Shown in pieces: positions 1-64,000 of a stretch of 64,000 nucleotides of DNA (within the stretch, counting starts at the first letter, position 1; each line of letters begins with the position of its first letter). A model generated the notes under the pieces. It ran no database searches, was not told where the DNA came from, and saw nothing but the letters and a program-made list of their open reading frames with translations. Source of the stretch: Anaeromicropila populeti (GTDB taxonomy: Bacteria > Bacillota > Clostridia > Lachnospirales > Lachnospiraceae); NCBI RefSeq assembly GCF_900112775.1, contig NZ_FOYZ01000002.1, positions 248,001 to 312,000 on the forward strand, given 5' to 3'. The translations under genes and the position numbers were made by a program.

Positions 1-404
1 AACAAAGCAATAATTTCAGAAGAGGTCGTGGACACGGTTCAGGAAATGGTAAAACTGCCGGTAAAGGCCACAAAGGTCAAAAGGCACGTTCAGGAGCTCC
101 TAGACCAGGTTTTGAAGGTGGACAGATGCCTTTATATAGAAGACTTCCTAAGAGAGGCTTCACAAATAGAAACACAAAAGAAATTATTGGAATTAACGTT
201 GATGTATTAAATAGATTTGAAGATGGTGCTGAAGTTACGGTGAAAAGCTTAATGGAAATCGGCATTATCAAAAATCCAAAGGATGGAGTTAAGATTCTGG
301 GAAATGGGGAATTAACTAAGAAGCTTGATGTAAAAGTAAATGCTTTTAGTGCATCTGCAGTAGAAAAAATTCAAGCACTTGGTGGAAAAGCTGAGGTGAT
401 TTAG
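1..404 (+). CDS. rplO: 50S ribosomal protein L15 (5' partial)
   Basis: Large-subunit protein L15, cut by the window edge. The frame is open from base 3 with no start inside the window. The visible part begins in the Gly/Arg/Lys-rich rRNA-binding extension ([20 protein letters not shown]) and continues through the [12 protein letters not shown] segment to the C-terminal domain ending in KAEVI. secY begins 3 bases after its stop, the usual rplO-secY order of the bacterial spc operon. Identity is certain; only the first residues are missing. Confidence 0.97.
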
Positions 405-407
405 GGG

Positions 408-1757
408 ATGTTTAAGACGGTCCGAAACGCTCTAAAGGTTAAAGATATCAGAAATAAGTTAATTTATACTTTTGTAGCTTTAGTTATCGTGAGAATTGGC
501 TGCCAGCTTCCTGTACCTGGTGTGGACAGGGATTATGTAGCTAGTTTCTTTGCGCAACAATTCGGTACTAGTGGAACAGCAATGGGCTTTTTTGATGCAA
601 TGACTGGTGGTTCTTTTACCACCATGTCAATTTTTGCATTGAATATTACGCCATACATTACTTCTTCCATCATTATGCAATTGTTAACAATAGCGATTCC
701 TAAGCTGGAAGAAATGCAAAAAGATGGAGAAGACGGAAGAAAGAAAATAGCCGAGTTTACTCGTTATTTGACAATTGGTTTATCAATTGTAGAGAGTTTA
801 GCAATGGTAATCGGTTTTGGTAACCAAGGTTACTTAGAAGGTGGAATCACTTTTACAAATGTCCTTGTTGTAGTTGTAGCCATGACTGCTGGTTCAGCAT
901 TTTTAATGTGGTTAGGTGAGCAAATTACAGAAAAGGGAGTTGGAAATGGTATTTCCATTATCTTATTAATTAATATCATATCAAGAATTCCTCAAGATAT
1001 GATAACTTTATACAATCAGTTTATCAAGAATGCTACAGTTGCAAATGCAGTAATTTCTGGAGTGGTTATTATCGGTGTTATCGTGGCAATGGTTGCATTT
1101 ATTGTTGTATTATCAGGTGGTGAAAGAAGAATACCTGTTCAGTATGCAAAAAAAGTGCAAGGTAGAAAAATGGTAGGCGGACAGTCTACTAATATTCCAT
1201 TAAAAGTTAATACTGCTGGTGTTATTCCAGTAATTTTTGCGGGTTCCTTGTTGTCAACTCCAATTATTATAGCAAAATTTGCCTCAGTGGATCCTGCATC
1301 TGGAGCAGGAGCAACTCTTATTCAGAAGTTATTAAAGATTTGTAGTCAAAATGCGTGGTTAAACTTCAAAAATTTTGGTGAATTTAAGTATTCATTAGGA
1401 TTAGTAGTTTATATTATATTAGTAATATTCTTTGCATATTTTTATACTTCCATTACTTTTAATCCAATTGAAGTGTCTAATAATATGAAGAAACAAGGTG
1501 GGTTTATTCCTGGTATTCGTCCTGGAAAGCCAACTACTGATTATTTAACAAAAGTGTTAAACTATATCATTTTCATTGGTGCTGTAGGCTTAACAATTGT
1601 TGCAGTAGTACCTATTTTCTGTCAGGGAGTATTTGGCGCAGATGTATCTTTCAGTGGAACATCATTAATCATTATTGTTGGTGTTGTACTTGAAACAATG
1701 AAACAAATCGAATCTCAAATGCTTGTACGTCACTACAAAGGCTTCTTGAATGACTAA
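408..1757 (+). CDS. secY: preprotein translocase subunit SecY
   Basis: Central channel subunit of the SecYEG translocon in the cytoplasmic membrane. The 449-residue length and about ten hydrophobic helices are typical. Family signatures visible are the LPVPGVD stretch after TM1, the plug-proximal FALNITPYITSSIIMQLL segment, the GERRIPVQYAKK loop, and the IRPGKPTTDYL cytoplasmic loop used for ribosome and SecA binding. It lies 3 bases after rplO and is followed by adk, as in many Firmicutes spc operons, so translational coupling to rplO is likely. Confidence 0.98.
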   Translation: MFKTVRNALKVKDIRNKLIYTFVALVIVRIGCQLPVPGVDRDYVASFFAQQFGTSGTAMGFFDAMTGGSFTTMSIFALNITPYITSSIIMQLLTIAIPKLEEMQKDGEDGRKKIAEFTRYLTIGLSIVESLAMVIGFGNQGYLEGGITFTNVLVVVVAMTAGSAFLMWLGEQITEKGVGNGISIILLINIISRIPQDMITLYNQFIKNATVANAVISGVVIIGVIVAMVAFIVVLSGGERRIPVQYAKKVQGRKMVGGQSTNIPLKVNTAGVIPVIFAGSLLSTPIIIAKFASVDPASGAGATLIQKLLKICSQNAWLNFKNFGEFKYSLGLVVYIILVIFFAYFYTSITFNPIEVSNNMKKQGGFIPGIRPGKPTTDYLTKVLNYIIFIGAVGLTIVAVVPIFCQGVFGADVSFSGTSLIIIVGVVLETMKQIESQMLVRHYKGFLND

Positions 1758-1853
1758 TAAGATAAGCTTTATGTTTTAGCTGTAGTGAAAACTACAGCTA
1801 AAAGTTTTTGTAAAGTAAGTTATGTAAGATTTGAAATCGGAGGTAAATATTTT

Positions 1854-2498
1854 ATGAAAATAATAATGTTAGGCGCACCTGGTGCTGGAAAAGGGACACA
1901 GGCAAAAAAAATAGCTGATAAGTATAATATTCCACATATATCTACAGGTGATATTTTTAGAGCAAATATTAAAAACGGAACAGAATTAGGCATAAAAGCA
2001 AAGACGTTTATGGACCAGGGGTTATTGGTGCCAGATGAATTAGTAGTAGATTTAGTGGTAGACAGAGTAGCTCAAGATGATGCGAAAAATGGATATGTTT
2101 TAGATGGTTTTCCACGTACCATTCCACAAGCAGAGGCATTAGATAAGGCATTAGCAGCAATAGGTGAAAAAGTAGATTTTGCAATTAATGTAGAAGTGCC
2201 AGATGAAAACATTGTAAATAGAATGGCTGGACGCCGGGCATGCTTAAATTGCGGCGGTACTTATCATATTGTGCATATTCCTACAAAAGTGGAGGGAATC
2301 TGTGATGCATGTGGAGGGACTCTTGTATTAAGAGAGGATGACAAACCAGAAACAGTTCAGAAGCGTCTTACAGTATACCATGAACAGACACAGCCACTTA
2401 TTGACTATTATACAGTAAAAGGTATTTTAGTAGAAGTAGATGGAACCAAGGATATGTCAGAAGTGTTTGAAGCAATTGTAAAGGTTTTAGGTGAGTAA
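1854..2498 (+). CDS. adk: adenylate kinase, zinc-LID type
   Basis: Converts ATP + AMP to 2 ADP in the cytosol. The ATG at 1854 follows a GGAGG ribosome-binding site and gives a 214-residue protein starting [16 protein letters not shown], the P-loop; an upstream in-frame start at 1785 would add 23 residues with no family support. The AMP-binding [10 protein letters not shown] segment is present. The LID carries a zinc-type four-cysteine arrangement (CLNC...CDAC), usual in Gram-positives. map begins 3 bases downstream. Confidence 0.97.
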
Positions 2499-2501
2499 AG
2501 T

Positions 2502-3257
2502 ATGTCAGTGACAATTAAAACTGAAAAAGAAATAGAACTGATGAGAGAGGCTGGGAAAATTCTGGCTATTGTGCATGATGAGTTGGAAAAATTTTTAAGA
2601 CCTGGTATTTCTACATTAGATATTGACAAGAAGGGCGAAGAAATTATTCGCAGTTATGACTGTATACCTTCTTTCCTTAATTATAATGGATATCCAGCAT
2701 CAATTTGTGTGTCAGTGAACGATGAAGTGGTACATGGCATTCCTGTTGCTGATAGAATTATTCAGGAAGGGGACATCGTAAGTCTGGATGCAGGTGTTAT
2801 TTACAAAGGGTATCATTCAGATGCAGCAAGAACGCATGGTGTAGGTGAAATCAGCCAAGAAGCAAAGCATTTAATGGATGTTACAAAAGAAAGCTTTTTT
2901 CAAGGTATTAAATATGCCAAAGAAGGGAATCATTTACATGATATCTCAAAAGCAATTCAGGATTATGTAGAAGCAAATGGATGTTCCGTGGTAAGAGATC
3001 TGGTAGGGCATGGAATTGGAACAAATCTTCATGAAGAGCCACAAATACCAAATTTTAAGCCAAAGGGACGTGGAATGAAGCTTCAGGCAGGTATGACACT
3101 AGCAATTGAGCCGATGGTTAATGCTGGCGAATACGATGTCTGGTGGCTAGAGGACGACTGGACAGTTGTTACAAAGGACAGTTCGTTATCCGCTCATTAT
3201 GAAAATACAATTCTGATTACTCATGGTGAACCAGAAATTTTATCTATAACGAGGTAA
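2502..3257 (+). CDS. map: methionine aminopeptidase, type I
   Basis: Removes the N-terminal Met from nascent proteins. At 251 residues it is a compact type Ia enzyme. Metal-ligand motifs are visible: the two Asp residues in LDAGVIYKGYHSDAART, the His in VGHGIGTNLHEEP, the Glu in AIEPMVNAGE and the last Glu in HYENTILIT. It lies between adk (3-base gap) and the KOW-domain gene (4-base gap), which is the standard Clostridia arrangement and implies co-transcription. Confidence 0.97.
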   Translation: MSVTIKTEKEIELMREAGKILAIVHDELEKFLRPGISTLDIDKKGEEIIRSYDCIPSFLNYNGYPASICVSVNDEVVHGIPVADRIIQEGDIVSLDAGVIYKGYHSDAARTHGVGEISQEAKHLMDVTKESFFQGIKYAKEGNHLHDISKAIQDYVEANGCSVVRDLVGHGIGTNLHEEPQIPNFKPKGRGMKLQAGMTLAIEPMVNAGEYDVWWLEDDWTVVTKDSSLSAHYENTILITHGEPEILSITR

Positions 3258-3261
3258 TAGG

Positions 3262-3528
3262 ATGGCAGACTTAAAGAGAGGCATGCTTGTACGGTCAAAA
3301 GCTGGACATGACAAAAATGAATTATTTGTAATAATTGAAGTAGTAAATGAATATGTTTATTTAGTTAATGGTAAGCAAAAAACTCTGAGTAAGCCCAAAA
3401 AGAAAAAAGTGCAGCACATACAGATTACAAATTATGTAGATGAAAATATAAATGGGAAGCAGAATGAGGAGCTTAATGATTCATATGTGCGCAAGCTGAT
3501 TAAGAAGTTTGATGCTGGTTGTGAATGA
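3262..3528 (+). CDS. KOW-domain RNA-binding protein (L14e/L27e-like)
   Basis: Small 88-residue protein of the KOW/L14e-like family, found between map and infA in many clostridia. The N-terminus (LKRGMLVRSKAGHDKNELFVI) matches the KOW SH3-like barrel that binds RNA; a basic PKKKKVQHI segment follows. Its role is not well established; position inside a ribosomal operon suggests a ribosome-associated function. It sits 4 bases after map. Confidence 0.85.
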   Translation: MADLKRGMLVRSKAGHDKNELFVIIEVVNEYVYLVNGKQKTLSKPKKKKVQHIQITNYVDENINGKQNEELNDSYVRKLIKKFDAGCE

Positions 3529-3561
3529 AATAGTATGTATGTTTTAGGAGGTAGTTAAGAG

Positions 3562-3780
3562 ATGTCAAAATCTGATGTTGTTGAAATCGAGGGAACTGTA
3601 ATTGAAAAGTTACCAAATGCAATGTTTCAGGTAGAACTTGAAAATGGTCACAGAGTATTAGCTCATATTAGTGGAAAGTTAAGAATGAACTTTATTCGTA
3701 TCCTGCCAGGAGATAAAGTTACATTAGAATTATCTCCATATGATTTAACAAAAGGCAGAATTATTTGGAGAGATAAATAA
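3562..3780 (+). CDS. infA: translation initiation factor IF-1
   Basis: 72-residue S1/OB-fold initiation factor that occupies the ribosomal A site during initiation. The motifs [31 protein letters not shown] and [22 protein letters not shown] are diagnostic, and the length is exact. An AGGAGG ribosome-binding site lies just upstream. It follows the KOW gene and precedes rpmJ, as in other Firmicutes. Confidence 0.98.
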
Positions 3781-3815
3781 GTAGAGAAAAAAATTGCTAG
3801 GATGTAAATTTCTTC

Positions 3816-3844
3816 TTGCATTTATTTTTACGTTATGCTAAAAT
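3816..3844 (+). promoter_or_regulatory. sigma-A-type promoter before rpmJ
   Basis: TTGCAT (3816-3821) and TAAAAT (3839-3844) with a 17-base spacer, in an AT-rich stretch between infA and rpmJ. This would let rpmJ and possibly the downstream rpsM operon be transcribed independently of the spc operon. Confidence 0.55.
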
Positions 3845-3878
3845 AGCAAGTGGACTTTTGCGAAAGGAGAGAATTACG

Positions 3879-3992
3879 ATGAAAGTAAGGTCATCTGTAA
3901 AACCAATTTGTGAAAAATGCAAAATCATTAAAAGAAAAGGAAGCGTTAGAGTAATCTGCGAAAATCCTAGACACAAACAAAGACAAGGCTAA
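3879..3992 (+). CDS. rpmJ: 50S ribosomal protein L36
   Basis: 37-residue zinc-ribbon ribosomal protein starting [21 protein letters not shown] and ending HKQRQG. The zinc ligands are the CEKC pair, a following Cys (VICENPRH) and the His. An AAAGGAGAG ribosome-binding site precedes the ATG. It is an exact family-length match in the usual place between infA and rpsM. Confidence 0.97.
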
Positions 3993-4059
3993 GACAAATC
4001 ATTGTTTATGATTGGATGATTCGTAGATACATTCAATATATAGATAGTCTTGCTTTTTG

Positions 4060-4315
4060 TGTTACAATGCCTTAGGGCACGTATGATTTGCATACGAAGA
4101 GTATTCCATCAGAATACTCGGATGTGATACTGTGAACAGCCTGATTAGCTGACTAAAATATTTTCACCGTCATGAAAAGATTTTAGAGGAATACGCAGGA
4201 AAATGCGATATTCTTTCATGGTTTAAAGCGGCTGATGTAATGGCACGCTCGGATATGTTGTCATTACATTTATAATCAATCAAAACAACTTAATTATTAA
4301 TGGAGGTTAACGTAC
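4060..4315 (+). promoter_or_regulatory. structured 5' leader of the rpsM-rplQ operon
   Basis: The 323-base gap between rpmJ and rpsM has an extended -10 (TG-n-TACAAT, 4060-4068) followed by four helices: CGTATG/CATACG (4080-4096), GAGTATTC/GAATACTC (4099-4119), a long imperfect stem closed by CATGAAA/TTTCATG (4171-4220), and ATGTAATG/CATTACAT (4235-4269). The rpsM ribosome-binding site (TGGAGG) follows. The order rpsM-rpsK-rpsD-rpoA-rplQ matches the E. coli alpha operon, whose leader is bound by S4. A ribosomal-protein autoregulatory leader is inferred, not proven. Confidence 0.5.
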
Positions 4316-4684
4316 ATGGCTCGTATTAATGGTGTAGATTTACCAAGAGAAAAACGTGTAGAAATCGGTCTTACGTATGTATATGGTATCGGTAGAGTGA
4401 GTTCCAACCGTATATTAGCAGAAGCAAACGTTAGTCCTGACACTCGTGTGAAGGATTTGACTGACGAGGAAGTTGCGAAAATTCGTGACGTAATTGATGC
4501 TTCTTATACTGTTGAAGGTGATTTAAGAAGAGAAATTGCGCTTAATATTAAGAGACTTCAGGAAATCGGATGCTATAGAGGAATCCGTCATAGAAAAGGA
4601 CTTCCTGTTCGTGGTCAGAAAACAAAGACAAATGCAAGAACCAGAAAAGGTCCTAAGCGTACTGTTGCTAATAAGAAGAAATAA
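4316..4684 (+). CDS. rpsM: 30S ribosomal protein S13
   Basis: 122-residue small-subunit head protein. It starts [21 protein letters not shown], has the helix-hairpin-helix [11 protein letters not shown] and the basic C-terminal tail [20 protein letters not shown]. First gene of the alpha-type operon. The 110-base gap to rpsK contains a small hairpin (GCGCAGTG/ACTGTGC). Confidence 0.98.
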
Positions 4685-4794
4685 TTCTTAGTTAGTGAAA
4701 TAATGCGCAGTGTATTACTGTGCAATTGATGAAGTTTAAATGATGAAAAATTCAGACAAATAAAATAAATAAAATCCAATAGGAGGGTTTGTCA

Positions 4795-5190
4795 ATGGCT
4801 AAAAAAGTAGCAAAAAAAGTGACTAAAAAACGTGTTAAGAAAAACGTCGATCGCGGACAAGCACATATTCAGTCATCTTTTAATAATACAATCGTTACGC
4901 TGACAGATTCAGAAGGTAATGCTTTATCTTGGGCAAGTGCAGGTGGATTAGGTTTCAGAGGTTCTAGAAAGTCTACCCCATACGCAGCTCAGATGGCAGC
5001 TGAAACAGCAGCAAAGGCAGCAATTCCACACGGTTTAAAATCCGTTGAGGTTATGGTAAAAGGACCAGGTTCAGGAAGAGAAGCAGCTATCCGTGCACTT
5101 CAGGCATGTGGTATTGAGGTTACAAGCATCCGCGACGTAACTCCAGTTCCTCACAATGGCTGTAGACCACCAAAGCGCAGACGTGTATAA
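4795..5190 (+). CDS. rpsK: 30S ribosomal protein S11
   Basis: 131-residue small-subunit platform protein with the signature [14 protein letters not shown] and the C-terminal [18 protein letters not shown]. The ATG at 4795 is 7 bases after AGGAGGG, so it is preferred over an in-frame TTG two codons upstream that overlaps the ribosome-binding site. A lysine-rich N-terminal extension ([16 protein letters not shown]) is typical in Gram-positives. Confidence 0.98.
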
Positions 5191-5271
5191 TACTGGTGTA
5201 GCAAGAATAGATACGAATTTATTGTAAAGCAATATGATTTGTACAGATATAAAAATCAAGGAAGTCTGACG

Positions 5272-5305
5272 GCAGCGTAACATCGAAGTCGCTGCGCAGT
5301 TCGAT
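5272..5305 (+). promoter_or_regulatory. candidate pseudoknot before rpsD
   Basis: Two interleaved perfect 6-bp helices: GCAGCG (5272-5277) with CGCTGC (5290-5295), and ATCGAA (5282-5287) with TTCGAT (5300-5305). The order 1-2-1'-2' fits an H-type pseudoknot with 4-, 2- and 4-base connections, or two mutually exclusive hairpins. The AGGAGG ribosome-binding site of rpsD starts 17 bases later. S4 is known to bind pseudoknotted leaders in E. coli (alpha operon) and to autoregulate rpsD in B. subtilis, so an S4-responsive element is a reasonable inference. Confidence 0.5.
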
Positions 5306-5335
5306 ATTGTGAATATAAATTAGGAGGTAAATTCG

Positions 5336-5929
5336 ATGGCAATTGATAGAAGTCCAGTTCTTAAAAGATGTAGATCTCTTGGTCTTGACCCAGTTTTTAT
5401 GGGAATTTCAAAGAAATCCAACAGAAATGCCAGAACAGGAAAAAAACAAAGTGAGTATGGTCTTCAGTTAAAAGAAAAACAAAAGGCAAAATTTATTTAT
5501 GGAGTATTAGAGAAACCTTTTAGAAATAACTTTGCAAGAGCTCAGAAAATGAAATTTGGTACAACTGGTGAAAACTTAATGATTCTTCTTGAGTTAAGAT
5601 TAGATAACGTAATGTACAGATTAGGTTATGCAAGAACTAGAAGAGAAGCAAGACAAATTGTAGATCATAAGCATGTATTAGTAAATGGTAAACAAGTTAA
5701 CATTCCATCTTACACAGTAAAAGTTGGAGATGTTATTGAGATAAAAGAAAAGCACAAATCAGCTCAAAGATATAAAGATATCCTTGAAATGACAGACAGC
5801 AAAGTAGTACCAGCATGGTTAGATGCTGATCATGCAAATTTATCTGGTACTGTAAAGGAAATTCCTACAAGAGAACAAATTGATGTTCCTGTAAATGAAA
5901 TGCTTATCGTCGAGTTATATAGTAAGTAA
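5336..5929 (+). CDS. rpsD: 30S ribosomal protein S4
   Basis: 197-residue primary 16S rRNA-binding protein and general ribosomal repressor. The S4 RNA-binding domain is clear: [20 protein letters not shown] followed by [19 protein letters not shown]. This is the short form lacking the zinc cysteines of some S4 proteins. AGGAGG lies 8 bases before the ATG. It lies between rpsK and rpoA; the 145-base gap in front holds the candidate pseudoknot. Confidence 0.98.
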
Positions 5930-5983
5930 TCTGTGTAACAACGTGATTTTAACAGCATATAAACCCAAAAGGAGGGTCCATTC

Positions 5984-6940
5984 GTGTTTGATTTTGAAAA
6001 ACCCAAAATTGAGATTGCAGAGATTTCTGAAGATAAAAAATACGGACGTTTTGTAGTAGAACCTCTTGAAAGAGGTTATGGTACAACTTTGGGTAATTCT
6101 TTACGAAGAATTATGCTTTCATCCTTGCCTGGTGCAGCAGTCAGTCAAGTAAAGATTGATGGAGTTGTTCATGAGTTCAGTGCAATCCCTGGTGTTAAAG
6201 AAGATATTACTGAAATTATTATGAACATTAAAAGCTTGGCAATCAAAAATACTAGTGAAACAAACGAACCTAAAACCGCATATATAGAGTTTGAAGGGGA
6301 CGGTGTTGTAACTGCTGGTGATATTCAAGTTGATCCAGATATTGAAATACTGAATCCAGATTTGGTAATAGCTACAATAAGCGGAGTGGATAGCAAGTTA
6401 TATATGGAATTAACAATTACAAAGGGAAGGGGTTACATCAGTGCAGACAAGAATAAAAACCCTGACCTACCAATCGGTGTAATACCAGTTGATTCAATAT
6501 ATACTCCAGTTGAACGTGTAAACCTTACTGTGGAAAATACTCGTGTAGGACAAATTACAGACTATGATAAGCTTACTTTAGACGTGTTTACAAATGGTAC
6601 ACTTGAGCCAGATGAAGCAGTTAGTTTAGCTGCTAAAGTGCTCAGTGAACACTTGAATTCCTTTATTGACCTGTCAGAGAATGCAAGAACAGCTGAAATT
6701 ATGGTTGAAAAGGAAGACAATGAAAAAGAAAAAGTACTTGAAATGAACATTGATGAGTTAGAACTTTCTGTACGTTCTTATAACTGCCTGAAAAGAGCAG
6801 GTATTAATACGGTTGAGGAATTAACGAATAGAACTGCGGAAGACATGATGAAAGTTAGAAATCTCGGAAGAAAGTCATTAGAAGAAGTTTTAGCAAAATT
6901 GAAAGAATTAGGTTTACAATTAAACTTAGGTGACGAATAA
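5984..6940 (+). CDS. rpoA: DNA-directed RNA polymerase alpha subunit
   Basis: 318-residue alpha subunit. The N-terminal assembly domain contains [23 protein letters not shown], and the C-terminal domain contains the helix-hairpin-helix part ([34 protein letters not shown]) that contacts UP elements and activators. The start codon is GTG at 5984, after AGGAGG, giving M-F-D-F-E-K-P. Downstream rplQ is 21 bases away. Confidence 0.98.
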
Positions 6941-6961
6941 TAAATAGAAGGAGGCACTCAA

Positions 6962-7498
6962 ATGGCAGGCTATAGAAAACTTGGTAGAACATCAAGCCAA
7001 AGAAAAGCTTTGCTTAGAAATCAAGTAACAAATTTGCTTTATAATGGAAAAATTGTTACTACAGAAGCAAAGGCGAAAGAAATTCGTAGAATAGCTGAGA
7101 GTATGATTGCGTTAGCTGTAAAGGAAAAAGATAATTTTGAGACTGTTACAGTTATGACAAAGGTACCTCGTAAGGATAAAGATGGCAAAAGAGTGAAAGA
7201 TACAGTTGATGGAAAGAAAGTAACTGTATATGATGAAGTTGAAAAAGAAATTAAAAAGGATATGCCATCCCGCTTACACGCTAGAAGACAAATGTTAAAA
7301 ACACTTTATGCTGTTACTGAAGTTCCACAGGATAACGCTGGAAGAAAGAAGAACACAAAGAAAGTGGATATGACACAGAAATTGTTTGATGAAATTGCTC
7401 CAAAATATACAAGCCGTAATGGTGGTTATACTAGAATTGTTAAAATTGGACCACGTAAGGGCGATGCAGCAATGGAAGTTCTTATTGAATTAGTATAA
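6962..7498 (+). CDS. rplQ: 50S ribosomal protein L17, long form
   Basis: L17 of 178 residues, against about 115-130 in most bacteria. Both conserved ends are present: [26 protein letters not shown] at the start, and the [23 protein letters not shown] tail. The extra length is a lysine-rich insert around residues 60-115 (about [18 protein letters not shown] through [10 protein letters not shown]). Similar long forms occur in Lachnospiraceae. Last gene of the operon. Confidence 0.97.
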
Positions 7499-7514
7499 TA
7501 AAACATTTATAATG

Positions 7515-7546
7515 GACAGGTGAGGAATATCTTACCTGTCTATTTT
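7515..7546 (+). terminator. weak intrinsic terminator after rplQ
   Basis: Hairpin GACAGGTGAG (7515-7524) / CTTACCTGTC (7531-7540), 6-base loop, followed by TATTTT. The U-tract is interrupted, so read-through into the ECF genes is possible. Confidence 0.6.
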
Positions 7547-7625
7547 AGTATGTCAGCATAATTTGCATTCTGCATGCAAAGGTTTAAGAAAGATTCCTAT
7601 TTAAGAAAAGGATAGGTTGACCAAG

Positions 7626-8507
7626 ATGGATATTGTAAAAACAAAGGAATTAGTATATGAATATATTCGAAAGAGGGAAGACGGGTCGATTGAAGCAGTT
7701 AAGAGAGCGGTCGATGATGTAAATATAACCGTAAAAAAAGGCGATTTTGTTGCTATTTTGGGGCATAATGGTTCTGGAAAATCTACACTTGCAAAGCAAT
7801 TAAATGCTATTTTAGTACCTACAGAGGGAACCATATGGATTGATGGAAAGGATACAAAGGATGAAAGCCTTATCTGGGATATCAGACAGACAGCAGGAAT
7901 GGTATTTCAAAATCCAGATAATCAGATTATTGCTAATGTGGTAGAGGAAGATGTGGGATTTGGACCAGAAAATTTGGGAATACCTACAGAAGAAATTTGG
8001 AAGCGGGTAGACGAAAGTCTAAAGGCCGTTGGAATGACAGAATATCGTTATCATTCACCTAATAGGCTCTCAGGTGGTCAAAAGCAGCGAATTGCTATAG
8101 CTGGGATTCTGGCTATGAAGCCATCTTGCATTGTTTTGGATGAGCCAACAGCCATGTTAGATCCGAATGGAAGAAAGGAAGTATTGCAAGCATTATTAGA
8201 TTTGAATAGGAAAGAAAAAATAACAATTATCTTAATAACTCACTATATGGAAGAAGTAATTCATGCGGATTCGGTTATTATAATGGATAAAGGTAAAGTA
8301 GTAATGGAAGGTACACCAGGACAAATTTTTCAGCAGGTGGAAAAGCTTCAGGAACTACGGTTAAGCGTTCCACAGGTTACAGAACTGGCTTATAGGTTGG
8401 AAAAGGGCGGACTTTTAATAAATAATAAAGCAATTCTCTCTGTGGATGAGCTAATAGAGGAACTTATAAAATGGAAAAAGACATCCCAATGTGTTAATAG
8501 AAAATAG
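7626..8507 (+). CDS. ecfA1: ECF transporter ATPase, EcfA1
   Basis: Energy-coupling-factor ATPase that powers vitamin and metal uptake by shared substrate-binding (S) subunits. Walker A is GHNGSGKST, the signature is RLSGGQKQR, Walker B is CIVLDEPTAMLDP, and the H-loop is LITHYMEE. The ATG at 7626 was chosen; an in-frame TTG at 7617 is an alternative (AAAGGATAGG serves either poorly). It is followed 12 bases later by ecfA2, then ecfT. No S subunit is nearby, so this is a group II (shared) module. Confidence 0.94.
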   Translation: MDIVKTKELVYEYIRKREDGSIEAVKRAVDDVNITVKKGDFVAILGHNGSGKSTLAKQLNAILVPTEGTIWIDGKDTKDESLIWDIRQTAGMVFQNPDNQIIANVVEEDVGFGPENLGIPTEEIWKRVDESLKAVGMTEYRYHSPNRLSGGQKQRIAIAGILAMKPSCIVLDEPTAMLDPNGRKEVLQALLDLNRKEKITIILITHYMEEVIHADSVIIMDKGKVVMEGTPGQIFQQVEKLQELRLSVPQVTELAYRLEKGGLLINNKAILSVDELIEELIKWKKTSQCVNRK

Positions 8508-8519
8508 GATGGTGAAAAA

Positions 8520-9383
8520 ATGTCAATACGTCTAGAACATGTAAATTATGTATATTCTTCTGGAACGGCTTATGAAAAGCATGCCGTAAAGGATTTAAAT
8601 ATTACAATTGAAAGTGGCGAATTTATTGGAATTATTGGGCATACAGGATCAGGAAAATCAACACTGACCCAGTTGTTAAATGGATTAATTAAAGCAACGG
8701 ATGGTCATATCTATTATAATGATAAAAGTATATATGATAAGAAGTTTGATATGCGTCAGCTGAGAGGGCAGGTGGGACTAGTTTTTCAATACCCAGAGCA
8801 TCAGTTATTTGAAACTTCTATTATAAGGGATGTTTCCTTTGGGCCAGCTAATATGGGATTGGCAAAGGATGAAATCGAAAAAAGAGCAAAAATGGCACTG
8901 ATGCAAGTTGGAATAGGAGAAGATTTATTTGAAGCCTCTCCTTTTGAACTTTCAGGTGGACAGCGGAGAAGAGCCGCTATAGCTGGCGTGCTGGCAATGG
9001 AGCCGTCTTATTTAATTTTAGATGAACCTACAGCTGGGCTAGACCCTAAGGGAAGGGAAGAGATTCTTGAATTAATAAGATGGCTGCATGAGACAAGGCA
9101 TATTACAGTACTGCTTGTGTCTCATAGCATGGAGGATGTTGCAGAATATGTGAATCGAATTATTGTGATGAATCATGGTCAGATAGCTTTTGATGGAGTA
9201 CCCAAGGAAGTATTTAAGAATTACAGGGAGTTAGAAAAGATTGGACTTGCTGCTCCTCAGGTTACTTATGTGATGAACCAGTTAAAAGATAACGGGTTTC
9301 AGGTTGAAACGGATGCAGTAACGGTAGAGGAAGCTTATGAGGCAATCAAGGTTTGGGCAAGGAAAGAGGGGGTGATATTATAA
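8520..9383 (+). CDS. ecfA2: ECF transporter ATPase, EcfA2
   Basis: Second ATPase of the ECF module, 287 residues. Walker A is GHTGSGKSTL, the Q-loop region is VFQYPEHQLFE, the signature is ELSGGQRRR, Walker B is YLILDEPTAGLDP. It would form a heterodimer with EcfA1 that engages coupling helices of EcfT. It overlaps or abuts ecfT at its 3' end. Confidence 0.95.
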   Translation: MSIRLEHVNYVYSSGTAYEKHAVKDLNITIESGEFIGIIGHTGSGKSTLTQLLNGLIKATDGHIYYNDKSIYDKKFDMRQLRGQVGLVFQYPEHQLFETSIIRDVSFGPANMGLAKDEIEKRAKMALMQVGIGEDLFEASPFELSGGQRRRAAIAGVLAMEPSYLILDEPTAGLDPKGREEILELIRWLHETRHITVLLVSHSMEDVAEYVNRIIVMNHGQIAFDGVPKEVFKNYRELEKIGLAAPQVTYVMNQLKDNGFQVETDAVTVEEAYEAIKVWARKEGVIL

Positions 9384-10186
9384 TTCGTGATATTACAATT
9401 GGTCAATATTATCCTGCCAAATCAGTACTACACAGTTTAGATCCAAGAGTTAAACTAGCAGGAACTTTTTTATACATTATTTCTTTATTTATATTTGAAA
9501 GTCTGTCAGGCTATGTATTGGCTGGACTTATTCTTCTTCTGACAATAAAAGCATCCCACGTTCCCTTTTCCTACATTGTAAAGGGATTAAAAAGTGTAGT
9601 ATTTGTCATGATGTTTGCAGTATTTTTTAATGTATTTTTTTCTCATGGCCAACATCAGCTTGTAAAGTATGGAGTGATTAGTATTACAGTAGAGGGAATT
9701 GAACTAGCATGCTTTATGGCAATACGGTTGGTTTATCTGATATTAGGTTCTTCCTTAATGACATTTACAACTACACCAAATCAGCTTACAGATGGATTAG
9801 AAAAGGCACTGGCGCCGTTGAATAGACTAAAAATTCCAGTTCATGAGATTGCCATGATGATGTCAATTGCCTTACGATTTATTCCTATTCTATTAGAGGA
9901 AGCAGATAAGATAATGAAGGCACAATCTGCAAGAGGAGCTGATTTTGAAACAGGAAATCTTATGACCAGAGCAAAAAGACTAGTTCCATTACTAGTCCCC
10001 CTATTTATTTCTGCTTTTCGCCGGGCAAATGATCTGGCCATGGCAATGGAGGCAAGATGCTATCGTGGAGGGGAAGGTCGTACAAAAATGAAGCCTTTAA
10101 AATATAAAAGACTGGATTATGTAGGATATTCTTTAGTAGCCTCCTATCTGGGAATTGTGTTTGTTATTGAGAATTATATTATTTAA
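9353..10186 (+). CDS. ecfT: ECF transporter transmembrane subunit EcfT
   Basis: Membrane scaffold of the ECF module, with about five hydrophobic helices and the two Ala-Arg-Gly-type coupling motifs (SARGADFE and EARCYRGGE). The start is uncertain. The only ordinary start codon in frame is TTG at 9353, which has no usable ribosome-binding site. Homologues begin near (M)IRDITIGQYYP; here that point is ATA at 9380, 5 bases after the strong AGAGGGGGTGAT and overlapping the ecfA2 stop. The listed start is therefore the conservative one. Confidence 0.9.
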   Translation: MGKERGGDIIIRDITIGQYYPAKSVLHSLDPRVKLAGTFLYIISLFIFESLSGYVLAGLILLLTIKASHVPFSYIVKGLKSVVFVMMFAVFFNVFFSHGQHQLVKYGVISITVEGIELACFMAIRLVYLILGSSLMTFTTTPNQLTDGLEKALAPLNRLKIPVHEIAMMMSIALRFIPILLEEADKIMKAQSARGADFETGNLMTRAKRLVPLLVPLFISAFRRANDLAMAMEARCYRGGEGRTKMKPLKYKRLDYVGYSLVASYLGIVFVIENYII

Positions 10187-10213
10187 ATAAATCAATGGTA
10201 ACGAAGGGTGCTT

Positions 10214-10954
10214 ATGAAAAGAGTAAAATTAATTGTAGCCTATGATGGTACAAATTATTGTGGGTGGCAGCAACAGCCTAATGCCATAACAGTAGAAGGT
10301 ATTTTAAACGAAGCATTAACCAGCTTGTTAAAAGAGGAAATAAGAGTAATTGGTGCCAGCCGGACGGATTCAGGTGTGCATGCCAAAGGAAATGTTGCTG
10401 TATTTGACACCTGTTCTCCTATTCCTGCTGAAAAAATTAGTTATGCATTGAATCAGCGGCTTCCAGAGGATATTGTGATTCAGAAATCGGAAGAGACTTC
10501 TTTGGAGTTTCATCCAAGACGCTGTAATTGTGTAAAAACTTATGAATACAAAATTTTAAACAGTGATTTTCCCAGTCCAACACACCGCCTTTATTCGTAC
10601 TTTGTTTATAAAAAGCTGGATTTAGAAAAAATGAAACTAGCGGCAACATTTTTAGTAGGGGAGCATGACTTTAAAAGTTTTTGTTCCATTCACGCCCAAG
10701 TGGAAAGTACAGTCCGCACAATTTATAGTATTGAGTGGAAGCAGGACAAGGATTTAATCCACATCATTATTTGTGGAAATGGTTTTTTATATAATATGGT
10801 ACGTATCATAACAGGAACCTTAGTTCAAGTAGGTATGGGCTTTTATCAGCCAGAACATGTCAGAGAGATTTTGGAGCTGAAGGATCGGAAAGCAGCTGGT
10901 CCAACGGCACCAGCAAAAGGACTTCAGCTGAACGAAATTAGATATGAAGTGTAA
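10214..10954 (+). CDS. truA: tRNA pseudouridine(38-40) synthase TruA
   Basis: Makes pseudouridine at positions 38-40 of the tRNA anticodon arm. N-terminal VAYDGTNYCGWQQQPN and the catalytic-Asp motif GASRTDSGVHAKGNVAVF are visible; the C-terminal part has GNGFLYNMVRIITGTL. The ATG at 10214 lies a few bases after GAAGGG and gives 246 residues. truA following the ecf genes and preceding rplM-rpsI is a common Firmicutes order. Confidence 0.97.
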   Translation: MKRVKLIVAYDGTNYCGWQQQPNAITVEGILNEALTSLLKEEIRVIGASRTDSGVHAKGNVAVFDTCSPIPAEKISYALNQRLPEDIVIQKSEETSLEFHPRRCNCVKTYEYKILNSDFPSPTHRLYSYFVYKKLDLEKMKLAATFLVGEHDFKSFCSIHAQVESTVRTIYSIEWKQDKDLIHIIICGNGFLYNMVRIITGTLVQVGMGFYQPEHVREILELKDRKAAGPTAPAKGLQLNEIRYEV

Positions 10955-11005
10955 GATTAGGACGATAAATTTATAAAAAATGTCATGGAAAAGCAATACA
11001 GGGTA

Positions 11006-11034
11006 TTGACACAAGCCTATGTTTGTCGTATAAT
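11006..11034 (+). promoter_or_regulatory. consensus promoter of rplM-rpsI
   Basis: TTGACA (11006-11011), 17-base spacer, TATAAT (11029-11034): a perfect sigma-A consensus, giving a transcript start near 11041 and a leader of about 130 bases. Confidence 0.85.
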
Positions 11035-11040
11035 ATTTAA

Positions 11041-11165
11041 CTGTGGCATGCTATCTGAAAAATTTTGGATGCATTCCGATAATTGATGCGAAAATACTAA
11101 ATCCATGCCCCGGTAATAGTATTTTAACATATAAATATTTTTATTAAGGTAGTATTTTCAAGGAG
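11041..11165 (+). promoter_or_regulatory. L13-type ribosomal leader RNA
   Basis: The leader contains GGCATG (11045-11050) complementary to CATGCC (11104-11109), GCAT/ATGC (11071-11089), and AAAATACT (11091-11098) complementary to AGTATTTT (11118-11125). The first and third helices interleave, so they are alternative or pseudoknotted. Position directly before rplM-rpsI fits the L13 leader known from Firmicutes, in which L13 is thought to repress its own operon. The match to the described family is inferred from position and structure. Confidence 0.6.
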
Positions 11166-11173
11166 GTAAACCG

Positions 11174-11614
11174 ATGAAGAGTTTTATGGCTAATCCGGAT
11201 AAATTGGATAGAAAATGGTATGTTGTTGATGCAACAGGTCAAACATTAGGACGTCTAAGTTCTGAAATTGCTAGTATATTAAGAGGAAAAAATAAACCAA
11301 CATTTACACCACACGTTGATACTGGTGATTATGTAATTGTTGTTAACGCAGATAAAATTAAAGTGACAGGTAAGAAAATGGATCAGAAGATCTATTATAA
11401 TCACTCTGATTATGTAGGTGGTATGAGAGAAACTACATTAAGAGAGAAAATGGCAAAGAAGCCAACGGATGTTATTTACCTTGCAGTTAAGGGTATGCTT
11501 CCAAAAGGACCTTTAGGCAGATCCATGATTACTAAATTACATGTATATGCAGGTCCAGAGCATGACAATGCAGCTCAGAAACCAGAAGTTTATGAAATTA
11601 AGAAAAGATATTAA
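11174..11614 (+). CDS. rplM: 50S ribosomal protein L13
   Basis: 146-residue L13. It starts [20 protein letters not shown], has [19 protein letters not shown] and the signature [34 protein letters not shown] precedes the ATG. Paired with rpsI 26 bases downstream. Confidence 0.98.
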
Positions 11615-11640
11615 TGAGAGCGTGAAAGGAGGAAATAACA

Positions 11641-12033
11641 TTGGCTAAAGCAAAGTATTATGGAACAGGAAGAAGAAAAAGCAGTATTGCAAGAGTATAT
11701 TTAGTACCTGGTACAGGTAAGATTACTATTAATAAAAGAGATATGGATGAGTATTTTGGTCTTGAAACATTAAAATTAGTAGTATGCCAGCCTTTAGAGC
11801 TGACAGAAACTTCAGATAAGTTTGATGTATTAGTAAACGTTCATGGTGGAGGATTCACTGGACAGGCTGGTGCAATTCGTCATGGTATTTCAAGAGCGTT
11901 ATTACAAGCTGATGCTGATTACCGTCCTGCTTTAAAGAAAGCTGGTTTCTTAACAAGAGATCCAAGAATGAAAGAAAGAAAGAAATACGGCTTAAAAGCA
12001 GCTCGTCGTGCACCACAGTTCTCAAAGAGATAA
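11641..12033 (+). CDS. rpsI: 30S ribosomal protein S9
   Basis: 130-residue S9 with a TTG start after AAAGGAGG. Family motifs are [36 protein letters not shown] and the basic C-terminal tail [16 protein letters not shown] that reaches the P-site tRNA. Its last bases (TCAAAGAGATAA) recur downstream in the accessory island, suggesting that the rpsI 3' end has served as an integration site that keeps the gene intact. Confidence 0.98.
12022..12033 (+). repeat. candidate att core at the rpsI 3' end
   Basis: TCAAAGAGATAA, the last three codons plus stop of rpsI. The same bases occur at 18586-18597, with 11 of 12 at 15859-15869 and a related AAGAGATAA at 14790-14798, all inside the downstream accessory region. 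Ribosomal-protein 3' ends, including rpsI, are known targets of tyrosine-recombinase elements; no integrase gene remains here. Confidence 0.45.
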
Positions 12034-12058
12034 GAAAAAATCATACAAAGCTATTCAA

Positions 12059-12093
12059 AACCTTGCAGACAAAATGTTTGCAAGGTTTTTTTA
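12059..12093 (+). terminator. intrinsic terminator of rplM-rpsI
   Basis: Perfect 9-bp stem AACCTTGCA (12059-12067) / TGCAAGGTT (12079-12087) followed by a run of T. Confidence 0.9.
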
Positions 12094-12333
12094 CATATAA
12101 TAAAGTGAAAAAGTAAGATGAAACAATCAAAACTAATACAGGAGAGAACAGTTAGAGAACAAGCAAGGAACAAAACATAATTTTAGTAAGCGCCTAATCT
12201 GCCCCCGGATAGCATTCCTCAAAAATTCATGCCATAATTAGAGATAATCACTCCAACTATCCTGAAGTTTCTCATTCAATGCTGGAGACGTTTACTACAA
12301 CATTGAGGAGGATGCCAAATGGCTAACAAACGA

Positions 12334-12560
12334 TTATATTATGAAGAAATTTTTGACCTTGTCATGTAGTCTGGTTAATTCCTTTGCTTCATGTAATTCT
12401 AGTTTCGGAGTTTTACTTTTACCAAGAAGAAAATCATAAGAGCAATCTAGAGCTTCTTCTATTAATTTCAATGTATCAATGGAATAAAAAACTTTACCAG
12501 AATGTACTTTTTTAGACTAGAAAGTCCAATTCCTGTTTTGAAAGCAAATTCTTCTTATGT
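12334..12560 (-). pseudogene. decayed XRE-family regulator fragment
   Basis: The minus strand reads EEFAFKTGIGLSSLKK, then after a one-base shift KVHSGKVFYSIDTLKLIEEA and CSYDFLLGKSKTPKLELHEA, ending at a stop at 12334. This is the helix-turn-helix plus C-terminal part of a phage/ICE-type XRE repressor. A stop lies just before EEF and a frame break follows LKK, so it is dead. It sits between the rpsI terminator and rloA. The rest of 12094-12863 shows only a 16-codon ORF with a good ribosome-binding site (12319-12369) and no recognisable gene. Confidence 0.6.
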
Positions 12561-12812
12561 GGATCATAGAATTGCTACAAAAAGTTGAGTCTAGTGTACT
12601 GCAAGACACGCGATAGCGACGTCGAGGTATTATTGCAACTTTTCAGGGGATAAAATGCCCTAAAACCCCTCATATATTTCATGTGGCTACACTTTCTTTA
12701 GCCAAAATTCATTTCTGGCTGTACTTATTCTGAAATCAATGGGTGTAAAAAATGTAACCATAATTAAAAAGTAATTCTATATTAATAAAATTGAGAAAAA
12801 ATCGAAAATACT

Positions 12813-12842
12813 TTGACATAGAATAAGAAAAGCGGATATAAT
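12813..12842 (+). promoter_or_regulatory. promoter of rloA
   Basis: TTGACA (12813-12818) and TATAAT (12837-12842) with an 18-base spacer, about 20 bases before the rloA start and its AAGGAGG site. Confidence 0.75.
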
Positions 12843-12863
12843 ATAAAAAGGAGGTGCTAAAAT

Positions 12864-14057
12864 ATGTTAGTGCAGTTTTTACTGAAAAATGTTTTATCTT
12901 TTAGGAATGAAACAATATTAGATTTGACGTCAATTAATGCGTATAAGGAACATGAAATGAATTTAATTGATATAGGAACAAAGGAAAGGTTTCTTCGAGT
13001 AGCAGCAATATATGGTGCAAATGCAAGTGGAAAATCTAATTTATATTTAGCAATGAAGTATTTGCAGAGAATTATTGTTGAATCACTTAATAATGTTGAT
13101 AATGGTAATGTAACGGCAATTAAAAAATATTATTGCCCATTTTCTTTAGAAAACAACACAGAGAATTCAGAATTTCAAATTGTCGAGATTATAGATGAAT
13201 ATGAATATAGGTATGGTTTTGAGTATAATAATGAATATATTGAAAACGAATGGCTATATAGAAAGAATACTAAAACAAATAGAACTTCTATTATTTTTGA
13301 AAGGTCAAAGGATTTTGTAGAATTTGGCGCTTCGGTAAAAAAATACTGTGATGTATATAAAGATCAAATTCCACCAGAAACATTGGTTCTATCTTTTTTT
13401 AATAAACTAAAATTGAAATCTGATATATATAAAATTGTATACTCTGCAATTTTGGATACGTTAGCAGTACCAACTAATTTTTGTGAAGATACAGAAATTT
13501 TAGAACGTATTTTGCCAAACGTAATTGAACAAGAAAAAGAAAAATTAGTGAAATTTTTAATGGCAATTGATACGGGGATAAAAGATATTTCATATAAATC
13601 TAGCGAAAAAGAAATTGAGTTTTATACAACACATTTGGGAAAGGATGGAAATGATTACACATTAACTTTATATGATGAATCAGAAGGTACGATAAAAAGT
13701 ATAATGATTTTTATATATGCTCAAATAGCAATAAAGAATAATCGTTCTCTTTTTATAGATGAGTTAAATATAAAACTACATCCACTATTGCTAAAATTTA
13801 TTGTGGATTTATTTTATGACAATGGTTCAACTGCTCAGCTGATATACACCACTCACGATACTACATTATTAGATAAAAGATTTTTCAGGAGAGACCAAGT
13901 TTGGTTTGTACAGAAAGATGAATTTGGATATTCAGAATTACTGGCTTTATCTGACTTTAAAGTAAGGCCAGATGCCTCATTTGAAAAAGATTATTTGGCG
14001 GGAGTTTATGGAGGTATTCCACTTATTAAGGAATTTGAAATGAAGGAAGGTGAATAA
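12864..14057 (+). CDS. RloA/AbiLi-like AAA ATPase
   Basis: 397-residue AAA/SMC-type ATPase of the AAA_15/21 group. Walker A GANASGKSN is at residues 51-59, just after an N-terminal FRNET motif; the C-terminal half has LFIDELNIKLHPLLLKF (Walker B) and TTHDTTLLD. In phage-defence systems (RloA-RloB, AbiL) such an ATPase partners a RloB TOPRIM-like protein, and the next gene is RloB-like and starts at the next base. Low GC and an own consensus promoter mark it as accessory. The ORF itself is intact. Confidence 0.82.
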   Translation: MLVQFLLKNVLSFRNETILDLTSINAYKEHEMNLIDIGTKERFLRVAAIYGANASGKSNLYLAMKYLQRIIVESLNNVDNGNVTAIKKYYCPFSLENNTENSEFQIVEIIDEYEYRYGFEYNNEYIENEWLYRKNTKTNRTSIIFERSKDFVEFGASVKKYCDVYKDQIPPETLVLSFFNKLKLKSDIYKIVYSAILDTLAVPTNFCEDTEILERILPNVIEQEKEKLVKFLMAIDTGIKDISYKSSEKEIEFYTTHLGKDGNDYTLTLYDESEGTIKSIMIFIYAQIAIKNNRSLFIDELNIKLHPLLLKFIVDLFYDNGSTAQLIYTTHDTTLLDKRFFRRDQVWFVQKDEFGYSELLALSDFKVRPDASFEKDYLAGVYGGIPLIKEFEMKEGE

Positions 14058-14740
14058 GTGGGAACCGATAATTTGTTTAAAAAACGTAGAGAGGATCGTA
14101 AGAAAAGAAATTTTGCATTCAAGTCACCCAAGGCAAATTCGTTTCTTATTGTTACAGAAGGAGAACGAACAGAGCCTTTGTATTTTAAAGGAATAAAGGA
14201 AATAATTCAATTAAAAATTGGAGGAGCGGTTGAAGTTATTGAACTTCCGACTATTGACATACATGGAGAAGGATGTTCTACAGGAACATTAATAGAAAGA
14301 ACGGACGAAATAGTTAAAAAGGCAAATATTATGTATCAAAATGTCTGGGTCGTTTTTGATAAAGACGATTTTGAGGATTTTAACCAAGCCATAAAATCTG
14401 GAATGGAAAAAGGGTATAAGGTTGCATGGAGTAATCAATCTTTTGAATACTGGATTTATTTACATTTCAATTATAGTGATGCTGCGTTGCACCGACACGA
14501 ATGGAATAAGAAGTTGGATGAAATATTTGATCAAAATAAGTTGAAAGATGGAAAGTATAAAAAAATTACGAGGATATATATCAGTTGCTAAGTTTAAACG
14601 ATGGAGTAAATACAGCTATTAAAAATGCTAAACGTAGAATGGCTGATTTTAGAGAAGAATATGATAAACCATCAGATTATGATCCAGGAACAATGGTTTA
14701 TAAATTGGTTGAAGAATTAAAAAGATATTTAGAAGAGTAG
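14058..14740 (+). pseudogene. RloB-like effector, frameshifted
   Basis: The GTG-started frame runs 177 codons to 14591 and shows RloB features: NSFLIVTEGERTEPLYFKGI (TOPRIM-type Glu), VVFDKDDFEDF (acidic pair) and WSNQSFEYWIYLHF. It ends out of frame. The -1 frame from about 14560 to 14740 supplies the missing C-terminus (DIYQLLSLNDGVNTAIKNAK to KRYLEE). The break coincides with a run of seven A (14559-14565); eight would read YKKNYEDIYQLLS and give 227 residues, a normal length. A one-base loss, phase variation or slippage could explain it. Confidence 0.78.
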
Positions 14741-14789
14741 ATCCAAAAAGAAGTATCTAAGCCACTTCCAGCCCCACATTCTCTTTTCT

Positions 14790-14853
14790 AAGAGATAATT
14801 ATTTCTGCAACGCAGGATATATCAAAACAACTAAGAACCTCTCAAGCCATTGT
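14790..14853 (+). repeat. 64-bp island repeat, copy 1 (3'-truncated terminator)
   Basis: Identical at 61 of 64 positions to 18589-18652. It begins AAGAGATAATTATTTC and ends in the ascending arm of a terminator (AAGAACCTCTCAAG). In this copy the descending arm is missing and the sequence runs straight into a DUF4160 fragment, so 14853/14854 looks like a deletion or recombination junction. Confidence 0.8.
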
Positions 14854-14854
14854 T

Positions 14855-15010
14855 GATAATTGTTATGCTAGAATAATTAAAGGCACATTGCCTTCCAGAC
14901 AACTTAAATTGATTTTAGCATGGTGTGTAATTCATCAAGATGAATTAATGCAAAATTGGGAATTATCGAAAGATGGAAAACCATTGAATAGAATAAGTCC
15001 ACTGGTATAA
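14855..15010 (+). pseudogene. DUF4160 protein, 3' fragment
   Basis: Open frame without a start: RIIKGTLPSRQLKLILAW, VIHQDELMQNWELSKDGKPL, ending NRISPLV and a stop at 15010. This matches the C-terminal half of DUF4160 proteins (usually about 80-90 residues), which are commonly paired with DUF2442 proteins, as here. The N-terminal half with the His-containing motif is gone, replaced by the truncated island repeat. Confidence 0.65.
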
Positions 15011-15027
15011 GTCGGAGGTGAAAAACT

Positions 15028-15303
15028 ATGTTTCCAGAAATAGTTCAAGTGGTTCCAAATGAAAATTACACAGTTACAATTTATTTTGAAGATGGAAAGG
15101 CTGTTTTATATGACATTTCTCAATTATTGGAGAAAGAGATGTTTCAACCATTAAAAGATAAGAATTTTTTCATAAATGCATATACTATAATAAACGATAC
15201 ATTAGCATGGGATTTGGCAGGTAATAGGGATGTCAGCAAGTGTATTGATATTGATCCTGAAACACTTTATGCATTACAAGCGATAGATGATAGAACTGCA
15301 TAA
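15028..15303 (+). CDS. DUF2442 domain protein
   Basis: 91-residue protein of the DUF2442 family: NENYTVTIYFEDGKAVLYDI, then LAWDLAGNRDVSKCIDIDPETLY. Such proteins are usually encoded beside DUF4160 proteins and are suspected toxin-antitoxin partners; biochemical function is not established. AGGAGGTG-like sequence (GGAGGTG, 15014-15020) precedes the ATG. The partner gene upstream is truncated. The 3' end overlaps a DUF4258 remnant. Confidence 0.7.
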   Translation: MFPEIVQVVPNENYTVTIYFEDGKAVLYDISQLLEKEMFQPLKDKNFFINAYTIINDTLAWDLAGNRDVSKCIDIDPETLYALQAIDDRTA

Positions 15304-15511
15304 ACGAAAAGATATGAGACTTTTTGATATGTTTCCCTTTCCAAGCTGTTTGATATTAGGGTATACATCAGATAAAAGACCAATACACATTGTACTGAGT
15401 GATGAAGAAACCGCATCTAGAATCATCACAGCATATAATCCATCAATAGAAAAATGGAAAGATGATTATAAAACAAGAAGGAGTGACAATTATGAGGTGT
15501 ATGAGTTGTAA
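15287..15511 (+). pseudogene. DUF4258 (MqsR-like) toxin, N-terminally truncated
   Basis: The segment FPFPSCLILGYTSDKRPIHI, then IITAYNPSIEKWKDDYKTRR is the C-terminal half of DUF4258 proteins. The N-terminal half with the usual His-Arg motif is absent, and the open frame starts inside the DUF2442 gene, so it appears fused by deletion. The following YgiT-type gene would be its antitoxin partner. Confidence 0.6.
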
Positions 15512-15722
15512 AACAGAAGGAATGATTGATGCAAGTACAACATATTTTGCCCAGTTGAATAATTGTTATGTTATTATCGAACATGTCCCTTGCAAGAAGT
15601 GTGATCAATGTGGGGAAGAATTTATTACGGTATCGGTCATGGAAAAAATAGATGAAATTCTAGAGCGCATTGAAAAGGTTTCAAGTAAGGTATTTATTAT
15701 GAATTATCATACGGCTGCCTAA
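15492..15722 (+). CDS. YgiT-type zinc-finger protein (MqsA-like antitoxin N-domain)
   Basis: 76-residue protein starting MRCMSCKTEGM with a second CXXC (CKKCDQCGEEF), the four-Cys zinc site of YgiT-type proteins. It lacks the XRE DNA-binding domain of full MqsA. The ATG at 15492 follows AAGAAGGAG; a longer start at 15462 overlaps more of the DUF4258 remnant. Such short zinc-finger proteins pair with DUF4258 toxins; here the toxin is truncated, so the antitoxin is probably an orphan. Confidence 0.75.
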   Translation: MRCMSCKTEGMIDASTTYFAQLNNCYVIIEHVPCKKCDQCGEEFITVSVMEKIDEILERIEKVSSKVFIMNYHTAA

Positions 15723-15856
15723 AGTATAAATGCCCTCAAAAATTCAGGATGTATAGTGTTTTAAAAAATCAGTTTGTAAACATGTCACAACACCTCAGTA
15801 GAGAACAAGAAGCGAACAACCACCATATAAAATGCTAATTATAAAGGGTTCTAGGT

Positions 15857-15869
15857 TATCAAAGAGATA
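15857..15869 (+). repeat. att-like core copy TATCAAAGAGATA
   Basis: Thirteen bases identical to 18584-18596 and overlapping in sequence with the rpsI 3' end (TCAAAGAGATA). It lies between the YgiT-type gene and the terminator that precedes the group II intron. A nearby TAGAGAACAAG (15799-15809) also recurs at 12153-12163. Confidence 0.4.
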
Positions 15870-15902
15870 GTCGTCTTTTACGAGATTTCAATTACAAAAT
15901 TC

Positions 15903-15939
15903 AAATCCTCAAGACAGAAATGTTTTGGGGATTTTTTTT
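15903..15939 (+). terminator. intrinsic terminator upstream of the intron
   Basis: Thirteen-pair stem with wobbles, AAATCCTCAAGAC (15903-15915) / GTTTTGGGGATTT (15922-15934), 6-base loop, T-run to 15939. The group II intron begins two bases later. Confidence 0.85.
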
Positions 15940-15941
15940 AT

Positions 15942-17847
15942 GTGTGCCAGGCATGGCACTAATCTAGCTAGTGAAAGTCTAGCCACGGGTATTTACCGCC
16001 AAGTGTAGTGAACCACAAGTTGGTGCCAGTAATGGTATAGATGAAGGAAGTGGTGTAACGAAGTTCTTGAGCCTACGAACAGAAACTTGATAAGGCGATT
16101 AGGTGGGTGAGGTTGCATAGCAAATCTAAGCCCAAAAGGTAAACGTAAACCGAAGTTGTAAATCAAGAGGTTGTGGAATGAAAGATTAGTGTCTTACCCT
16201 GGGAGACCCTACCCACATATCATGGAGATAAATCTCCTTTCAGATATGGGCGAAAAAGGTTTGGGGAGGGAGTCAGATGAAGTTATAGTAGGCATAACAG
16301 CTGAAGGACTGAAGCGATTTATAGTACAAATCGCTACTTATAAAATAATACATTAGCCAGAAATCAGATGAATAAGAAGAGTAGGAACGTAACCGAGGGA
16401 TATTATTTATATTGGGAGGGGCGATGTGTAGGAATCTTATAGTAGAAAGAGGAGTAACAACAATGGAATTAATGGAAGTGATAGTAACAAAGGAAAATCT
16501 AAACCGAGCGTATAAAAAGGTAGTTGCTAATAAAGGTGCAAGCGGGATAGATGAAGTTACAGTAAAGGAATTGGGAAACTATATCAGAGAAAATCAAGAA
16601 ATAATTATAAGTTCGCTTAGAAACAGGACTTATTTTCCAAAACCAGTACGCAGAGTGTATATACCCAAAAGTAATGGTAAAAAGAGACCGTTAGGAATAC
16701 CAACTGCATTAGATAGAACAATTCAGCAAGCAGTAGCACAGCCAATATCGGATATTTATGAGAAGATATTCAGTGAGTTCAGCTACGGTTTTCGACCAAA
16801 CAGAAGTTGTCACGATGCAATCAAACAAGCACTGGAATACTTGAACAGTGGATATGAATGGGTAATAGATATAGATATTGAACAGTTCTTTGATAAAGTA
16901 AATCACGATAAATTAATTCAAATTCTTAGAGAGCAAGTAAATGATAGCAGTGTCCTAAATCTCATTCGTAAATACTTACGAGCAGGAGTAATGGAAAAAG
17001 GAATAATCAAAGCCACCAAAACCGGCGTACCTCAAGGTGGACCTATTTCAGTTATACTTTCAAATGTGTATCTTGACAAGCTAGATAAGGAACTGGAGCA
17101 ACGATGTCTGCGTTTCGTAAGATACGCAGATGATGTGCTGATATTCACGAAAAGTGAAGTTGCAGCCAATCGAGTTATGGCTTCCATATCAAGTTGGATA
17201 GAGAGAAAACTATTTTTGAAAGTAAATGCAACAAAATCCAAAGTAGTCAGACCGACGAGAAGTAAGTATCTAGGATTCACGTTCTTAAAGAATGGTGGAG
17301 AATGGAAAGTAAAGCCTACAAATGAGAAGAAAGTGAAGTTATATCAGGTATTACGTGAGTATCTTAAAAGAGGAAAAGCAATTTCAAGACCCTTAGCAGT
17401 TACGATTAAAAGAGTAAATCAAATCGTTATGGGTTGGATTAATTATTTTCGAATTGGAATGATGAAACAATTTATAGATGAGTTTGGACAATGGCTAAGA
17501 CATAAAATAAGAGTAATTGTTATAAAACAATGGAAAAAGCCTAAAACCATTTTCAGAAATTTAGCTTATCTAAATAGAAAACATAAGAATGGATTTAATA
17601 ACGAAAGTATCTTCAAAGTTGCTAATTCAAGATTAGGTTGGTACAAAAGATGTAGTATGGATGTAGTAAACTACATTTTAAGTCCTACACTGCTTGAAAC
17701 AAAAATAAAGGACGGAGCTGGTTTGCTCAATCCTTTAAAATATTATCTAAGAAATGTTGGAATATAAGTTGTAGAGCCGTATACGAGACCCGTACGTACG
17801 GTTCAATGAGAGGGAAATAATTCTTAGCAATTATTTCTCTACTCTAT
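15942..17847 (+). mobile_element. group II intron with maturase ORF
   Basis: The 5' end GTGTG matches the GUGYG rule. Domain V is the 31-base hairpin at 17774-17804 (GAGCCGTATACGAG ... CGTACGGTTC) containing the AGC triad, and domain VI follows at about 17808-17847 with a bulged A near 17841 and an AT end. The maturase ORF lies in domain IV. Insertion directly behind a terminator T-run and the lack of an HNH endonuclease domain resemble group IIC introns, but class was not tested. Exact 3' end is inferred. Confidence 0.85.
16463..17767 (+). CDS. ltrA: group II intron reverse transcriptase/maturase
   Basis: 434-residue intron-encoded protein. Reverse-transcriptase blocks include PKSNGKKRPLGIPTALDRTI, FSYGFRPNRSCHDAI, TGVPQGGPISVILSNVYLD and the catalytic FVRYADDVLIF, followed by the maturase/thumb region (VMGWINYFRIG, KQWKKPKT). 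No HNH endonuclease motif is seen at the C-terminus. The ATG at 16463 follows AGAGGAG and fits family N-termini; earlier in-frame starts (16412) add unrelated residues. All RT motifs look intact, so the intron may be mobile. Confidence 0.93.
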   Translation: MELMEVIVTKENLNRAYKKVVANKGASGIDEVTVKELGNYIRENQEIIISSLRNRTYFPKPVRRVYIPKSNGKKRPLGIPTALDRTIQQAVAQPISDIYEKIFSEFSYGFRPNRSCHDAIKQALEYLNSGYEWVIDIDIEQFFDKVNHDKLIQILREQVNDSSVLNLIRKYLRAGVMEKGIIKATKTGVPQGGPISVILSNVYLDKLDKELEQRCLRFVRYADDVLIFTKSEVAANRVMASISSWIERKLFLKVNATKSKVVRPTRSKYLGFTFLKNGGEWKVKPTNEKKVKLYQVLREYLKRGKAISRPLAVTIKRVNQIVMGWINYFRIGMMKQFIDEFGQWLRHKIRVIVIKQWKKPKTIFRNLAYLNRKHKNGFNNESIFKVANSRLGWYKRCSMDVVNYILSPTLLETKIKDGAGLLNPLKYYLRNVGI

Positions 17848-17866
17848 TATTTAGCATATACTATTA

Positions 17867-17916
17867 TTGACGTACGACTTATTGTACGTTATAATTAGTG
17901 TACAGAAAAGTGTACG
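17867..17916 (+). promoter_or_regulatory. yefM-yoeB promoter and YefM operator
   Basis: TTGACG (17867-17872), 17-base spacer, TATAAT (17890-17895). TGTACA (17899-17904) and TGTACG (17911-17916) lie exactly 12 bases apart, and further GTAC cores sit inside the spacer. YefM of E. coli binds TGTACA hexamers with 12-bp centre spacing, so this is a convincing autoregulatory operator. Confidence 0.8.
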
Positions 17917-17931
17917 TAAGGAGGTGCTTTT

Positions 17932-18198
17932 ATGTTAGCTGTTAACTATACAACGTTAAGAGAAAATATGAAGACATATATGGATAAAATTACCGATGAC
18001 TATGAGACAATGATAATTACAAGGAAGGACAATAAAAATGTTGTTATGATATCAGAAGAGTCCTATAACAATATGATGGAAAATATATATGTAATGGGAA
18101 ATAGTAGTAATTATGATTGGTTGATGGAATCAAAGGCTCAGTTAGAAAATGGAATGGTATCTGTACATGCTCTTCCTGAGGCAGAAGCTGATGAATAA
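17932..18198 (+). CDS. yefM: YefM-type antitoxin (Phd/YefM family)
   Basis: 88-residue antitoxin. N-terminal NYTTLRENMKTYMDKITDDY and VMISEESYNNMMEN match the YefM DNA-binding domain; the acidic C-terminus (LPEAEADE) is the toxin-binding tail. AAGGAGGTG precedes the ATG. It overlaps yoeB by 8 bases and is preceded by its own operator. It lies just after the group II intron. Confidence 0.92.
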   Translation: MLAVNYTTLRENMKTYMDKITDDYETMIITRKDNKNVVMISEESYNNMMENIYVMGNSSNYDWLMESKAQLENGMVSVHALPEAEADE

Positions 18199-18454
18199 AG
18201 TATTTACGAAAAATGGATGGGATGATTATATTTATTGGCAGACGGAAGATAAAAAAACATTAAGAAAAATAAATCAATTAAATGAAGATATCGCTAGAAA
18301 TGGAAATGAAGGAGTTGGGAAGCCCGAAGCATTAAGTGGAAATCTGGCTGGCTTTTGGAGTAGAAGAATTAATGATAAAGATAGGCTGATTTATAAAATT
18401 GACCAGGAAAATATTTATATATTGGCTTGTAGATATCATTATGGTGATAAGTAA
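18191..18454 (+). CDS. yoeB: YoeB-type mRNA interferase toxin
   Basis: 87-residue ribosome-dependent endoribonuclease of the RelE/YoeB family. Start MNKVFTKNGWDDYIYWQ, with KPEALSGNLAGFWSRRIND, DRLIYKI and the C-terminal CRYHYGDK carrying the catalytic His-Tyr. The conserved Glu (KPEAL) and Arg (SRRIN) are retained, so it should be active. The ATG overlaps the yefM stop. Confidence 0.92.
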   Translation: MNKVFTKNGWDDYIYWQTEDKKTLRKINQLNEDIARNGNEGVGKPEALSGNLAGFWSRRINDKDRLIYKIDQENIYILACRYHYGDK

Positions 18455-18583
18455 TATACTGATATATTTTGAACTTCTAATGAAGGCGTAAGATAGCAAA
18501 ATGTTGCTATGGGTAACAAGCACGTAACTAACACTAGACTAAAAGAATCCAGCATTTATGCGGTTCTACAGTTCGCATACACC

Positions 18584-18652
18584 TATCAAAGAGATAATTA
18601 TTTCAGCAACGCAGGATATATTAAAACAACTAAGAACCTCTCAAGACATTGT
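18584..18652 (+). repeat. 64-bp island repeat, copy 2, with att-like core
   Basis: Starts with TATCAAAGAGATA (as at 15857) and from 18589 is 61/64 identical to 14790-14853. This copy retains the complete terminator that follows. The rest of 18455-18771 shows no gene. Confidence 0.75.
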
Positions 18653-18669
18653 GTCTTTGGAGGTTTTTT
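18635..18669 (+). terminator. intrinsic terminator
   Basis: AACCTC-T-CAAGACA (18635-18648) pairs with TGTCTTTG-GAGGTT (18652-18665), followed by a T-run. It is the complete version of the arm that is cut in the 14790 repeat. Confidence 0.85.
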
Positions 18670-18771
18670 ATATAGTAATAAATAAATTTCTTGAACAAAT
18701 GGCATAATAATGATAAAATAATGATAATAAAAAGTAACTGTAGCATATAACAAATCAAGGAGGCGAATCTT

Positions 18772-19047
18772 ATGATACAAATTAGACCGATTTCTGATTT
18801 AAGAAATAAATTTACTGAGATAGAGAAAGAAGTGAATAAAGGTGAACCAGTATATTTGACTAAAAATGGATACGGAACGATGGTTGTTATGAGCTTAGAA
18901 AAATATTCAGAGCTTACGGATGAAATTGAATTAAAGTTGGACGAAGCGGATAGATTTGCGGATGAGTCCAGTATTAGATATTCAAATGATGAGGTTTTTG
19001 GAGGAATAAGGGAGGTATTGCATGGTTCAAAAGCAATACAGGCTTAG
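18772..19047 (+). CDS. Phd/YefM-family antitoxin
   Basis: 91-residue protein: IRPISDLRNKFTEIEKEVNK then GEPVYLTKNGYGTMVVMSLE is the Phd/YefM fold, followed by a longer acidic C-terminal region. AAGGAGG lies before the ATG. It overlaps the next gene by 26 bases, the usual antitoxin-first arrangement. It is distinct in sequence from the YefM 600 bases upstream, so cross-talk is not expected. Confidence 0.85.
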   Translation: MIQIRPISDLRNKFTEIEKEVNKGEPVYLTKNGYGTMVVMSLEKYSELTDEIELKLDEADRFADESSIRYSNDEVFGGIREVLHGSKAIQA

Positions 19048-19357
19048 TTATCTTCCTTTATTTTATGATGACTTGTTGAAAGCAGTTAATTATATTATGT
19101 TGAAGCTAAAGAATGAACAGGCAGCAGAAGAATTACTTAATTTAACTGAAATGGAAATTAAAGAAAGGTTAAATGCTCCAGAATCTTTTGAAAAATTTCA
19201 ATCTATGAAAGAACGTAAACATCCTTATTATCGGATATATGTAAAGAATTTTATTGTATTTTATGTGGTGATTACTGATGAAAGTGATAGTAATATTGCA
19301 ATAATGGAAGTACGTAGATTTTTATATAATAGACGTGATTTAGAAAAAGTATTATAG
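19022..19357 (+). CDS. RelE/ParE-family toxin
   Basis: 111-residue type II toxin of the RelE/ParE fold: YRLSYLPLFYDDLLKAVNYI, a helical hairpin, then HPYYRIYVKNFIVFYVV and EVRRFLYNRRDLEKVL. The ending VRRFLYNRRD is typical of ParE-like proteins in Firmicutes; whether it cuts mRNA or targets gyrase cannot be told. Pair appears intact. Confidence 0.85.
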   Translation: MVQKQYRLSYLPLFYDDLLKAVNYIMLKLKNEQAAEELLNLTEMEIKERLNAPESFEKFQSMKERKHPYYRIYVKNFIVFYVVITDESDSNIAIMEVRRFLYNRRDLEKVL

Positions 19358-19611
19358 TAAATACTATATTAAGCATGAAACGTCCTGTGACGTAGTAAAA
19401 TGTCGTGGGTGCGAAACGTATGTGCAACATTGAATGCTAAAAACCTTGCATTTCCGGGCATTTCTGAGCTTAGAACGGTTGACAAAGAGATAGACTGTGC
19501 TGTATTTGGAATCGTTCAAAACCGCATATTTACTGGCTTCTTGAAATTCTGGAATGTCGTGAAAAGGCGTGGATTGGATACGGTATCTAATACACAACTA
19601 ACCAAAATATT

Positions 19612-19654
19612 GGATGTTTTCAAAGCCTTTGGGTGTTGAGAACATCCTTTTTTT
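19612..19654 (+). terminator. intrinsic terminator in a gene-poor gap
   Basis: GGATGTTTTC (19612-19621) / GAGAACATCC (19638-19647) and seven T. The same arms form the terminator at 45794-45830. The gap 19358-20216 holds no complete gene: a 79-codon plus-strand frame (19400-19639) runs into this terminator, a degraded minus-strand frame at 19790-20030 vaguely resembles an XRE protein tail, and a RhuM remnant follows. Confidence 0.7.
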
Positions 19655-20037
19655 GATGTGAATTTGTTGGAGTTCAAACCACAAATTCTGGAAAAGGTTC
19701 AGGAATAATCATATTGTTCATTTTGCACTCCTTATTTCAAGTTCCATATGATATGAAATTTGTATTGTGGGATTAGATTAGGTTAATAGCCTTTACCAAC
19801 TCTTGTACATCAAAGTGGGTATTCACTTTTTCTGTCAAAGACATGGCTTCCGAATGTCTGGTTTGGGAGTTTTACTTTACGAGAACAAAAATCATAAAGT
19901 AAGCCAATGTAAAATTTTGTTGTAGTTTCAAATCGTTTTGATATAATAGAACTATAAGCACTTTTGTGCGAAAACAGATTTATTTCTGTTGGATTTAAGG
20001 GTAATTCAACACGATCAGTGAAATTTTTACTATTGTA

Positions 20038-20223
20038 CAAAATAAACTCCACTTTGCGATTCATGGACATACAGCAGCAGAGGTGATTGTAAATAGAGTA
20101 GATGCAACAAAGGAACACAGGGGTTTGACCACTTGGAATAATGCACCAGATGGAAAAATTGTAAAGCGTGATGTGAATAAGAGCTATTTAATATTATGTA
20201 GACGGGAGTTAATAATGTGTTAG
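20038..20223 (+). pseudogene. RhuM-family protein fragment
   Basis: Open frame without a start: KLHFAIHGHTAAEVIVNRVD, then RGLTTWNNAPDGKIVKRDVN, followed by unrelated residues and a stop. This matches the internal segment of RhuM-type proteins found on genomic islands (normally about 330 residues). Both ends are missing; the downstream phosphotransferase starts inside the fragment's tail. Confidence 0.65.
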
Positions 20224-21143
20224 ATTTAGAATGGGAACGATCAATACCAGTTATAGATGTAAAACTAGAGGAATTAAAAAATATATTTGCGGAATACGAT
20301 AAGGAAATATCAATTATAGGCTTTAGTACGATACCATTAGGATGTCGAAATAGCAACTTTGTTGTTAATACTAATAAAGGAAAATATTTATTAAGGCTAG
20401 CTAATATTAGTGGCATTAATAACGAAATGCTTGCGTATGAATTAGTACAGGATAAGATTAATGTACCCAGGCTGTTGTATTACATCACGAGGAATGGAGT
20501 GGAGATTTTTATATATCAGTATATTAGCGGTGTTTCAATGCAAAAGCATATTATTGAATACAATCAATGTGACCGCGCTTTATTGGAACAAGTTGCTAGA
20601 GCTGCTGCTATCATTCATAATACTGCGAAAGAAAAAACTAAAAGTTTGTCAGAATTTGATCTACCACCTTTTAAAATGTGGTATCAATATTTTCTAGAAA
20701 ATCCAATTGTAAGAACCCAATTAGATACTGAATTATGTGAAAGGATTCAGCGATTGGTGTTAGATAAACAAGAACTAATCACAGAAATAGATAAATACCA
20801 ATCTTTTATCCATTGTGATTTTAGACCTGCAAATATGCTTGTTGACGAAAACAAACAAGTATTTTTTGTTGATTGGGAAGCTGCATGTATGGGACATTCT
20901 TTGGCAGATATAGGCCAATTTTTTAGATACCGCTCATTTTTTAAAGACACTCATTATAGACTTTTTGAGAAAGTCTATAATACATTTGCAATTGGGAAAC
21001 TTCCAGAAAATTGGGTTGAGTTATCACTATTTAGAGATTTAGTTAATCCTTTGCAACTACTTTCATCAAATCAAGAAGCAACCTATCGGAATTCAGATTT
21101 AATCAACATAATTAAGAGAACATTAGCTTATTGGGATTATTAA
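20217..21143 (+). CDS. APH/choline-kinase-like phosphotransferase
   Basis: 308-residue aminoglycoside phosphotransferase-fold kinase. The catalytic loop is HCDFRPANMLVDENKQVFFVDWEAACMG (Brenner-type HxDxxxxN plus metal-binding D), with GVSMQKHI earlier. GTG start at 20217 after GGGAG. Substrate unknown; such orphan kinases often act on sugars, choline or drugs. It lies at the distal end of the accessory island. Confidence 0.75.
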   Translation: MLDLEWERSIPVIDVKLEELKNIFAEYDKEISIIGFSTIPLGCRNSNFVVNTNKGKYLLRLANISGINNEMLAYELVQDKINVPRLLYYITRNGVEIFIYQYISGVSMQKHIIEYNQCDRALLEQVARAAAIIHNTAKEKTKSLSEFDLPPFKMWYQYFLENPIVRTQLDTELCERIQRLVLDKQELITEIDKYQSFIHCDFRPANMLVDENKQVFFVDWEAACMGHSLADIGQFFRYRSFFKDTHYRLFEKVYNTFAIGKLPENWVELSLFRDLVNPLQLLSSNQEATYRNSDLINIIKRTLAYWDY

Positions 21144-21241
21144 TATAGTAAGCAGTATAAACACAATTAGAATCTGTGTTGTTTTACCTTTGAAAATGGA
21201 TAGTAGCTTACAACTTTAAATTTAACCAGCTATTTAGGAGA

Positions 21242-21319
21242 ATGAAATATGTATATAATATAGGAAATCATGAGTTTAAAGAGTTATGGGATAAAGAATC
21301 AAGTAAGGAAAGGAATTAA
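21242..21319 (+). pseudogene. 25-codon orphan start fragment
   Basis: MKYVYNIGNHEFKELWDKES plus five residues, then stop. It reads like the beginning of a lost gene, with AGGAG too close to the ATG. The remainder of 21144-21391 shows nothing else. Confidence 0.25.
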
Positions 21320-21391
21320 CATGGGTTTCAAAAGATTTAATTTGCCTTGACGATAATATAAAAACATGATAACATCTTTTTAATTAAATAT

Positions 21392-21418
21392 TTGCACTAC
21401 TAAGAATTATGATATAAT
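21392..21418 (+). promoter_or_regulatory. promoter of tyrS T-box transcript
   Basis: TTGCAC (21392-21397) and TATAAT (21413-21418); the 15-base spacer is short, so the -35 assignment is tentative, the -10 is good. Confidence 0.55.
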
Positions 21419-21434
21419 TCGGAGTATAAGAAAA

Positions 21435-21707
21435 GGCTATGAAAAGAAAGAGTAGCATTTTCGAATCCAAACAGAAAGATGCCGGTTGATGAGAGGCTCA
21501 TGGATAGAAAATGTGAATACATCTTGGAGCTGCGTACCGAACCGATTGAAGAAGTAGGCTACGACGGAGAGCACACCGTAATCAAGTGCAAGAGTATCGC
21601 TAAGGCCGTACTCGATGAGGTAGACAGTGTGAATTGTCTATAAACTTAAGGTGGTAACACGAGAGTAGCTCTCGTCCTTTTGAAAACATTAGGACGGGAG
21701 TTTTTTT
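21435..21707 (+). promoter_or_regulatory. tyrosine T-box riboswitch
   Basis: Transcription-attenuating T-box sensing uncharged tRNA-Tyr. Stem I is formed by GCATTTTC (5' arm) and GAAAATGT (3' arm), with the specifier loop GAATACATCTT placing the Tyr codon TAC at 21518-21520. The T-box AAGGTGGTAACACGAG (21648-21663) holds TGGT, complementary to the ACCA end of the tRNA. The terminator is CTCTCGTCC (21669-21677) / GGACGGGAG (21692-21700) plus seven T. tyrS follows. Confidence 0.95.
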
Positions 21708-21797
21708 AGTTATTAGATAGAACTAAGCTCTTTATTTTCAAGGTTTCTTATAGAAATTGCAAATATAAATAATAATATTTCAAGGAGAGATGGAACT

Positions 21798-23009
21798 ATG
21801 TTAACACCAAAAGAACAAATAAAAATAATTTGTAAGGGGGTTCATCAATGTGTGAATCAAGAAGAGTTATTAGTAAAACTAAAGAAATCCTATGACAAGA
21901 AAGAACCATTGACCATTAAGCTAGGACTTGATCCTTCAGCACCAGATATTCATCTGGGCCATGCTGTTGTGTTAAGGAAAATCAGACAGATGCAAGAACT
22001 TGGGCATCAAGCCGTTATTATTATTGGCGACTTTACAGGGAAAATAGGAGACCCTACAGGAAAGTCAAAGGGGAGAATAGCGTTAACAGATGAGAAGGTA
22101 AAAGAGAATGCACACACATACTGTGAACAAATATTTAAAATATTAGATAAGGAAAAAACAATAGTAAGATTTAACAGTGACTGGCTTGCAAAATTAACAT
22201 TTGAAGATATCATTAAGCTTGCTGCAACATCGACTGTAGCAAGAATGCTTGAAAGAGAGGATTTTAAAAATCGTTATAAAAATAGTGTTCCAATTGGCTT
22301 ACATGAGTTTTTATATCCGCTAATGCAAGCGTATGATTCAGTAGAAGTGAAAGCCGATATTGAATTAGGCGGTACCGATCAAACATTTAATATTTTAATG
22401 GGACGTACACTTCAAAAAGCAATGGGGGTAGAACAACAAATTGCGTTATTTATGCCAATCCTGGAAGGCATTGATGGTGTTGAAAAAATGAGTAAAAGTT
22501 TAGGGAATTATATTGGGATTAGTGAGCCAGCAGAAATTATGTTTAAAAAAGTAATGGAAGTACCTGATAATTTAATAATGAAATATTTTGAATTAGCAAC
22601 AGATGAGCATCCTAATGAAATTGATAAGGTTCAAGAGGAACTTTCTAATGGAACAAATCCAAGGGATATCAAGTTTAGATTAGCAAAAGTTATCACATCA
22701 CTTTACCATACCGAGGACGAATTGCAAAAAGCTATTTCTTACTATGAGATGGCATTTAGTAAAAAGGCAATTCCCCATGATATACCAATACTACTTCTGG
22801 AAGATGAGAAGGATATACTTAGGGATATTATATCAAAATTAATTGAAATGGACTATGTGAAGAGTAAAAGCGAATTTATTCGTCTTATAAAACAAGGGGG
22901 AATTCAAATCAACGGTGAGAAAATCGAAGAAGATGAATTAAATAGAGTTTTGATAAATGAGGACGTTATTAAAATTGGTAAGAAGAAATTTATAAAAATC
23001 AATAAGTAA
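21798..23009 (+). CDS. tyrS: tyrosyl-tRNA synthetase
   Basis: Class I synthetase, 403 residues. GLDPSAPDIHLGHAVVLRKI carries the HIGH-like motif; VEKMSKSLGNYIG is the KMSKS loop; the C-terminal S4-like domain (EFIRLIKQGGIQINGEKIEE) binds the long tRNA variable arm. AAGGAGAG precedes the ATG. Expression is controlled by the T-box in front. Confidence 0.97.
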   Translation: MLTPKEQIKIICKGVHQCVNQEELLVKLKKSYDKKEPLTIKLGLDPSAPDIHLGHAVVLRKIRQMQELGHQAVIIIGDFTGKIGDPTGKSKGRIALTDEKVKENAHTYCEQIFKILDKEKTIVRFNSDWLAKLTFEDIIKLAATSTVARMLEREDFKNRYKNSVPIGLHEFLYPLMQAYDSVEVKADIELGGTDQTFNILMGRTLQKAMGVEQQIALFMPILEGIDGVEKMSKSLGNYIGISEPAEIMFKKVMEVPDNLIMKYFELATDEHPNEIDKVQEELSNGTNPRDIKFRLAKVITSLYHTEDELQKAISYYEMAFSKKAIPHDIPILLLEDEKDILRDIISKLIEMDYVKSKSEFIRLIKQGGIQINGEKIEEDELNRVLINEDVIKIGKKKFIKINK

Positions 23010-23126
23010 TGATTATTAATTTTATAAGTTGCTATTCTCTATTAAAGAAATGGAATAAAGAATTAAATCGAGGAGCTGAAACATCAATGTGAGAAGGACT
23101 AATAAGCCTATTAGATTTAATTTAGA

Positions 23127-23232
23127 AAGGATTTACTTAAATGAACATAATAAAATGTCAAGTAAGTAAATCCTTATTTAGTATAAAACCTTACGGCTTA
23201 TAAGACGATAAAACAGTTAAGTCTTATAAGCC
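23127..23232. terminator. two perfect hairpins between tyrS and a minus-strand sORF
   Basis: AAGGATTTACTT (23127-23138) / AAGTAAATCCTT (23164-23175), and GGCTTATAAGAC (23195-23206) / GTCTTATAAGCC (23221-23232). Both are 12-bp perfect stems. They can end tyrS transcripts on plus and the small ORF on minus. The rest of 23010-23126 shows nothing. Confidence 0.6.
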
Positions 23233-23316
23233 TTACGTGCCAATCGGCTCATCTCCAACAACAATGTCTTCGTTAGCCTCTGTGGATTGAATGATTTGGT
23301 TACTATGATTTATCAC
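23233..23316 (-). CDS. 27-residue small ORF, function unknown
   Basis: GTG start on the minus strand eight bases after AGGAGG. The product begins MINHSNQIIQSTEANEDIVV and ends GDEPIGT. It is acidic, with no membrane segment or Cys. A -10-like TATAAT and a 17-base palindrome lie upstream, and a perfect hairpin starts right after its stop. These flanking signals support a real small gene; the family is not recognised. Confidence 0.45.
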   Translation of the reverse strand: MINHSNQIIQSTEANEDIVVGDEPIGT

Positions 23317-23358
23317 CGTGGTTTCCTCCTGCATTCATATTGGTTTTACAATTATATT

Positions 23359-23375
23359 ATGTGTAGATTACACAT
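23359..23375. promoter_or_regulatory. palindrome ATGTGTA-GAT-TACACAT
   Basis: Perfect 7-bp inverted repeat with a 3-base centre, next to an AT-rich -10-like element on the minus strand, between the HMA-like gene and the small ORF. It has the form of a dimeric-repressor operator; the TACA/TGTA half-sites recall metal-responsive operators, but no regulator is nearby. Confidence 0.45.
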
Positions 23376-23404
23376 GTTTTATACATGAATTTACGAATTT
23401 TTAT

Positions 23405-23614
23405 TTACAGGCTCTCTATTTTACAACCAACATTTTCGATACATGATTTAATGGTATTTTCATCTGTTGACTGATTGTAGCCTACTTCAATCGAACCTCT
23501 TCCAGCATCAATATTGACCATTGAAATTCCATCTATTTTAGATAATGCATTTTTAAGCTGGGTTTTAATCTCAGAATTTTGGATACCTGATATATTATAG
23601 TGAATTTTGTTCAT
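23405..23614 (-). CDS. HMA-like (heavy-metal-associated fold) small protein
   Basis: 69 residues with the beta-alpha-beta pattern of HMA domains (HYNISGIQNSEIKTQLKNAL, VNIDAGRGSIEVGY, IENVGCKIESL). The metal-binding CXXC loop is absent: the corresponding segment reads GIQNSE. It therefore probably does not bind copper in the usual way. Ribosome-binding site AAGGAGTGG precedes the start. It lies 23 bases downstream of the cold-shock gene and may be co-transcribed with it. Confidence 0.7.
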   Translation of the reverse strand: MNKIHYNISGIQNSEIKTQLKNALSKIDGISMVNIDAGRGSIEVGYNQSTDENTIKSCIENVGCKIESL

Positions 23615-23637
23615 AAGCCACTCCTTTAGAATATGAT

Positions 23638-23847
23638 TTATATTTTATGGACATTAAAAGCACATAGGCCTTTGTCCTCTTGCCGGATGTCAAAATTGAC
23701 AGATTCACCCTCATGTAAATCTTTATTATGCGTATTTTCTTTTACTTGTGAATGATGTACGAAAACATCCTGACCATCCTGGGCTGAAATAAAGCCATAG
23801 CCTCTTTCATTATCAAACCATTTCACTACACCAGTGTAACTGGACAT
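23638..23847 (-). CDS. csp: cold-shock protein
   Basis: 69-residue single-stranded nucleic-acid-binding protein. RNP1 (ERGYGFIS) and RNP2 (DVFVHHS) are intact in the cold-shock domain. AAAGGAGG lies upstream of the ATG. It acts as an RNA chaperone; whether it is cold-induced cannot be told. It heads a short minus-strand group with the HMA-like gene. Confidence 0.94.
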   Translation of the reverse strand: MSSYTGVVKWFDNERGYGFISAQDGQDVFVHHSQVKENTHNKDLHEGESVNFDIRQEDKGLCAFNVHKI

Positions 23848-24139
23848 GTTAAGAACCTCCTTTCAAAAATCTATAAATTTATTACTCATTTCAATGATAG
23901 TATTACCTTGCATATAAATAATAATGCAAAGTTAAAAACGTGCAGAGTATAAAAATAAATAGTGGATGAATTTTCTGATGTAAATACGATTAATTCTGTA
24001 ACTTATTAAAATTATTATCTCAGAATGAAAGGAATCAGTTGAAAATATATTAATTTGATGATATGATTTATTTCAAATTCATAAAAAGTATTTACCATAG
24101 CAACTAAGAAGAACAATTCCATTAAAGGAGAGTAAGACT

Positions 24140-25852
24140 ATGAATTGGTACAAAAATATTAAAATATCGGTCAAATTAATTTCTTGCATTGTATTTATTT
24201 CCATGATTACCGTTGTAGTAGGTTTGTTGGGGTTAAACTATATGGAAAAGTTTAATCGTGCAACAGAGATGGTGTATAGTAAAAGTGAATCAACATTGGT
24301 GAATCTAGAAACAGTAAAAAGTAATATGCTCTTAATTCGAATTGATGTAATAAATTTAGTAGAATCCGGAGATTCTACTAAGTTAGAATCAACGAAAACG
24401 GATATTCAGGACTTAAGAAATATTAATGAATCTTTATTTCAAGAATTTGAAACACAAATGTTGACAAAAGAAGAAAGCCAGATATATAACACTTTAAAAG
24501 AAGAAATGTCATTATTTCGAACAGCTGTTGACTTGGTTTTAGAAGATGTTTCAAAAAATGATTTTGAGAAAGCAGCTGTAGATTCAGACAGTGTTGCAGG
24601 ATACCGCGCTCAAGTGACAAATACAATAAGTCTTCTGATAGAGCAGACAGATGTTAATATGGAAGCGATTATGTCAGAAAATGCAAATGATTTTTCAAGT
24701 ATTAGAACAATAATGCTGATTGTAATAATTGTTTCATTTATTCTGGCAGTAGGACTGGGCAGTTTTGTTACACTTGGAATTAACTATCAAATTAAAAAAG
24801 CGCTGGGAGTTGCAGAAAAATTAGGAGTAGGAGATCTTTCAGTTCAAGTTGAGAACCCTTCCAAGGATGAAATTGGTATGCTGCTTCGTTCCTTGAATAA
24901 AGCAATTGAAAATCTAAGGAATCTGGTTTCAGAGATTGGGATATCTACAACTGAATTAAGTGCAAATAGTGAAGAAATATCAAGTACTGCTGAAGCAATA
25001 GGTCAAAGAATGGAGAGTGTGACTGAATCAACAAAAGAGATTACAGGTGCATCTGAAGATTTAAGTGCAACTGTGGAAGAAGTGAATGCATCGGCAGAAG
25101 AAATTTCATCTTCTGCACATGAATTAGCTGATATGGCAGACGGAAGTGAAGAATCCTCCAGTCAAATCAGAACTAGAGCACTGGACATTAAAAGCAAAGG
25201 ACAGCAATCAATGGAAGTGTCGCAAAAGATGTATTCTGCAAAACAAGAAAGTATTTCCAAAGCTATAGAGACTGGAAAGGTTGTGAGTGAGGTACGTGTA
25301 ATGTCTGATGCCATTGCGTCAATTGCTGCACAAACCAATTTATTGTCATTAAATGCTGCGATTGAAGCGGCCAGGGCTGGCGACGCTGGAAAAGGCTTTG
25401 CAGTAGTGGCTGAAGAAGTTAAGAAACTAGCAGAGGCATCCTCAGAATCGGTAGTTCAAATACAAAGTATTATTGGGGAAATTGAAGAAGCCTTTCAATT
25501 ATTATCAGATAATGCATTGGATGTATTAGAATATTTGGCAACGGATGTAAAAGCAGATTATCAGTTGTTGATTGATACAGGCATGCAGTATGAAAAGGAT
25601 GCCCTTCTTGTAAATGATTTATCAGTAAAAATTGCAGGAGCTTCAAAGAATATGCAGATTACAATAGAGGAAGTGACAAATGCAATTCAAAATGCTTCCG
25701 CAACAGCAGAAGAAACATCTGCAAGTTCAATTGAGATTTTACAGAAAATTACAGAAACAAGTTCTGCCATTACAGAAGTGACAAAAGCGACAAGTGTACA
25801 GGCTGAACTGGCAGAAAAGTTAAATTTACTGGTTTCACAATTCAGATTATAA
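24140..25852 (+). CDS. methyl-accepting chemotaxis protein
   Basis: 570-residue chemoreceptor: TM1 at about 12-32, a roughly 150-residue helical (four-helix-bundle type) sensor, TM2 at about 190-212, HAMP, and the signalling domain with the hairpin tip [34 protein letters not shown]. Near the C-terminus are repeated TAEETSASS-type methylation stretches. AAAGGAGAG precedes the ATG. It stands alone, without che or flagellar genes; ligand unknown. Confidence 0.93.
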
Positions 25853-25886
25853 AGTCAATCATAGAAATAGTACTGAAAGAGATAAT

Positions 25887-25920
25887 AACCCTGCAAAAGT
25901 AATGTTTGTGGGGTTTTTTT
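25887..25920 (+). terminator. intrinsic terminator after the chemoreceptor
   Basis: AACCCTGCAAA / TTTGTGGGGTT stem with a T7 run. An AAAGAGATAA (25877-25886) just before it echoes the rpsI 3' end but is short. Confidence 0.8.
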
Positions 25921-26086
25921 GACAAACTTAATAAAATAAAGTCGAAACATATTGATACTAAATTATATTGCGTAAAATCATAAAATAACTTATAATTATT
26001 AAGTACGTAATAGGTACATAAAAATATACGCCAAAATTTTGGATGATTTATTTATCAACAAATCAGATTATAGGAGGAATTATAGT

Positions 26087-27730
26087 ATGGAATACGCAAA
26101 ACAAAATGACGTATTGGGAACAGTGAACAGAGGTAATCCAGCAGAATCAGGTCTTTGTACATTATGTCGTGCGGATTGTACCGGCCGCTGTGAAACATTT
26201 TTATCCAGTTTAAAAGGTAGAAAGATGCTCTATCCACGAGACTTTGGTACAGTAACGGCAGGAAGTTCCAATGTGAATCATGTAGGTGTTTGTTATAATA
26301 ACCTGAGAATACAGGGCTTTAATTATGGTGCACAGGGTATGCCTGATGAGTCATCAAAAGATGCAGACAATTGCATTTTTCCAAATGTAAATCTGGAGAC
26401 TGAGTTTGGTAATGAAGTAAAGACAAAAGTAAAAGTACCAATTATGACAGGAGCACTCGGTTCCACATTTATTGCAGCGAAGTATTGGGAATCCTTTGCT
26501 GTTGGTGCAGCATTAGTAGGTTTTCCAATTGTAGTTGGTGAAAATGTTGTTGGGATTGACAAACAGGCAGTAATTGAAAACGGAAAGATTAAACAGGCGC
26601 CTGAATTAGATCGCCGAATTGATACCTATCTGAAATATTACGATGGATATGGCGCAATTATTATTCAGATGAATGTTGAAGATACACGAAATGGCGTGGC
26701 TGAGTATGTGATTGAAAAGTACGGAGATAAGGCAATTATAGAATTAAAATGGGGACAAGGCGCAAAGGATATCGGAGGAGAAATTCAGGTTACAAGTCTG
26801 GAGTATGCAACATTTCTTCATGGACGTGGCTATATTGTAGATCCGAATCCAACAAAACCAGAAGTAATTGAGGCTTTTAACCATGGCTCTATTAAAGCAT
26901 TTGCAAGACACAGCAGACTTGGTTACACTAATTTAAGTAACTATGAGCAGGTGAAAGAAGATTTTTATTCTGCGGTAGCTTATTTAAGAAATTTAGGATA
27001 TAAGAGGATTACTTTGAAAACAGGTTCCTATGGAATGGAAGCATTGGCTATGGCAATTAAGTTTGCAACAGAAATGAAACTGGATTTACTGACAATTGAC
27101 GGTTCAGGCGGTGGAACAGGAATGAGTCCTTGGAATATGATGGAAACATGGGGCGTGCCTTCTATTCATCTGCATTCAAAGGCATATGAATACGCGTCTG
27201 TTCTGGCAGCGCAGGGACATAAGGTTGTAGACATGGCTTTTGCTGGTGGACTTGCTAGAGAAGATCACATTTTTAAAGCATTATCCTTAGGAGCACCTTT
27301 TACAAAGTTGGTTTGTATGGGTAGAGCATTGATGATACCTGCATTTGTAGGTGCTAATATTGAGGGCGTTCTTTATCCTGATAGAAGAGAACGAATCAAT
27401 GGAAACTGGGATGCTCTTCCTGCACATATTGTGAAAGAATTTGGAAGTTCAGCAGAAGAACTTTTTGCTGGTTACTATGACGTGCAGAAGAAGGTTGGAG
27501 CTGACGAGATGAAGAATATACCATTGGGAGCTTTAGGTGTATGGACTCTTTCTGATAAGCTGGCAGCAGGACTTCAGCAGCTTATGGCAGGAGCAAGAAA
27601 GTTTTCATTAAACGAATTGTCCAGAACGGATTTATTCTCAGCTAATAGAGAAACAGAATTGGAAACGAAGATACCATTTATGACAGATTATAATAATGAA
27701 ATGGCATATAAAATATTAAATTCAAAATAA
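26087..27730 (+). CDS. glutamate synthase-related FMN protein (GltB domain 2)
   Basis: 547 residues with the GOGAT synthase barrel: IELKWGQGAKDIGGEIQV and DLLTIDGSGGGTGMSPWNMM are the FMN and Fe-S region. The N-terminus has a Cys cluster CTLCRADCTGRC. It lacks the glutamine amidotransferase domain, as in archaeal-type and clostridial stand-alone enzymes. Start at 26087 follows TAGGAGG; an upstream in-frame start (26039) has no such site. Likely makes glutamate or related amino acids with separate ammonia or electron partners. Confidence 0.88.
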   Translation: MEYAKQNDVLGTVNRGNPAESGLCTLCRADCTGRCETFLSSLKGRKMLYPRDFGTVTAGSSNVNHVGVCYNNLRIQGFNYGAQGMPDESSKDADNCIFPNVNLETEFGNEVKTKVKVPIMTGALGSTFIAAKYWESFAVGAALVGFPIVVGENVVGIDKQAVIENGKIKQAPELDRRIDTYLKYYDGYGAIIIQMNVEDTRNGVAEYVIEKYGDKAIIELKWGQGAKDIGGEIQVTSLEYATFLHGRGYIVDPNPTKPEVIEAFNHGSIKAFARHSRLGYTNLSNYEQVKEDFYSAVAYLRNLGYKRITLKTGSYGMEALAMAIKFATEMKLDLLTIDGSGGGTGMSPWNMMETWGVPSIHLHSKAYEYASVLAAQGHKVVDMAFAGGLAREDHIFKALSLGAPFTKLVCMGRALMIPAFVGANIEGVLYPDRRERINGNWDALPAHIVKEFGSSAEELFAGYYDVQKKVGADEMKNIPLGALGVWTLSDKLAAGLQQLMAGARKFSLNELSRTDLFSANRETELETKIPFMTDYNNEMAYKILNSK

Positions 27731-27742
27731 TAACGTGCGATT

Positions 27743-27783
27743 AACTCCCGTTCTTTTGGAAACATTAGAACGGGAGTTTTTTC
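27743..27783 (+). terminator. intrinsic terminator resembling the T-box terminator
   Basis: AACTCCCGTTCT (27743-27754) / AGAACGGGAGTT (27767-27778) and T-run. Loop and 3' arm (AAACATTAGAACGGGAG) closely match the tyrS T-box terminator (AAACATTAGGACGGGAG). Confidence 0.9.
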
Positions 27784-27859
27784 TAGCTAATGCATTCGTT
27801 AATGTACTTATAAAGTAATTTATGGTATATTTAAATAAAAAACGTTGTTGGAGGTTAAG

Positions 27860-28576
27860 ATGGCATTTAGATTAGATAACGTAGTACCGTGGGGAAGAAC
27901 CTTTGAAGAATATGATATGATGTTTCAAATAAGTAAATTAGACAAATCGGTAAAAATTGCAGGTTTTGGAGATGGGCCTGCCAGCTTTAACTGGGAAGCA
28001 AATAATGCAGGGTATTCCGTTACATCTTTTGATCCTATCTATCAATTTTCCAAAGATCAGATAAGCCTCAGAATAGATGAAGTAAGAAAAATAGTCATGA
28101 AGCAAATGAAAGACAACCAGGAAAATTTTGTGTGGACAAAAATAAGGGACTTGGAGCAGCTGGAAAAAATACGCATGGGAGCAATGAATATATTTTTGGA
28201 GGATTTTGAAAGAGGAAAATCTGAAGGCAGATATGTTTATCATGAACTACCTGAAAGACTTTCAGTTCCAGACAATTATTTTGACGTAGGAATTAGCTCC
28301 CATTTTCTTCTGCTCTATGCAGAACTAGGAGTTGAGTTTCATATAAATGCTATATCGGAAATGTTAAGGATATGTAAGGAAATTCGTATTTTTCCTATAC
28401 TGAATCTGGATTCAAAAGGGACGGAATTGGTAAACGAAATAAGAGATTATTTTGAAAAGTATTGTAAGACAAATATAGTTGAAACAGCTTATGAATTTCA
28501 AAAAGGAGGCAATAAACTGTTGGTAATGCGGAAGAATATAGCGAATGAGTTTGAAGGGAGAGGAATACACACATGA
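27860..28576 (+). CDS. SAM-dependent methyltransferase-like protein
   Basis: 238 residues. The N-terminus MAFRLDNVVPWGRTFEEYDM and the nucleotide-binding turn VKIAGFGDGPASFNWEAN, then ITSFDPIYQFS-like strand, match a family of Rossmann methyltransferases. Substrate unknown. Start at 27860 follows GGAGG. It overlaps the next gene by 4 bases (ATGA), so the two are translationally coupled. Confidence 0.75.
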   Translation: MAFRLDNVVPWGRTFEEYDMMFQISKLDKSVKIAGFGDGPASFNWEANNAGYSVTSFDPIYQFSKDQISLRIDEVRKIVMKQMKDNQENFVWTKIRDLEQLEKIRMGAMNIFLEDFERGKSEGRYVYHELPERLSVPDNYFDVGISSHFLLLYAELGVEFHINAISEMLRICKEIRIFPILNLDSKGTELVNEIRDYFEKYCKTNIVETAYEFQKGGNKLLVMRKNIANEFEGRGIHT

Positions 28577-29511
28577 TATGCAGAACATTTGAAAGTGATA
28601 CGTTGCAACAATATCAGTTTGTTGTTATATTGTCAAAATATAATGGAAAGATATTGTTAAGCCGCCATAAGGAACGGACAACCTGGGAAACCCAAGGAGG
28701 GCATATTGAAGCAGGTGAAACTCCTCTAGAGGCAGCAAATAGAGAATTATATGAGGAGGCGGGAGCCTTGGAGTTTTCCATTGAACCAATGTGTGATTAC
28801 TGGGCAGGAGATCCAGATTCTAACCAGGGGGCAAATGGAAAAGTGTTTTTAGCCAATATTGATAAGCTTGGACAAATTCCAGAAAGTGAAATGGCGGAAG
28901 TAAGGGAATTTGATGTATTGCCAGAAAATCTTACATATACAGCAATTACTCCTGTTCTATTTGCCAAGATTGGATATTACACTAGAAAAAAAGAAATTTG
29001 TACAAAAAGGCTGATTTTAGAGCCGCTGGGATTGCAGCATCTCATGTCTGCGCATGCTTATTCTGGTGACATTGAAAATACAAAGTACATGATGTATTTA
29101 CCAAATTATAGTGTAGAAGAAACGAAAAAGTTTCTAGTAGAAGCAGAGGCTGAGTGGAAAAAGGAAAATCCAGATTATTATGAATTTGCAATTTTGTTAG
29201 GGGGGGAGCACATTGGAGCCGTTAGTATTTATTTGAATCAGAATAGGACAGAAGGAGAACTTGGCTGGATAATAAGAAAAAATTACTGGGGTAATGGGTA
29301 TGTGGCAGAAGCAGCAAGAGAGATATTAACATTTGCAAAAGATGAATTAGGAATCAAAAGATTCATTGCACATTGTGATAGTGAAAATACGGGATCCTAC
29401 AGAGTAATGGAAAAGTTAGGGATGCACTTGGTCAGCAGAACGAAAGGACGTAAAAATAAAGCGTCAGAGGAAGAGAGAGAAGAGTTAAAATATCTGCTGG
29501 AGATAAAGTAA
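28573..29511 (+). CDS. NUDIX hydrolase - GNAT acetyltransferase fusion
   Basis: 312 residues. N-terminal half is a NUDIX domain with an intact box (GGHIEAGETPLEAANRELYEEAGA); C-terminal half (from about residue 140) is a RimJ/RimL-like GNAT domain: TKRLILEPL, GELGWIIRKNYWGNGYVAEA, SYRVMEKLGM. The fusion suggests hydrolysis of a nucleoside-diphosphate derivative linked to acyl transfer, in damage clean-up or resistance. Flanked by the methyltransferase (4-base overlap) and a kinase 23 bases downstream. Confidence 0.85.
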   Translation: MICRTFESDTLQQYQFVVILSKYNGKILLSRHKERTTWETQGGHIEAGETPLEAANRELYEEAGALEFSIEPMCDYWAGDPDSNQGANGKVFLANIDKLGQIPESEMAEVREFDVLPENLTYTAITPVLFAKIGYYTRKKEICTKRLILEPLGLQHLMSAHAYSGDIENTKYMMYLPNYSVEETKKFLVEAEAEWKKENPDYYEFAILLGGEHIGAVSIYLNQNRTEGELGWIIRKNYWGNGYVAEAAREILTFAKDELGIKRFIAHCDSENTGSYRVMEKLGMHLVSRTKGRKNKASEEEREELKYLLEIK

Positions 29512-29534
29512 TTATGTGATCGGGAGGGGACAAA

Positions 29535-30440
29535 ATGAATTTGTTTCAAGATATCAAGTTGTCAAGTGGATGGAAAGTAATAAATCCAATTGAAAAGGGC
29601 TGGTCTGAAGATGCTAAATATTATGTAGAATCGGCGGATGGGAAAAAACTACTGCTAAGAATATCAGATATTTCAAAAATGGAGAAAAAAGAGAAGGAAT
29701 TTGAGGTGATAAATAAATATGCTCAGTTAGGGATAGAAATGTCACAGCCTATAGAGTTTGGAATTTGTAATAATAGAAAATCAGTATATATGCTGTTGAC
29801 CTGGGTGGAAGGCGTGGATTTAGAACAAGCATTGCCAGAATTATCTAAGAAGGAGCAATACGCCTTGGGTAGAATGGCAGGAGAAATATTAAAAAAAATT
29901 CATAGTATTAAAGTGATGCCGTATGATCTTCCTTCTACAACTAAGGTACAGAAAAAATTAAAACAGCTGGAGGCATATGTGTCATCTGATATTCGCATAG
30001 AAGAGGATAAATCAGTAATACAGTATATTGAGCAAAATATAAATAAAATGTGGAGTGTCCTACCTGTTTATCAACACGGAGATTTTCATCCAGGTAACCT
30101 GATTTTGACACCAGACAAAAGAATTGGCGTGATTGATTTTAATCGATGGGAAGTGGGCGATCCCTATGAAGAATTTTATAAACTAGAAAGCTTTGGAACA
30201 GAGGTAAGCATACCATATTGCATTGGCCAGATAGATGCATATTTCAATGATAATGTGCCAGATTTATTTTGGGAGGTACTTGCGGTTTATGTGGCTCATG
30301 CGGCCTTATATTCTATAAAATGGGCAGAGAAATTTGGACAAAATGACGTGAAGCATATGGTGTGTATTTGTAAAAGAATATTTGCACATTACGATAAGTT
30401 TAAGTTATTAAAACCAGTTTGGTACACGAAGTATAATTAA
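29535..30440 (+). CDS. APH-family phosphotransferase
   Basis: 301-residue aminoglycoside phosphotransferase-fold kinase: catalytic QHGDFHPGNLILTPDKRIGV and IDFNRWEVGDPYEEF with the metal-binding Asp. It belongs to a putative operon with the methyltransferase and NUDIX-GNAT genes, a mix typical of small-molecule or antibiotic modification clusters in Firmicutes. Only distantly like the kinase at 20217. GGAGGGG precedes the ATG. Confidence 0.82.
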   Translation: MNLFQDIKLSSGWKVINPIEKGWSEDAKYYVESADGKKLLLRISDISKMEKKEKEFEVINKYAQLGIEMSQPIEFGICNNRKSVYMLLTWVEGVDLEQALPELSKKEQYALGRMAGEILKKIHSIKVMPYDLPSTTKVQKKLKQLEAYVSSDIRIEEDKSVIQYIEQNINKMWSVLPVYQHGDFHPGNLILTPDKRIGVIDFNRWEVGDPYEEFYKLESFGTEVSIPYCIGQIDAYFNDNVPDLFWEVLAVYVAHAALYSIKWAEKFGQNDVKHMVCICKRIFAHYDKFKLLKPVWYTKYN

Positions 30441-30635
30441 ATTTCAAATTCTGTTGTTTAGTGCAGGTAAGAATAAGAAATGATATAAAGTTTTTAAATG
30501 TACTACTGATAATATTAGAAATGCTACATGATGGGTATAGATAATTGACACATAAAATAGACAAGAGTACTATAAAAGTTGGTAATATTAATTGTATCAT
30601 AAAGATACGGAGTAAAATGTGAGGAGGAAATTAGA

Positions 30636-31847
30636 ATGATTAAGCATCAAAAATCAAAAAGTGGTTTATTAAGCAGGCTGATAATTGTGTTAGTACTTGC
30701 CTTTGCAATGATTCAAGGGACGATAACACCTGTTTGTTCAGCAGAAACGGCGACAACAACGGTTAAAATAATGCCACTAGGGGATTCGATTACGGACTGT
30801 GACTTTTGGAGGACCAAGCTGTTTACTAAATTAGCAAACAATGGTTATGATGTTCAGAGCGTAGGTAATCAATATGGAAACCACGAGGGGCATGGAGGAA
30901 CATGTGTTATTAATATTGCTAATTCTGGTCAATTAAGTACATGGCTTAGTACTACGAATCCAGATATCGTATTAATGCATTATGGAACAAATGATATGTT
31001 TGGTCTTCCTGGAACGACTGCAATTTTAAATGCATATACGACTCTTGTTGGTGAAATGAGGGCAAACAACCCGAATATGAAAATTGTTGTTTGTCAGATT
31101 ATACCAATATATAGTTCTTCTTATGATTATAGCGCTCCAATTGAAGAACTGAATGCAGCAATGGTTAGTTGGGCAGCAAATTTGACAACTGATGAATCAC
31201 CAATCCTATTATGTGACCAATATACAGGATTTGATGCCCAAGTAGATACCTATGACGGTATTCATCCAAACGAATCTGGAAGTCAAAAAATGTGTGATAA
31301 TTATTATGAAACATTAACGACTATGTTGAACTCAGTGGTAACGCCAACACCAGTAGTAACACCAACACCAGTGGTAACGCCAACACCAGTAGTAACGCCA
31401 ACACCAGTGGTAACACCAACACCAGTGGTAACGCCAACACCAGTAGTAACGCCAACACCAGTGGTAACACCAACACCAGTAGTAACGCCAACACCAGTGG
31501 TAACACCAACACCAGTAGTAACACCAACACCAGTAGTAACACCAACACCAGTATCGGGTGATACGCTGGAATTATCAACAGAAGTTAACGCTTGGTCAAC
31601 TGGTTACACGATGAATGTAAATATAAAAAATACATCAGGTTCTGCTATAAATGGATGGAAATTAATTATTAATAAAGAGGATTTCAACATTTCAAATATC
31701 TGGTGTGCACAAGTAACAGAATCAGGGGATTCTTATATTATTACTCCAATGTCATGGAATCAGACAATTAGTGCAGGGGGTACAGTAAATTTTGGTTTTC
31801 AAGGTGTAGGTGCACCTGCAAGTGATTTTACATATGTACTGGAATAA
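30636..31847 (+). CDS. secreted SGNH esterase (CE3-like) with PT linker and CBM2
   Basis: 403 residues. A signal peptide (about residues 1-36, ending VCSAE) is followed by an SGNH hydrolase domain: IMPLGDSITD (nucleophile Ser), MHYGTNDMF (Asn), DTYDGIHPNESG (Asp/His). This order and motif style resemble CE3 acetyl-xylan esterases. Then come 12 VVTPTP repeats (linker) and a C-terminal CBM2-type cellulose-binding module (GYTMNVNIKNTSGSAINGW, MSWNQTISAGGTVNFGFQG). It probably removes acetyl groups from hemicellulose at the cellulose surface. Confidence 0.88.
   Translation: MIKHQKSKSGLLSRLIIVLVLAFAMIQGTITPVCSAETATTTVKIMPLGDSITDCDFWRTKLFTKLANNGYDVQSVGNQYGNHEGHGGTCVINIANSGQLSTWLSTTNPDIVLMHYGTNDMFGLPGTTAILNAYTTLVGEMRANNPNMKIVVCQIIPIYSSSYDYSAPIEELNAAMVSWAANLTTDESPILLCDQYTGFDAQVDTYDGIHPNESGSQKMCDNYYETLTTMLNSVVTPTPVVTPTPVVTPTPVVTPTPVVTPTPVVTPTPVVTPTPVVTPTPVVTPTPVVTPTPVVTPTPVVTPTPVSGDTLELSTEVNAWSTGYTMNVNIKNTSGSAINGWKLIINKEDFNISNIWCAQVTESGDSYIITPMSWNQTISAGGTVNFGFQGVGAPASDFTYVLE
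31335..31550 (+). repeat. 18-bp tandem repeat, 12 copies (VVTPTP linker)
   Basis: Exactly 12 in-frame copies of GTR-GTA-ACR-CCA-ACA-CCA, varying only at two purine third positions. The near-identity indicates recent expansion; copy number likely varies between strains and would change linker length without breaking frame. Confidence 0.97.
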
Positions 31848-31903
31848 TGAATTGAAAAGAAAAGCATAGAGTTAAGGGTTGGAACTACAAACCTTATACG
31901 AAA

Positions 31904-31943
31904 AATGCACCTGGGGTTAACTTAGCCTTAGGTGCATTTAATT
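31904..31943 (+). terminator. terminator-like hairpin after the esterase
   Basis: AATGCACCT (31904-31912) / AGGTGCATT (31930-31938), 17-base loop, followed by TAATTATTT. Confidence 0.65.
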
Positions 31944-31967
31944 ATTTGGCTTTAATAAAAAAATAAC

Positions 31968-31996
31968 TTAACAATATAACTTACAGTATGTATAAT
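31968..31996 (+). promoter_or_regulatory. promoter of the fumarate reductase-like pair
   Basis: TTAACA (31968-31973), 17-base spacer, TATAAT (31991-31996), about 30 bases before the TTG start. Confidence 0.65.
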
Positions 31997-32027
31997 GGAA
32001 ATATACAAATAGAGGGGAAAAAGAACA

Positions 32028-33671
32028 TTGAGGGATAATGTGGTGATAATTGGAAGTGGTTTGTCTGGATTAACGGCAGCAATTAATCTGGCTAAGAATA
32101 ACTGTAATGTCATATTAGTATCCCAAATGGGTTCAGAATGTACACAATCTGTTATGGCAGCTGGTGGAATTAATGCAAGCTTGAATACAAAAGGAGAAAA
32201 TGATAGTAGTGAAGAACACTTTAAAGAAACCATCAAGTCTGGCATGTATCTGGCAGATTCTGAAGCAGTCTGGAATATGACGGAAAATGCAGAAGAAGTC
32301 GTAAGGTGGCTTCATTCCATTGGAACAGCATTTAATTTAGATGAAAATTATAATATAGAGTTAAGAAATTTTGGAGGTCAAAAAAAGAAAAGAACAGCTT
32401 TTGCAATGAGCAATACGGGAAAACAAGTAATGGCTGCTTTGATTGAGCAGACCAGAAGGTATGAATTGCTAGGTTTGATAAAAAGATATCCACATCACTG
32501 TTTTCAGGAAATCATATTAAATGAGAAAATGATATGTATCGGATGTCTTATTAAGGATGAATATTCTGATAAAATCGAAGTGCTATATGGAAAAGTAGTG
32601 GCTGCATCTGGTGGAATGAATGGGCTGTTTGGAATTACTACAGGCTCCAGTTTAAATACTGGTGTGGTTACAGCCGATTTATTTTTTCATGGAGTAAAAG
32701 CTGCTAATTTAGAAATGATACAATATCACCCGACTACCTATCGAACTCAGAGCCGGTTATTCTTAATTAGCGAGTCAGCAAGAGCAGAAGGAGGCAGGCT
32801 CTTTATTTACCGTAATAACGAGAAATGGTATTTTCTTGAGGAAAAGTATCCACAAATGAAAAATTTGATAGCAAGAGATGAACTTTCCCTTGAGATATAT
32901 AATGTTTGTCAAGAATATAATCTTGAGTATGTATTACTGGACATGACCCAGGTATGTGAGGAGGTTTTCCGAAGTAAATTATTTGGTTTTGTGGATTCAT
33001 GCATTGAATTTATAAATATTAATCCTATGACAGAATATTTGCCAGTATATCCAGCAATTCATTATTTTATGGGTGGAATATATGTTGATTCAAAGCACAG
33101 GACAAATATTGAAGGAGTGTATGCTATAGGAGAATGTGCCTGCCAGTATCATGGTGCCAACCGGCTAGGCGGAAATTCTTTATTAAGTACCGTTTACGGA
33201 GGGAAAATTGTTGCACAGGCAGTTTTGGAGGATGGAAATACGGAAGAAGTAGGAACGTATTCGGCTTCTTACATAAGTCAATATATTGAAAAAGTACAGG
33301 GAATAAAAGAGCATCCAAATTACATATCAATTAATAAATTGAAAAAGCACAAAAATGAAGTTATGAATCAATGTATGGGAATCGTAAGAGATGAGGATAG
33401 GATTGAATATGCAATTGGTATCATACATGATATTTTAAAACAGACAGAACAAGGATATGATCCAAGAGCAGATCTGTATACACAATATATGTTTTATAAA
33501 GAAGTAATACTTTGCCTTGCCATGTTATATAGTGCAAGGGATAGAAAAGAAAGCAGAGGAGCTCATTTTAGAAAGGATTATCCAGATTCCAATGATAAGC
33601 ATTTTAGAAAGACAACAGTAGCTTCTTATGTTAATGAAACAATACAAATTGATTTTGTGGACATTAATTGA
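32028..33671 (+). CDS. fumarate reductase/succinate dehydrogenase flavoprotein subunit
   Basis: 547-residue FAD protein: N-terminal VVIIGSGLSGLTAAINLAKN (dinucleotide fold), TQSVMAAGGINASLN (flavin-binding His replaced by a different context), IQYHPTTYRTQSRLFLISES and ECACQYHGANRLGGNSLLSTVYGGKI. TTG start after AGAGGGG. The Fe-S subunit follows 12 bases downstream. L-aspartate oxidase (NadB) is a relative, but the paired Fe-S gene favours fumarate reductase. No cytochrome b or membrane-anchor gene is present. Confidence 0.85.
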   Translation: MRDNVVIIGSGLSGLTAAINLAKNNCNVILVSQMGSECTQSVMAAGGINASLNTKGENDSSEEHFKETIKSGMYLADSEAVWNMTENAEEVVRWLHSIGTAFNLDENYNIELRNFGGQKKKRTAFAMSNTGKQVMAALIEQTRRYELLGLIKRYPHHCFQEIILNEKMICIGCLIKDEYSDKIEVLYGKVVAASGGMNGLFGITTGSSLNTGVVTADLFFHGVKAANLEMIQYHPTTYRTQSRLFLISESARAEGGRLFIYRNNEKWYFLEEKYPQMKNLIARDELSLEIYNVCQEYNLEYVLLDMTQVCEEVFRSKLFGFVDSCIEFININPMTEYLPVYPAIHYFMGGIYVDSKHRTNIEGVYAIGECACQYHGANRLGGNSLLSTVYGGKIVAQAVLEDGNTEEVGTYSASYISQYIEKVQGIKEHPNYISINKLKKHKNEVMNQCMGIVRDEDRIEYAIGIIHDILKQTEQGYDPRADLYTQYMFYKEVILCLAMLYSARDRKESRGAHFRKDYPDSNDKHFRKTTVASYVNETIQIDFVDIN

Positions 33672-33683
33672 GGAGTACAAAAG

Positions 33684-34370
33684 ATGGAGTATAAAATTGT
33701 TATAAAAAGATTTAATCAGCAAGAGAACTTTTTTTATGAAGAAAGTTTTATTGTTCAGGGCAAAAAGGACAAAACAGTTGCAGATGCATTGAATGAGCTA
33801 AATAACAGAGAAATTCTGTTGAATGAGCAGGGAAAAGAGGCAGAGTTAATAAGCTGGGAGTGTAGCTGTAACCAAAAGAAATGCGGAGCGTGTGCAATGC
33901 TGATTAATGGCAGGCCAAAATTAGCATGCAGCAGTTTTTTGGTAAAAGTGGCAGATAAGGAAAATACGATTCATTTGGCACCACTTAAATCTTTTGAATT
34001 AGTAAAAGATTTAAAGGTAAATCGTTCTGTCATACAAGAGGGAATAAAAAGGATTATTTCAAAGGAAGGTCTGTCAGATAAGTATTATGTTAGAGAAGAT
34101 ATGCATGATTTGAGATATCAGGCGTCCAGGTGCCTAACGTGTGGATGCTGCCTGGAAGTTTGCCCCATATATCAAAAAGACCATAGTTTTTTAGGGGCAA
34201 TTAAGTACATTGTGTATCTCAAAATGAACTTAGAAGTGCCCAATGAATTATCAGAAAACATGGAAAAACAGTGCTTGGATGAATATTACAATAAATGCAT
34301 TGGCTGTAAAAGATGTAATGAGATATGTCCAATATCGTTACGGGTCAAAATGCAGGTATTGTTAAAATAG
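33684..34370 (+). CDS. fumarate reductase/succinate dehydrogenase iron-sulfur subunit
   Basis: 228 residues. N-terminal plant-type [2Fe-2S] site WECSCNQKKCGACAMLINGR, and two C-terminal ferredoxin-like clusters CLTCGCCLEVCPIY and CIGCKRCNEICPISL, the usual three-cluster chain. It would pass electrons to the upstream flavoprotein. With no anchor subunit nearby, the complex may be soluble or use a distant membrane partner. Confidence 0.88.
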   Translation: MEYKIVIKRFNQQENFFYEESFIVQGKKDKTVADALNELNNREILLNEQGKEAELISWECSCNQKKCGACAMLINGRPKLACSSFLVKVADKENTIHLAPLKSFELVKDLKVNRSVIQEGIKRIISKEGLSDKYYVREDMHDLRYQASRCLTCGCCLEVCPIYQKDHSFLGAIKYIVYLKMNLEVPNELSENMEKQCLDEYYNKCIGCKRCNEICPISLRVKMQVLLK

Positions 34371-34399
34371 AAGACTTAGTAAGAAAGTGTACATTATGA

Positions 34400-34489
34400 T
34401 TATCTGTTTTACTAGTCATAGGAGGAATGGATAATCCGGATGCGATTAATGAAATTGTGTATGAATTTTTGAAACCAATTATGTCTTAA
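34400..34489 (+). pseudogene. C-terminal gene remnant
   Basis: Frame LSVLLVIGGMDNPDAINEIV, then YEFLKPIMS and stop, without a valid start upstream. It reads like the last 29 residues of a globular enzyme (alpha/beta-hydrolase-like ending). An internal AGGAGG-ATG-like context is coincidental. Remaining bases of 34371-34720 hold a terminator, a small hairpin (34647-34663), a palindrome and the cellulase leader. Confidence 0.4.
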
Positions 34490-34510
34490 TTTTAAAATAT
34501 GCATAAAAAA

Positions 34511-34543
34511 AAGTTGCAGCAGAAAGTGTGCTGTGACTTTTTT
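34511..34543 (+). terminator. intrinsic terminator
   Basis: AAGTTGCAGCA (34511-34521) / TGCTGTGACTT (34529-34539) with T-run. Confidence 0.8.
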
Positions 34544-34669
34544 AATGTTAAGAAAGAAATTGGGGTTAAATTTCATGAATTATGACAATAAAAATAATTT
34601 ACATTTAACTTTACAAAAGATGTATGCGGTAGTAATATAATTGAATAGATTGGAAGACAATCTATATAA

Positions 34670-34685
34670 ATTACATGCATGTAAT
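34670..34685. promoter_or_regulatory. 16-bp palindrome before the cellulase gene
   Basis: ATTACATGCATGTAAT is a perfect palindrome about 36 bases before the cellulase start and downstream of a -10-like TATAAT (34636-34641). It has the form of an operator for a LacI- or MarR-like dimer; the regulator is unknown. Confidence 0.4.
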
Positions 34686-34720
34686 GTTTTGAACCGTGAA
34701 TTTTGTTTAAGGAGGATACT

Positions 34721-36394
34721 ATGATGAAAAAATTGAAAAAAAGATTTTGTTCTATTATTGTATTAATTGCTATGTTATTTGTGGCTGTTCCAAGTGTAGT
34801 AGCCGCAGCAGAATCAAATTATTCTCATTTATTAGGTAATTCTAATGTAAAAAAACCTTCAGTGGGAGGAAGGTTGCAGGTACTTGAAAAGAATGGTGTA
34901 AAAACATTATGCGATGAAAGTGGAGAGTTAATTCAATTACGGGGCATGAGTACACACGGGTTGCAGTGGTTTCCAGGAATTGTGAATCAGAATGCATTTG
35001 TGACGCTGTCCAATGACTGGGATTCTAATGTGATACGTCTTGCCATGTACGTTGCAGAAGGCGGATATGCATCTAACTCATCCATCATGCAGACGGTTAT
35101 TAATGGCATCAATTATGCAATTGCAAATGATATGTACGTAATTGTAGACTGGCATACATTGAATCCAGGAGATCCAAACGCCAGTGTATATACAGGCGCA
35201 CAGACTTTCTTTAATACGATTGCTGATTTATATCCCAATAGTAAGTACATAATTTATGAATTGTGCAATGAGCCAAATAGTGAAAATGGTGGAGTATCCA
35301 ATGATGCCACTGGCTGGGCAGCTGTAAAATCTTACGCGGAGCCTATCATTCAATCCTTGCGTGAAAAAGGAAATCAGAATATAATTATTGTAGGAAATCC
35401 ATTCTGGAGTCAGAGACCAGATTTGGCAGCAGATAACCCTATTAATGACGTGAATACAATGTATTCTGTACATTTTTATAGCGGTACAAATCCTGTTTCT
35501 ACAGTAGATACCAATAGAGACAATGCTATGAGCAATGTTAGATATGCACTGAATCATGGTGTTGCTGTTTTTGCCACAGAGTGGGGAACTAGTTTGGCAA
35601 CGGGGACTACGGGACCTTATTTAGGAAAGGCAGATGCCTGGTTAGACTTCTTAAATGAGAACAACATAAGCTGGTGTAATTTCTCCATTAGCAATAAGGA
35701 TGAAATAGCGTCTGCACTAACCAGTTCGACAAGTATGGATCCTGGTTCAGACTATGTTTGGTCAGAGAGTGAGCTAACAACCTCAGGCCAATATGTGCGT
35801 GCCCGTATTAAGGGAATTTATTATGCAACCCCAGAAGACCCTTCAACAAGCGAGCCAACGGCGCCTATCGATTTTTCATCAGGCTATTGGGACTTTAACG
35901 ATGGGACAACACAAGGATTTGGGATCAATGCAGACAGTCCTATTACAGCAGTAACTGTTGCAAATGAAAATAATGCATTACGTATTACAGGGCTTAATAC
36001 CAAGGGAAGCAATGACCTGTCAGAAAACAACTATTGGGCAAATGTCCGGCTTTCAGCTGATATTTGGGGACAGTCCATTAACATATACGGAGATACAAAA
36101 TTAACAATGGACATCATAGCACCATCACCAGCCAATGTATCCATTGCGGCTATTCCCCAAAGCAGCAGTCATGGCTGGGCTAATCCTACAAGAGCCATAC
36201 GTGTCTGGACAGGTAATTTTACCGCACAATCAGATGGTACTTATAAAGCAACATTGACAATATCTACAGCAGACAGTCCGAACTTTAGCACCATAGCAGC
36301 AGATGCCTCTGACAGTACAGTAACCAACATGATTTTATTTGTTGGATCAGACAGCGACGATATTTCTTTAGACAATATAAAATTCATTCCATAG
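34721..36394 (+). CDS. secreted GH5 endoglucanase with CBM17
   Basis: 557 residues. Signal peptide (about 1-30, [10 protein letters not shown]), then a GH5 barrel with [12 protein letters not shown], the acid/base in [18 protein letters not shown] and the nucleophile in VFATEWGTS. After a short PTAPIDFS linker the C-terminus ([20 protein letters not shown], then [14 protein letters not shown]) matches CBM17, which binds amorphous cellulose, as in C. cellulovorans EngF. GGAGG precedes ATG 34721; ATG 34724 is also possible. No dockerin, so it should act free. Confidence 0.93.
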
Positions 36395-36559
36395 GCATAA
36401 ACCCATGTTAAAGTAGAAAAGTGGTAATTATTTTCAGATGGGCAAGTAGTCATTGACAAAGTAGGCCAAGTGGCTTATATTAGTATATATAGCAAATAAA
36501 ATCTAAAAACTTTATAAAATTTATAATCAAAAAATATAAAAGGATAGAGAAGTGATTTT

Positions 36560-37003
36560 ATGAATGTAGGAGTCAATGGGATTAATAATATTAGCACTTG
36601 TGCCCGATGTGGAAAATTGTTTCAATATTCTGGAATTGGATTAAATATTTGCCAAAAATGTAAAGAAATAGATGAGAAAGAATTTAATTTAGTAAAAGAA
36701 TATATTTATGATAATCCATCTGCAACAGTGAAGGATACCGTGCTGAATACTGGAGTAAGTGTAAGAAGAATCCGATCATTTCTTAGAGAAGGCAGATTAA
36801 TCATACCAGATGGTTCCCCAATTTTTATTGAATGTGAAAATTGTGGCACCAACATTAAGTTTGGAAGACTGTGCAGGGAGTGTGCAGACTCGTTAACAAA
36901 TGAAATCAAGAGAGAAATGTGCATTGAAGATTGTCATATTGGCGAGCGTCCTAAAAAAGCTGGGGTACGTATGCATTTTTTGGATGCTGAAAGAAAAGGG
37001 TAA
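36560..37003 (+). CDS. YvyF-like flagellar-operon-type zinc protein
   Basis: 147 residues with two zinc-ribbon-like parts, CARCGKLFQYSG and CQKCKE at the start and CENCGTNIKFGRLCREC near residue 95-110, around a winged-helix-like segment (VKDTVLNTGVSVRRIRSFLR, EGRL). This pattern matches the YvyF/TIGR03826 group of flagellar operon proteins, thought to act as post-transcriptional regulators. No flagellar gene is adjacent, so it may be a stand-alone paralogue. Confidence 0.7.
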   Translation: MNVGVNGINNISTCARCGKLFQYSGIGLNICQKCKEIDEKEFNLVKEYIYDNPSATVKDTVLNTGVSVRRIRSFLREGRLIIPDGSPIFIECENCGTNIKFGRLCRECADSLTNEIKREMCIEDCHIGERPKKAGVRMHFLDAERKG

Positions 37004-37042
37004 TGGAATAAAAAGTACAATGTTTTAATTGTACATATTAGT

Positions 37043-37092
37043 AAAAGGCTGTGCACTGCTGGTTTTAATACCGGGTGCAGCAGCCTTTTGTT
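37043..37092 (+). terminator. intrinsic terminator
   Basis: AAAAGGCTGTGCAC (37043-37056) pairs with GTGCA (37075-37079) and CAGCCTTTT (37081-37089), continuing into TTTG. Confidence 0.85.
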
Positions 37093-37216
37093 TATTTCTA
37101 CTAAAGAATGCAGGACATAAGGAAAGAAAATCTTAACAATTCATTCATTGAGGTTTGTATTTTTGACAATTATACTATTGATATAAACTTGACAATTTGC
37201 TGTTGGAGGTAGACAA

Positions 37217-37627
37217 ATGGAAAAAACAGAACAAATAGTATGTACGTTACGAATACCAAAACAAATTTATATGGAACTAACAGAGGGAGCAAGAGAACTT
37301 TTTATAGAGCAGGCTGGCGGGTATTCCACTGTATTTCCAGCTGATACAAGAGAAGATGATTTTCTGGGCGAATTTATTCAGGCTTTTTGTGAGGTGGTGC
37401 TGGTTATTAATAATCCTAAGTATGAGGTGACAGATGACTGTAAAGTAAGCACAGAGCTATTAGCCTTAGGTCAGTCAGAAAAATCATTTAGTATGTTGGT
37501 GAACATCCAGTATCCAGGTTCAGAAAAAATATATCACGATATTCTTGCCTTTCAGGAAATTTCCCAGAGTCCAGGAAAATATGTGTTTGAGTTGTTGGGA
37601 GATCAGACATTTTTTTCGGTAGAGTAA
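37217..37627 (+). CDS. hypothetical protein
   Basis: 136 residues, not recognised. Soluble, acidic, with no signal peptide, Cys cluster or repeat. GGAGG before the ATG and the well-formed frame support a real gene. It precedes the LuxR-type regulator by 49 bases on the same strand with no terminator between them, so the two may be co-transcribed. Confidence 0.7.
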   Translation: MEKTEQIVCTLRIPKQIYMELTEGARELFIEQAGGYSTVFPADTREDDFLGEFIQAFCEVVLVINNPKYEVTDDCKVSTELLALGQSEKSFSMLVNIQYPGSEKIYHDILAFQEISQSPGKYVFELLGDQTFFSVE

Positions 37628-37676
37628 TTTTTTATCAAAGGTACGAAAGAAAGGTTATAAAAGGGAGAGCGAAGTT

Positions 37677-38426
37677 ATGAAACAGTTTGAAACCAATGAA
37701 TGGCTTTTAATCAATAATATGATATATAAAATATATACTACCGATAATTTTGATGAGATGCGAAAAGAGCTTTTGGAACAGCTTCGCATGGTAGTGCATT
37801 TTGATAGTGCGGATTTCTTTCTGGCAACTAGTAAGGGCACCAACGGACTTTGTAGCCCTATTACGTTTAATTGCGATAGTGAGCGTTCAATCAAGTATGA
37901 CGAATTGGATTATAGCAGAGGGATTATGTACGGTGGAAAAAGTATTGTATACCGGGAAACAGATATTATCTCGGATGATAACCGGATTCACACAGAGTAT
38001 TACAAAAAAGTATACAAGCCTAATAGCTGGCATTATTCACTTCAGATTATTTTAGCAAGAAAGAAAAAATTTCTTGGTGTAATTACATTATATCGATTAA
38101 TTGGAAAAGAAAATTTTGAGTACGGTGATGTTTTTCTGCTGGACATGCTAAAAGACCATATTGCTTACAGGCTCAGTACAGAAGTGAAACGTCAAATAAA
38201 CAGCCTTAACAAAATCAGTGTTTCAGAGGCTGCATCACAGTATGATCTTACAAAAAGAGAGGAAACCATACTAAGGCTGCTTATGAAAGGAGAGGATAGC
38301 GAAACTATCAGCAGGGAGTTGGTGATAACGGTAAACACTTTAAAAAAGCATGTTCTCAATATTTACAGAAAATTAGGAATTAATAACCGGGTTCAAATGT
38401 TTAAAATGATAAGGGAAAGTGAATAG
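37677..38426 (+). CDS. LuxR-family transcriptional regulator
   Basis: 249 residues. N-terminal about 170 residues look like a GAF/PAS-type sensor; the C-terminal LuxR helix-turn-helix is clear (LTKREETILRLLMKGEDSET, then ISRELVITVNTLKKHVLNIY, RKLGINNRVQMFK). No receiver domain, so it probably senses a ligand directly. It sits just upstream of the P-II/polyamine locus and is the likely local regulator. Confidence 0.88.
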   Translation: MKQFETNEWLLINNMIYKIYTTDNFDEMRKELLEQLRMVVHFDSADFFLATSKGTNGLCSPITFNCDSERSIKYDELDYSRGIMYGGKSIVYRETDIISDDNRIHTEYYKKVYKPNSWHYSLQIILARKKKFLGVITLYRLIGKENFEYGDVFLLDMLKDHIAYRLSTEVKRQINSLNKISVSEAASQYDLTKREETILRLLMKGEDSETISRELVITVNTLKKHVLNIYRKLGINNRVQMFKMIRESE

Positions 38427-38487
38427 AATACTTAATTAGTGTAGTGAAGTACTTAAAAATAAGTAGATAAATTCTAATTTTAGAATA

Positions 38488-38572
38488 TTGCAAAATACTT
38501 TCAATGGGGGTATATTAAGTGTAACAAACAAATGAAGCAACGGAGCTGTCCAATGACGGCTCCGTTTTTTTT
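38488..38572 (+). promoter_or_regulatory. promoter with immediate intrinsic terminator (putative attenuator)
   Basis: TTGCAA (38488-38493), 17-base spacer, TATATT (38511-38516) gives a start near 38523. Only about 17 bases later ACGGAGC (38540-38546) / GCTCCGT (38559-38565) with eight T forms a terminator, 50 bases before the P-II gene. Either the hairpin just ends the LuxR transcript, or it attenuates the polyamine operon. No anti-terminator was identified. Confidence 0.5.
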
Positions 38573-38620
38573 ATGATAGGAGCGAGCACCACAATCCTAT
38601 TGGTCAAGGAGGTAAATACT

Positions 38621-38971
38621 ATGAAAGAATTAGCTATCATTATTCGTCCTGAGGCATTAGAAACTGTTAAAAATATATTAGATGAAAAAAGCTGTGGAGG
38701 CATGACCATTTCCAGTGTTATGGGTTGTGGTGTACAGCGGGGGCTTAATGAGGAAGGGATTAATCAGATAAAAGGATTTAAAACAAATATAAATCTTCTC
38801 CCGAAAATCCGTGTGGAAGTGGTTGTCCCAGACAAGAAAGTCGAGGAAATCATAACAGAAATCAGAGGACGTGTAGCAACAGGTCATGTAGGTGATGGAA
38901 AGATATTTATCCGTAATATTGAGGATGCAGTTCGTATCCGCACTGGTGAGCGAGGAGACAAAGTGCTGTAA
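38621..38971 (+). CDS. P-II family regulatory protein
   Basis: 116 residues with the P-II fold: MKELAIIIRPEALETVKNIL start, a T-loop region GCGVQRGLNEEGINQIKGFK, and the B-loop/C-terminal signature ATGHVGDGKIFI. The T-loop lacks the uridylylated Tyr51 of GlnB/GlnK. P-II proteins sense ATP/ADP and 2-oxoglutarate and gate transporters or enzymes. Unlike glnK-amtB, it lies 19 bases before potA, so it may control polyamine import or use. AAGGAGG fixes the ATG at 38621. Confidence 0.9.
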   Translation: MKELAIIIRPEALETVKNILDEKSCGGMTISSVMGCGVQRGLNEEGINQIKGFKTNINLLPKIRVEVVVPDKKVEEIITEIRGRVATGHVGDGKIFIRNIEDAVRIRTGERGDKVL

Positions 38972-38990
38972 GAAAAAGAGGTGAATCCAT

Positions 38991-40124
38991 ATGGCTGAAA
39001 ATAAAAAAGTAATTGTTGAGCTAAAAGAGGTAAATAAAATTTATGGTGGCACGAATCAGGTGGTAAAAAACTTAAATCTACAAGTATATGAAGGAGAATT
39101 TTTAACGCTTCTCGGATCTTCTGGATGTGGTAAAACTACTACATTAAGAATGATTGCGGGATTTGAAGAATCAACCTCAGGAACTATTCTAGTTGAGGGA
39201 GAGAACATTGAAAGGAAAGAGCCCTTTGAGCGAAATGTCAATACAGTCTTTCAAAGTTATGCATTATTTCCTCATATGACTATTTTTGATAATGTAGCAT
39301 ATGGGTTAAAAATGAAAAAAATAAAAAAGAATGAAATAAAAAGCAAGGTTAAGGATATGCTTGAACTGGTTCAGCTGGGGGGCTTTGAAAACCGCTACCC
39401 GTCCCAGTTGTCAGGCGGGCAAAAACAGAGGGTTGCCATTGCAAGAGCATTGATTAACCAGCCCAAGGTACTGCTTTTGGATGAACCTTTAGGAGCACTG
39501 GACTTAAAACTACGTAAGCAAATGCAGTTAGAATTAAAGCGGCTTCAGAAAAAGTTGAATATTACTTTTATTTATGTTACACATGACCAGGAGGAAGCAC
39601 TTTCCATGAGTGACCGGATTGCCATTATGCACGACGGAGTGCTGGAACAAGTAGCAGAGCCATGGGAAATTTATGAAAAACCAGCAACAAAGTTTGTAGC
39701 AACCTTTATCGGGGAAACCAATCTTTTTGAAGGCTATGTGAAGGAGATTAAGGAGAAAGAGGTTTCGGTGGTAATTGAGTCGGGAACAATCAGAGGAACA
39801 GGAGAAAGCTTTGTAGAAAATGAAATGATTGCAGTATCTGTAAGACCAGAGCGTATGCAGTATTCATTAGTACCAGTGGAAGGCTTTCAGCTAAAGGGAA
39901 AAGTGAAAGAACAGGTGTATGTAGGTTCCATACGAAAAACAATAGTGATGATAGGAAATGGAAATGAAATTAAAATAGAACGCCTTGCAGGGGAACCACT
40001 TCCAATGGATGGAACCGTATATTTATATTGGAATCAGGAAGATGCAAAATTGATTCATACAGCAGATCAAATATTCTTTCACGCAGTAGAAAATATTCAG
40101 ATGGGACAGGAGGGAGTGGTATGA
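38991..40124 (+). CDS. potA: spermidine/putrescine ABC transporter ATPase
   Basis: 377-residue ATPase: Walker A GSSGCGKTTTLR, Q-loop FQSYALFPHMT, signature QLSGGQKQRVAIARAL, Walker B VLLLDEPLGALD, and a C-terminal TOBE domain. Its end overlaps potB by 4 bases (ATGA). It energises polyamine import through PotBC with PotD as binding protein. Confidence 0.94.
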   Translation: MAENKKVIVELKEVNKIYGGTNQVVKNLNLQVYEGEFLTLLGSSGCGKTTTLRMIAGFEESTSGTILVEGENIERKEPFERNVNTVFQSYALFPHMTIFDNVAYGLKMKKIKKNEIKSKVKDMLELVQLGGFENRYPSQLSGGQKQRVAIARALINQPKVLLLDEPLGALDLKLRKQMQLELKRLQKKLNITFIYVTHDQEEALSMSDRIAIMHDGVLEQVAEPWEIYEKPATKFVATFIGETNLFEGYVKEIKEKEVSVVIESGTIRGTGESFVENEMIAVSVRPERMQYSLVPVEGFQLKGKVKEQVYVGSIRKTIVMIGNGNEIKIERLAGEPLPMDGTVYLYWNQEDAKLIHTADQIFFHAVENIQMGQEGVV

Positions 40125-40987
40125 GCAGAAGAAAATGGAAATCATCAATTGTGCCATCTGCCATTATGATAGGTCCCGTAGTTTTATGGCTGGGGTTTTT
40201 CATAATAATTCCTCTTTTATATGTATTCATAATGAGTTTTTGTAGTCTGGATTCCCATTATAATGTAGTATTTAAATTTACAGTGTCCAATTACCAGGGG
40301 CTGTTGGATTCCAATTATATTCATATATATGTACAATCGCTAATCATTGCATTGATTACAACAATAATCTGCATTGGTCTTGCATATCCTTTTACCTTTT
40401 ACATTGCAAGAAGCCAAAGCAAATATAAAAAGTTATTGTACATGTTAGTTATTATTCCTTTCTGGACAAATTCACTGATTCGCATTTATGGATGGAGAAC
40501 CTTTTTAGGAACCAATGGATGGCTGAATCACATTTTGCAGTATCTGCACGTAACCAATGGATCAATAGAATTTTTATTTAACAGGGGAACCACCATACTT
40601 GGAATGGTGTATTGCTTATTTCCATTTATGGTATTGCCATTGTACACTTCTATTGAAAAACTAGATGTCAATTTATTAGAAGCATCGTCTGATTTAGGAG
40701 CAAAAAAATACCAGACATTTTTAACTGTTATTTTTCCGTTGACGGTAAGTGGAATTTTTTCTGGATCTATTATGGTATTTATACCATCATTGGGGTATTT
40801 CTTTGTAGCTAATATTTTAGGAGGCGGCAATTCAGATGTGATAGGTAATTTAATTCAAAGGCAGTTTCAAAGTGGAAACAACTGGCCGTTGGGAGCTGCA
40901 TTATCTATTATCTTAATTGCCATAACACTTTTACTTGTAAAACTGTATCAGAAATGCGGCGGTGACATGGAAAATCTAGGTGTTTAG
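40121..40987 (+). CDS. potB: spermidine/putrescine ABC permease PotB
   Basis: 288-residue permease with about six membrane helices; the coupling EAA loop is EASSDLGAKKYQTFLTVIFP. The ATG at 40121 overlaps the potA stop (ATGA) and gives MSRRKWKSSIV; a longer frame from 40028 lies wholly inside potA. Pairs with PotC. Confidence 0.93.
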   Translation: MSRRKWKSSIVPSAIMIGPVVLWLGFFIIIPLLYVFIMSFCSLDSHYNVVFKFTVSNYQGLLDSNYIHIYVQSLIIALITTIICIGLAYPFTFYIARSQSKYKKLLYMLVIIPFWTNSLIRIYGWRTFLGTNGWLNHILQYLHVTNGSIEFLFNRGTTILGMVYCLFPFMVLPLYTSIEKLDVNLLEASSDLGAKKYQTFLTVIFPLTVSGIFSGSIMVFIPSLGYFFVANILGGGNSDVIGNLIQRQFQSGNNWPLGAALSIILIAITLLLVKLYQKCGGDMENLGV

Positions 40988-41001
40988 AAAGGAGTGGATA
41001 T

Positions 41002-41805
41002 ATGAATAGAGGAAGGAAAAAAGCAATAACCAACGTAACAGGAAAAATATATTGCACAATAATTTATATATTTCTATTTCTTCCTATTATAGTTATTATT
41101 GTCAACTCATTTAATGCAACGACCTCTAAGCCGTACCTTACATGGAAAGGGTTTACGCTTGATTGGTATGGAAAGCTGCTGGAAAATGAAACGTTAATTC
41201 ATTCCTTTGAAAATACAATGGTTCTTGCAGTCACCAGTACTATATTGGCAACTATAGTGGGAACGCTGGCGGCAGTAGGAATGTATAAATATAAGTTCAG
41301 GGGTAAAAGTGCCATAGATGCACTTCTCTATATTCCGGTTGTGATTCCAGAAATTGTTTTAGGTATTGCGTTACTAACCTTATTTGCAAAGGCAGAAATC
41401 CCAAGGGGCATGATTTCATTAGTTTTTGCTCATGTAACCTTCTGCATCCCCTATGTAATATTTAATATTCGTGCCAGACTGGCAGGATATGATAATTCTA
41501 TTGAGGAGGCGTCTATGGATTTAGGGGCAAACAGAATTAAGACATTTTTTTTCATCACATTGCCTGTATTAGCTCCAGGGATTGGAGGGGGTGCACTTTT
41601 AGCATTTACACTATCCATTGATGATGTAATTGTTAGTTATTTTACAAATGGGCAGACCATGACACTTCCGTTAATGATTATGGAAAGCATTAAGAGCGGT
41701 GTTTCCCCAGATGTAAATGCATTATCTGTATTAATTTTACTTGGTACCACATTGCTGGTTGTCTTGACGCAGTCAGGAATTTTTAACAGAAATAAGAAGG
41801 ATTGA
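41002..41805 (+). CDS. potC: spermidine/putrescine ABC permease PotC
   Basis: 267-residue permease with six predicted helices and the EAA motif EEASMDLGANRIKTFFFITL. AAAGGAGTGG precedes the ATG; 14 bases from potB. Confidence 0.93.
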   Translation: MNRGRKKAITNVTGKIYCTIIYIFLFLPIIVIIVNSFNATTSKPYLTWKGFTLDWYGKLLENETLIHSFENTMVLAVTSTILATIVGTLAAVGMYKYKFRGKSAIDALLYIPVVIPEIVLGIALLTLFAKAEIPRGMISLVFAHVTFCIPYVIFNIRARLAGYDNSIEEASMDLGANRIKTFFFITLPVLAPGIGGGALLAFTLSIDDVIVSYFTNGQTMTLPLMIMESIKSGVSPDVNALSVLILLGTTLLVVLTQSGIFNRNKKD

Positions 41806-41835
41806 AGCTGTAATGTCAGCAGAACGGAGGAAAGT

Positions 41836-42897
41836 ATGAAAAAGAAAATGTTTAGAACAGTGCTGATTTTTACCATGATACTAGCTATGTTTGCAGTAAC
41901 TGGCTGCAAAAGCGCAAAAAAGAACTATAAAAATGGTGAATTAAATCTTTATGTGTGGACAGAGTACGTTCCAGATTCTGTAATTAAAAAATTTGAAGAG
42001 GAATATGAAATTAAAGTAAACGTGTCTGTTTTTTCTACAAATGAGGATATGCTTGCAAAGGTAAAATCTGAATCAGAGGGAGCATTTGATGTTGTACTGC
42101 CAAGTGATTATATGGTAACGCAGATGTATGAACAGGGGCTGTTGGAACAGTTGGATCAGTCTGTATTAACAAATTTAAGTAATATTGGCCCACAGTATTT
42201 AAATCAGAATTACGATTTGGGCAATGTATATTCGGTACCATATCAGGGTGGAGTGGCTGCTATAGCAGTGAATACGACTAAAATCAATACAGATGTTACC
42301 TCATATGCAGATTTATTTAAAGAAGAATTTAAAAATTCCATGGTAGTTCTAGATGATTATCGTGCCGTAATTGGCATGACAGCCCGAAGCATGGGATATA
42401 GCATGAATGAAACGGATACTGCTGTTCTAAGTGAAATTAAGGATAAATTATTAACTTTAAAAAATAATATTAAGCTTTATGACAGTGACAGTCCAAAATC
42501 CGCTTTGATTTCTGGAGACTGTACAGCAGCTTTTTGCTGGAGCGCAGAAATTGCTTTGGCAATGGAAGAAAATTCGGACATAAAAATTGTATTTCCAAGT
42601 GAAGGTGCATATAAATTTATGGATAACTGGTGCATTCCAAAGGGTGCAAAAAACTATGATAATGCCATGAAATTTATTAATTATATGCTGGGTACCGAGC
42701 CGGCACAGATGGTAATGGAGGAATATCCTTATTTAAATCCAAATACCTCTGCGGTTGAGGCAATGGGGAGTGAGTATACAAAAAATGAGGCAAAGAATCC
42801 GCCACAAGAGGTTATGAAAGCTGGAGAATATGTATTAAGTCTGGATACAGACACGTTGGCGGTTTATGATAAAATGTGGACCGACTTAAAACAATAG
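41836..42897 (+). CDS. potD: polyamine-binding lipoprotein PotD
   Basis: 353 residues, lipoprotein signal with lipobox AVTGC at about residues 21-25. Mature part begins with LNLYVWTEYVPDSVIKKFEE, typical of PotD/PotF (YVW/NW substrate-binding start), and VFPSEGAYKFMDNWCIPKGA near the end. Acts outside the membrane to deliver putrescine or spermidine to PotBC. The downstream putrescine enzymes favour putrescine as substrate. Confidence 0.93.
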   Translation: MKKKMFRTVLIFTMILAMFAVTGCKSAKKNYKNGELNLYVWTEYVPDSVIKKFEEEYEIKVNVSVFSTNEDMLAKVKSESEGAFDVVLPSDYMVTQMYEQGLLEQLDQSVLTNLSNIGPQYLNQNYDLGNVYSVPYQGGVAAIAVNTTKINTDVTSYADLFKEEFKNSMVVLDDYRAVIGMTARSMGYSMNETDTAVLSEIKDKLLTLKNNIKLYDSDSPKSALISGDCTAAFCWSAEIALAMEENSDIKIVFPSEGAYKFMDNWCIPKGAKNYDNAMKFINYMLGTEPAQMVMEEYPYLNPNTSAVEAMGSEYTKNEAKNPPQEVMKAGEYVLSLDTDTLAVYDKMWTDLKQ

Positions 42898-42907
42898 GAG
42901 GGATTGT

Positions 42908-44389
42908 ATGGAAATAAAAAAAATGTTTATTGACGGTGAGTGGACAGAGGGAACTTCTGGAAAAACAATTGCTGTTGTAAACCCAGCAAATGGGGAAACC
43001 TTTGCCCAAGTCTGTGAAAGCAGTCTTATGGATACACAAAAGGCTATTTTGGCAGCAAAGCGGTCTTTTTATGAGACCAGGGAATGGCGGGATATGGATT
43101 CCCAACAGAGAGGGGATATGTTGCTGAAGATTGCAGATTTAATCGAAGAAAAGGCAGAAGAGTTTGCAAAGCTGGATGCATTGGATAATGGAAAACCTCT
43201 TAGAGAAGCAGAAGGGGATGTAGACGATGGAATTCACACTTTTCGGTATTATGCTGGCTTAATAAAGGCACCATATGGTGGCGTATATGATGTAAATGGT
43301 AATTTTGGAACGATGCATTCATATACGGTACATGAACCAGTGGGGGTTTGTGCACAGATTACGCCATGGAACTATCCATTTCTTATGGCAGTATGGAAAC
43401 TGGCTCCAGCACTAGCAGCTGGCAACAGTATTGTTTTTAAGCCAAGCTCGGAAACTATGCTGTCTACTATTAAATTATTTGAAGTGTTTGAAGAGGCGGG
43501 ATTGCCTAAGGGATGCGTAAACCTTGTCATGGGACCAGGGGCAACGGTAGGAAATCTGATGGCAAAAAGTAAAGATGTGGATATGGTTACCTTTACAGGA
43601 AGTACGGAAGCAGGACAAAGTATTATGCGGGCTGCCGCTGAAAACGTAAAGAAGATTGGTCTTGAACTAGGTGGCAAATCGCCAAATGTAATTTTTGCAG
43701 ATGCAGATTTGGAAGGTGCTGTAGAATGGGCTATGATAGGAATCTTTTTTAATCAAGGCGAAGTATGTTCGGCAGGTTCCAGAATTATTATTGAAGAGTC
43801 TGTCAAGGAAAAATTTGTTGCACGCCTTGCAGAACGAGCCAATGCCATGACCCTTGGAAATCCACTGGACAATCCTGATATGGGGCCACTGGTTTCTGAA
43901 AAGCACATGAATCGTGTACTAAAGTATATTGAGATTGGAAAAGAAGAAGGGGCAGCCCTAGTATGTGGAGGTTTCCGTTATACAGAAGGAGAATGTGCAA
44001 CAGGCTATTATGTAAGACCAACTATATTTGATAACTGTACCGCAGACATGAGAATTGTTCAGGAAGAAATCTTTGGTCCAGTTGTGGCCATCCAGACCTT
44101 TCAGACAGAGGAAGAAGCTGTTAAGCTGGCAAATGATACGATTTATGGATTGGCAGGGGCAGTATTCACCTCAGATGGAGCAAGAGCAATTCGTGTCATA
44201 AAAGAAATACGGGCAGGAATTACCTGGATTAACTGTTATAATCCAACCTATAATGAAGCACCGTGGGGCGGATACAAAATGAGTGGAATTGGAAGGGAAC
44301 TGGGGATACATGGTCTGGAAGAGTATCAGGAGGTAAAACAAATCAATATGAATTTAACCCCTGGAATTGTAGGCTGGTATGAACATTAA
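42908..44389 (+). CDS. aldehyde dehydrogenase (probable gamma-aminobutyraldehyde dehydrogenase)
   Basis: 493-residue NAD(P)-dependent enzyme. ITPWNYPFLMAVWKLAPALA binds cofactor, GLELGGKSPNVIF carries the catalytic Glu, and FFNQGEVCSAGSRI the catalytic Cys. Family resembles betaine-aldehyde and 4-aminobutyraldehyde dehydrogenases. Between potD and patA, the likely reaction is 4-aminobutanal to GABA. Confidence 0.88.
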   Translation: MEIKKMFIDGEWTEGTSGKTIAVVNPANGETFAQVCESSLMDTQKAILAAKRSFYETREWRDMDSQQRGDMLLKIADLIEEKAEEFAKLDALDNGKPLREAEGDVDDGIHTFRYYAGLIKAPYGGVYDVNGNFGTMHSYTVHEPVGVCAQITPWNYPFLMAVWKLAPALAAGNSIVFKPSSETMLSTIKLFEVFEEAGLPKGCVNLVMGPGATVGNLMAKSKDVDMVTFTGSTEAGQSIMRAAAENVKKIGLELGGKSPNVIFADADLEGAVEWAMIGIFFNQGEVCSAGSRIIIEESVKEKFVARLAERANAMTLGNPLDNPDMGPLVSEKHMNRVLKYIEIGKEEGAALVCGGFRYTEGECATGYYVRPTIFDNCTADMRIVQEEIFGPVVAIQTFQTEEEAVKLANDTIYGLAGAVFTSDGARAIRVIKEIRAGITWINCYNPTYNEAPWGGYKMSGIGRELGIHGLEEYQEVKQINMNLTPGIVGWYEH

Positions 44390-44412
44390 TAAATCACTGG
44401 GAGGAAATAAAT

Positions 44413-45765
44413 ATGAATTTTTTAGAGACAAGCAAAGATTTGGAGAAAGTAATTGGGTATATTCACTCAGAAAATTTGGAAGATGCTGAAAGGGAACAGA
44501 TTACGAAGGACACAATTCACTATTTTGATCATTATGTAAGTCCAGGCTGGCTAAAGTACCGCAAGTCTGTTTCCACCAATTCAGCAGTAGTAGAATGGAC
44601 CGATCATGACGGAGTCTGTGAAGGGCTTTATGGAGAAGAATTTATTGACTGTCTTGGCGGGTTTGGTATTTATACCTGTGGACACCGTAATCCAGAAATA
44701 CTAGATACCGTTAAAGCACAATTAGATCATCAGGCATTACATTCTCAGGAACTGTTAGATCCGCTTCGTGGTTATCTTGCAAAGGCAGTAGCTGATATTA
44801 CACCAGGAGATCTTCAGTATTGCTTTTTTACAAATGGTGGTGCAGAGGCAGTGGAAATGGCATTAAAGCTTGCGCGTATTGCAACTGGAGGAAGATGGTA
44901 TATTTCAACGGTAGGTGCGTTTCATGGAAAGTCAATGGGAGCTATTTCCATGGGAGGAAAGAATACGTACCGTGTTCCTTATACCCCGATGGTACAGCAG
45001 GTACAGCATGTGGAATACGGTAATGCAGAGGATGCAAGGAAAGCAATAAAAAATTTAGTTGCAGTTGGTGAAAAGGTTGCAGGAGTCATAGTAGAACCAA
45101 TTCAAGGAGAATCTGGGGTTATGATTCCGCCAGAAGGCTATTTAAAAGAACTTCGTGAAATTTGTGATGAATATGGTGTGGCCTTGATTTTTGATGAAAT
45201 CCAGTGCGGTATGGGTCGGACAGGTACTATGTGGAGATGTGAAGCCGAAGGTGTTACACCAGATATTATGACCTTTGGAAAAGCTTTTGGAGGCGGAATC
45301 ATGCCGATCACTGGTATTATATGCAGACCTAATATGTGGACCGAGGAACTAGTTAATAATCCATGGCTTCTGGGATCTCCTACATTTGGTGGAAATCCAG
45401 TGTGCTGTGCAGCAGCAATTGCAACAATCAAGTATATGATTGATCAAGATATACCTGGACAATGTGCAGAAAAAGGCAAAATACTTAAGGCGGGATTGGA
45501 ATCCTTGAAGAAAAAGTACCCAACGGTTATAGATGATGTCAGAGGAATCGGGCTAATGCTTGCAGTTGAATTTGTATCTTCTGATATTGGTTATAGTATT
45601 GCCAAAGGAATGTTTAAAAGAGGCGTTATGACAGCTGGAACCTTAGTAAATGCAAAATGCATCCGCTTTGAGCCAGCAGCTGTTATTACAGAAGAGCAAA
45701 TTGCGGCAGTCATTCAGAGAATGGAAGAAGCGTTAGAAGAAACAAAGACAGAGTTTGGGTTGTAA
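44413..45765 (+). CDS. patA: putrescine aminotransferase
   Basis: 450-residue class III PLP aminotransferase. EFIDCLGGFGIYTCGHRNPE and LHSQELLDPLRGYLAKAV closely follow E. coli putrescine aminotransferase (PatA/YgjG); GAFHGKSMGAIS, IFDEIQCGMGRTG and the PLP Lys in MTFGKAFGGGIMP are present. It converts putrescine plus 2-oxoglutarate to 4-aminobutanal and glutamate. Last gene of the polyamine operon, followed by a terminator. Linking its co-substrate 2-oxoglutarate to the P-II sensor is attractive. Confidence 0.92.
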   Translation: MNFLETSKDLEKVIGYIHSENLEDAEREQITKDTIHYFDHYVSPGWLKYRKSVSTNSAVVEWTDHDGVCEGLYGEEFIDCLGGFGIYTCGHRNPEILDTVKAQLDHQALHSQELLDPLRGYLAKAVADITPGDLQYCFFTNGGAEAVEMALKLARIATGGRWYISTVGAFHGKSMGAISMGGKNTYRVPYTPMVQQVQHVEYGNAEDARKAIKNLVAVGEKVAGVIVEPIQGESGVMIPPEGYLKELREICDEYGVALIFDEIQCGMGRTGTMWRCEAEGVTPDIMTFGKAFGGGIMPITGIICRPNMWTEELVNNPWLLGSPTFGGNPVCCAAAIATIKYMIDQDIPGQCAEKGKILKAGLESLKKKYPTVIDDVRGIGLMLAVEFVSSDIGYSIAKGMFKRGVMTAGTLVNAKCIRFEPAAVITEEQIAAVIQRMEEALEETKTEFGL

Positions 45766-45793
45766 TTTTTATAAAATAAGAAATGATTCGACA

Positions 45794-45835
45794 GGATGTT
45801 TTCAGTAGAAAGTTCTACTTGAGAACATCCTTTTT
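45794..45835 (+). terminator. intrinsic terminator of the polyamine operon
   Basis: GGATGTTTTC (45794-45803) / GAGAACATCC (45821-45830) with inner AGTAGAA/TTCTACT and a short T-run. Outer arms equal those at 19612-19647. Confidence 0.88.
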
Positions 45836-45855
45836 GTGTAAAAAATATTTGACCG

Positions 45856-45884
45856 TTGACATAAAACGACTACAGGAGTATAAT
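45856..45884 (+). promoter_or_regulatory. promoter of the RiPP operon
   Basis: TTGACA (45856-45861), 17-base spacer, TATAAT (45879-45884): full consensus. Start expected near 45891. Confidence 0.85.
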
Positions 45885-45898
45885 TTTGGAATAACACT

Positions 45899-45970
45899 AT
45901 GGCAATGACAAACTATAAAATTCTATATTTTGACGAAAAGAATTATAAAATGAGGTTATATTACGAATGA
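45899..45970 (+). CDS. 23-residue upstream ORF in the RiPP leader
   Basis: ATG at 45899, about 8 bases after the expected transcript start, reads MAMTNYKILYFDEKNYKMRL, YYE and stops in ATGA, overlapping the start of the ABC gene. It has no ribosome-binding site, so would be near-leaderless. It could couple or tune translation of the transporter. No Cys, so not an obvious precursor. Confidence 0.35.
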   Translation: MAMTNYKILYFDEKNYKMRLYYE

Positions 45971-47625
45971 AAGAAAGAGATTTTATAATTGGTGTGTTAA
46001 AACAATCCAAAAAAGTAATAATAGTTACATCAGCCATATCCATAATATTAGGCTGTATAGAATTAGTAAGTCCATTGTTAAGTAAAAAGCTAATAGATGA
46101 TGGCTTGATAAAGGGAAATCTGAATATCATTATGAAAATCTCACTCCTGTTATGTGGGATTCAATTAATCAATGGAATCATAAAATATTGGCTTCAAATA
46201 TATCAGACAAAAATAAAAACAAAGTATCAGGTAAAGCTGAATAACCAGGTGTTTGCTCATGCTATTAGACTAGATGCTGTTGAATTCGAGAAAGAAGGGC
46301 TTTATAAAATATTAAACAATGCGGAATATGATATTAATAAAATATGTGAATTGTTTGGCAATGATTTTTTAGGTATGATACAGGAATTCTTTAAGTTAAT
46401 AGCATGTTTTATCGTAATGTTTTATATAAGCTGGCAGCTGACCTTGATATTACTAGTAACAGTACCAATTAAATTATTTTTTAATAGATTTATAAATAAG
46501 AGATTAAAAGCCCAGTTTAAGAAAATACTGGAGGTAATAAAAAATAATACAAAATGGCTGAGTGGAATCATAGATGGTATATATGAAATCAAATTATTAA
46601 ATTTATATTCCAAAGTAGAAACTGTTTTTTATAGAAATACAAAGAACCGGGCAGGGGCGGAAATTGAGTTAAATAAAATTACACAGGGAAATCTGTTTTT
46701 TATGCTGTATATAGATCAAGTCAGCAGCTACTTTGTTTATTACATAGGAACTATCTGGATGTTAGCAGGAAAAATTTCAATAGGCGGTATTTTGGTGTTT
46801 TCGTCCTACATATATTTTTTCTTTCAACCAATTGAATGGTATACAAGAATTAAAAATTCTTTGGCTGGAATTGTACCATCAGTTGGTAATTACATAGAAT
46901 TAATGGAAAAGCCAGAGGAAAACATGATTGAAATAACTCCAATAGACAACCAGAAGACGGAAATTGAGTTTGAAAATGTGTATTTGGAAATAGGGAAAAA
47001 GAATATTCTAAAAAACATATCACTTAAGTTTGAAACAGGGGATAAAATTGCAATAACAGGAAGTAATGGAAGCGGAAAAACAAGTTTAATAAAGTTGTTA
47101 TTGAAATTATACAATCCCAGTGCAGGTAAAATCTTATTTAATGGTACAGATATTGAAAAGGTTTCGGTTATCTCTTATAGAGAACAGTTTGCGGTAATGA
47201 ATCAAAATGTGTTTTTATTTAATGAGACTATAAAGGATAACATTACTCTGTTTGAAAGTATGGATTTGCAATTGGATGCTAGTCAAAAAGAACTTCTGGG
47301 ATTTATAGAAAAGTTACCAGAAGGAATGGAGAAAGTGGCAGGTTTAAATGGTAATAATTTGTCAGGAGGTGAAAAACAGCGCGTTGCAATGGTAAGAACC
47401 CTTAAGAAAGGTGGTAAAGTACTAATTATTGATGAAGGTACTTCCAACTGTGACAAGGAAACTACTGTTGTAGTAAATAAAATATTACAAAACAGCAATT
47501 ACGACATTACGATTGTTATTACTCACGATTTGAATAGAAGTCATTTTGTTAACAGAGTAATAAAAATGGAGGATGGAACCATTGTCGGTGATATAAGAAA
47601 GGATGTAAGTCATGATCGTTTATAA
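45967..47625 (+). CDS. ABC transporter, fused permease-ATPase (RiPP exporter)
   Basis: 552-residue half-transporter: about six helices over residues 15-290, then an ATPase with Walker A GSNGSGKTSLIK, signature NLSGGEKQRVAM, Walker B VLIIDEGTSN (Glu followed by Gly rather than Pro) and H-loop VITHDL. No C39 peptidase domain, so leader removal must be by another enzyme, most likely the subtilase in this operon. It overlaps the radical SAM gene by 14 bases. Confidence 0.9.
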   Translation: MKERDFIIGVLKQSKKVIIVTSAISIILGCIELVSPLLSKKLIDDGLIKGNLNIIMKISLLLCGIQLINGIIKYWLQIYQTKIKTKYQVKLNNQVFAHAIRLDAVEFEKEGLYKILNNAEYDINKICELFGNDFLGMIQEFFKLIACFIVMFYISWQLTLILLVTVPIKLFFNRFINKRLKAQFKKILEVIKNNTKWLSGIIDGIYEIKLLNLYSKVETVFYRNTKNRAGAEIELNKITQGNLFFMLYIDQVSSYFVYYIGTIWMLAGKISIGGILVFSSYIYFFFQPIEWYTRIKNSLAGIVPSVGNYIELMEKPEENMIEITPIDNQKTEIEFENVYLEIGKKNILKNISLKFETGDKIAITGSNGSGKTSLIKLLLKLYNPSAGKILFNGTDIEKVSVISYREQFAVMNQNVFLFNETIKDNITLFESMDLQLDASQKELLGFIEKLPEGMEKVAGLNGNNLSGGEKQRVAMVRTLKKGGKVLIIDEGTSNCDKETTVVVNKILQNSNYDITIVITHDLNRSHFVNRVIKMEDGTIVGDIRKDVSHDRL

Positions 47626-49018
47626 GTTATTAAAAACACCAGATAATTATTATGTTTATGATCGAAACAAAAATAAAATATTAAACATTAGTGAGGCAGA
47701 TTACTTGGAATTAAGTATGCTGAAAAAAAATGAAATATCTGAAAGTGAAGTAAGCTGTTTGAAGAAATTTCAGAAGAATGGGTACTTGCAGGAAAATATT
47801 GTGGAAGAAATTCAGCATCCAGAAACGAAATATATCAATCATTTTTTAAACAACAGAGTACGAATGCTGATTTTACAGGTTACGCAAAGCTGTAATTTAA
47901 GATGCGAATATTGTTCCTTTTCGGGAAATTATGAGAACAGAGTTCATTCCAACAAATTTATGACTTGGGAAACGGCGAAAAAAGCAATTGATTATTTATA
48001 TGAGCATTCAAGTGAAATGGACGAGGTCACCGTCAGTTTTTATGGAGGAGAACCTTTGCTTTGTTTAGATTTTATAAAAAAATGTGTGTTATACATAAAA
48101 GAAACGTATGCAGACAGAAAAACGTCATTTGGCATGACCACAAATGGAACACTATTAAGCCTGGAGGCAGCAGAATTTCTTTTTATCAATAATTTTTCTG
48201 TTACAATAAGTTTGGATGGATCTAAGAAGGATCATGATGCAAATAGAAAGTTTGCAGACGGTCGGGGCAGCTTTGATATTATTATGGAAAACATAAAAAG
48301 AATAGCAGAACATAATAAAGACTTCATTGACAAGGTAAGATTTAATACCGTGTTAAACACCAAATCGGATTATGGGACAGTAAGAAATTATTTTCTTTCT
48401 GAAGATATTGTATGTGATGCAAGTATTGGAATCGGTTTAGTGGAATCGATTAATAGTAAAGAAGATATTGTATTTGCAGATAAATTTGTGAATCAGCGGA
48501 GATATGATTTTTTTCTTTTATTAATTTCATTATTGAAAAAAGCAAATGGCGTATCACTGCCTGGTTTTGTAAAGGAATTAAAAAGCGGATTTGATTTAGA
48601 TTACTCGTCGATAGAAGATAACAGGTATTTGTCAAAGTCATGCCACCATTCAGGACCATGCATTCCAGGTGCTACAAGAATGTTTGTAAATACAGATGGT
48701 GGTATATATTCTTGTGAGAAGGTTTCTGAATACAGTGAAGTAATGAGAATCGGAGAGATAGAAACAGGGATAGACGTTCAGAAGGTTTCGGAAGCAATGA
48801 ACATAGGAAGCATTTCAGAAAAGGACTGTAAAAATTGCTGGGCACTTAACTGGTGTTCCATGTGTGCGCTATATGTTGAAAAAAATGGACAATTTGATGC
48901 TGCAACCAAAAAGGCTAATTGTGCACAGGCCATATTGGGTGCGGAGGATAAACTGTTAAATTTATGTGTACTAAAAGAATTTGGCTATAAATTCGGTAAG
49001 GAGGAACTTTATGTATAG
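47612..49018 (+). CDS. radical SAM/SPASM Cys-rich peptide maturase (CcpM-like)
   Basis: 468 residues. N-terminal RiPP-recognition-like domain (about 1-85), radical SAM core with CNLRCEYCSFSG (4Fe-4S) and YGGEPLL, and a SPASM region with Cys in CHHSGPCIPG, GIYSCEKVSE and CKNCWALNWCSMC. The type and neighbours match the CLI_3235-class maturases, which are expected to form thioether crosslinks on Cys-rich precursors. Overlaps both neighbours, so tightly coupled. Confidence 0.9.
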   Translation: MIVYKLLKTPDNYYVYDRNKNKILNISEADYLELSMLKKNEISESEVSCLKKFQKNGYLQENIVEEIQHPETKYINHFLNNRVRMLILQVTQSCNLRCEYCSFSGNYENRVHSNKFMTWETAKKAIDYLYEHSSEMDEVTVSFYGGEPLLCLDFIKKCVLYIKETYADRKTSFGMTTNGTLLSLEAAEFLFINNFSVTISLDGSKKDHDANRKFADGRGSFDIIMENIKRIAEHNKDFIDKVRFNTVLNTKSDYGTVRNYFLSEDIVCDASIGIGLVESINSKEDIVFADKFVNQRRYDFFLLLISLLKKANGVSLPGFVKELKSGFDLDYSSIEDNRYLSKSCHHSGPCIPGATRMFVNTDGGIYSCEKVSEYSEVMRIGEIETGIDVQKVSEAMNIGSISEKDCKNCWALNWCSMCALYVEKNGQFDAATKKANCAQAILGAEDKLLNLCVLKEFGYKFGKEELYV

Positions 49019-50093
49019 AGTATTGGTTTATCCATATAATCAAGGTGACAGTTGTCTGGCAGAGTATAGAAGTATGTTGGAACAATACGAAATTGTTAGT
49101 CTGGTATGCCTCAAAGGAGCAAATGAAAATGGAAAATTTGCGGGCGTACAGAAGGATACGTCAGCAGGCATTTTAATTACAGAAAACTATGAAGGTGAAA
49201 TGGATAAATGTGATGCAGTGCTATTTTTAGAGTATCATTTTTTGGAACACAAAGATACCTATATTGAAAAAATGGGATCGGCACTATTAAAAAACAAGGT
49301 CATTATGCTGAATCAAACTATATACGATGAATGTCAGAAATTAATAGGCGATAGTTCAAATATTGTTATTTTTGATAATAGTTTGGAAATGGAACTTCGT
49401 CAGCAGGTATATAAAAAAAGGTTGGTACAGCCTGACATTCCAGTAGCAGCAGTTATGTCATTAGGAGAGAATTGTAATAAGTTTGAGGCACAGCTTGAGC
49501 TAAGAAAAAAATTTATGGAAAAGGGATATAAAGTATTGCAATTTGGTACAAAGGATTACTGTGAACTTTTTGGGTTTAAGAAATTACCATCCTTTCTTAT
49601 GGCAGAGGATTTATCAATAGTCAACAAAATTCATATGTTTAATTATTATATAAACAGAGAAGTGTTAAAAGATAACTATGACGTGATCGTAATAGGGGGA
49701 GCAGGGGGAATCCTGCCCTTTGATCAGTACATATCAAATCACTTTGGGGAAATTACGTTTATTATCTCATCAGCACTGAATATTGATATAAATGTAATTT
49801 GCATATATCACAATGATCAGGCGAAAGTTGAGGAATTGAAAGAATTTCGTGAATATTGCAAAGGAAAAATAGGATGCTTCAGTGATTATTTTTATATGTC
49901 TGACAAGCAGTATCGAATACCAGAAAGTCATCAGATAGAGTATTTTCAATTGGACAGGCAGTATTGTATAAAAAGTATTCCAGAAATCAAGGACGATGAT
50001 ATTAAATTTTGCCATTGCTTAGATGAGGAGAAGAAAAGCCAAATGTTAGATTCTATCATATGTGAACTGGAAGAAAATATTGAGTTAGTATAA
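49011..50093 (+). CDS. peptide maturation system protein, TIGR04066-like
   Basis: 360 residues, starting MYRVLVYPYNQGDSCLAEYR. It resembles the TIGR04066 family found beside CLI_3235-type radical SAM maturases; a central DVIVIGGAGGILPFDQYISN may bind a nucleotide or cofactor. Precise reaction unknown. AAGGAGG fixes the ATG at 49011, overlapping the maturase by 8 bases. Confidence 0.8.
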   Translation: MYRVLVYPYNQGDSCLAEYRSMLEQYEIVSLVCLKGANENGKFAGVQKDTSAGILITENYEGEMDKCDAVLFLEYHFLEHKDTYIEKMGSALLKNKVIMLNQTIYDECQKLIGDSSNIVIFDNSLEMELRQQVYKKRLVQPDIPVAAVMSLGENCNKFEAQLELRKKFMEKGYKVLQFGTKDYCELFGFKKLPSFLMAEDLSIVNKIHMFNYYINREVLKDNYDVIVIGGAGGILPFDQYISNHFGEITFIISSALNIDINVICIYHNDQAKVEELKEFREYCKGKIGCFSDYFYMSDKQYRIPESHQIEYFQLDRQYCIKSIPEIKDDDIKFCHCLDEEKKSQMLDSIICELEENIELV

Positions 50094-50103
50094 AGGAGGA
50101 CGC

Positions 50104-50376
50104 ATGGACAGAAATGAAGTAATGAATACAATAAGAACCATTGTATATCAAGTGCTAAGAATAAATATTGAGGATGAAAATGATAATATACTGGGGTGCC
50201 ATCATAAGTATCCTGTTGCATATGCAATATACATAGTGGAAAGATTGGAAAAAATATATGGAAAAGGGCTATATGAGATTTTTGCTGAAAATGATTATAC
50301 TATCTGGAAATTATCCAATTTGACGGATGCCATAATAAAAGTATGCAGCACCAACCAAAAAGAAGTGCAGGAATAA
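50104..50376 (+). CDS. peptide maturation system acyl carrier-related protein
   Basis: 90 residues, helical, like the acyl-carrier-related proteins (TIGR04069-type) of these clusters: MDRNEVMNTIRTIVYQVLRI, then HHKYPVAYAIYIVERLEKIYGK. The usual DSL serine for phosphopantetheine is replaced by HHKYP, so it is probably not an active carrier. AAAGGAGGA precedes the ATG; 10 bases after the TIGR04066-like gene. Confidence 0.75.
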   Translation: MDRNEVMNTIRTIVYQVLRINIEDENDNILGCHHKYPVAYAIYIVERLEKIYGKGLYEIFAENDYTIWKLSNLTDAIIKVCSTNQKEVQE

Positions 50377-50384
50377 TAATACAT

Positions 50385-51506
50385 ATGAATAAATTGAAAG
50401 TTGCAATAGTAGATGATGGGGTATATGCAAGTGGTGTTCTTTCGTACAGCGTCACCGAAAATAATACAGTAATGCAGATAAATCACAAGCAATGTATTTC
50501 TAATCATGGGACACAATGCTACAACATATATTCCAGTATTGCTCATAATAAACAATGTATCAGTATAAAAGTAGGGGATTATGATTCAGCAGGCAGGCTT
50601 AACAGTGACAAACTATTGACTGCATTAGAATGGTGTTGTGACAACGAAATGAATCTAATATCTTTAAGCCTGGGCACTTCCTATGTGAATGAATTTTGGA
50701 AATACGAAGCGGTATTAAATAAATTAATGGATAGGAAAGCTGTTATTGTGGCAGCAATCAACAACAATAATCGATTAACATATCCAGCAGGCAAGGAAGG
50801 AATCATAGCAGTAAGATATGATAAGGAAAATGAACTGCCTCCTGGAAAATACGCTTTTCTTGAGAATGAATTAATCGGAACCAATATTGTTGTAAATCCA
50901 GTATTGAAAAATCTAGGAGACAAAACGAGTCAGGTCGCTTCCTGTAATAGTTTTGCTGTTCCTTATATGGCAGCTCTTATCAGCAACGCATTTACAAAAG
51001 AAACGGTATCCTTGGAAAATGTTCAGAATTGGCTGAAAACAACTGCCTACATGACAAAAGAAAAATTTGATAATAATTACTACAAAAACCTGTTATCCAA
51101 AAATGATTTTCTCAATCCCATTCACATCTGTGTGATTGCAGATGAGAGAATACGTGGATTAGCAGATTGGTTTAATCAAAATCAGTATACGGCAGTTGAA
51201 TTGGAAATAAATACCTGTATTAAATGGAAATTGATGAAACGGTCGGTTTTAAAAGAGGATTTTAAGCTTTTATGCGAAGTGATATGCTGGACAGCACAGC
51301 CAGACATTATTTTTTGGTATACAAAGCCGCCTTATCTTGAGGATGAAATGGCACATTTTTTCGATGCCGTAGTCTTACAGAATACTGATAAAGCAGATTA
51401 TGATTATAGTAAATTACTTTGTACAGACGGAGTTATATTGAGCTATAAGGAAATGGATATTTGTAATGAAAGGGTAGCGCAAGATATAGAGGAGACCTTT
51501 TCGTAG
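50385..51506 (+). CDS. subtilisin-like (S8) protease of the RiPP cluster
   Basis: 373 residues. Catalytic motifs in order: Asp in VAIVDDGVYAS, His in CISNHGTQCY, the oxyanion region IVAAINNNNRLTYPA, and Ser in ASCNSFAVPYMAAL (in place of GTSMAAP). No signal peptide, so it acts in the cytosol, and with an exporter lacking a peptidase it is the best candidate for cutting the leader. A C-terminal domain of about 130 residues (from HICVIADERIRG) is unassigned. Start at 50385, 8 bases after the previous gene. Confidence 0.85.
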   Translation: MNKLKVAIVDDGVYASGVLSYSVTENNTVMQINHKQCISNHGTQCYNIYSSIAHNKQCISIKVGDYDSAGRLNSDKLLTALEWCCDNEMNLISLSLGTSYVNEFWKYEAVLNKLMDRKAVIVAAINNNNRLTYPAGKEGIIAVRYDKENELPPGKYAFLENELIGTNIVVNPVLKNLGDKTSQVASCNSFAVPYMAALISNAFTKETVSLENVQNWLKTTAYMTKEKFDNNYYKNLLSKNDFLNPIHICVIADERIRGLADWFNQNQYTAVELEINTCIKWKLMKRSVLKEDFKLLCEVICWTAQPDIIFWYTKPPYLEDEMAHFFDAVVLQNTDKADYDYSKLLCTDGVILSYKEMDICNERVAQDIEETFS

Positions 51507-51568
51507 ATATGTTTCATTGTAAAAATGATTACATATAAATTAAAAATCTAAAAAAGGAGGTGTGAATT

Positions 51569-51760
51569 ATGAAAAAACTATCAAAAAGAAATCAATTAGC
51601 ACCAAATACAGTACTTGCATTTGGATGCAGCTGTGCATGCAGTTGTGGATGTACTTCAAGATGCATGGGTAATGGAACAATTGAAGCTGCTATAAATAGT
51701 AGTATATGGTCAAGCATCAGTGGTGGTACATATACAGCAATGGAGCAGTTTGGTGTGTAA
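51569..51760 (+). CDS. Cys-rich RiPP precursor (CLI_3235-type)
   Basis: 63 residues. Leader MKKLSKRNQLAPNTVLAFG is followed by a core with Cys at 20, 22, 24, 26, 28 and 32 (alternating C-X-C) and a Ser/Thr/Ile-rich tail to FGV. The K-K-L start and NTV-A-F motif match CLI_3235-family precursors. AAAAGGAGG precedes the ATG. It is last in the operon, followed by a terminator. Expected product: a crosslinked, possibly ranthipeptide-like peptide. Confidence 0.87.
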   Translation: MKKLSKRNQLAPNTVLAFGCSCACSCGCTSRCMGNGTIEAAINSSIWSSISGGTYTAMEQFGV

Positions 51761-51804
51761 AGTAATGGTTTCAGAAGGATAAGCAAAAAAGAAATTCTTA
51801 TTTT

Positions 51805-51839
51805 AAAACAGCTTGGTCTATTAGGACAGGCTGTTTTTT
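51805..51839 (+). terminator. intrinsic terminator of the RiPP operon
   Basis: AAAACAGCTTG (51805-51815) / CAGGCTGTTTT (51827-51837) with T-run. Confidence 0.88.
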
Positions 51840-51864
51840 CTGGTATTTAAAATGCTGACATTTG

Positions 51865-51893
51865 TTGACATGAAAATAATGGGATATTATAAT
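51865..51893 (+). promoter_or_regulatory. consensus promoter of the CHHIIP gene
   Basis: TTGACA (51865-51870), 17-base spacer, TATAAT (51888-51893), 38 bases before the start. Confidence 0.85.
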
Positions 51894-51931
51894 AAATTTA
51901 TAGAATAAGAAAAAATAAAGGAGAAGGTAAA

Positions 51932-53122
51932 ATGCACCAAATGCTGCAACAATCTATGGACCCGGAACTCCAAAAAACACTGGAGAATAAAGTGAATGGG
52001 CCAGAAAAAAAAGAGTATCGTTCTTTTAGAAAGCTAAATCAGCCAAATGCGTTTGCGGACCAATTTGTGCAAAGAAAAGAAGATGACAAGATTGTGATAC
52101 AAATGGAACGGCATGAAAATAATAAACTAGAACCACAGTCATTTGGACAATCGCCTGCTAAGTATTACGATAAAGGTAATTTAAAAGAACTTGGAATGAC
52201 CTGCCATCATATCATTCCAGATGATATGCTATCCATTTTTTTTAAATGGCTTACAACTAATGCGACAGTTAATATTAACAGCGAATTTACAAAATGGAAG
52301 GATGCCGCAGCTGAAAACCTTGTGGATGATAAGCGGCAGAAGCAGGATAAGGATGAAGCTTCACTTTGCGAGTGGATGTATGGAAATATTTTTATCGGAC
52401 CAAGCTGTACGTTGCGTGTGGATGATTTTGGTAAATCGGATGAATTTGATTATGGTGGTTATGTAGAATCTGTAAAACCAGAAGATGCAGGAATAAACCC
52501 ACAGATGGACACACTGCTTGGTATATATAATAGACTTAAAACATTATTTAAAGATATAGATAATCCAAAAAAAGTATTTGTTGTAGCTGATAATGAAGTC
52601 AGGATTATCAACATATTAACTGATTTGACCAATGTTGCAAAAAAAAATGCTACATTACATAATAGTGAGAAAACCAAAACAACATCAAAGACGGTAAATC
52701 CTGAAAAAGTAGCGTACGCCTTAGGAAATTGGATAAATGTAGGAGATGTGCCACTAAAGGAACCTTCAGAACCATATAATGCAGATCCCTCGCAAGTACC
52801 AAATGCAGTTATTGACAGTAAAAAGGATGAGTTTGCAGAATGGATTAAGTATTATATGATTTATGACAAATATAAAAAAAATCTAAAATTAAAACAGGGC
52901 AGTAAAGGGAAAAAAGACTTTAGTGCTGTAGTTTTAACGGAAGCAGATAGTACTGGACTAGATGGATTTTACAACACTTTTGGCATGTTTATTAATACAA
53001 AAAAATATAAACAAGGAAGTCCCCTGCTTATCGCAAAACATACCTATTTAGTAATTAAACCATCTTACACAAATATAATGGGAATTTTGGGCAAATTAGA
53101 TGGCATTAGTGCCATTTTATAG
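51932..53122 (+). CDS. unknown protein with CHHIIP (HNH/His-Me-like) motif
   Basis: 396 residues, family not recognised. Around residue 91-100 is LGMTCHHIIPDDML, followed about 60 residues later by EWMYGNIFIGPS and RVDDFGKSDEFDYG. A CHHIIP motif plus a GN-x-F-x-GP/R-DD segment is reminiscent of HNH- or His-Me-finger nucleases and of cargo toxins. No signal peptide or membrane helix. It has its own consensus promoter and terminator, so is a single-gene unit between the RiPP locus and a sigma-factor gene. Nuclease activity is inference only. Confidence 0.6.
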   Translation: MHQMLQQSMDPELQKTLENKVNGPEKKEYRSFRKLNQPNAFADQFVQRKEDDKIVIQMERHENNKLEPQSFGQSPAKYYDKGNLKELGMTCHHIIPDDMLSIFFKWLTTNATVNINSEFTKWKDAAAENLVDDKRQKQDKDEASLCEWMYGNIFIGPSCTLRVDDFGKSDEFDYGGYVESVKPEDAGINPQMDTLLGIYNRLKTLFKDIDNPKKVFVVADNEVRIINILTDLTNVAKKNATLHNSEKTKTTSKTVNPEKVAYALGNWINVGDVPLKEPSEPYNADPSQVPNAVIDSKKDEFAEWIKYYMIYDKYKKNLKLKQGSKGKKDFSAVVLTEADSTGLDGFYNTFGMFINTKKYKQGSPLLIAKHTYLVIKPSYTNIMGILGKLDGISAIL

Positions 53123-53144
53123 GGATAAAATCATTTAAAGGTAC

Positions 53145-53172
53145 AGAGTCCTATAGGAAAGGGCTCTTTATT
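53145..53172 (+). terminator. intrinsic terminator
   Basis: AGAGTCCT (53145-53152) / AGGGCTCT (53160-53167) then TTATTTTT. Confidence 0.75.
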
Positions 53173-53229
53173 TTTGGATTAATTTTAAGAAAACATGTAA
53201 CGAAACCAATTATGAATACACTAATTAAA

Positions 53230-53245
53230 CAGAAACATGTTTCTG
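53230..53245. promoter_or_regulatory. 16-bp palindrome before the first ECF gene
   Basis: CAGAAACATGTTTCTG, perfect, ending just before the AAGGAAGGTGG ribosome-binding site. A related AAACATGTAACGAAAC lies about 40 bases upstream and contains TGTAAC, a plausible ECF -35. It may be an operator or an RNA hairpin. Confidence 0.4.
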
Positions 53246-53260
53246 AAGGAAGGTGGTTTG

Positions 53261-53770
53261 TTGCAAAAAGACAATATAGATAAGTTATACCAGCAACATA
53301 GTCAGATGATATATCGTTTTCATTATTTTAGGACTGGAAATCGTGAACTTGCGGAGGAACTAACGCAAGAAACATTTTATCAGGCTTTTCTATCTTATGA
53401 TAATTTCCGGGGAGAATGTAAGGCTTCCACCTGGTTGTACCAGATTGCAAAAAATGTATGGAGACAGTATCAAAGAAAGAAAAGGGAGTGTTATCCCATA
53501 GAAAAACTTCTAGAACAAATTCCCCAGGAAAAATCTTTTGATCCACTTAATGCTTATCTTGCAAAGGAAGAAAAAAATACTTTTTGCAATGCATTAAAAC
53601 AATTGACAAAAGAAATGCAGGAGGTAGTTATTTTAAGGGTTGTAGATGAATTAAAATTTTCAGAAATAGGAGAAATAATGAATAAAAGCGAAACATGGTC
53701 CAGGACTAATTATTTTAGAGCCAAAAAGAAATTGCAGGAATATATAGATAATATGGAAAGTGGTGATTAA
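53261..53770 (+). CDS. ECF sigma factor (first module)
   Basis: 169 residues from TTG 53261, which is 6 bases after AAGGAAGGTGG; an ATG at 53237 lies in a palindrome without a site. Region 2 is RELAEELTQETFYQAF and STWLYQIAKNVWRQY; region 4 is LTKEMQEVVILRVVDELKFS with a helix-turn-helix. The anti-sigma gene starts 2 bases later. It should respond to an envelope or extracellular signal via that membrane protein. Confidence 0.92.
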   Translation: MQKDNIDKLYQQHSQMIYRFHYFRTGNRELAEELTQETFYQAFLSYDNFRGECKASTWLYQIAKNVWRQYQRKKRECYPIEKLLEQIPQEKSFDPLNAYLAKEEKNTFCNALKQLTKEMQEVVILRVVDELKFSEIGEIMNKSETWSRTNYFRAKKKLQEYIDNMESGD

Positions 53771-53772
53771 AA

Positions 53773-54618
53773 ATGAAATTGAATTGTTACATAGTAGAGG
53801 ATTTAATGCCAGCTTATATTGAAAACTTAACAAGCACAAATACCAGTCAAGATATTCAGGAGCATCTGAAAGAGTGTGATGGGTGTAAAAAGCTGTATAA
53901 TGATCTGAAGGAAGAAATTTCATTTGAGAAAACAGCAGAAAAAAACAGAAGAAAGCAGGAAAAGAATGATTTAATGTATTTGGGTAAAATAAGAAAATCA
54001 CAAGATAAAAAGGCTGTTATTAGCTTGGCTGTATTTGTATGCATTACCGTATTACTACTTAAAATTATATGGAATTATAATAAAAATATGGATAGGAGTA
54101 TTTATTTATCGTATGGAATACTTACACTTGCCATACTAACGGGAGGATTGCTTTGCTATAAAAATTTTGAGGCAGTCAAAAAAGTTAAATATGATTTATG
54201 GGCAGGACAGGGAATTGTAGGAATAGCTGCAATTACTAATATTTTTATTACGTATAGAACATTTTCCTGGACAGCCAGTCAAGTATATCCGTTTAATCTA
54301 CAAGCTTATGAGATGGGCCCATTTGTAGCAAAATTTTTATGCGCAGGCATTAGCATCGGTGCAATAGTATTCTTTTATGGAGCTGTATGTATTATAAAAA
54401 AATCTTATGCATACTATTTTCTATGTGGGCATGCTGTTAGCCTGGTATGTATGGACATTGGTTTGTATAGAATTCTAAAAACACTTACTAGTATAGAAGA
54501 CTATAGAAGGCTTTGTTTCCTGATAGGAGGAATTTATTTATTGGGAAGCGGAATGACAGTGATACTATGGAGTGCGCTGAAGAATTACTGGTTAAAAAAA
54601 GTTGACAAGCAAGAATAA
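53773..54618 (+). CDS. zinc-finger anti-sigma factor, multi-pass membrane
   Basis: 281 residues. The N-terminal ZAS domain has the HXXXCXXC motif (EHLKECDGCKKLY) that binds the ECF factor, then a coiled linker and about six membrane helices. Such multi-pass anti-sigma factors sense membrane-active signals. Two bases separate it from the sigma gene. The lectin promoter overlaps its stop codon. Confidence 0.88.
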   Translation: MKLNCYIVEDLMPAYIENLTSTNTSQDIQEHLKECDGCKKLYNDLKEEISFEKTAEKNRRKQEKNDLMYLGKIRKSQDKKAVISLAVFVCITVLLLKIIWNYNKNMDRSIYLSYGILTLAILTGGLLCYKNFEAVKKVKYDLWAGQGIVGIAAITNIFITYRTFSWTASQVYPFNLQAYEMGPFVAKFLCAGISIGAIVFFYGAVCIIKKSYAYYFLCGHAVSLVCMDIGLYRILKTLTSIEDYRRLCFLIGGIYLLGSGMTVILWSALKNYWLKKVDKQE

Positions 54619-54630
54619 AATGTATATAAT
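54602..54630 (+). promoter_or_regulatory. consensus promoter of lectin-like gene 1
   Basis: TTGACA (54602-54607), 17-base spacer, TATAAT (54625-54630), overlapping the anti-sigma 3' end. It looks like sigma-A, so strong constitutive expression is expected. Confidence 0.85.
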
Positions 54631-54670
54631 TTACAATGCAATACAATAAATATGAAATGGAGGAATTTAA

Positions 54671-55060
54671 ATGGCAAACACAGCTACCTATAAAATAGGT
54701 AATATTGAAAAAGGCAACATTATGTTTTGGTCTGTTTGTACACAATGTGGCAGTCATGGAGTTGTAACACTGAAAGATGATCAGCAGACATATTTTACTG
54801 CAAAGAAGGACACAGACGATTGGAATTTACAGTCGTTAGCGCAAGCCTATGCAATTTATCAAGGAGGAGACAATCTACGTCTTGAAGTTGAAGTTACATA
54901 TCCAAATGCAGATATTGAGCAAAGTATTAATTCGTATAATATAACAGATCCAAGTTCCAATATTGTTGGATATGGATATAACTATTGTATTGAAGATTCA
55001 ACGGATAATGACTATAACGATTATTACATAGATCTTGTTGCTTGGAGGAAGAAAGGGTAA
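54671..55060 (+). CDS. LecB/PA-IIL-like calcium lectin, copy 1
   Basis: 129 residues starting MANTATYKIGN. The C-terminal loop EDSTDNDYNDYYIDLVAW (residues 108-125) matches the two-calcium site of Pseudomonas LecB (EDGTDNDYND...INW): E108, D112, D114, N116 and D117 are all kept. The N-terminal strand pattern and length also fit. The Asn of LecB's sugar loop appears to be Gln here, and the C-terminus is extended by RKKG, so sugar specificity may differ. No signal peptide, as in LecB. Own promoter and terminator. Confidence 0.75.
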   Translation: MANTATYKIGNIEKGNIMFWSVCTQCGSHGVVTLKDDQQTYFTAKKDTDDWNLQSLAQAYAIYQGGDNLRLEVEVTYPNADIEQSINSYNITDPSSNIVGYGYNYCIEDSTDNDYNDYYIDLVAWRKKG

Positions 55061-55085
55061 TAAAGGAATTATGTAAAAAGAATAG

Positions 55086-55127
55086 AAAAAAGCTGGGTAC
55101 TGGAAATAAAGTATCTGGCTTTTTTTG
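55086..55127 (+). terminator. intrinsic terminator of lectin-like gene 1
   Basis: AAAAAAGCTGGGTACT (55086-55101) / AGTATCTGGCTTTTTT with wobble pairs and a T7 run. Confidence 0.8.
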
Positions 55128-55263
55128 TACAGGAAGAACGTCGTTGAATGGACATTATAAATCCCTAGCAAAAAATTATTAAATTAATCCGCACATTTTG
55201 CTCATAAAAACAGTTATAATAAATAGAACGGTGAAAAGTCAGAAAGGGAGGAATCAGAAGCAG

Positions 55264-55713
55264 ATGGATTTAGAAGAACAGTATTACAAAATATTTCGCT
55301 ACTGCTGTTTAAAGGTAAAGCGTACAGCAATTGCAGAAGATTTAACCCAAGAAACTTTTCTCCGCTATTTTAGCCAAAGCACGTACATAGAACTGGGGAA
55401 ACAGACTGCATATTTGTATACCATTGCAAGAAATTTGTGCAACGATTATTTTAGTAAACAGATATATTGGGAAGAATTAAAGGACGATGTGCCGTATACA
55501 GAGGGAGATACGGATATGAAGCTGACTGTGAGACAGGCAGTTGAGATGCTGCCCAAGGATTTGCAGGAGATTGTATTATTGCGTTTTGTAAATGAAGTAC
55601 CTGTAAAAGACATTGCAGCATTTATGGAACTATCTCGTTTTGCAGTAAACCGGAGAATCAAAGATGCGTTGAAACGGTTAAAAGAAGTGTTGAGAGAGGA
55701 GGATTTTTCATGA
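55264..55713 (+). CDS. ECF sigma factor (second module)
   Basis: 149 residues. Region 2: AIAEDLTQETFLRYFSQS and AYLYTIARNLCNDYF; region 4: MLPKDLQEIVLLRFVNEVPV with helix-turn-helix (ELSRFAVNRRIKDALKRL). ATG at 55264 is 12 bases after GGAGG, somewhat long, but no better start is in frame. No anti-sigma gene follows; instead it overlaps (ATGA) a membrane protein gene of an ABC-2 system, a known arrangement for bacitracin-type or exporter-linked ECF factors. Confidence 0.88.
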   Translation: MDLEEQYYKIFRYCCLKVKRTAIAEDLTQETFLRYFSQSTYIELGKQTAYLYTIARNLCNDYFSKQIYWEELKDDVPYTEGDTDMKLTVRQAVEMLPKDLQEIVLLRFVNEVPVKDIAAFMELSRFAVNRRIKDALKRLKEVLREEDFS

Positions 55714-56462
55714 ACCTGTCAGATAATAGAAAAATAGTAAAGCTAGTAAAAGAGAGCTATGAACCTCTGGTTCCAAAAAACAAGCCAGATTTTTTGAAAA
55801 AGGCTGAATACCCCAAGCTGTCTTTTAAGGAATTTTTTATTGGGCAAATCCAGTATATCAGACTGAGAACATGGCTTGTCTCCATACTATTGTTTGTGAG
55901 TGCGTTGTTTATAATAGAATTAAGCAGCTTTTATAATATGAATGTTAGTGCAATAAAAGCAGCATCTGCGTTTGTACCATTTTTTGTATTGGCAGCAGTT
56001 GCAGAAACAGCACGTTCTAAGCAGTATGGAATGAAGGAATTAGAGATGACCTGCCGGTTTTCTTTTGGAACATTGCTGTTGGTAAAAATGATCTTGCTGG
56101 GAATCTTGAACCTGCTTTTGCTAAGTGGATGCAGCATTTTCCTACGGTTCCAGACAGATATAAAACTTTTTCGAATTGGAATTTATTTGTTAGTTCCCTT
56201 TTTACTAACTTGCAATTTAACCCTAATTCTGGCCAGTCTGTTTAAAAGCAGAGAGATTACCTATTTTTGTGGATTTGTTTGTGGCATTGTGTCAGTCAGC
56301 TGTCTTTTTACGGATGCTTTGGTCATAGATATTTACAGTGCAAAGTATGACGTGTATTGGCTTTTATCAGTTGGGGTGCTCATGTTGGTGCTGGTTCAAA
56401 AAATCGTTCAGATAATTAAAAATTCAGGAGGTATTCTATGGAACTTGTCATTGACAGGATAA
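55710..56462 (+). CDS. membrane protein of the second ECF module
   Basis: 250 residues. An about 50-residue cytosolic N-terminus (could serve as the sigma-binding part) and about six hydrophobic helices. It resembles membrane proteins encoded between ECF sigma factors and ABC-2 ATPases in clostridia; may be a permease half or an anti-sigma-like sensor. Coupled to both neighbours (4- and 25-base overlaps). Confidence 0.65.
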   Translation: MNLSDNRKIVKLVKESYEPLVPKNKPDFLKKAEYPKLSFKEFFIGQIQYIRLRTWLVSILLFVSALFIIELSSFYNMNVSAIKAASAFVPFFVLAAVAETARSKQYGMKELEMTCRFSFGTLLLVKMILLGILNLLLLSGCSIFLRFQTDIKLFRIGIYLLVPFLLTCNLTLILASLFKSREITYFCGFVCGIVSVSCLFTDALVIDIYSAKYDVYWLLSVGVLMLVLVQKIVQIIKNSGGILWNLSLTG

Positions 56463-57319
56463 CGAAGCAGTTTAAAAATAAAATAGCAGTGGATCACGTA
56501 TCTCTGAAGCTGAAGGAAGGCGTGTATGGATTACTGGGAGCAAACGGAGCAGGAAAGACAACATTAATGCGTATGATGTGCGGGTTAATGGTTCCAGATA
56601 GTGGAACAATAGCATTAGATGGAATCAGCATGGAAGAAGAGCAGTATCGTGATGTGCTTGGATATCTGCCGCAGGATTTTGGATATTATCCAGACTTTAC
56701 TGCCCTTGAATTTCTCATGTATATGGCATCTTTAAAAGGAATTCCCAAAATAAGAGCAAAGGAAAAGACAGCAATGCTTTTAGAACAGGTGAATTTAAAA
56801 GATGTGGCAAAGAAAAAAATAAAGACCTATTCGGGTGGTATGAAGCAGCGCCTAGGAATTGCACAGGCTTTATTAAATAACCCTAATCTGCTTGTGTTGG
56901 ATGAACCTACCGCTGGATTAGATCCGAAGGAAAGAGTTAAGTTTCGGAATATGATTTCCGAGTTGGGAAAAGACAGAATTGTTTTGTTATCTACCCATAT
57001 TGTTTCAGACGTGGAATATATTGCGGATTATATCATGGTTATGAAAAAAGGTACTATTATACATAAAGGAGCACGAGAAGACATATTGAAAAGTATCGAT
57101 GGAAAGGTGTGGGAATGTGTAGTACCAGAGAAAACAGCATTGGATTTGGAAAGGAAATTTCCAGTTATTAATATCCGAAATGAAAAAGAGGGGATATTTC
57201 TCCGATTGGTTTGTGAACATATGCCATATGAAACAGCATCTATATGTACCGCATCTTTGGAAGATTTATATCTTTATTATTTTAGTGATGAGATAAGCGA
57301 AGGGGAGGGGCAGCCATGA
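56438..57319 (+). CDS. ABC-2 type transporter ATPase
   Basis: 293 residues. Walker A GANGAGKTTLMR, Q-loop LPQDFGYYPDFTA, signature YSGGMKQRLGIAQAL, Walker B LLVLDEPTAGLDP, H-loop STHIVSD. It belongs to the drug/lantibiotic-immunity group. AGGAGG lies within the preceding gene. Partner permease overlaps by 4 bases. Confidence 0.92.
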   Translation: MELVIDRITKQFKNKIAVDHVSLKLKEGVYGLLGANGAGKTTLMRMMCGLMVPDSGTIALDGISMEEEQYRDVLGYLPQDFGYYPDFTALEFLMYMASLKGIPKIRAKEKTAMLLEQVNLKDVAKKKIKTYSGGMKQRLGIAQALLNNPNLLVLDEPTAGLDPKERVKFRNMISELGKDRIVLLSTHIVSDVEYIADYIMVMKKGTIIHKGAREDILKSIDGKVWECVVPEKTALDLERKFPVINIRNEKEGIFLRLVCEHMPYETASICTASLEDLYLYYFSDEISEGEGQP

Positions 57320-58551
57320 GAGAACTGTTGAATCTAATAAAATTTGAATACTATAAAATGTTTAAGAAAAAGTCTCTTTGGTTTATTTTGGCTGGACTAT
57401 TCGGACTGAGCATGCTTGGAAGTGTTGCAATGCTTTTGGGAAATACCTATGATATGGAAGGAGAAGTAACTGGAACCAGGTATGAAGAGATGCAGGCGGA
57501 ACGAAAGAATGCCAGGGCGTTAGGAGGAAGAACCATTGATGCGGCATTAATACAGGAGGTGCAGGAGGCATATAGGTCATATTTTTCACAGGCAGAGGAA
57601 ATCAGTGATGAAGAGGAAAAGGAAAAGCTTTATGAGGATACAGTAAAAAAATACGAGCCAATCATGGAAATATTGTCTCAAGTATATACAGGTTCGTATA
57701 ATTCCCAAGAATTCATTTTAGATTTAACAGAAGATGACAGAAATCAATTTTATGAAACGTTAAAGCAGAAGCAGAAGCAATTATGGGAGGAATACTTTTT
57801 CCTAACCAAAGAAGAAGAGAGCAAACTATTAGATTATCAACAACAAATTAAAACACCATTTATATATAACTATGGTGCAGGATGGATGCGATATGAAATT
57901 TTATTGTATTCGCTCAGTGTATTTTTGATGCTGGCATTGGCAATTTGCCTGGCACCTGTTTTTGGGGGAGAGTATACCAGTAAAATGGATGCATTAATAC
58001 TTTCCTCTAAGTATGGCAAAAGTAAAGTGATTCAAGCAAAATTAATTATGGCAGTTACTTTTACAATTGGCGTCACAACTGTACTTTTGGGAATTCAATT
58101 ACTAGAGATTATGTTAATTTACGGGGCCGATGGCTGGAAAAATCCAATTCAGTTCTGGAGCTTAACACAAATTGTTTTTCCATTTAACCAAATAGAAGCA
58201 ATTGGAATTTATGTGTTATGTGTCATTCTTGCAGTATTATTTTTAACGGCAATTGTTAGTTTGTTATCAGCCAAGTTGAAATCTCCATTTGGGGTTATTG
58301 TCATTTGTTTTATGGTTATAATTATACCTATGTTTTTGGATATACCAGAGCAATATCGGATGCTCAATTCCATTTATCGCTTGCTTCCTATTTGCATGAC
58401 CCAGGAATGGAATGTTTTTTGTCATTATATGTATGGTATAAATAATGTTATTGTTCCCACATATATATTCATACCTTTATTTGCATTAGCAGCAGTTGTA
58501 TTATTAAATATTTGGGCTTTCAAAGTGTTTAAAAAGCACCAGGTTGCATAA
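57316..58551 (+). CDS. ABC-2 type transporter permease
   Basis: 411 residues: TM1 at about 20-40, a roughly 150-residue charged extracellular domain, then about five C-terminal helices (MLALAICLAPVFGGEY begins the second). The layout is typical of ABC-2 permeases in peptide-resistance exporters. It forms a unit with the ATPase and the second ECF factor. Confidence 0.85.
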   Translation: MRELLNLIKFEYYKMFKKKSLWFILAGLFGLSMLGSVAMLLGNTYDMEGEVTGTRYEEMQAERKNARALGGRTIDAALIQEVQEAYRSYFSQAEEISDEEEKEKLYEDTVKKYEPIMEILSQVYTGSYNSQEFILDLTEDDRNQFYETLKQKQKQLWEEYFFLTKEEESKLLDYQQQIKTPFIYNYGAGWMRYEILLYSLSVFLMLALAICLAPVFGGEYTSKMDALILSSKYGKSKVIQAKLIMAVTFTIGVTTVLLGIQLLEIMLIYGADGWKNPIQFWSLTQIVFPFNQIEAIGIYVLCVILAVLFLTAIVSLLSAKLKSPFGVIVICFMVIIIPMFLDIPEQYRMLNSIYRLLPICMTQEWNVFCHYMYGINNVIVPTYIFIPLFALAAVVLLNIWAFKVFKKHQVA

Positions 58552-58587
58552 ATCTATAGGTCTTATATGGTAAAAGGTATCAGGCAT

Positions 58588-58618
58588 TTGCTATATTTTT
58601 TATAGTTAAGAATATAAT
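58588..58618 (+). promoter_or_regulatory. promoter of lectin-like gene 2
   Basis: TATAAT (58613-58618) with TTGCTA (58588-58593) at a 19-base spacing. As in copy 1, the -10 is followed by TTA and then AATGCAA before the start. Confidence 0.5.
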
Positions 58619-58652
58619 TTATTGTAATGCAAATTGAGGTGGAGGATTGTAA

Positions 58653-59042
58653 ATGGCGAATACAGCAACTTTCCAACTAAATAATTTTGAAAATGGAAAT
58701 ATTATGTTTTGGTCAGTTTTTGCTCAGACGGGGACACATGGAACGATTACGTTAAAAGACAATAAGAAGGAGTATTTTTCTGTAAGAAAAGGAACGGATG
58801 ATGAACGGATTGTATCTTTAGCTCAAAGCTCAGCAGTTTATCAAGGAAAAGCAAACCTTTGTATTGAAATTGATATTCCAGATAGAGGGGTAGACATTAA
58901 GCAAAGTATTAATTCGTATAATATGGTAGATACAAATTCTAATGTAATTGCGTGTGGATATAATTTTTGTATTGGAGCTGCAACAGATAAGGATTACAAT
59001 GATTACTATATCAATATTATTGCCTGGAAGAAGAAAAAATAG
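58653..59042 (+). CDS. LecB/PA-IIL-like calcium lectin, copy 2
   Basis: 129 residues, collinear with copy 1 (MANTATFQLNN start, QSINSYN, DYNDYYIN-IIAW). The calcium loop reads GAATDKDYNDYY: D112, D114, N116 and D117 are kept, but the first Glu is Gly, so one calcium ligand differs. GGTGGAGG precedes the ATG. It ends the ECF-ABC gene group, followed by a bidirectional terminator. The pair probably arose by duplication and diverged. Confidence 0.72.
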   Translation: MANTATFQLNNFENGNIMFWSVFAQTGTHGTITLKDNKKEYFSVRKGTDDERIVSLAQSSAVYQGKANLCIEIDIPDRGVDIKQSINSYNMVDTNSNVIACGYNFCIGAATDKDYNDYYINIIAWKKKK

Positions 59043-59068
59043 ATATTATAAATAGAATAAATCTAACT

Positions 59069-59106
59069 AACTGCTGGATATTGTGAAACAAGTACCCAGC
59101 AGTTTT
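59069..59106. terminator. bidirectional terminator
   Basis: AACTGCTGG (59069-59077) / CCAGCAGTT (59096-59104) between the convergent lectin and MFS genes. Confidence 0.85.
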
Positions 59107-59129
59107 AGTCATTAAAATAAGTAAGATAA

Positions 59130-60302
59130 CTATCTTTTTTTTGTTCTTTGGTAGGAATTCATTCGTTCCACCATGATTACCATAAGAACAACAAATAGAA
59201 TCAGGTAGACAGGATACAGGCGGATGGTAATGTGTTCTGCAAGAAAACCGAACACAGGTGGCATAAAGGTAGTTCCTACATAGGCACATGCCATTTGTAC
59301 CCCCATAATGGCCTGAGAGTTTTCGGAACCAAAATGGCCAGGTGTCTGGTGAAGTAAGCTTGGGTAAATAGGAGCACAGCCGATACCTGTAAGAATCAGT
59401 CCCACTAAAGTAGCAGATTGACCAGGGGCTGCCAGTAATAATACCAATCCGATGGCGGCCATACATTGCCCCATACGTATCATAAGCTTATTGCCTAACC
59501 TATCCGCAATAAAACCACAGATAAAGCGTCCAAGGGTAATACCTAAGTAAAACAAGGATGCCCATTTTGCAGCGGTTTTAGCATCAATTCCTTTGTGAAG
59601 AACCATGTAACTGCTGGCCCAGAGACCAGTAGTGGCTTCTAAGGCACAGTAACAAAAAAAAGCAGTTAAAATTGCTTTCGCACCAGGCAATTCTATAATT
59701 TCTTTTAGGCTAAGCCCCTTTTTTAGTTGAGATTCAGATTGTTCAGAAGGGCTATTTTTTTTCCATAGAGGAAGTGAAAGCAGCAGGCAAAGAACCAGAC
59801 CTAACTGCATCAGACCAATAAACTGATATCCAGAATTCCATCGCAGCCCATTGGTCAGACATAAGCCCATAATATAAGGACCGGCAGTAGCACCAATACC
59901 CCAGAAACAATGTAACCAGCTCATATGCCGTGCTTTGTAATGTAATGCTACAAAATTATTCAAGGCAGCGTCTACACTCCCCGCCCCCATTCCATATGGA
60001 ATTCCCCATAGACACAACAGCCAGAAGGAATGTGAAAACGAAAAGCCTAATAAGGCAGCGGAGGTCATGGCAACACTGGCAGCGGTAACAATTCCTGTAC
60101 CAAATTTCCGAATGATTTTATCACTATACAGACTGGATAAAATGGTTCCAGCCGCAATAATCATACTAATAATTCCAGCATAAGAAACAGGTACATTTAA
60201 TTCTCCATACATAGAAGGCCAGGCAGAGCCAAGAAGAGAATCAGGTAAGCCAAGACTGATAAATGCAATATAAATGACTAATAATAATAACGTAGCTGTC
60301 AT
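59130..60302 (-). CDS. MFS transporter
   Basis: 390 residues with about 12 helices, starting MTATLLLLVIYIAFISLGLP; a GIPYGMGAGSVDAALNNFVA and GRFICGFIADRLGNKL (MFS loop motif) are visible. Resembles fucose/sugar-permease or FSR-like families of Firmicutes. Divergent from the AraC gene, which may control it; the sugar-type cupin regulator suggests a carbohydrate substrate. Confidence 0.85.
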   Translation of the reverse strand: MTATLLLLVIYIAFISLGLPDSLLGSAWPSMYGELNVPVSYAGIISMIIAAGTILSSLYSDKIIRKFGTGIVTAASVAMTSAALLGFSFSHSFWLLCLWGIPYGMGAGSVDAALNNFVALHYKARHMSWLHCFWGIGATAGPYIMGLCLTNGLRWNSGYQFIGLMQLGLVLCLLLSLPLWKKNSPSEQSESQLKKGLSLKEIIELPGAKAILTAFFCYCALEATTGLWASSYMVLHKGIDAKTAAKWASLFYLGITLGRFICGFIADRLGNKLMIRMGQCMAAIGLVLLLAAPGQSATLVGLILTGIGCAPIYPSLLHQTPGHFGSENSQAIMGVQMACAYVGTTFMPPVFGFLAEHITIRLYPVYLILFVVLMVIMVERMNSYQRTKKR

Positions 60303-60417
60303 ATTTTTTTCCCCTTTTCAAAAAGCAAACTATGTTATAAGAATAACGTCATTTATATATTGAAACAATACAAAAATGGACGTATAATATAACAAAAAAG
60401 ACCAAAAGGAGATGAGT

Positions 60418-61326
60418 ATGGCATTACAAAAATGTACATTAAATTTGGATCGTTCTGGCAGAGAACTGAGACCTCATGGAACAATTGAGTTTCCCTGTGC
60501 AGGTTATTCTTCAAAATATACAAGCCGGACTGCGGATGAAATTCCATGGCATTATCACGAAGAAATAGAAATGATTTATATAATGGATGGGAATATGCAG
60601 GTACAAATTCCAGGAAAGACATTTCACATGAAAGAAGGAGAAGGTATTTTTATTAATTCTGGTATTTTGCACCGAGGGGTGGCAGAACCATGCTGTGAAA
60701 TCCATTCCTTTGTATTTTCTGCAACACTAGTAGCAGGAAATGAAAAATCAGTTTTTGCTAAAAAGTACATAGAGCCATTAAGCCGGTGTCCAGTGTTAGA
60801 TGGATGTCTGCTTAGTCCTATAGAGGAGTGGCAGAATAAGATTCTTTCACATTTTAGTCTGGCATTTGATGCAATGTATTCAGATAAACCAGGATACGAG
60901 TTTTTGGTGAGAGAGCATTTGTCACAAAGCTGTATTTTACTGTATTTTCAATATGAAAAGGAAATTAACAGGAGTCATGTGGAAACTCAGCCAGATAAAA
61001 TGCGTATCCGTAAAATGATAGATTTTATTCATGAACATTACATGGAAAATTTGATGTTATCACAGATTGCAGAAGCAGCAGACATTGGACAGAGGGAATG
61101 TCTACGATGTTTTCAGCGGGTTATACAGACATCACCAATGCAGTATTTGCTTAAATATCGAATCATGCAGGGAGCTTCCATGTTGTTAAACAACAGTGAG
61201 GACAGCATTGCTGATATTTCTATTCAATGTGGTTTTGATAGTCCAAGCAATTTTTCAAAAATGTTTAAGCGTTTCTTTGAGTGTACACCAAAGGAGTATC
61301 GGAAAAATTATTTTAATATATATTAA
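60418..61326 (+). CDS. AraC-family regulator with cupin sensor
   Basis: 302 residues. N-terminal cupin (PWHYHEEIEMIYIMDGNMQV, GEGIFINSGILHRGV) binds a small ligand; C-terminal double helix-turn-helix of AraC type (LSQIAEAADIGQRECLRCFQ, IADISIQCGFDSPSNFSKMF, RFFECTPKEYRK). ATG 60418 is chosen because AAAGGAGAT is too near the earlier ATG at 60412. It faces the MFS gene across 115 bases. Confidence 0.9.
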   Translation: MALQKCTLNLDRSGRELRPHGTIEFPCAGYSSKYTSRTADEIPWHYHEEIEMIYIMDGNMQVQIPGKTFHMKEGEGIFINSGILHRGVAEPCCEIHSFVFSATLVAGNEKSVFAKKYIEPLSRCPVLDGCLLSPIEEWQNKILSHFSLAFDAMYSDKPGYEFLVREHLSQSCILLYFQYEKEINRSHVETQPDKMRIRKMIDFIHEHYMENLMLSQIAEAADIGQRECLRCFQRVIQTSPMQYLLKYRIMQGASMLLNNSEDSIADISIQCGFDSPSNFSKMFKRFFECTPKEYRKNYFNIY

Positions 61327-61378
61327 AAGATGCTGCCCAGCTTATAATTTTAAATTATCAGTGTAACAGCATCTTTTT
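61325..61378. terminator. bidirectional terminator
   Basis: AAAAGATGCTG (61325-61335) / CAGCATCTTTT (61367-61377) between the convergent AraC and dockerin genes. Confidence 0.85.
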
Positions 61379-61384
61379 GCTAGT

Positions 61385-63031
61385 TTAATATACTAAATCA
61401 TAAAGTAAGTTGTAATCATCTGTATTAATTGCTCCATCTCGGTTCATATCTGCTAAAACATTGTAATAGCCTTCTATAGAGTACATAGCATATCCACGTA
61501 CTTCATCTGCCATACAGTTTAAATCATATTGGGTAAGTTCTCCATCATGGTTAAGATCACCTATAATGGTATCACATATAGGCAGATTAACTGCGTACAT
61601 CGATTTATTTACTCCAAAACTGTATTTTGTAAAGGAATTATTACATAAATCCACATATGCTGGATGAATAGAGGAGTATTCTTGAGCTGTCTTTAAAAAG
61701 TAAGTTGTGCCAGCATAGCTTCCACAGTCATCCCAGGTTGGATCAATTTCCAACCAGATTCCATTTAGCTGTACCACAACCCAGGCATGGTTTGAACCGG
61801 AAACGGGACAGTTAGTAATACCCACTTTATCCAGTAATAATGACATACCTAAGGCATAACCTTCACATACCGTGGTGTCTCCAAGAAAGATAGAACTAAT
61901 GCAATGGTTTTTCATATCAGATGTTTCGCCACTGGTATAAGCTACTTTATTTACAACATAAGTATAGAGGGCTTTTATTTTTTGATAGTCATTCATACCA
62001 TCTTCTATGTAAGTATCTACAGCATATTGCACCTCTTGCTCAACTAATGAAATTGCAACAGGTACATCTTCAAATGCATATATATTATCTTGAAAGACTG
62101 ATTTAATAGCAGGAGTCCAGTTTACATAATCGGCTCTTGTTGTAATGTTATTAATTGAAGTTATTTGACAGCCTCTAAATGCAGAGGCATCAATGGTTTC
62201 AATATTTGCTGTTAAATTCAGATTTTGTAAAAGAGATACATTTGTAAAGGAATATGTGCCAATGGTAGTGACACTGTTAGGAATTGTAAAATCAGTTGCA
62301 GCCTTTTTTTGAGGATACCAAAGAAGTACAGTTTTATCTAAATTATATAGAACCCCGTTTTCACTGGAGAAAAAAGTGTTTCCTGGTAAAACTTCAACGG
62401 CTTCCAGATTTGGAAAGCTAATTTTCTCTAGAGGGTCGCCTGTATAGCTTGATTTTCCTGTGTAACTTGCAGGTATTTTAATAATATGTATGTTAGGACA
62501 GGTTTCAATACCATTGATGGAAGATTCAGTAAAGCCATCTGGCAGATTCAGCGTATTACAGGTATTCATTTGCGGTAATCGTAGTAGTTTTGTCTGAGCC
62601 TTATTATATAGAATACCATCTATATCACAGTAGTTTGGATTGTCATCGCTTACTTCAATGGAAACCAGACTAGTCATCTTAATAAAGCAAGAATTATCTA
62701 TCTTTGAAATATTGGATCCAATGTTAACCTGTGTAATAGAAGTGTTCCAACTTAATGCGGTCCATGGAATCTCAGTAATATCATAGGTAACAGAGTTAGA
62801 TGTAAGCTGTGCTGGAATTGTCACCTGAGTATCAGTACCCAGATAGTTTTGTATTTTACCATCCGCAGTAAATGTCCATAGGCCATCATCAGAGGTCAGC
62901 GTGGTTGCGGCATAAACTGTGTTGGAGTGAAATACGGAAGGAAGCATTGTAATTTGATCAAAGCATCCAATGGCGGCAACTAAACCAAGTAAGCATGTAA
63001 TAATATTGATTCTTCTTACTATTTTTTTCAT
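61385..63031 (-). CDS. secreted LRR-transglutaminase-like protein with dockerin
   Basis: 548 residues. Signal peptide (about 1-41, ending TVYAAT); BspA/LRR_5 repeats at about 60-315 (ITEIPWTALSWNTSITQVNI, TIPNSVTTIGTYSFTNV); a transglutaminase-like domain with Cys in TTVCEGYALGMSLL, His in GSNHAWVVVQL and Asp in EIDPTWDDCG; and a C-terminal type I dockerin with two calcium loops (GDLNHDGELTQYDL, ADMNRDGAINTDDY). AAAGGAGATATG lies before the start. It is probably docked to a cohesin scaffold; none is in the window. Confidence 0.9.
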   Translation of the reverse strand: MKKIVRRINIITCLLGLVAAIGCFDQITMLPSVFHSNTVYAATTLTSDDGLWTFTADGKIQNYLGTDTQVTIPAQLTSNSVTYDITEIPWTALSWNTSITQVNIGSNISKIDNSCFIKMTSLVSIEVSDDNPNYCDIDGILYNKAQTKLLRLPQMNTCNTLNLPDGFTESSINGIETCPNIHIIKIPASYTGKSSYTGDPLEKISFPNLEAVEVLPGNTFFSSENGVLYNLDKTVLLWYPQKKAATDFTIPNSVTTIGTYSFTNVSLLQNLNLTANIETIDASAFRGCQITSINNITTRADYVNWTPAIKSVFQDNIYAFEDVPVAISLVEQEVQYAVDTYIEDGMNDYQKIKALYTYVVNKVAYTSGETSDMKNHCISSIFLGDTTVCEGYALGMSLLLDKVGITNCPVSGSNHAWVVVQLNGIWLEIDPTWDDCGSYAGTTYFLKTAQEYSSIHPAYVDLCNNSFTKYSFGVNKSMYAVNLPICDTIIGDLNHDGELTQYDLNCMADEVRGYAMYSIEGYYNVLADMNRDGAINTDDYNLLYDLVY

Positions 63032-63166
63032 ATCATATCTCCTTTTTCAATTTCAAGTTTTTATATTGCAATATAATACAGTAGACTACAACAAAATGAG
63101 ATAAAAATCAACACAAATAATAAAATATTAAGAATGTTATAATAAAAGTAATAAAAAAATTGTGGA

Positions 63167-63425
63167 TTGCATTTTATGTAATAGTATGTTATGTTAGAAT
63201 CAGTATGAAAGAGAGGTGCAGGGATGAAGAGATAATCTACTTTTGAAAGCATGTAACAGAAAACGAATTGCCAGTGCATTTTATGTATTGGTTGGTTTGT
63301 CATGTTGCCAAAGGATAGATTACATTCGTGCCACTTCAAAAAATTGGGTTATTCTATATATTAGAAGCATAGTTTTTTGTTTGAGCCGCAGTAGAATCGT
63401 TTGGTAACTGACGGTTCTTTTTTTA
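63167..63425 (+). promoter_or_regulatory. attenuator-like leader of the ABC-F gene
   Basis: The 414-base gap 63032-63445 contains weak promoter-like bases near 63167-63200, then a GAGAGG/CAGGG-preceded micro-ORF ATG-AAG-AGA-TAA (63224-63235, M-K-R), about 155 bases of leader, and an intrinsic terminator AGAATCGT (63393-63400) / ACGGTTCT (63411-63418) with T7, 20 bases before the ABC-F start. Ribosome-stalling attenuation with tiny upstream ORFs is known for ABC-F resistance genes in Firmicutes. Confidence 0.6.
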
Positions 63426-63445
63426 TGTGATAGGAGAGTGAAAGA

Positions 63446-64000
63446 ATGGCTCAAATAAATGTATGTGGATTAACCTTCTGCTATGAAGGGAGTTATGATA
63501 ACGTATTTGAAAATGTTTCCTTTTGTATTGATACAGACTGGAAGCTTGGATTTATAGGAAGGAATGGAAAAGGGAAAACAACATTTCTAAATCTGTTACT
63601 AGGAAAGTATGCATACCAGGGAAGTATCAGCAGACCAGTATGCTTTGATTATTTTCCCTATGAAATAGGCAAGAAACAAATGAAACAAAATACAATAGAC
63701 GTATTGGAGTATATTCATCCAGATTATGAACTATGGAAGGTTTGCATGGAACTGGATTTATTAAAGACAAATTCAGAAATTTTATATCAACCCTTTGAAA
63801 CATTAAGCCATGGGGAACGAACAAAGGTAATGCTGGCAATGCTATTTTCTAGAGAAAATTATTTTTTGCTTATAGATGAACCAACCAGTCATTTGGATAT
63901 GCCAACCAGAGAAATTGTAAAGGAGTATCTAAAATCTAAAAAAGGATTTATTCTGGTATCTCATGACAGATGGCTGTTAGACGCTTGTATCGATCACGTT
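63446..64000 (+). CDS. ABC-F family ribosome-protection ATPase (3' partial)
   Basis: First 185 codons, running off the window. MAQINVCGLTFCYEG, Walker A FIGRNGKGKTTFLN, signature FETLSHGERTKVMLAML, Walker B FLLIDEPTSHLDMP, H-loop VSHDRWLLD: the first ATPase half of an ABC-F protein, with no membrane segment. The shape resembles Lsa/Vga-like antibiotic-resistance factors that eject drugs from the ribosome. AGGAGAG precedes the ATG. The linker and second ATPase are outside. Confidence 0.88.
   Translation, partial: MAQINVCGLTFCYEGSYDNVFENVSFCIDTDWKLGFIGRNGKGKTTFLNLLLGKYAYQGSISRPVCFDYFPYEIGKKQMKQNTIDVLEYIHPDYELWKVCMELDLLKTNSEILYQPFETLSHGERTKVMLAMLFSRENYFLLIDEPTSHLDMPTREIVKEYLKSKKGFILVSHDRWLLDACIDHV

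What the first reader, a model, noticed from the sequence alone, without database searches (positions are those of the whole stretch)
54671..59042. Two LecB-like calcium lectins interleaved with two ECF sigma modules
Two 129-residue paralogues carry the Pseudomonas LecB calcium-loop pattern (EDSTDNDYND at 108-117; GAATDKDYND in copy 2) and end in a short strand with Trp. LecB-like proteins are known mainly from Proteobacteria; here they sit in a clostridial genome around an ECF-ABC exporter unit and after an ECF/anti-sigma pair. Neither has a signal peptide. They may bind plant or host glycans, or act with the exporter in envelope stress. The loss of one calcium ligand in copy 2 suggests division of labour.
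Basis: partly seen in the sequence, partly recalled or inferred. Interest (0 to 1): 0.8.

Follow-up and report, generated by a model that had tools for sequence, protein, structure and literature searches.

The report
Unrecognised relatives of LecB calcium lectins
Two neighbouring small bacterial proteins are predicted to fold like the two-calcium sugar-binding lectins of Pseudomonas and a marine sponge, and belong to a rare family that standard libraries miss; the stress-regulator genes between them look like bystanders.

Summary
Two 129-residue paralogues (54671-55060, 58653-59042; 55% identical) carry the LecB-type calcium loop. No Pfam or NCBIfam model matches either (PF07472 included), yet confident AlphaFold models of both match thrombocorticin (Z about 15) and LecB-family lectins (Z 11-13) best; the next unrelated fold scores 7.8 or less. 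I found 12 relatives in 11 other genomes; one is fused to dockerin repeats and two look secreted. Copy 1 keeps the LecB loop ligands, the glutamine that thrombocorticin needs for sugar binding, and a C-terminal glycine. Copy 2, alone of 14 members, lacks both E108 and D109; it also ends in Lys and evolved faster, but under constraint. So the LecB-like reading is right at the level of fold. The ECF/exporter link is not supported: copy 1 has its own sigma-A-type promoter, no relative checked has ECF neighbours, and the ECF-ABC module is common without the lectin. Best reading: copy 1 is a working two-calcium lectin for fucose- or mannose-type sugars, copy 2 a diverged partner. Calcium and sugar binding are untested; the C-terminal tail is one or two residues longer than in the known lectins.

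The parts
54671..55060 (+). Lectin-like protein, copy 1 (129 aa): site residues Q25, E108, D109, D112, D114, N116, D117, C-terminal G129
   Evidence: ORF; AlphaFold pLDDT 91.2; fold matches thrombocorticin Z 15.3 and LecB family Z 11.2-13.1; residues
58653..59042 (+). Lectin-like protein, copy 2 (129 aa): keeps Q25, D112, D114, N116, D117; has G108, A109, K129
   Evidence: ORF; AlphaFold pLDDT 87.2; fold matches thrombocorticin Z 15.5 and LecB family Z 11.4-13.3; residues
54602..54630 (+). Promoter-like site TTGACA-17-TATAAT before copy 1, overlapping the end of the anti-sigma gene
   Evidence: Only 12-of-12 match among 26 sites listed in 53000-59300; shuffles give 27.8 sites in all
58588..58618 (+). 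Weaker promoter-like stretch before copy 2 (TTGCTA, 19 bases, TATAAT)
   Evidence: Read by eye; spacing outside the range of the scan, which does not list it
55085..55126 (+). 17-pair hairpin with T-run after copy 1, terminator-like
   Evidence: RNA fold of 55061-55150, -21.5 kcal/mol; not listed by the scan
59070..59103 (+). Hairpin after copy 2, terminator-like
   Evidence: RNA fold of 59043-59125, -18.1 kcal/mol; not listed by the scan
53237..53770 (+). ECF sigma factor 1 (neighbour, probably a bystander)
   Evidence: Sigma70_r2 E 2e-14, Sigma70_r4_2 3.7e-10
53773..54618 (+). Anti-sigma protein with zf-HC2 domain (neighbour)
   Evidence: zf-HC2 E 3e-7
55264..55713 (+). ECF sigma factor 2 (neighbour; ATG start chosen by eye, the listed ORF begins at TTG 55198)
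   Evidence: Sigma70_r4_2 E 6e-11, Sigma70_r2 7.5e-10 for ORF 55198-55713
55710..58551 (+). 250-aa membrane protein, ABC ATPase and 411-aa membrane protein of the ECF-ABC module (neighbours)
   Evidence: ABC_tran E 1.1e-33 for 56438-57319; relatives of the 250-aa protein in 30 of 150 genomes

Best explanation
The two proteins belong to an uncatalogued family of small two-calcium beta-sandwich lectins, a sister of LecB (PA-IIL) and thrombocorticin. [quoted passage not shown] Copy 2 arose by duplication, keeps the fold and four of the loop ligands, but lost E108, D109 and the terminal Gly; it most likely binds calcium and sugar weakly or differently. Copy 1 has its own sigma-A-type promoter; the ECF and exporter genes between the copies are bystanders. 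Shown by computation: the ORFs, homology, predicted folds, residue conservation, lack of conserved linkage. Inferred: calcium binding, dimerisation, sugar binding, the route out of the cell.
For: Folds: all 25 PDB matches at E<=0.001 for copy 1 are thrombocorticin or LecB-family chains; thrombocorticin Z 15.3, LecB family 11.2-13.1, next row 7.8; copy 2: 15.5, 11.4-13.3, 6.7. Sequence: 9-row profile finds LecB in the PDB at E 7.3e-5. Residues over 14 members: D112 14, D117 14, D114 13, N116 13, D109 13, E108 12 plus one Asp, Q25 12, 12 residues after D117 in 12, terminal Gly 8. Thrombocorticin loses fucose binding with Q25K and needs its C-terminal Gly; profile alignment puts its Q25 on the family's Gln. 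Promoter. Linkage. Pair under constraint: dN 0.29, dS 1.20.
Against: Neither copy matches PF07472. DUF4114 gives sub-threshold matches to more members than PF07472 does (6 against 3 of 9, best E 0.00012 against 0.00064). Adding a tenth row weakened the LecB match from 7.3e-5 to 0.0013. With the loop masked the profile scores of thrombocorticin and LecB fall to 4.4 and 6.4 bits, reached by 7 and 44 of 5000 shuffles, so sequence support outside the loop is slight. The tail is one residue longer than in thrombocorticin and two longer than in LecB (alignment ends), and one extra Gly harms thrombocorticin. Terminal Gly is absent in 6 of 14. Models are of single chains from 7-row alignments; no binding was tested.
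Confidence: 0.62

Rival explanations
1. Same fold and probably calcium binding, but no longer a lectin: the site serves folding, oligomer assembly or protein contact.
For: The tail length differs from LecB and thrombocorticin; 6 of 14 members lack the terminal Gly, and copy 2 lacks E108 and D109; no enzyme or glycan gene is conserved beside the family.
Against: D109, which touches sugar in LecB, is kept in 13 of 14, and Q25, needed for sugar binding in thrombocorticin, in 12 of 14; one member is fused to dockerin repeats, as carbohydrate-active proteins often are (the last clause recalled).
Confidence: 0.22
2. The proteins act with the ECF sigma factors or the ABC exporter in envelope stress, as regulated product or cargo.
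For: The genes alternate in the window, and copy 1 follows the anti-sigma gene closely.
Against: A 12-of-12 sigma-70-type site precedes copy 1; no homologue of the ECF, anti-sigma, 250-aa or 411-aa proteins at E<=1e-3 in stretches of 5.2-19 kb around relatives in 7 other genomes; the 250-aa protein occurs in 29 other genomes of 150, none of which gave a full-length lectin match (judged by handle numbers; G015 and G132 had only weak partial matches).
Confidence: 0.08
3. The loop is a general calcium loop on another sandwich, for example DUF4114-like, and the LecB likeness is superficial.
For: Sub-threshold DUF4114 matches in 7 of 8 relatives scanned, best 23.3 bits against a cut-off of 27; PF07472 matches in only 4 of those 8, best 20.5 against 21. 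Copy 1 alone finds only weak legume-lectin matches in the PDB, best E 0.035.
Against: Fold gap of 15 and 11-13 against 7.8 and 6.7, with 111-120 of 129 residues aligned; the thrombocorticin stretch itself shows a weak DUF4114 match (13.3 bits) and no PF07472 match, so this pattern does not tell the families apart.
Confidence: 0.06

Closest known systems
Thrombocorticin (PDB 7f91, 7f9f; PMC9700728), two-calcium fucose lectin of a marine sponge
   Same: Nine strands; best fold match of both copies (Z 15.3 and 15.5); Q25, G15 and the D.D.ND loop correspond; no PF07472 match either
   Different: About 16% identity; loop longer between the Asn-Asp pair and the D.D.ND part; tail one residue shorter; disulfide C3-C111 in thrombocorticin
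LecB / PA-IIL of Pseudomonas and relatives (Pfam PF07472)
   Same: Fold Z 11.2-13.3; loop EDSTDNDYND identical in copy 1 and LecB of strain PA7
   Different: 10-17% identity; no PF07472 hit; tail two residues longer
DUF4114 (Pfam PF13448)
   Same: Sub-threshold matches reaching the same loop and following strand
   Different: No member scanned reaches the cut-off of 27 bits; best 23.3

Membership tests
Two-calcium beta-sandwich lectins (fold class of LecB and thrombocorticin) | LecB-type fold | tested here: met
   Predicted models of both copies against solved structures
Two-calcium beta-sandwich lectins (fold class of LecB and thrombocorticin) | Calcium-loop ligands (LecB E95, D99, D101, N103, D104) | tested here: met
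   All five present in copy 1; four of five in copy 2 (E108 is Gly) (roles)
Two-calcium beta-sandwich lectins (fold class of LecB and thrombocorticin) | C-terminal carboxylate of the partner protomer completes the site | tested here: inconclusive
   Copy 1 ends in Gly and 12 of 14 members have exactly 12 residues after D117, but the tail is 1-2 residues longer than in known lectins; single-chain models only
Two-calcium beta-sandwich lectins (fold class of LecB and thrombocorticin) | Binds two calcium ions and fucose- or mannose-type sugar | not testable with these tools
   Needs calorimetry or a structure
Pfam PF07472 (PA-IIL) | Curated Pfam score of 21 bits | tested here: not met
   No match for either copy at E<=1; best relative 20.5 bits (L012). 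The thrombocorticin stretch fails too
Pfam PF13448 (DUF4114) | Curated Pfam score of 27 bits | tested here: not met
   No match for either copy at E<=1; best relative 23.3 bits (L005)
ECF-regulated or ABC-exported lectin system | Conserved gene linkage | tested here: not met
   No ECF, anti-sigma, 250-aa or 411-aa homologue beside relatives in 7 other genomes; module without lectin in many genomes
ECF-regulated or ABC-exported lectin system | ECF-type promoter at the lectin genes | tested here: inconclusive
   Copy 1 has a perfect sigma-70-type site; copy 2 a weaker stretch seen by eye; the binding motifs of these ECF factors are unknown

The most novel reading that the evidence does not exclude
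A rare, probably mobile family of two-calcium lectins has spread among anaerobes of at least three lineages (the host's family and Clostridia, Spirochaetota, the Victivallales phylum) in free, secreted and dockerin-borne forms. In this genome a duplicated pair has split into an intact lectin and a partner with a rebuilt site, possibly forming mixed dimers in which the Lys-ending tail of copy 2 completes the site of copy 1 and shifts its specificity. Like thrombocorticin, such proteins could cross-link fucosylated glycoproteins of an animal host.
Probability: 0.2. Interest if true: 0.75.

Novelty: new variant of a known kind. Interest (0 to 1): 0.5.

Why it matters
LecB-type lectins are drug targets in Pseudomonas, and thrombocorticin activates a human cytokine receptor (PMC9700728). 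Finding the fold in Clostridia, spirochaetes and Victivallales, outside the standard family models, widens where this unusual two-calcium sugar binding may occur. The window also offers a natural pair, one intact site and one altered site, to test what each ligand and the C-terminal tail contribute.

Tried and rejected
PF07472 in the host's family: 0 of 100 genomes matched, but 0 of 14 control genomes rang either, so that search says little. PDB search with copy 1 alone gave only legume-lectin matches, best E 0.035; with L015 alone only BC2L-A at 0.72. Profiles were needed to reach LecB. An early idea that N104 here equals calcium ligand N107 of thrombocorticin was dropped after reading the paper: its N107-D108 pair falls on E108-D109, with a longer loop behind.

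Matches dropped: 5 of the 8 genomes had only partial matches at E 0.0026-0.0096 inside long ORFs (L006-L010); I inspected one, L008, a binding-protein-like lipoprotein by eye. The third match in the own genome (E 1.07) was dropped.

Viral contigs, plasmids and phages gave no relative; PHROGs only weak hits, best 0.014. The viral fold library gave 3 matches at E<=0.001, TM at most 0.45. L044 passes the cut-off of PF21200, Glyco_hydro_39_C (28.8 against 27 bits, residues 46-103); I take this as a partial sandwich likeness, but it is a curated hit and stands against a clean assignment of that member. All 8 Gly-ending members have Q25 and both members without Q25 lack Gly; this fits thrombocorticin but is too few and too related to count.

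Literature: searches for LecB/PA-IIL with Clostridi*, PF07472, UniLectin terms, dockerin with LecB terms, and LecB with phylum names listed no report of this family in the rows shown (listings are capped; one search was swamped by unrelated papers). Term searches inside three papers gave nothing on it. Most subscription papers are not held.
Full report
What is there. The window is part of an unnamed 4.2 Mb genome in 44 contigs, probably clostridial (closest relative of copy 1 is in a Clostridia MAG). Two ORFs of 129 codons, 54671-55060 and 58653-59042 (+), are 55% identical and are the only convincing members in that genome. Between them lie an ECF sigma gene, a 250-aa membrane protein, an ABC ATPase and a 411-aa membrane protein; before copy 1 lies an ECF sigma gene with a zf-HC2 anti-sigma gene.

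What kind of protein. No Pfam or NCBIfam model matches either copy at E<=1 (HMMER's filters drop most weak matches). AlphaFold models from 7-row alignments are confident: copy 1 pLDDT 91.2, copy 2 87.2, nine strands each. For copy 1 all 25 PDB matches at E<=0.001 are thrombocorticin or LecB-family chains. VIA-align gives thrombocorticin Z 15.3 (rmsd 2.5, 120 aligned), LecB-family entries 11.2-13.1, and the next row, a GOLD domain, 7.8. For copy 2 the figures are 15.5, 11.4-13.3 and 6.7. By sequence, a 9-row profile finds LecB at E 7.3e-5; with a tenth row it is 0.0013, and a 4-row subset gives LecB 0.011 and thrombocorticin 0.038. The loop carries much of this: the full profile beats all 5000 shuffles for both proteins, but with residues 100-121 masked the scores fall to 4.4 bits (thrombocorticin) and 6.4 (LecB), reached by 7 and 44 of 5000 shuffles. 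Homology outside the loop is thus weak in sequence and rests mainly on the predicted fold.

Does missing PF07472 matter? Of 9 members, 3 show a PF07472 match and 6 a DUF4114 match, all below the cut-offs. The best PF07472 score is 20.5 bits against 21 (L012), the best DUF4114 score 23.3 against 27 (L005). A 117-residue stretch of thrombocorticin has no PF07472 match and a weak DUF4114 one, although thrombocorticin is a solved two-calcium lectin (PMC9700728; passages, sections 8 and 9). The Pfam model is therefore too narrow to exclude the reading. I call the family a sister of PF07472, not a member.

Site residues. LecB's two calcium ions are held by N103, main-chain N21, D99, D101, D104, E95, the C-terminal G114 of the neighbour, and fucose; D96 touches the sugar (PMC8752737, passages; similar account in passages of PMC1903359). 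Thrombocorticin uses D117, N119, D120 and the partner's G131 for one ion and N107, D115, D117, D120 for the other; Q25K abolishes and one extra C-terminal Gly diminishes fucose binding. Copy 1 has E108, D109, D112, D114, N116, D117, Q25 and G129. Over 14 members: D112 14, D117 14, D114 13, N116 13, D109 13, E108 12 plus one Asp, Q25 12, W125 11, terminal Gly 8, exactly 12 residues after D117 in 12. Copy 2 is the only member without an acid at 108 and the only one without D109. The tail ends one residue beyond thrombocorticin's and two beyond LecB's in the fold alignments, so the partner-carboxylate step stays a hypothesis.

Duplication. In a 14-sequence FastTree the copies are sisters (support 0.875), with branches of 0.19 to copy 1 and 0.44 to copy 2. 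dN is 0.29 and dS 1.20, so the pair as a whole is under constraint and copy 2 does not look like a dead gene.

Distribution. Members are rare and scattered: 4 loci in the genome-contig scan; 3 full-length of 299 genomes of the host's family, its own included (five weak partial matches dropped); 2 of 391 in its class, its own included; 1 of 61 nearest relatives and 1 of 348 in its phylum, both times only its own; 1 of 296 in the phylum of the Treponema genome, only that genome; 4 of 145 in the phylum of the Victivallales genome, that one included; 2 of 61 in the genus of G672, that one included; 1 of 24 in the family of the L011 genome, only that one. In all 14 members lie in 12 genomes. Forms differ: L015 and L044 begin with a signal-peptide-like stretch (by eye); L004 follows two dockerin repeats (Dockerin_1 E 1.2e-18); L013 has two members in tandem. 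L041 and L042 lie near HTH/IrrE-type genes, L041 also near an ORF with a sub-threshold recombinase zinc ribbon, L042 beside an MT-A70 methylase, L044 beside a PDDEXK_2 transposase-family gene, and L014 follows what reads by eye as a type I restriction cluster. This hints at mobility.

The ECF idea. A TTGACA-17-TATAAT site, the only 12-of-12 match in 53000-59300, lies at 54602-54630 before copy 1; the total of 26 sites is what shuffles give (27.8), so only its perfection is notable. Hairpins follow both genes, though the scan does not list them. In stretches of 5.2-19 kb around relatives in 7 other genomes (L011-L014, L036-L040) phmmer found no homologue of the ECF, anti-sigma, 250-aa or 411-aa proteins at E<=1e-3; ABC ATPases appear only around L011. 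The ORF lists of L041, L042 and L044 (3.4 kb each) show none by eye; neighbours of L043 were not listed. The 250-aa protein occurs in 30 of 150 genomes of the family, the own one included; by handle numbers the other 29 were among the genomes, where none had a full-length lectin match. The simplest account is a lectin duplication around, or an insertion of, an independent module.

How it probably works. Copy 1: a calcium-dependent, probably dimeric lectin for fucose- or mannose-type sugars. Neither copy has room for a signal peptide (first strand from residue 2 or 4). LecB is likewise found at the outer membrane of Pseudomonas (PMC3466170, start of abstract in the listing) and lacks a signal peptide (recalled). 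Own polysaccharide, plant polysaccharide or host glycans are all possible targets; nothing here decides between them.

Noticed in passing
window 48981-51760: RiPP-like group before ECF1: a 63-aa CLI_3235-family bacteriocin precursor (TIGR04065, 43.9 bits, cut-off 26), a subtilase-like ORF related to QhpE, and a 370-aa ORF with no Pfam match.
   Followed up: partly
window 51932-53122: 396-aa ORF between the bacteriocin group and ECF1 with no Pfam match.
   Followed up: no
window 61385-63031 (-): 548-aa protein with BspA-type LRR repeats, a transglutaminase core and a weak dockerin match (15.1 bits, cut-off 22.9).
   Followed up: no
window 55710-56462: The 250-aa membrane protein of the ECF-ABC module has no Pfam hit above a cut-off yet occurs in 30 of 150 genomes of the host's family: perhaps an uncharacterised anti-sigma or ABC partner.
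   Followed up: partly
L004 1498-2301 (-): Relative of the lectins preceded by two dockerin repeats in one ORF, without an obvious signal peptide, next to histidine-biosynthesis-like genes by eye.
   Followed up: partly
L041, L042, L044, L014: Relatives near HTH/IrrE, recombinase-like, MT-A70, PDDEXK_2 transposase-family or restriction genes, suggesting mobile or defence islands.
   Followed up: partly
L011 5410-6597: DUF6765 protein (E 1.4e-45) directly after the closest relative of copy 1.
   Followed up: no
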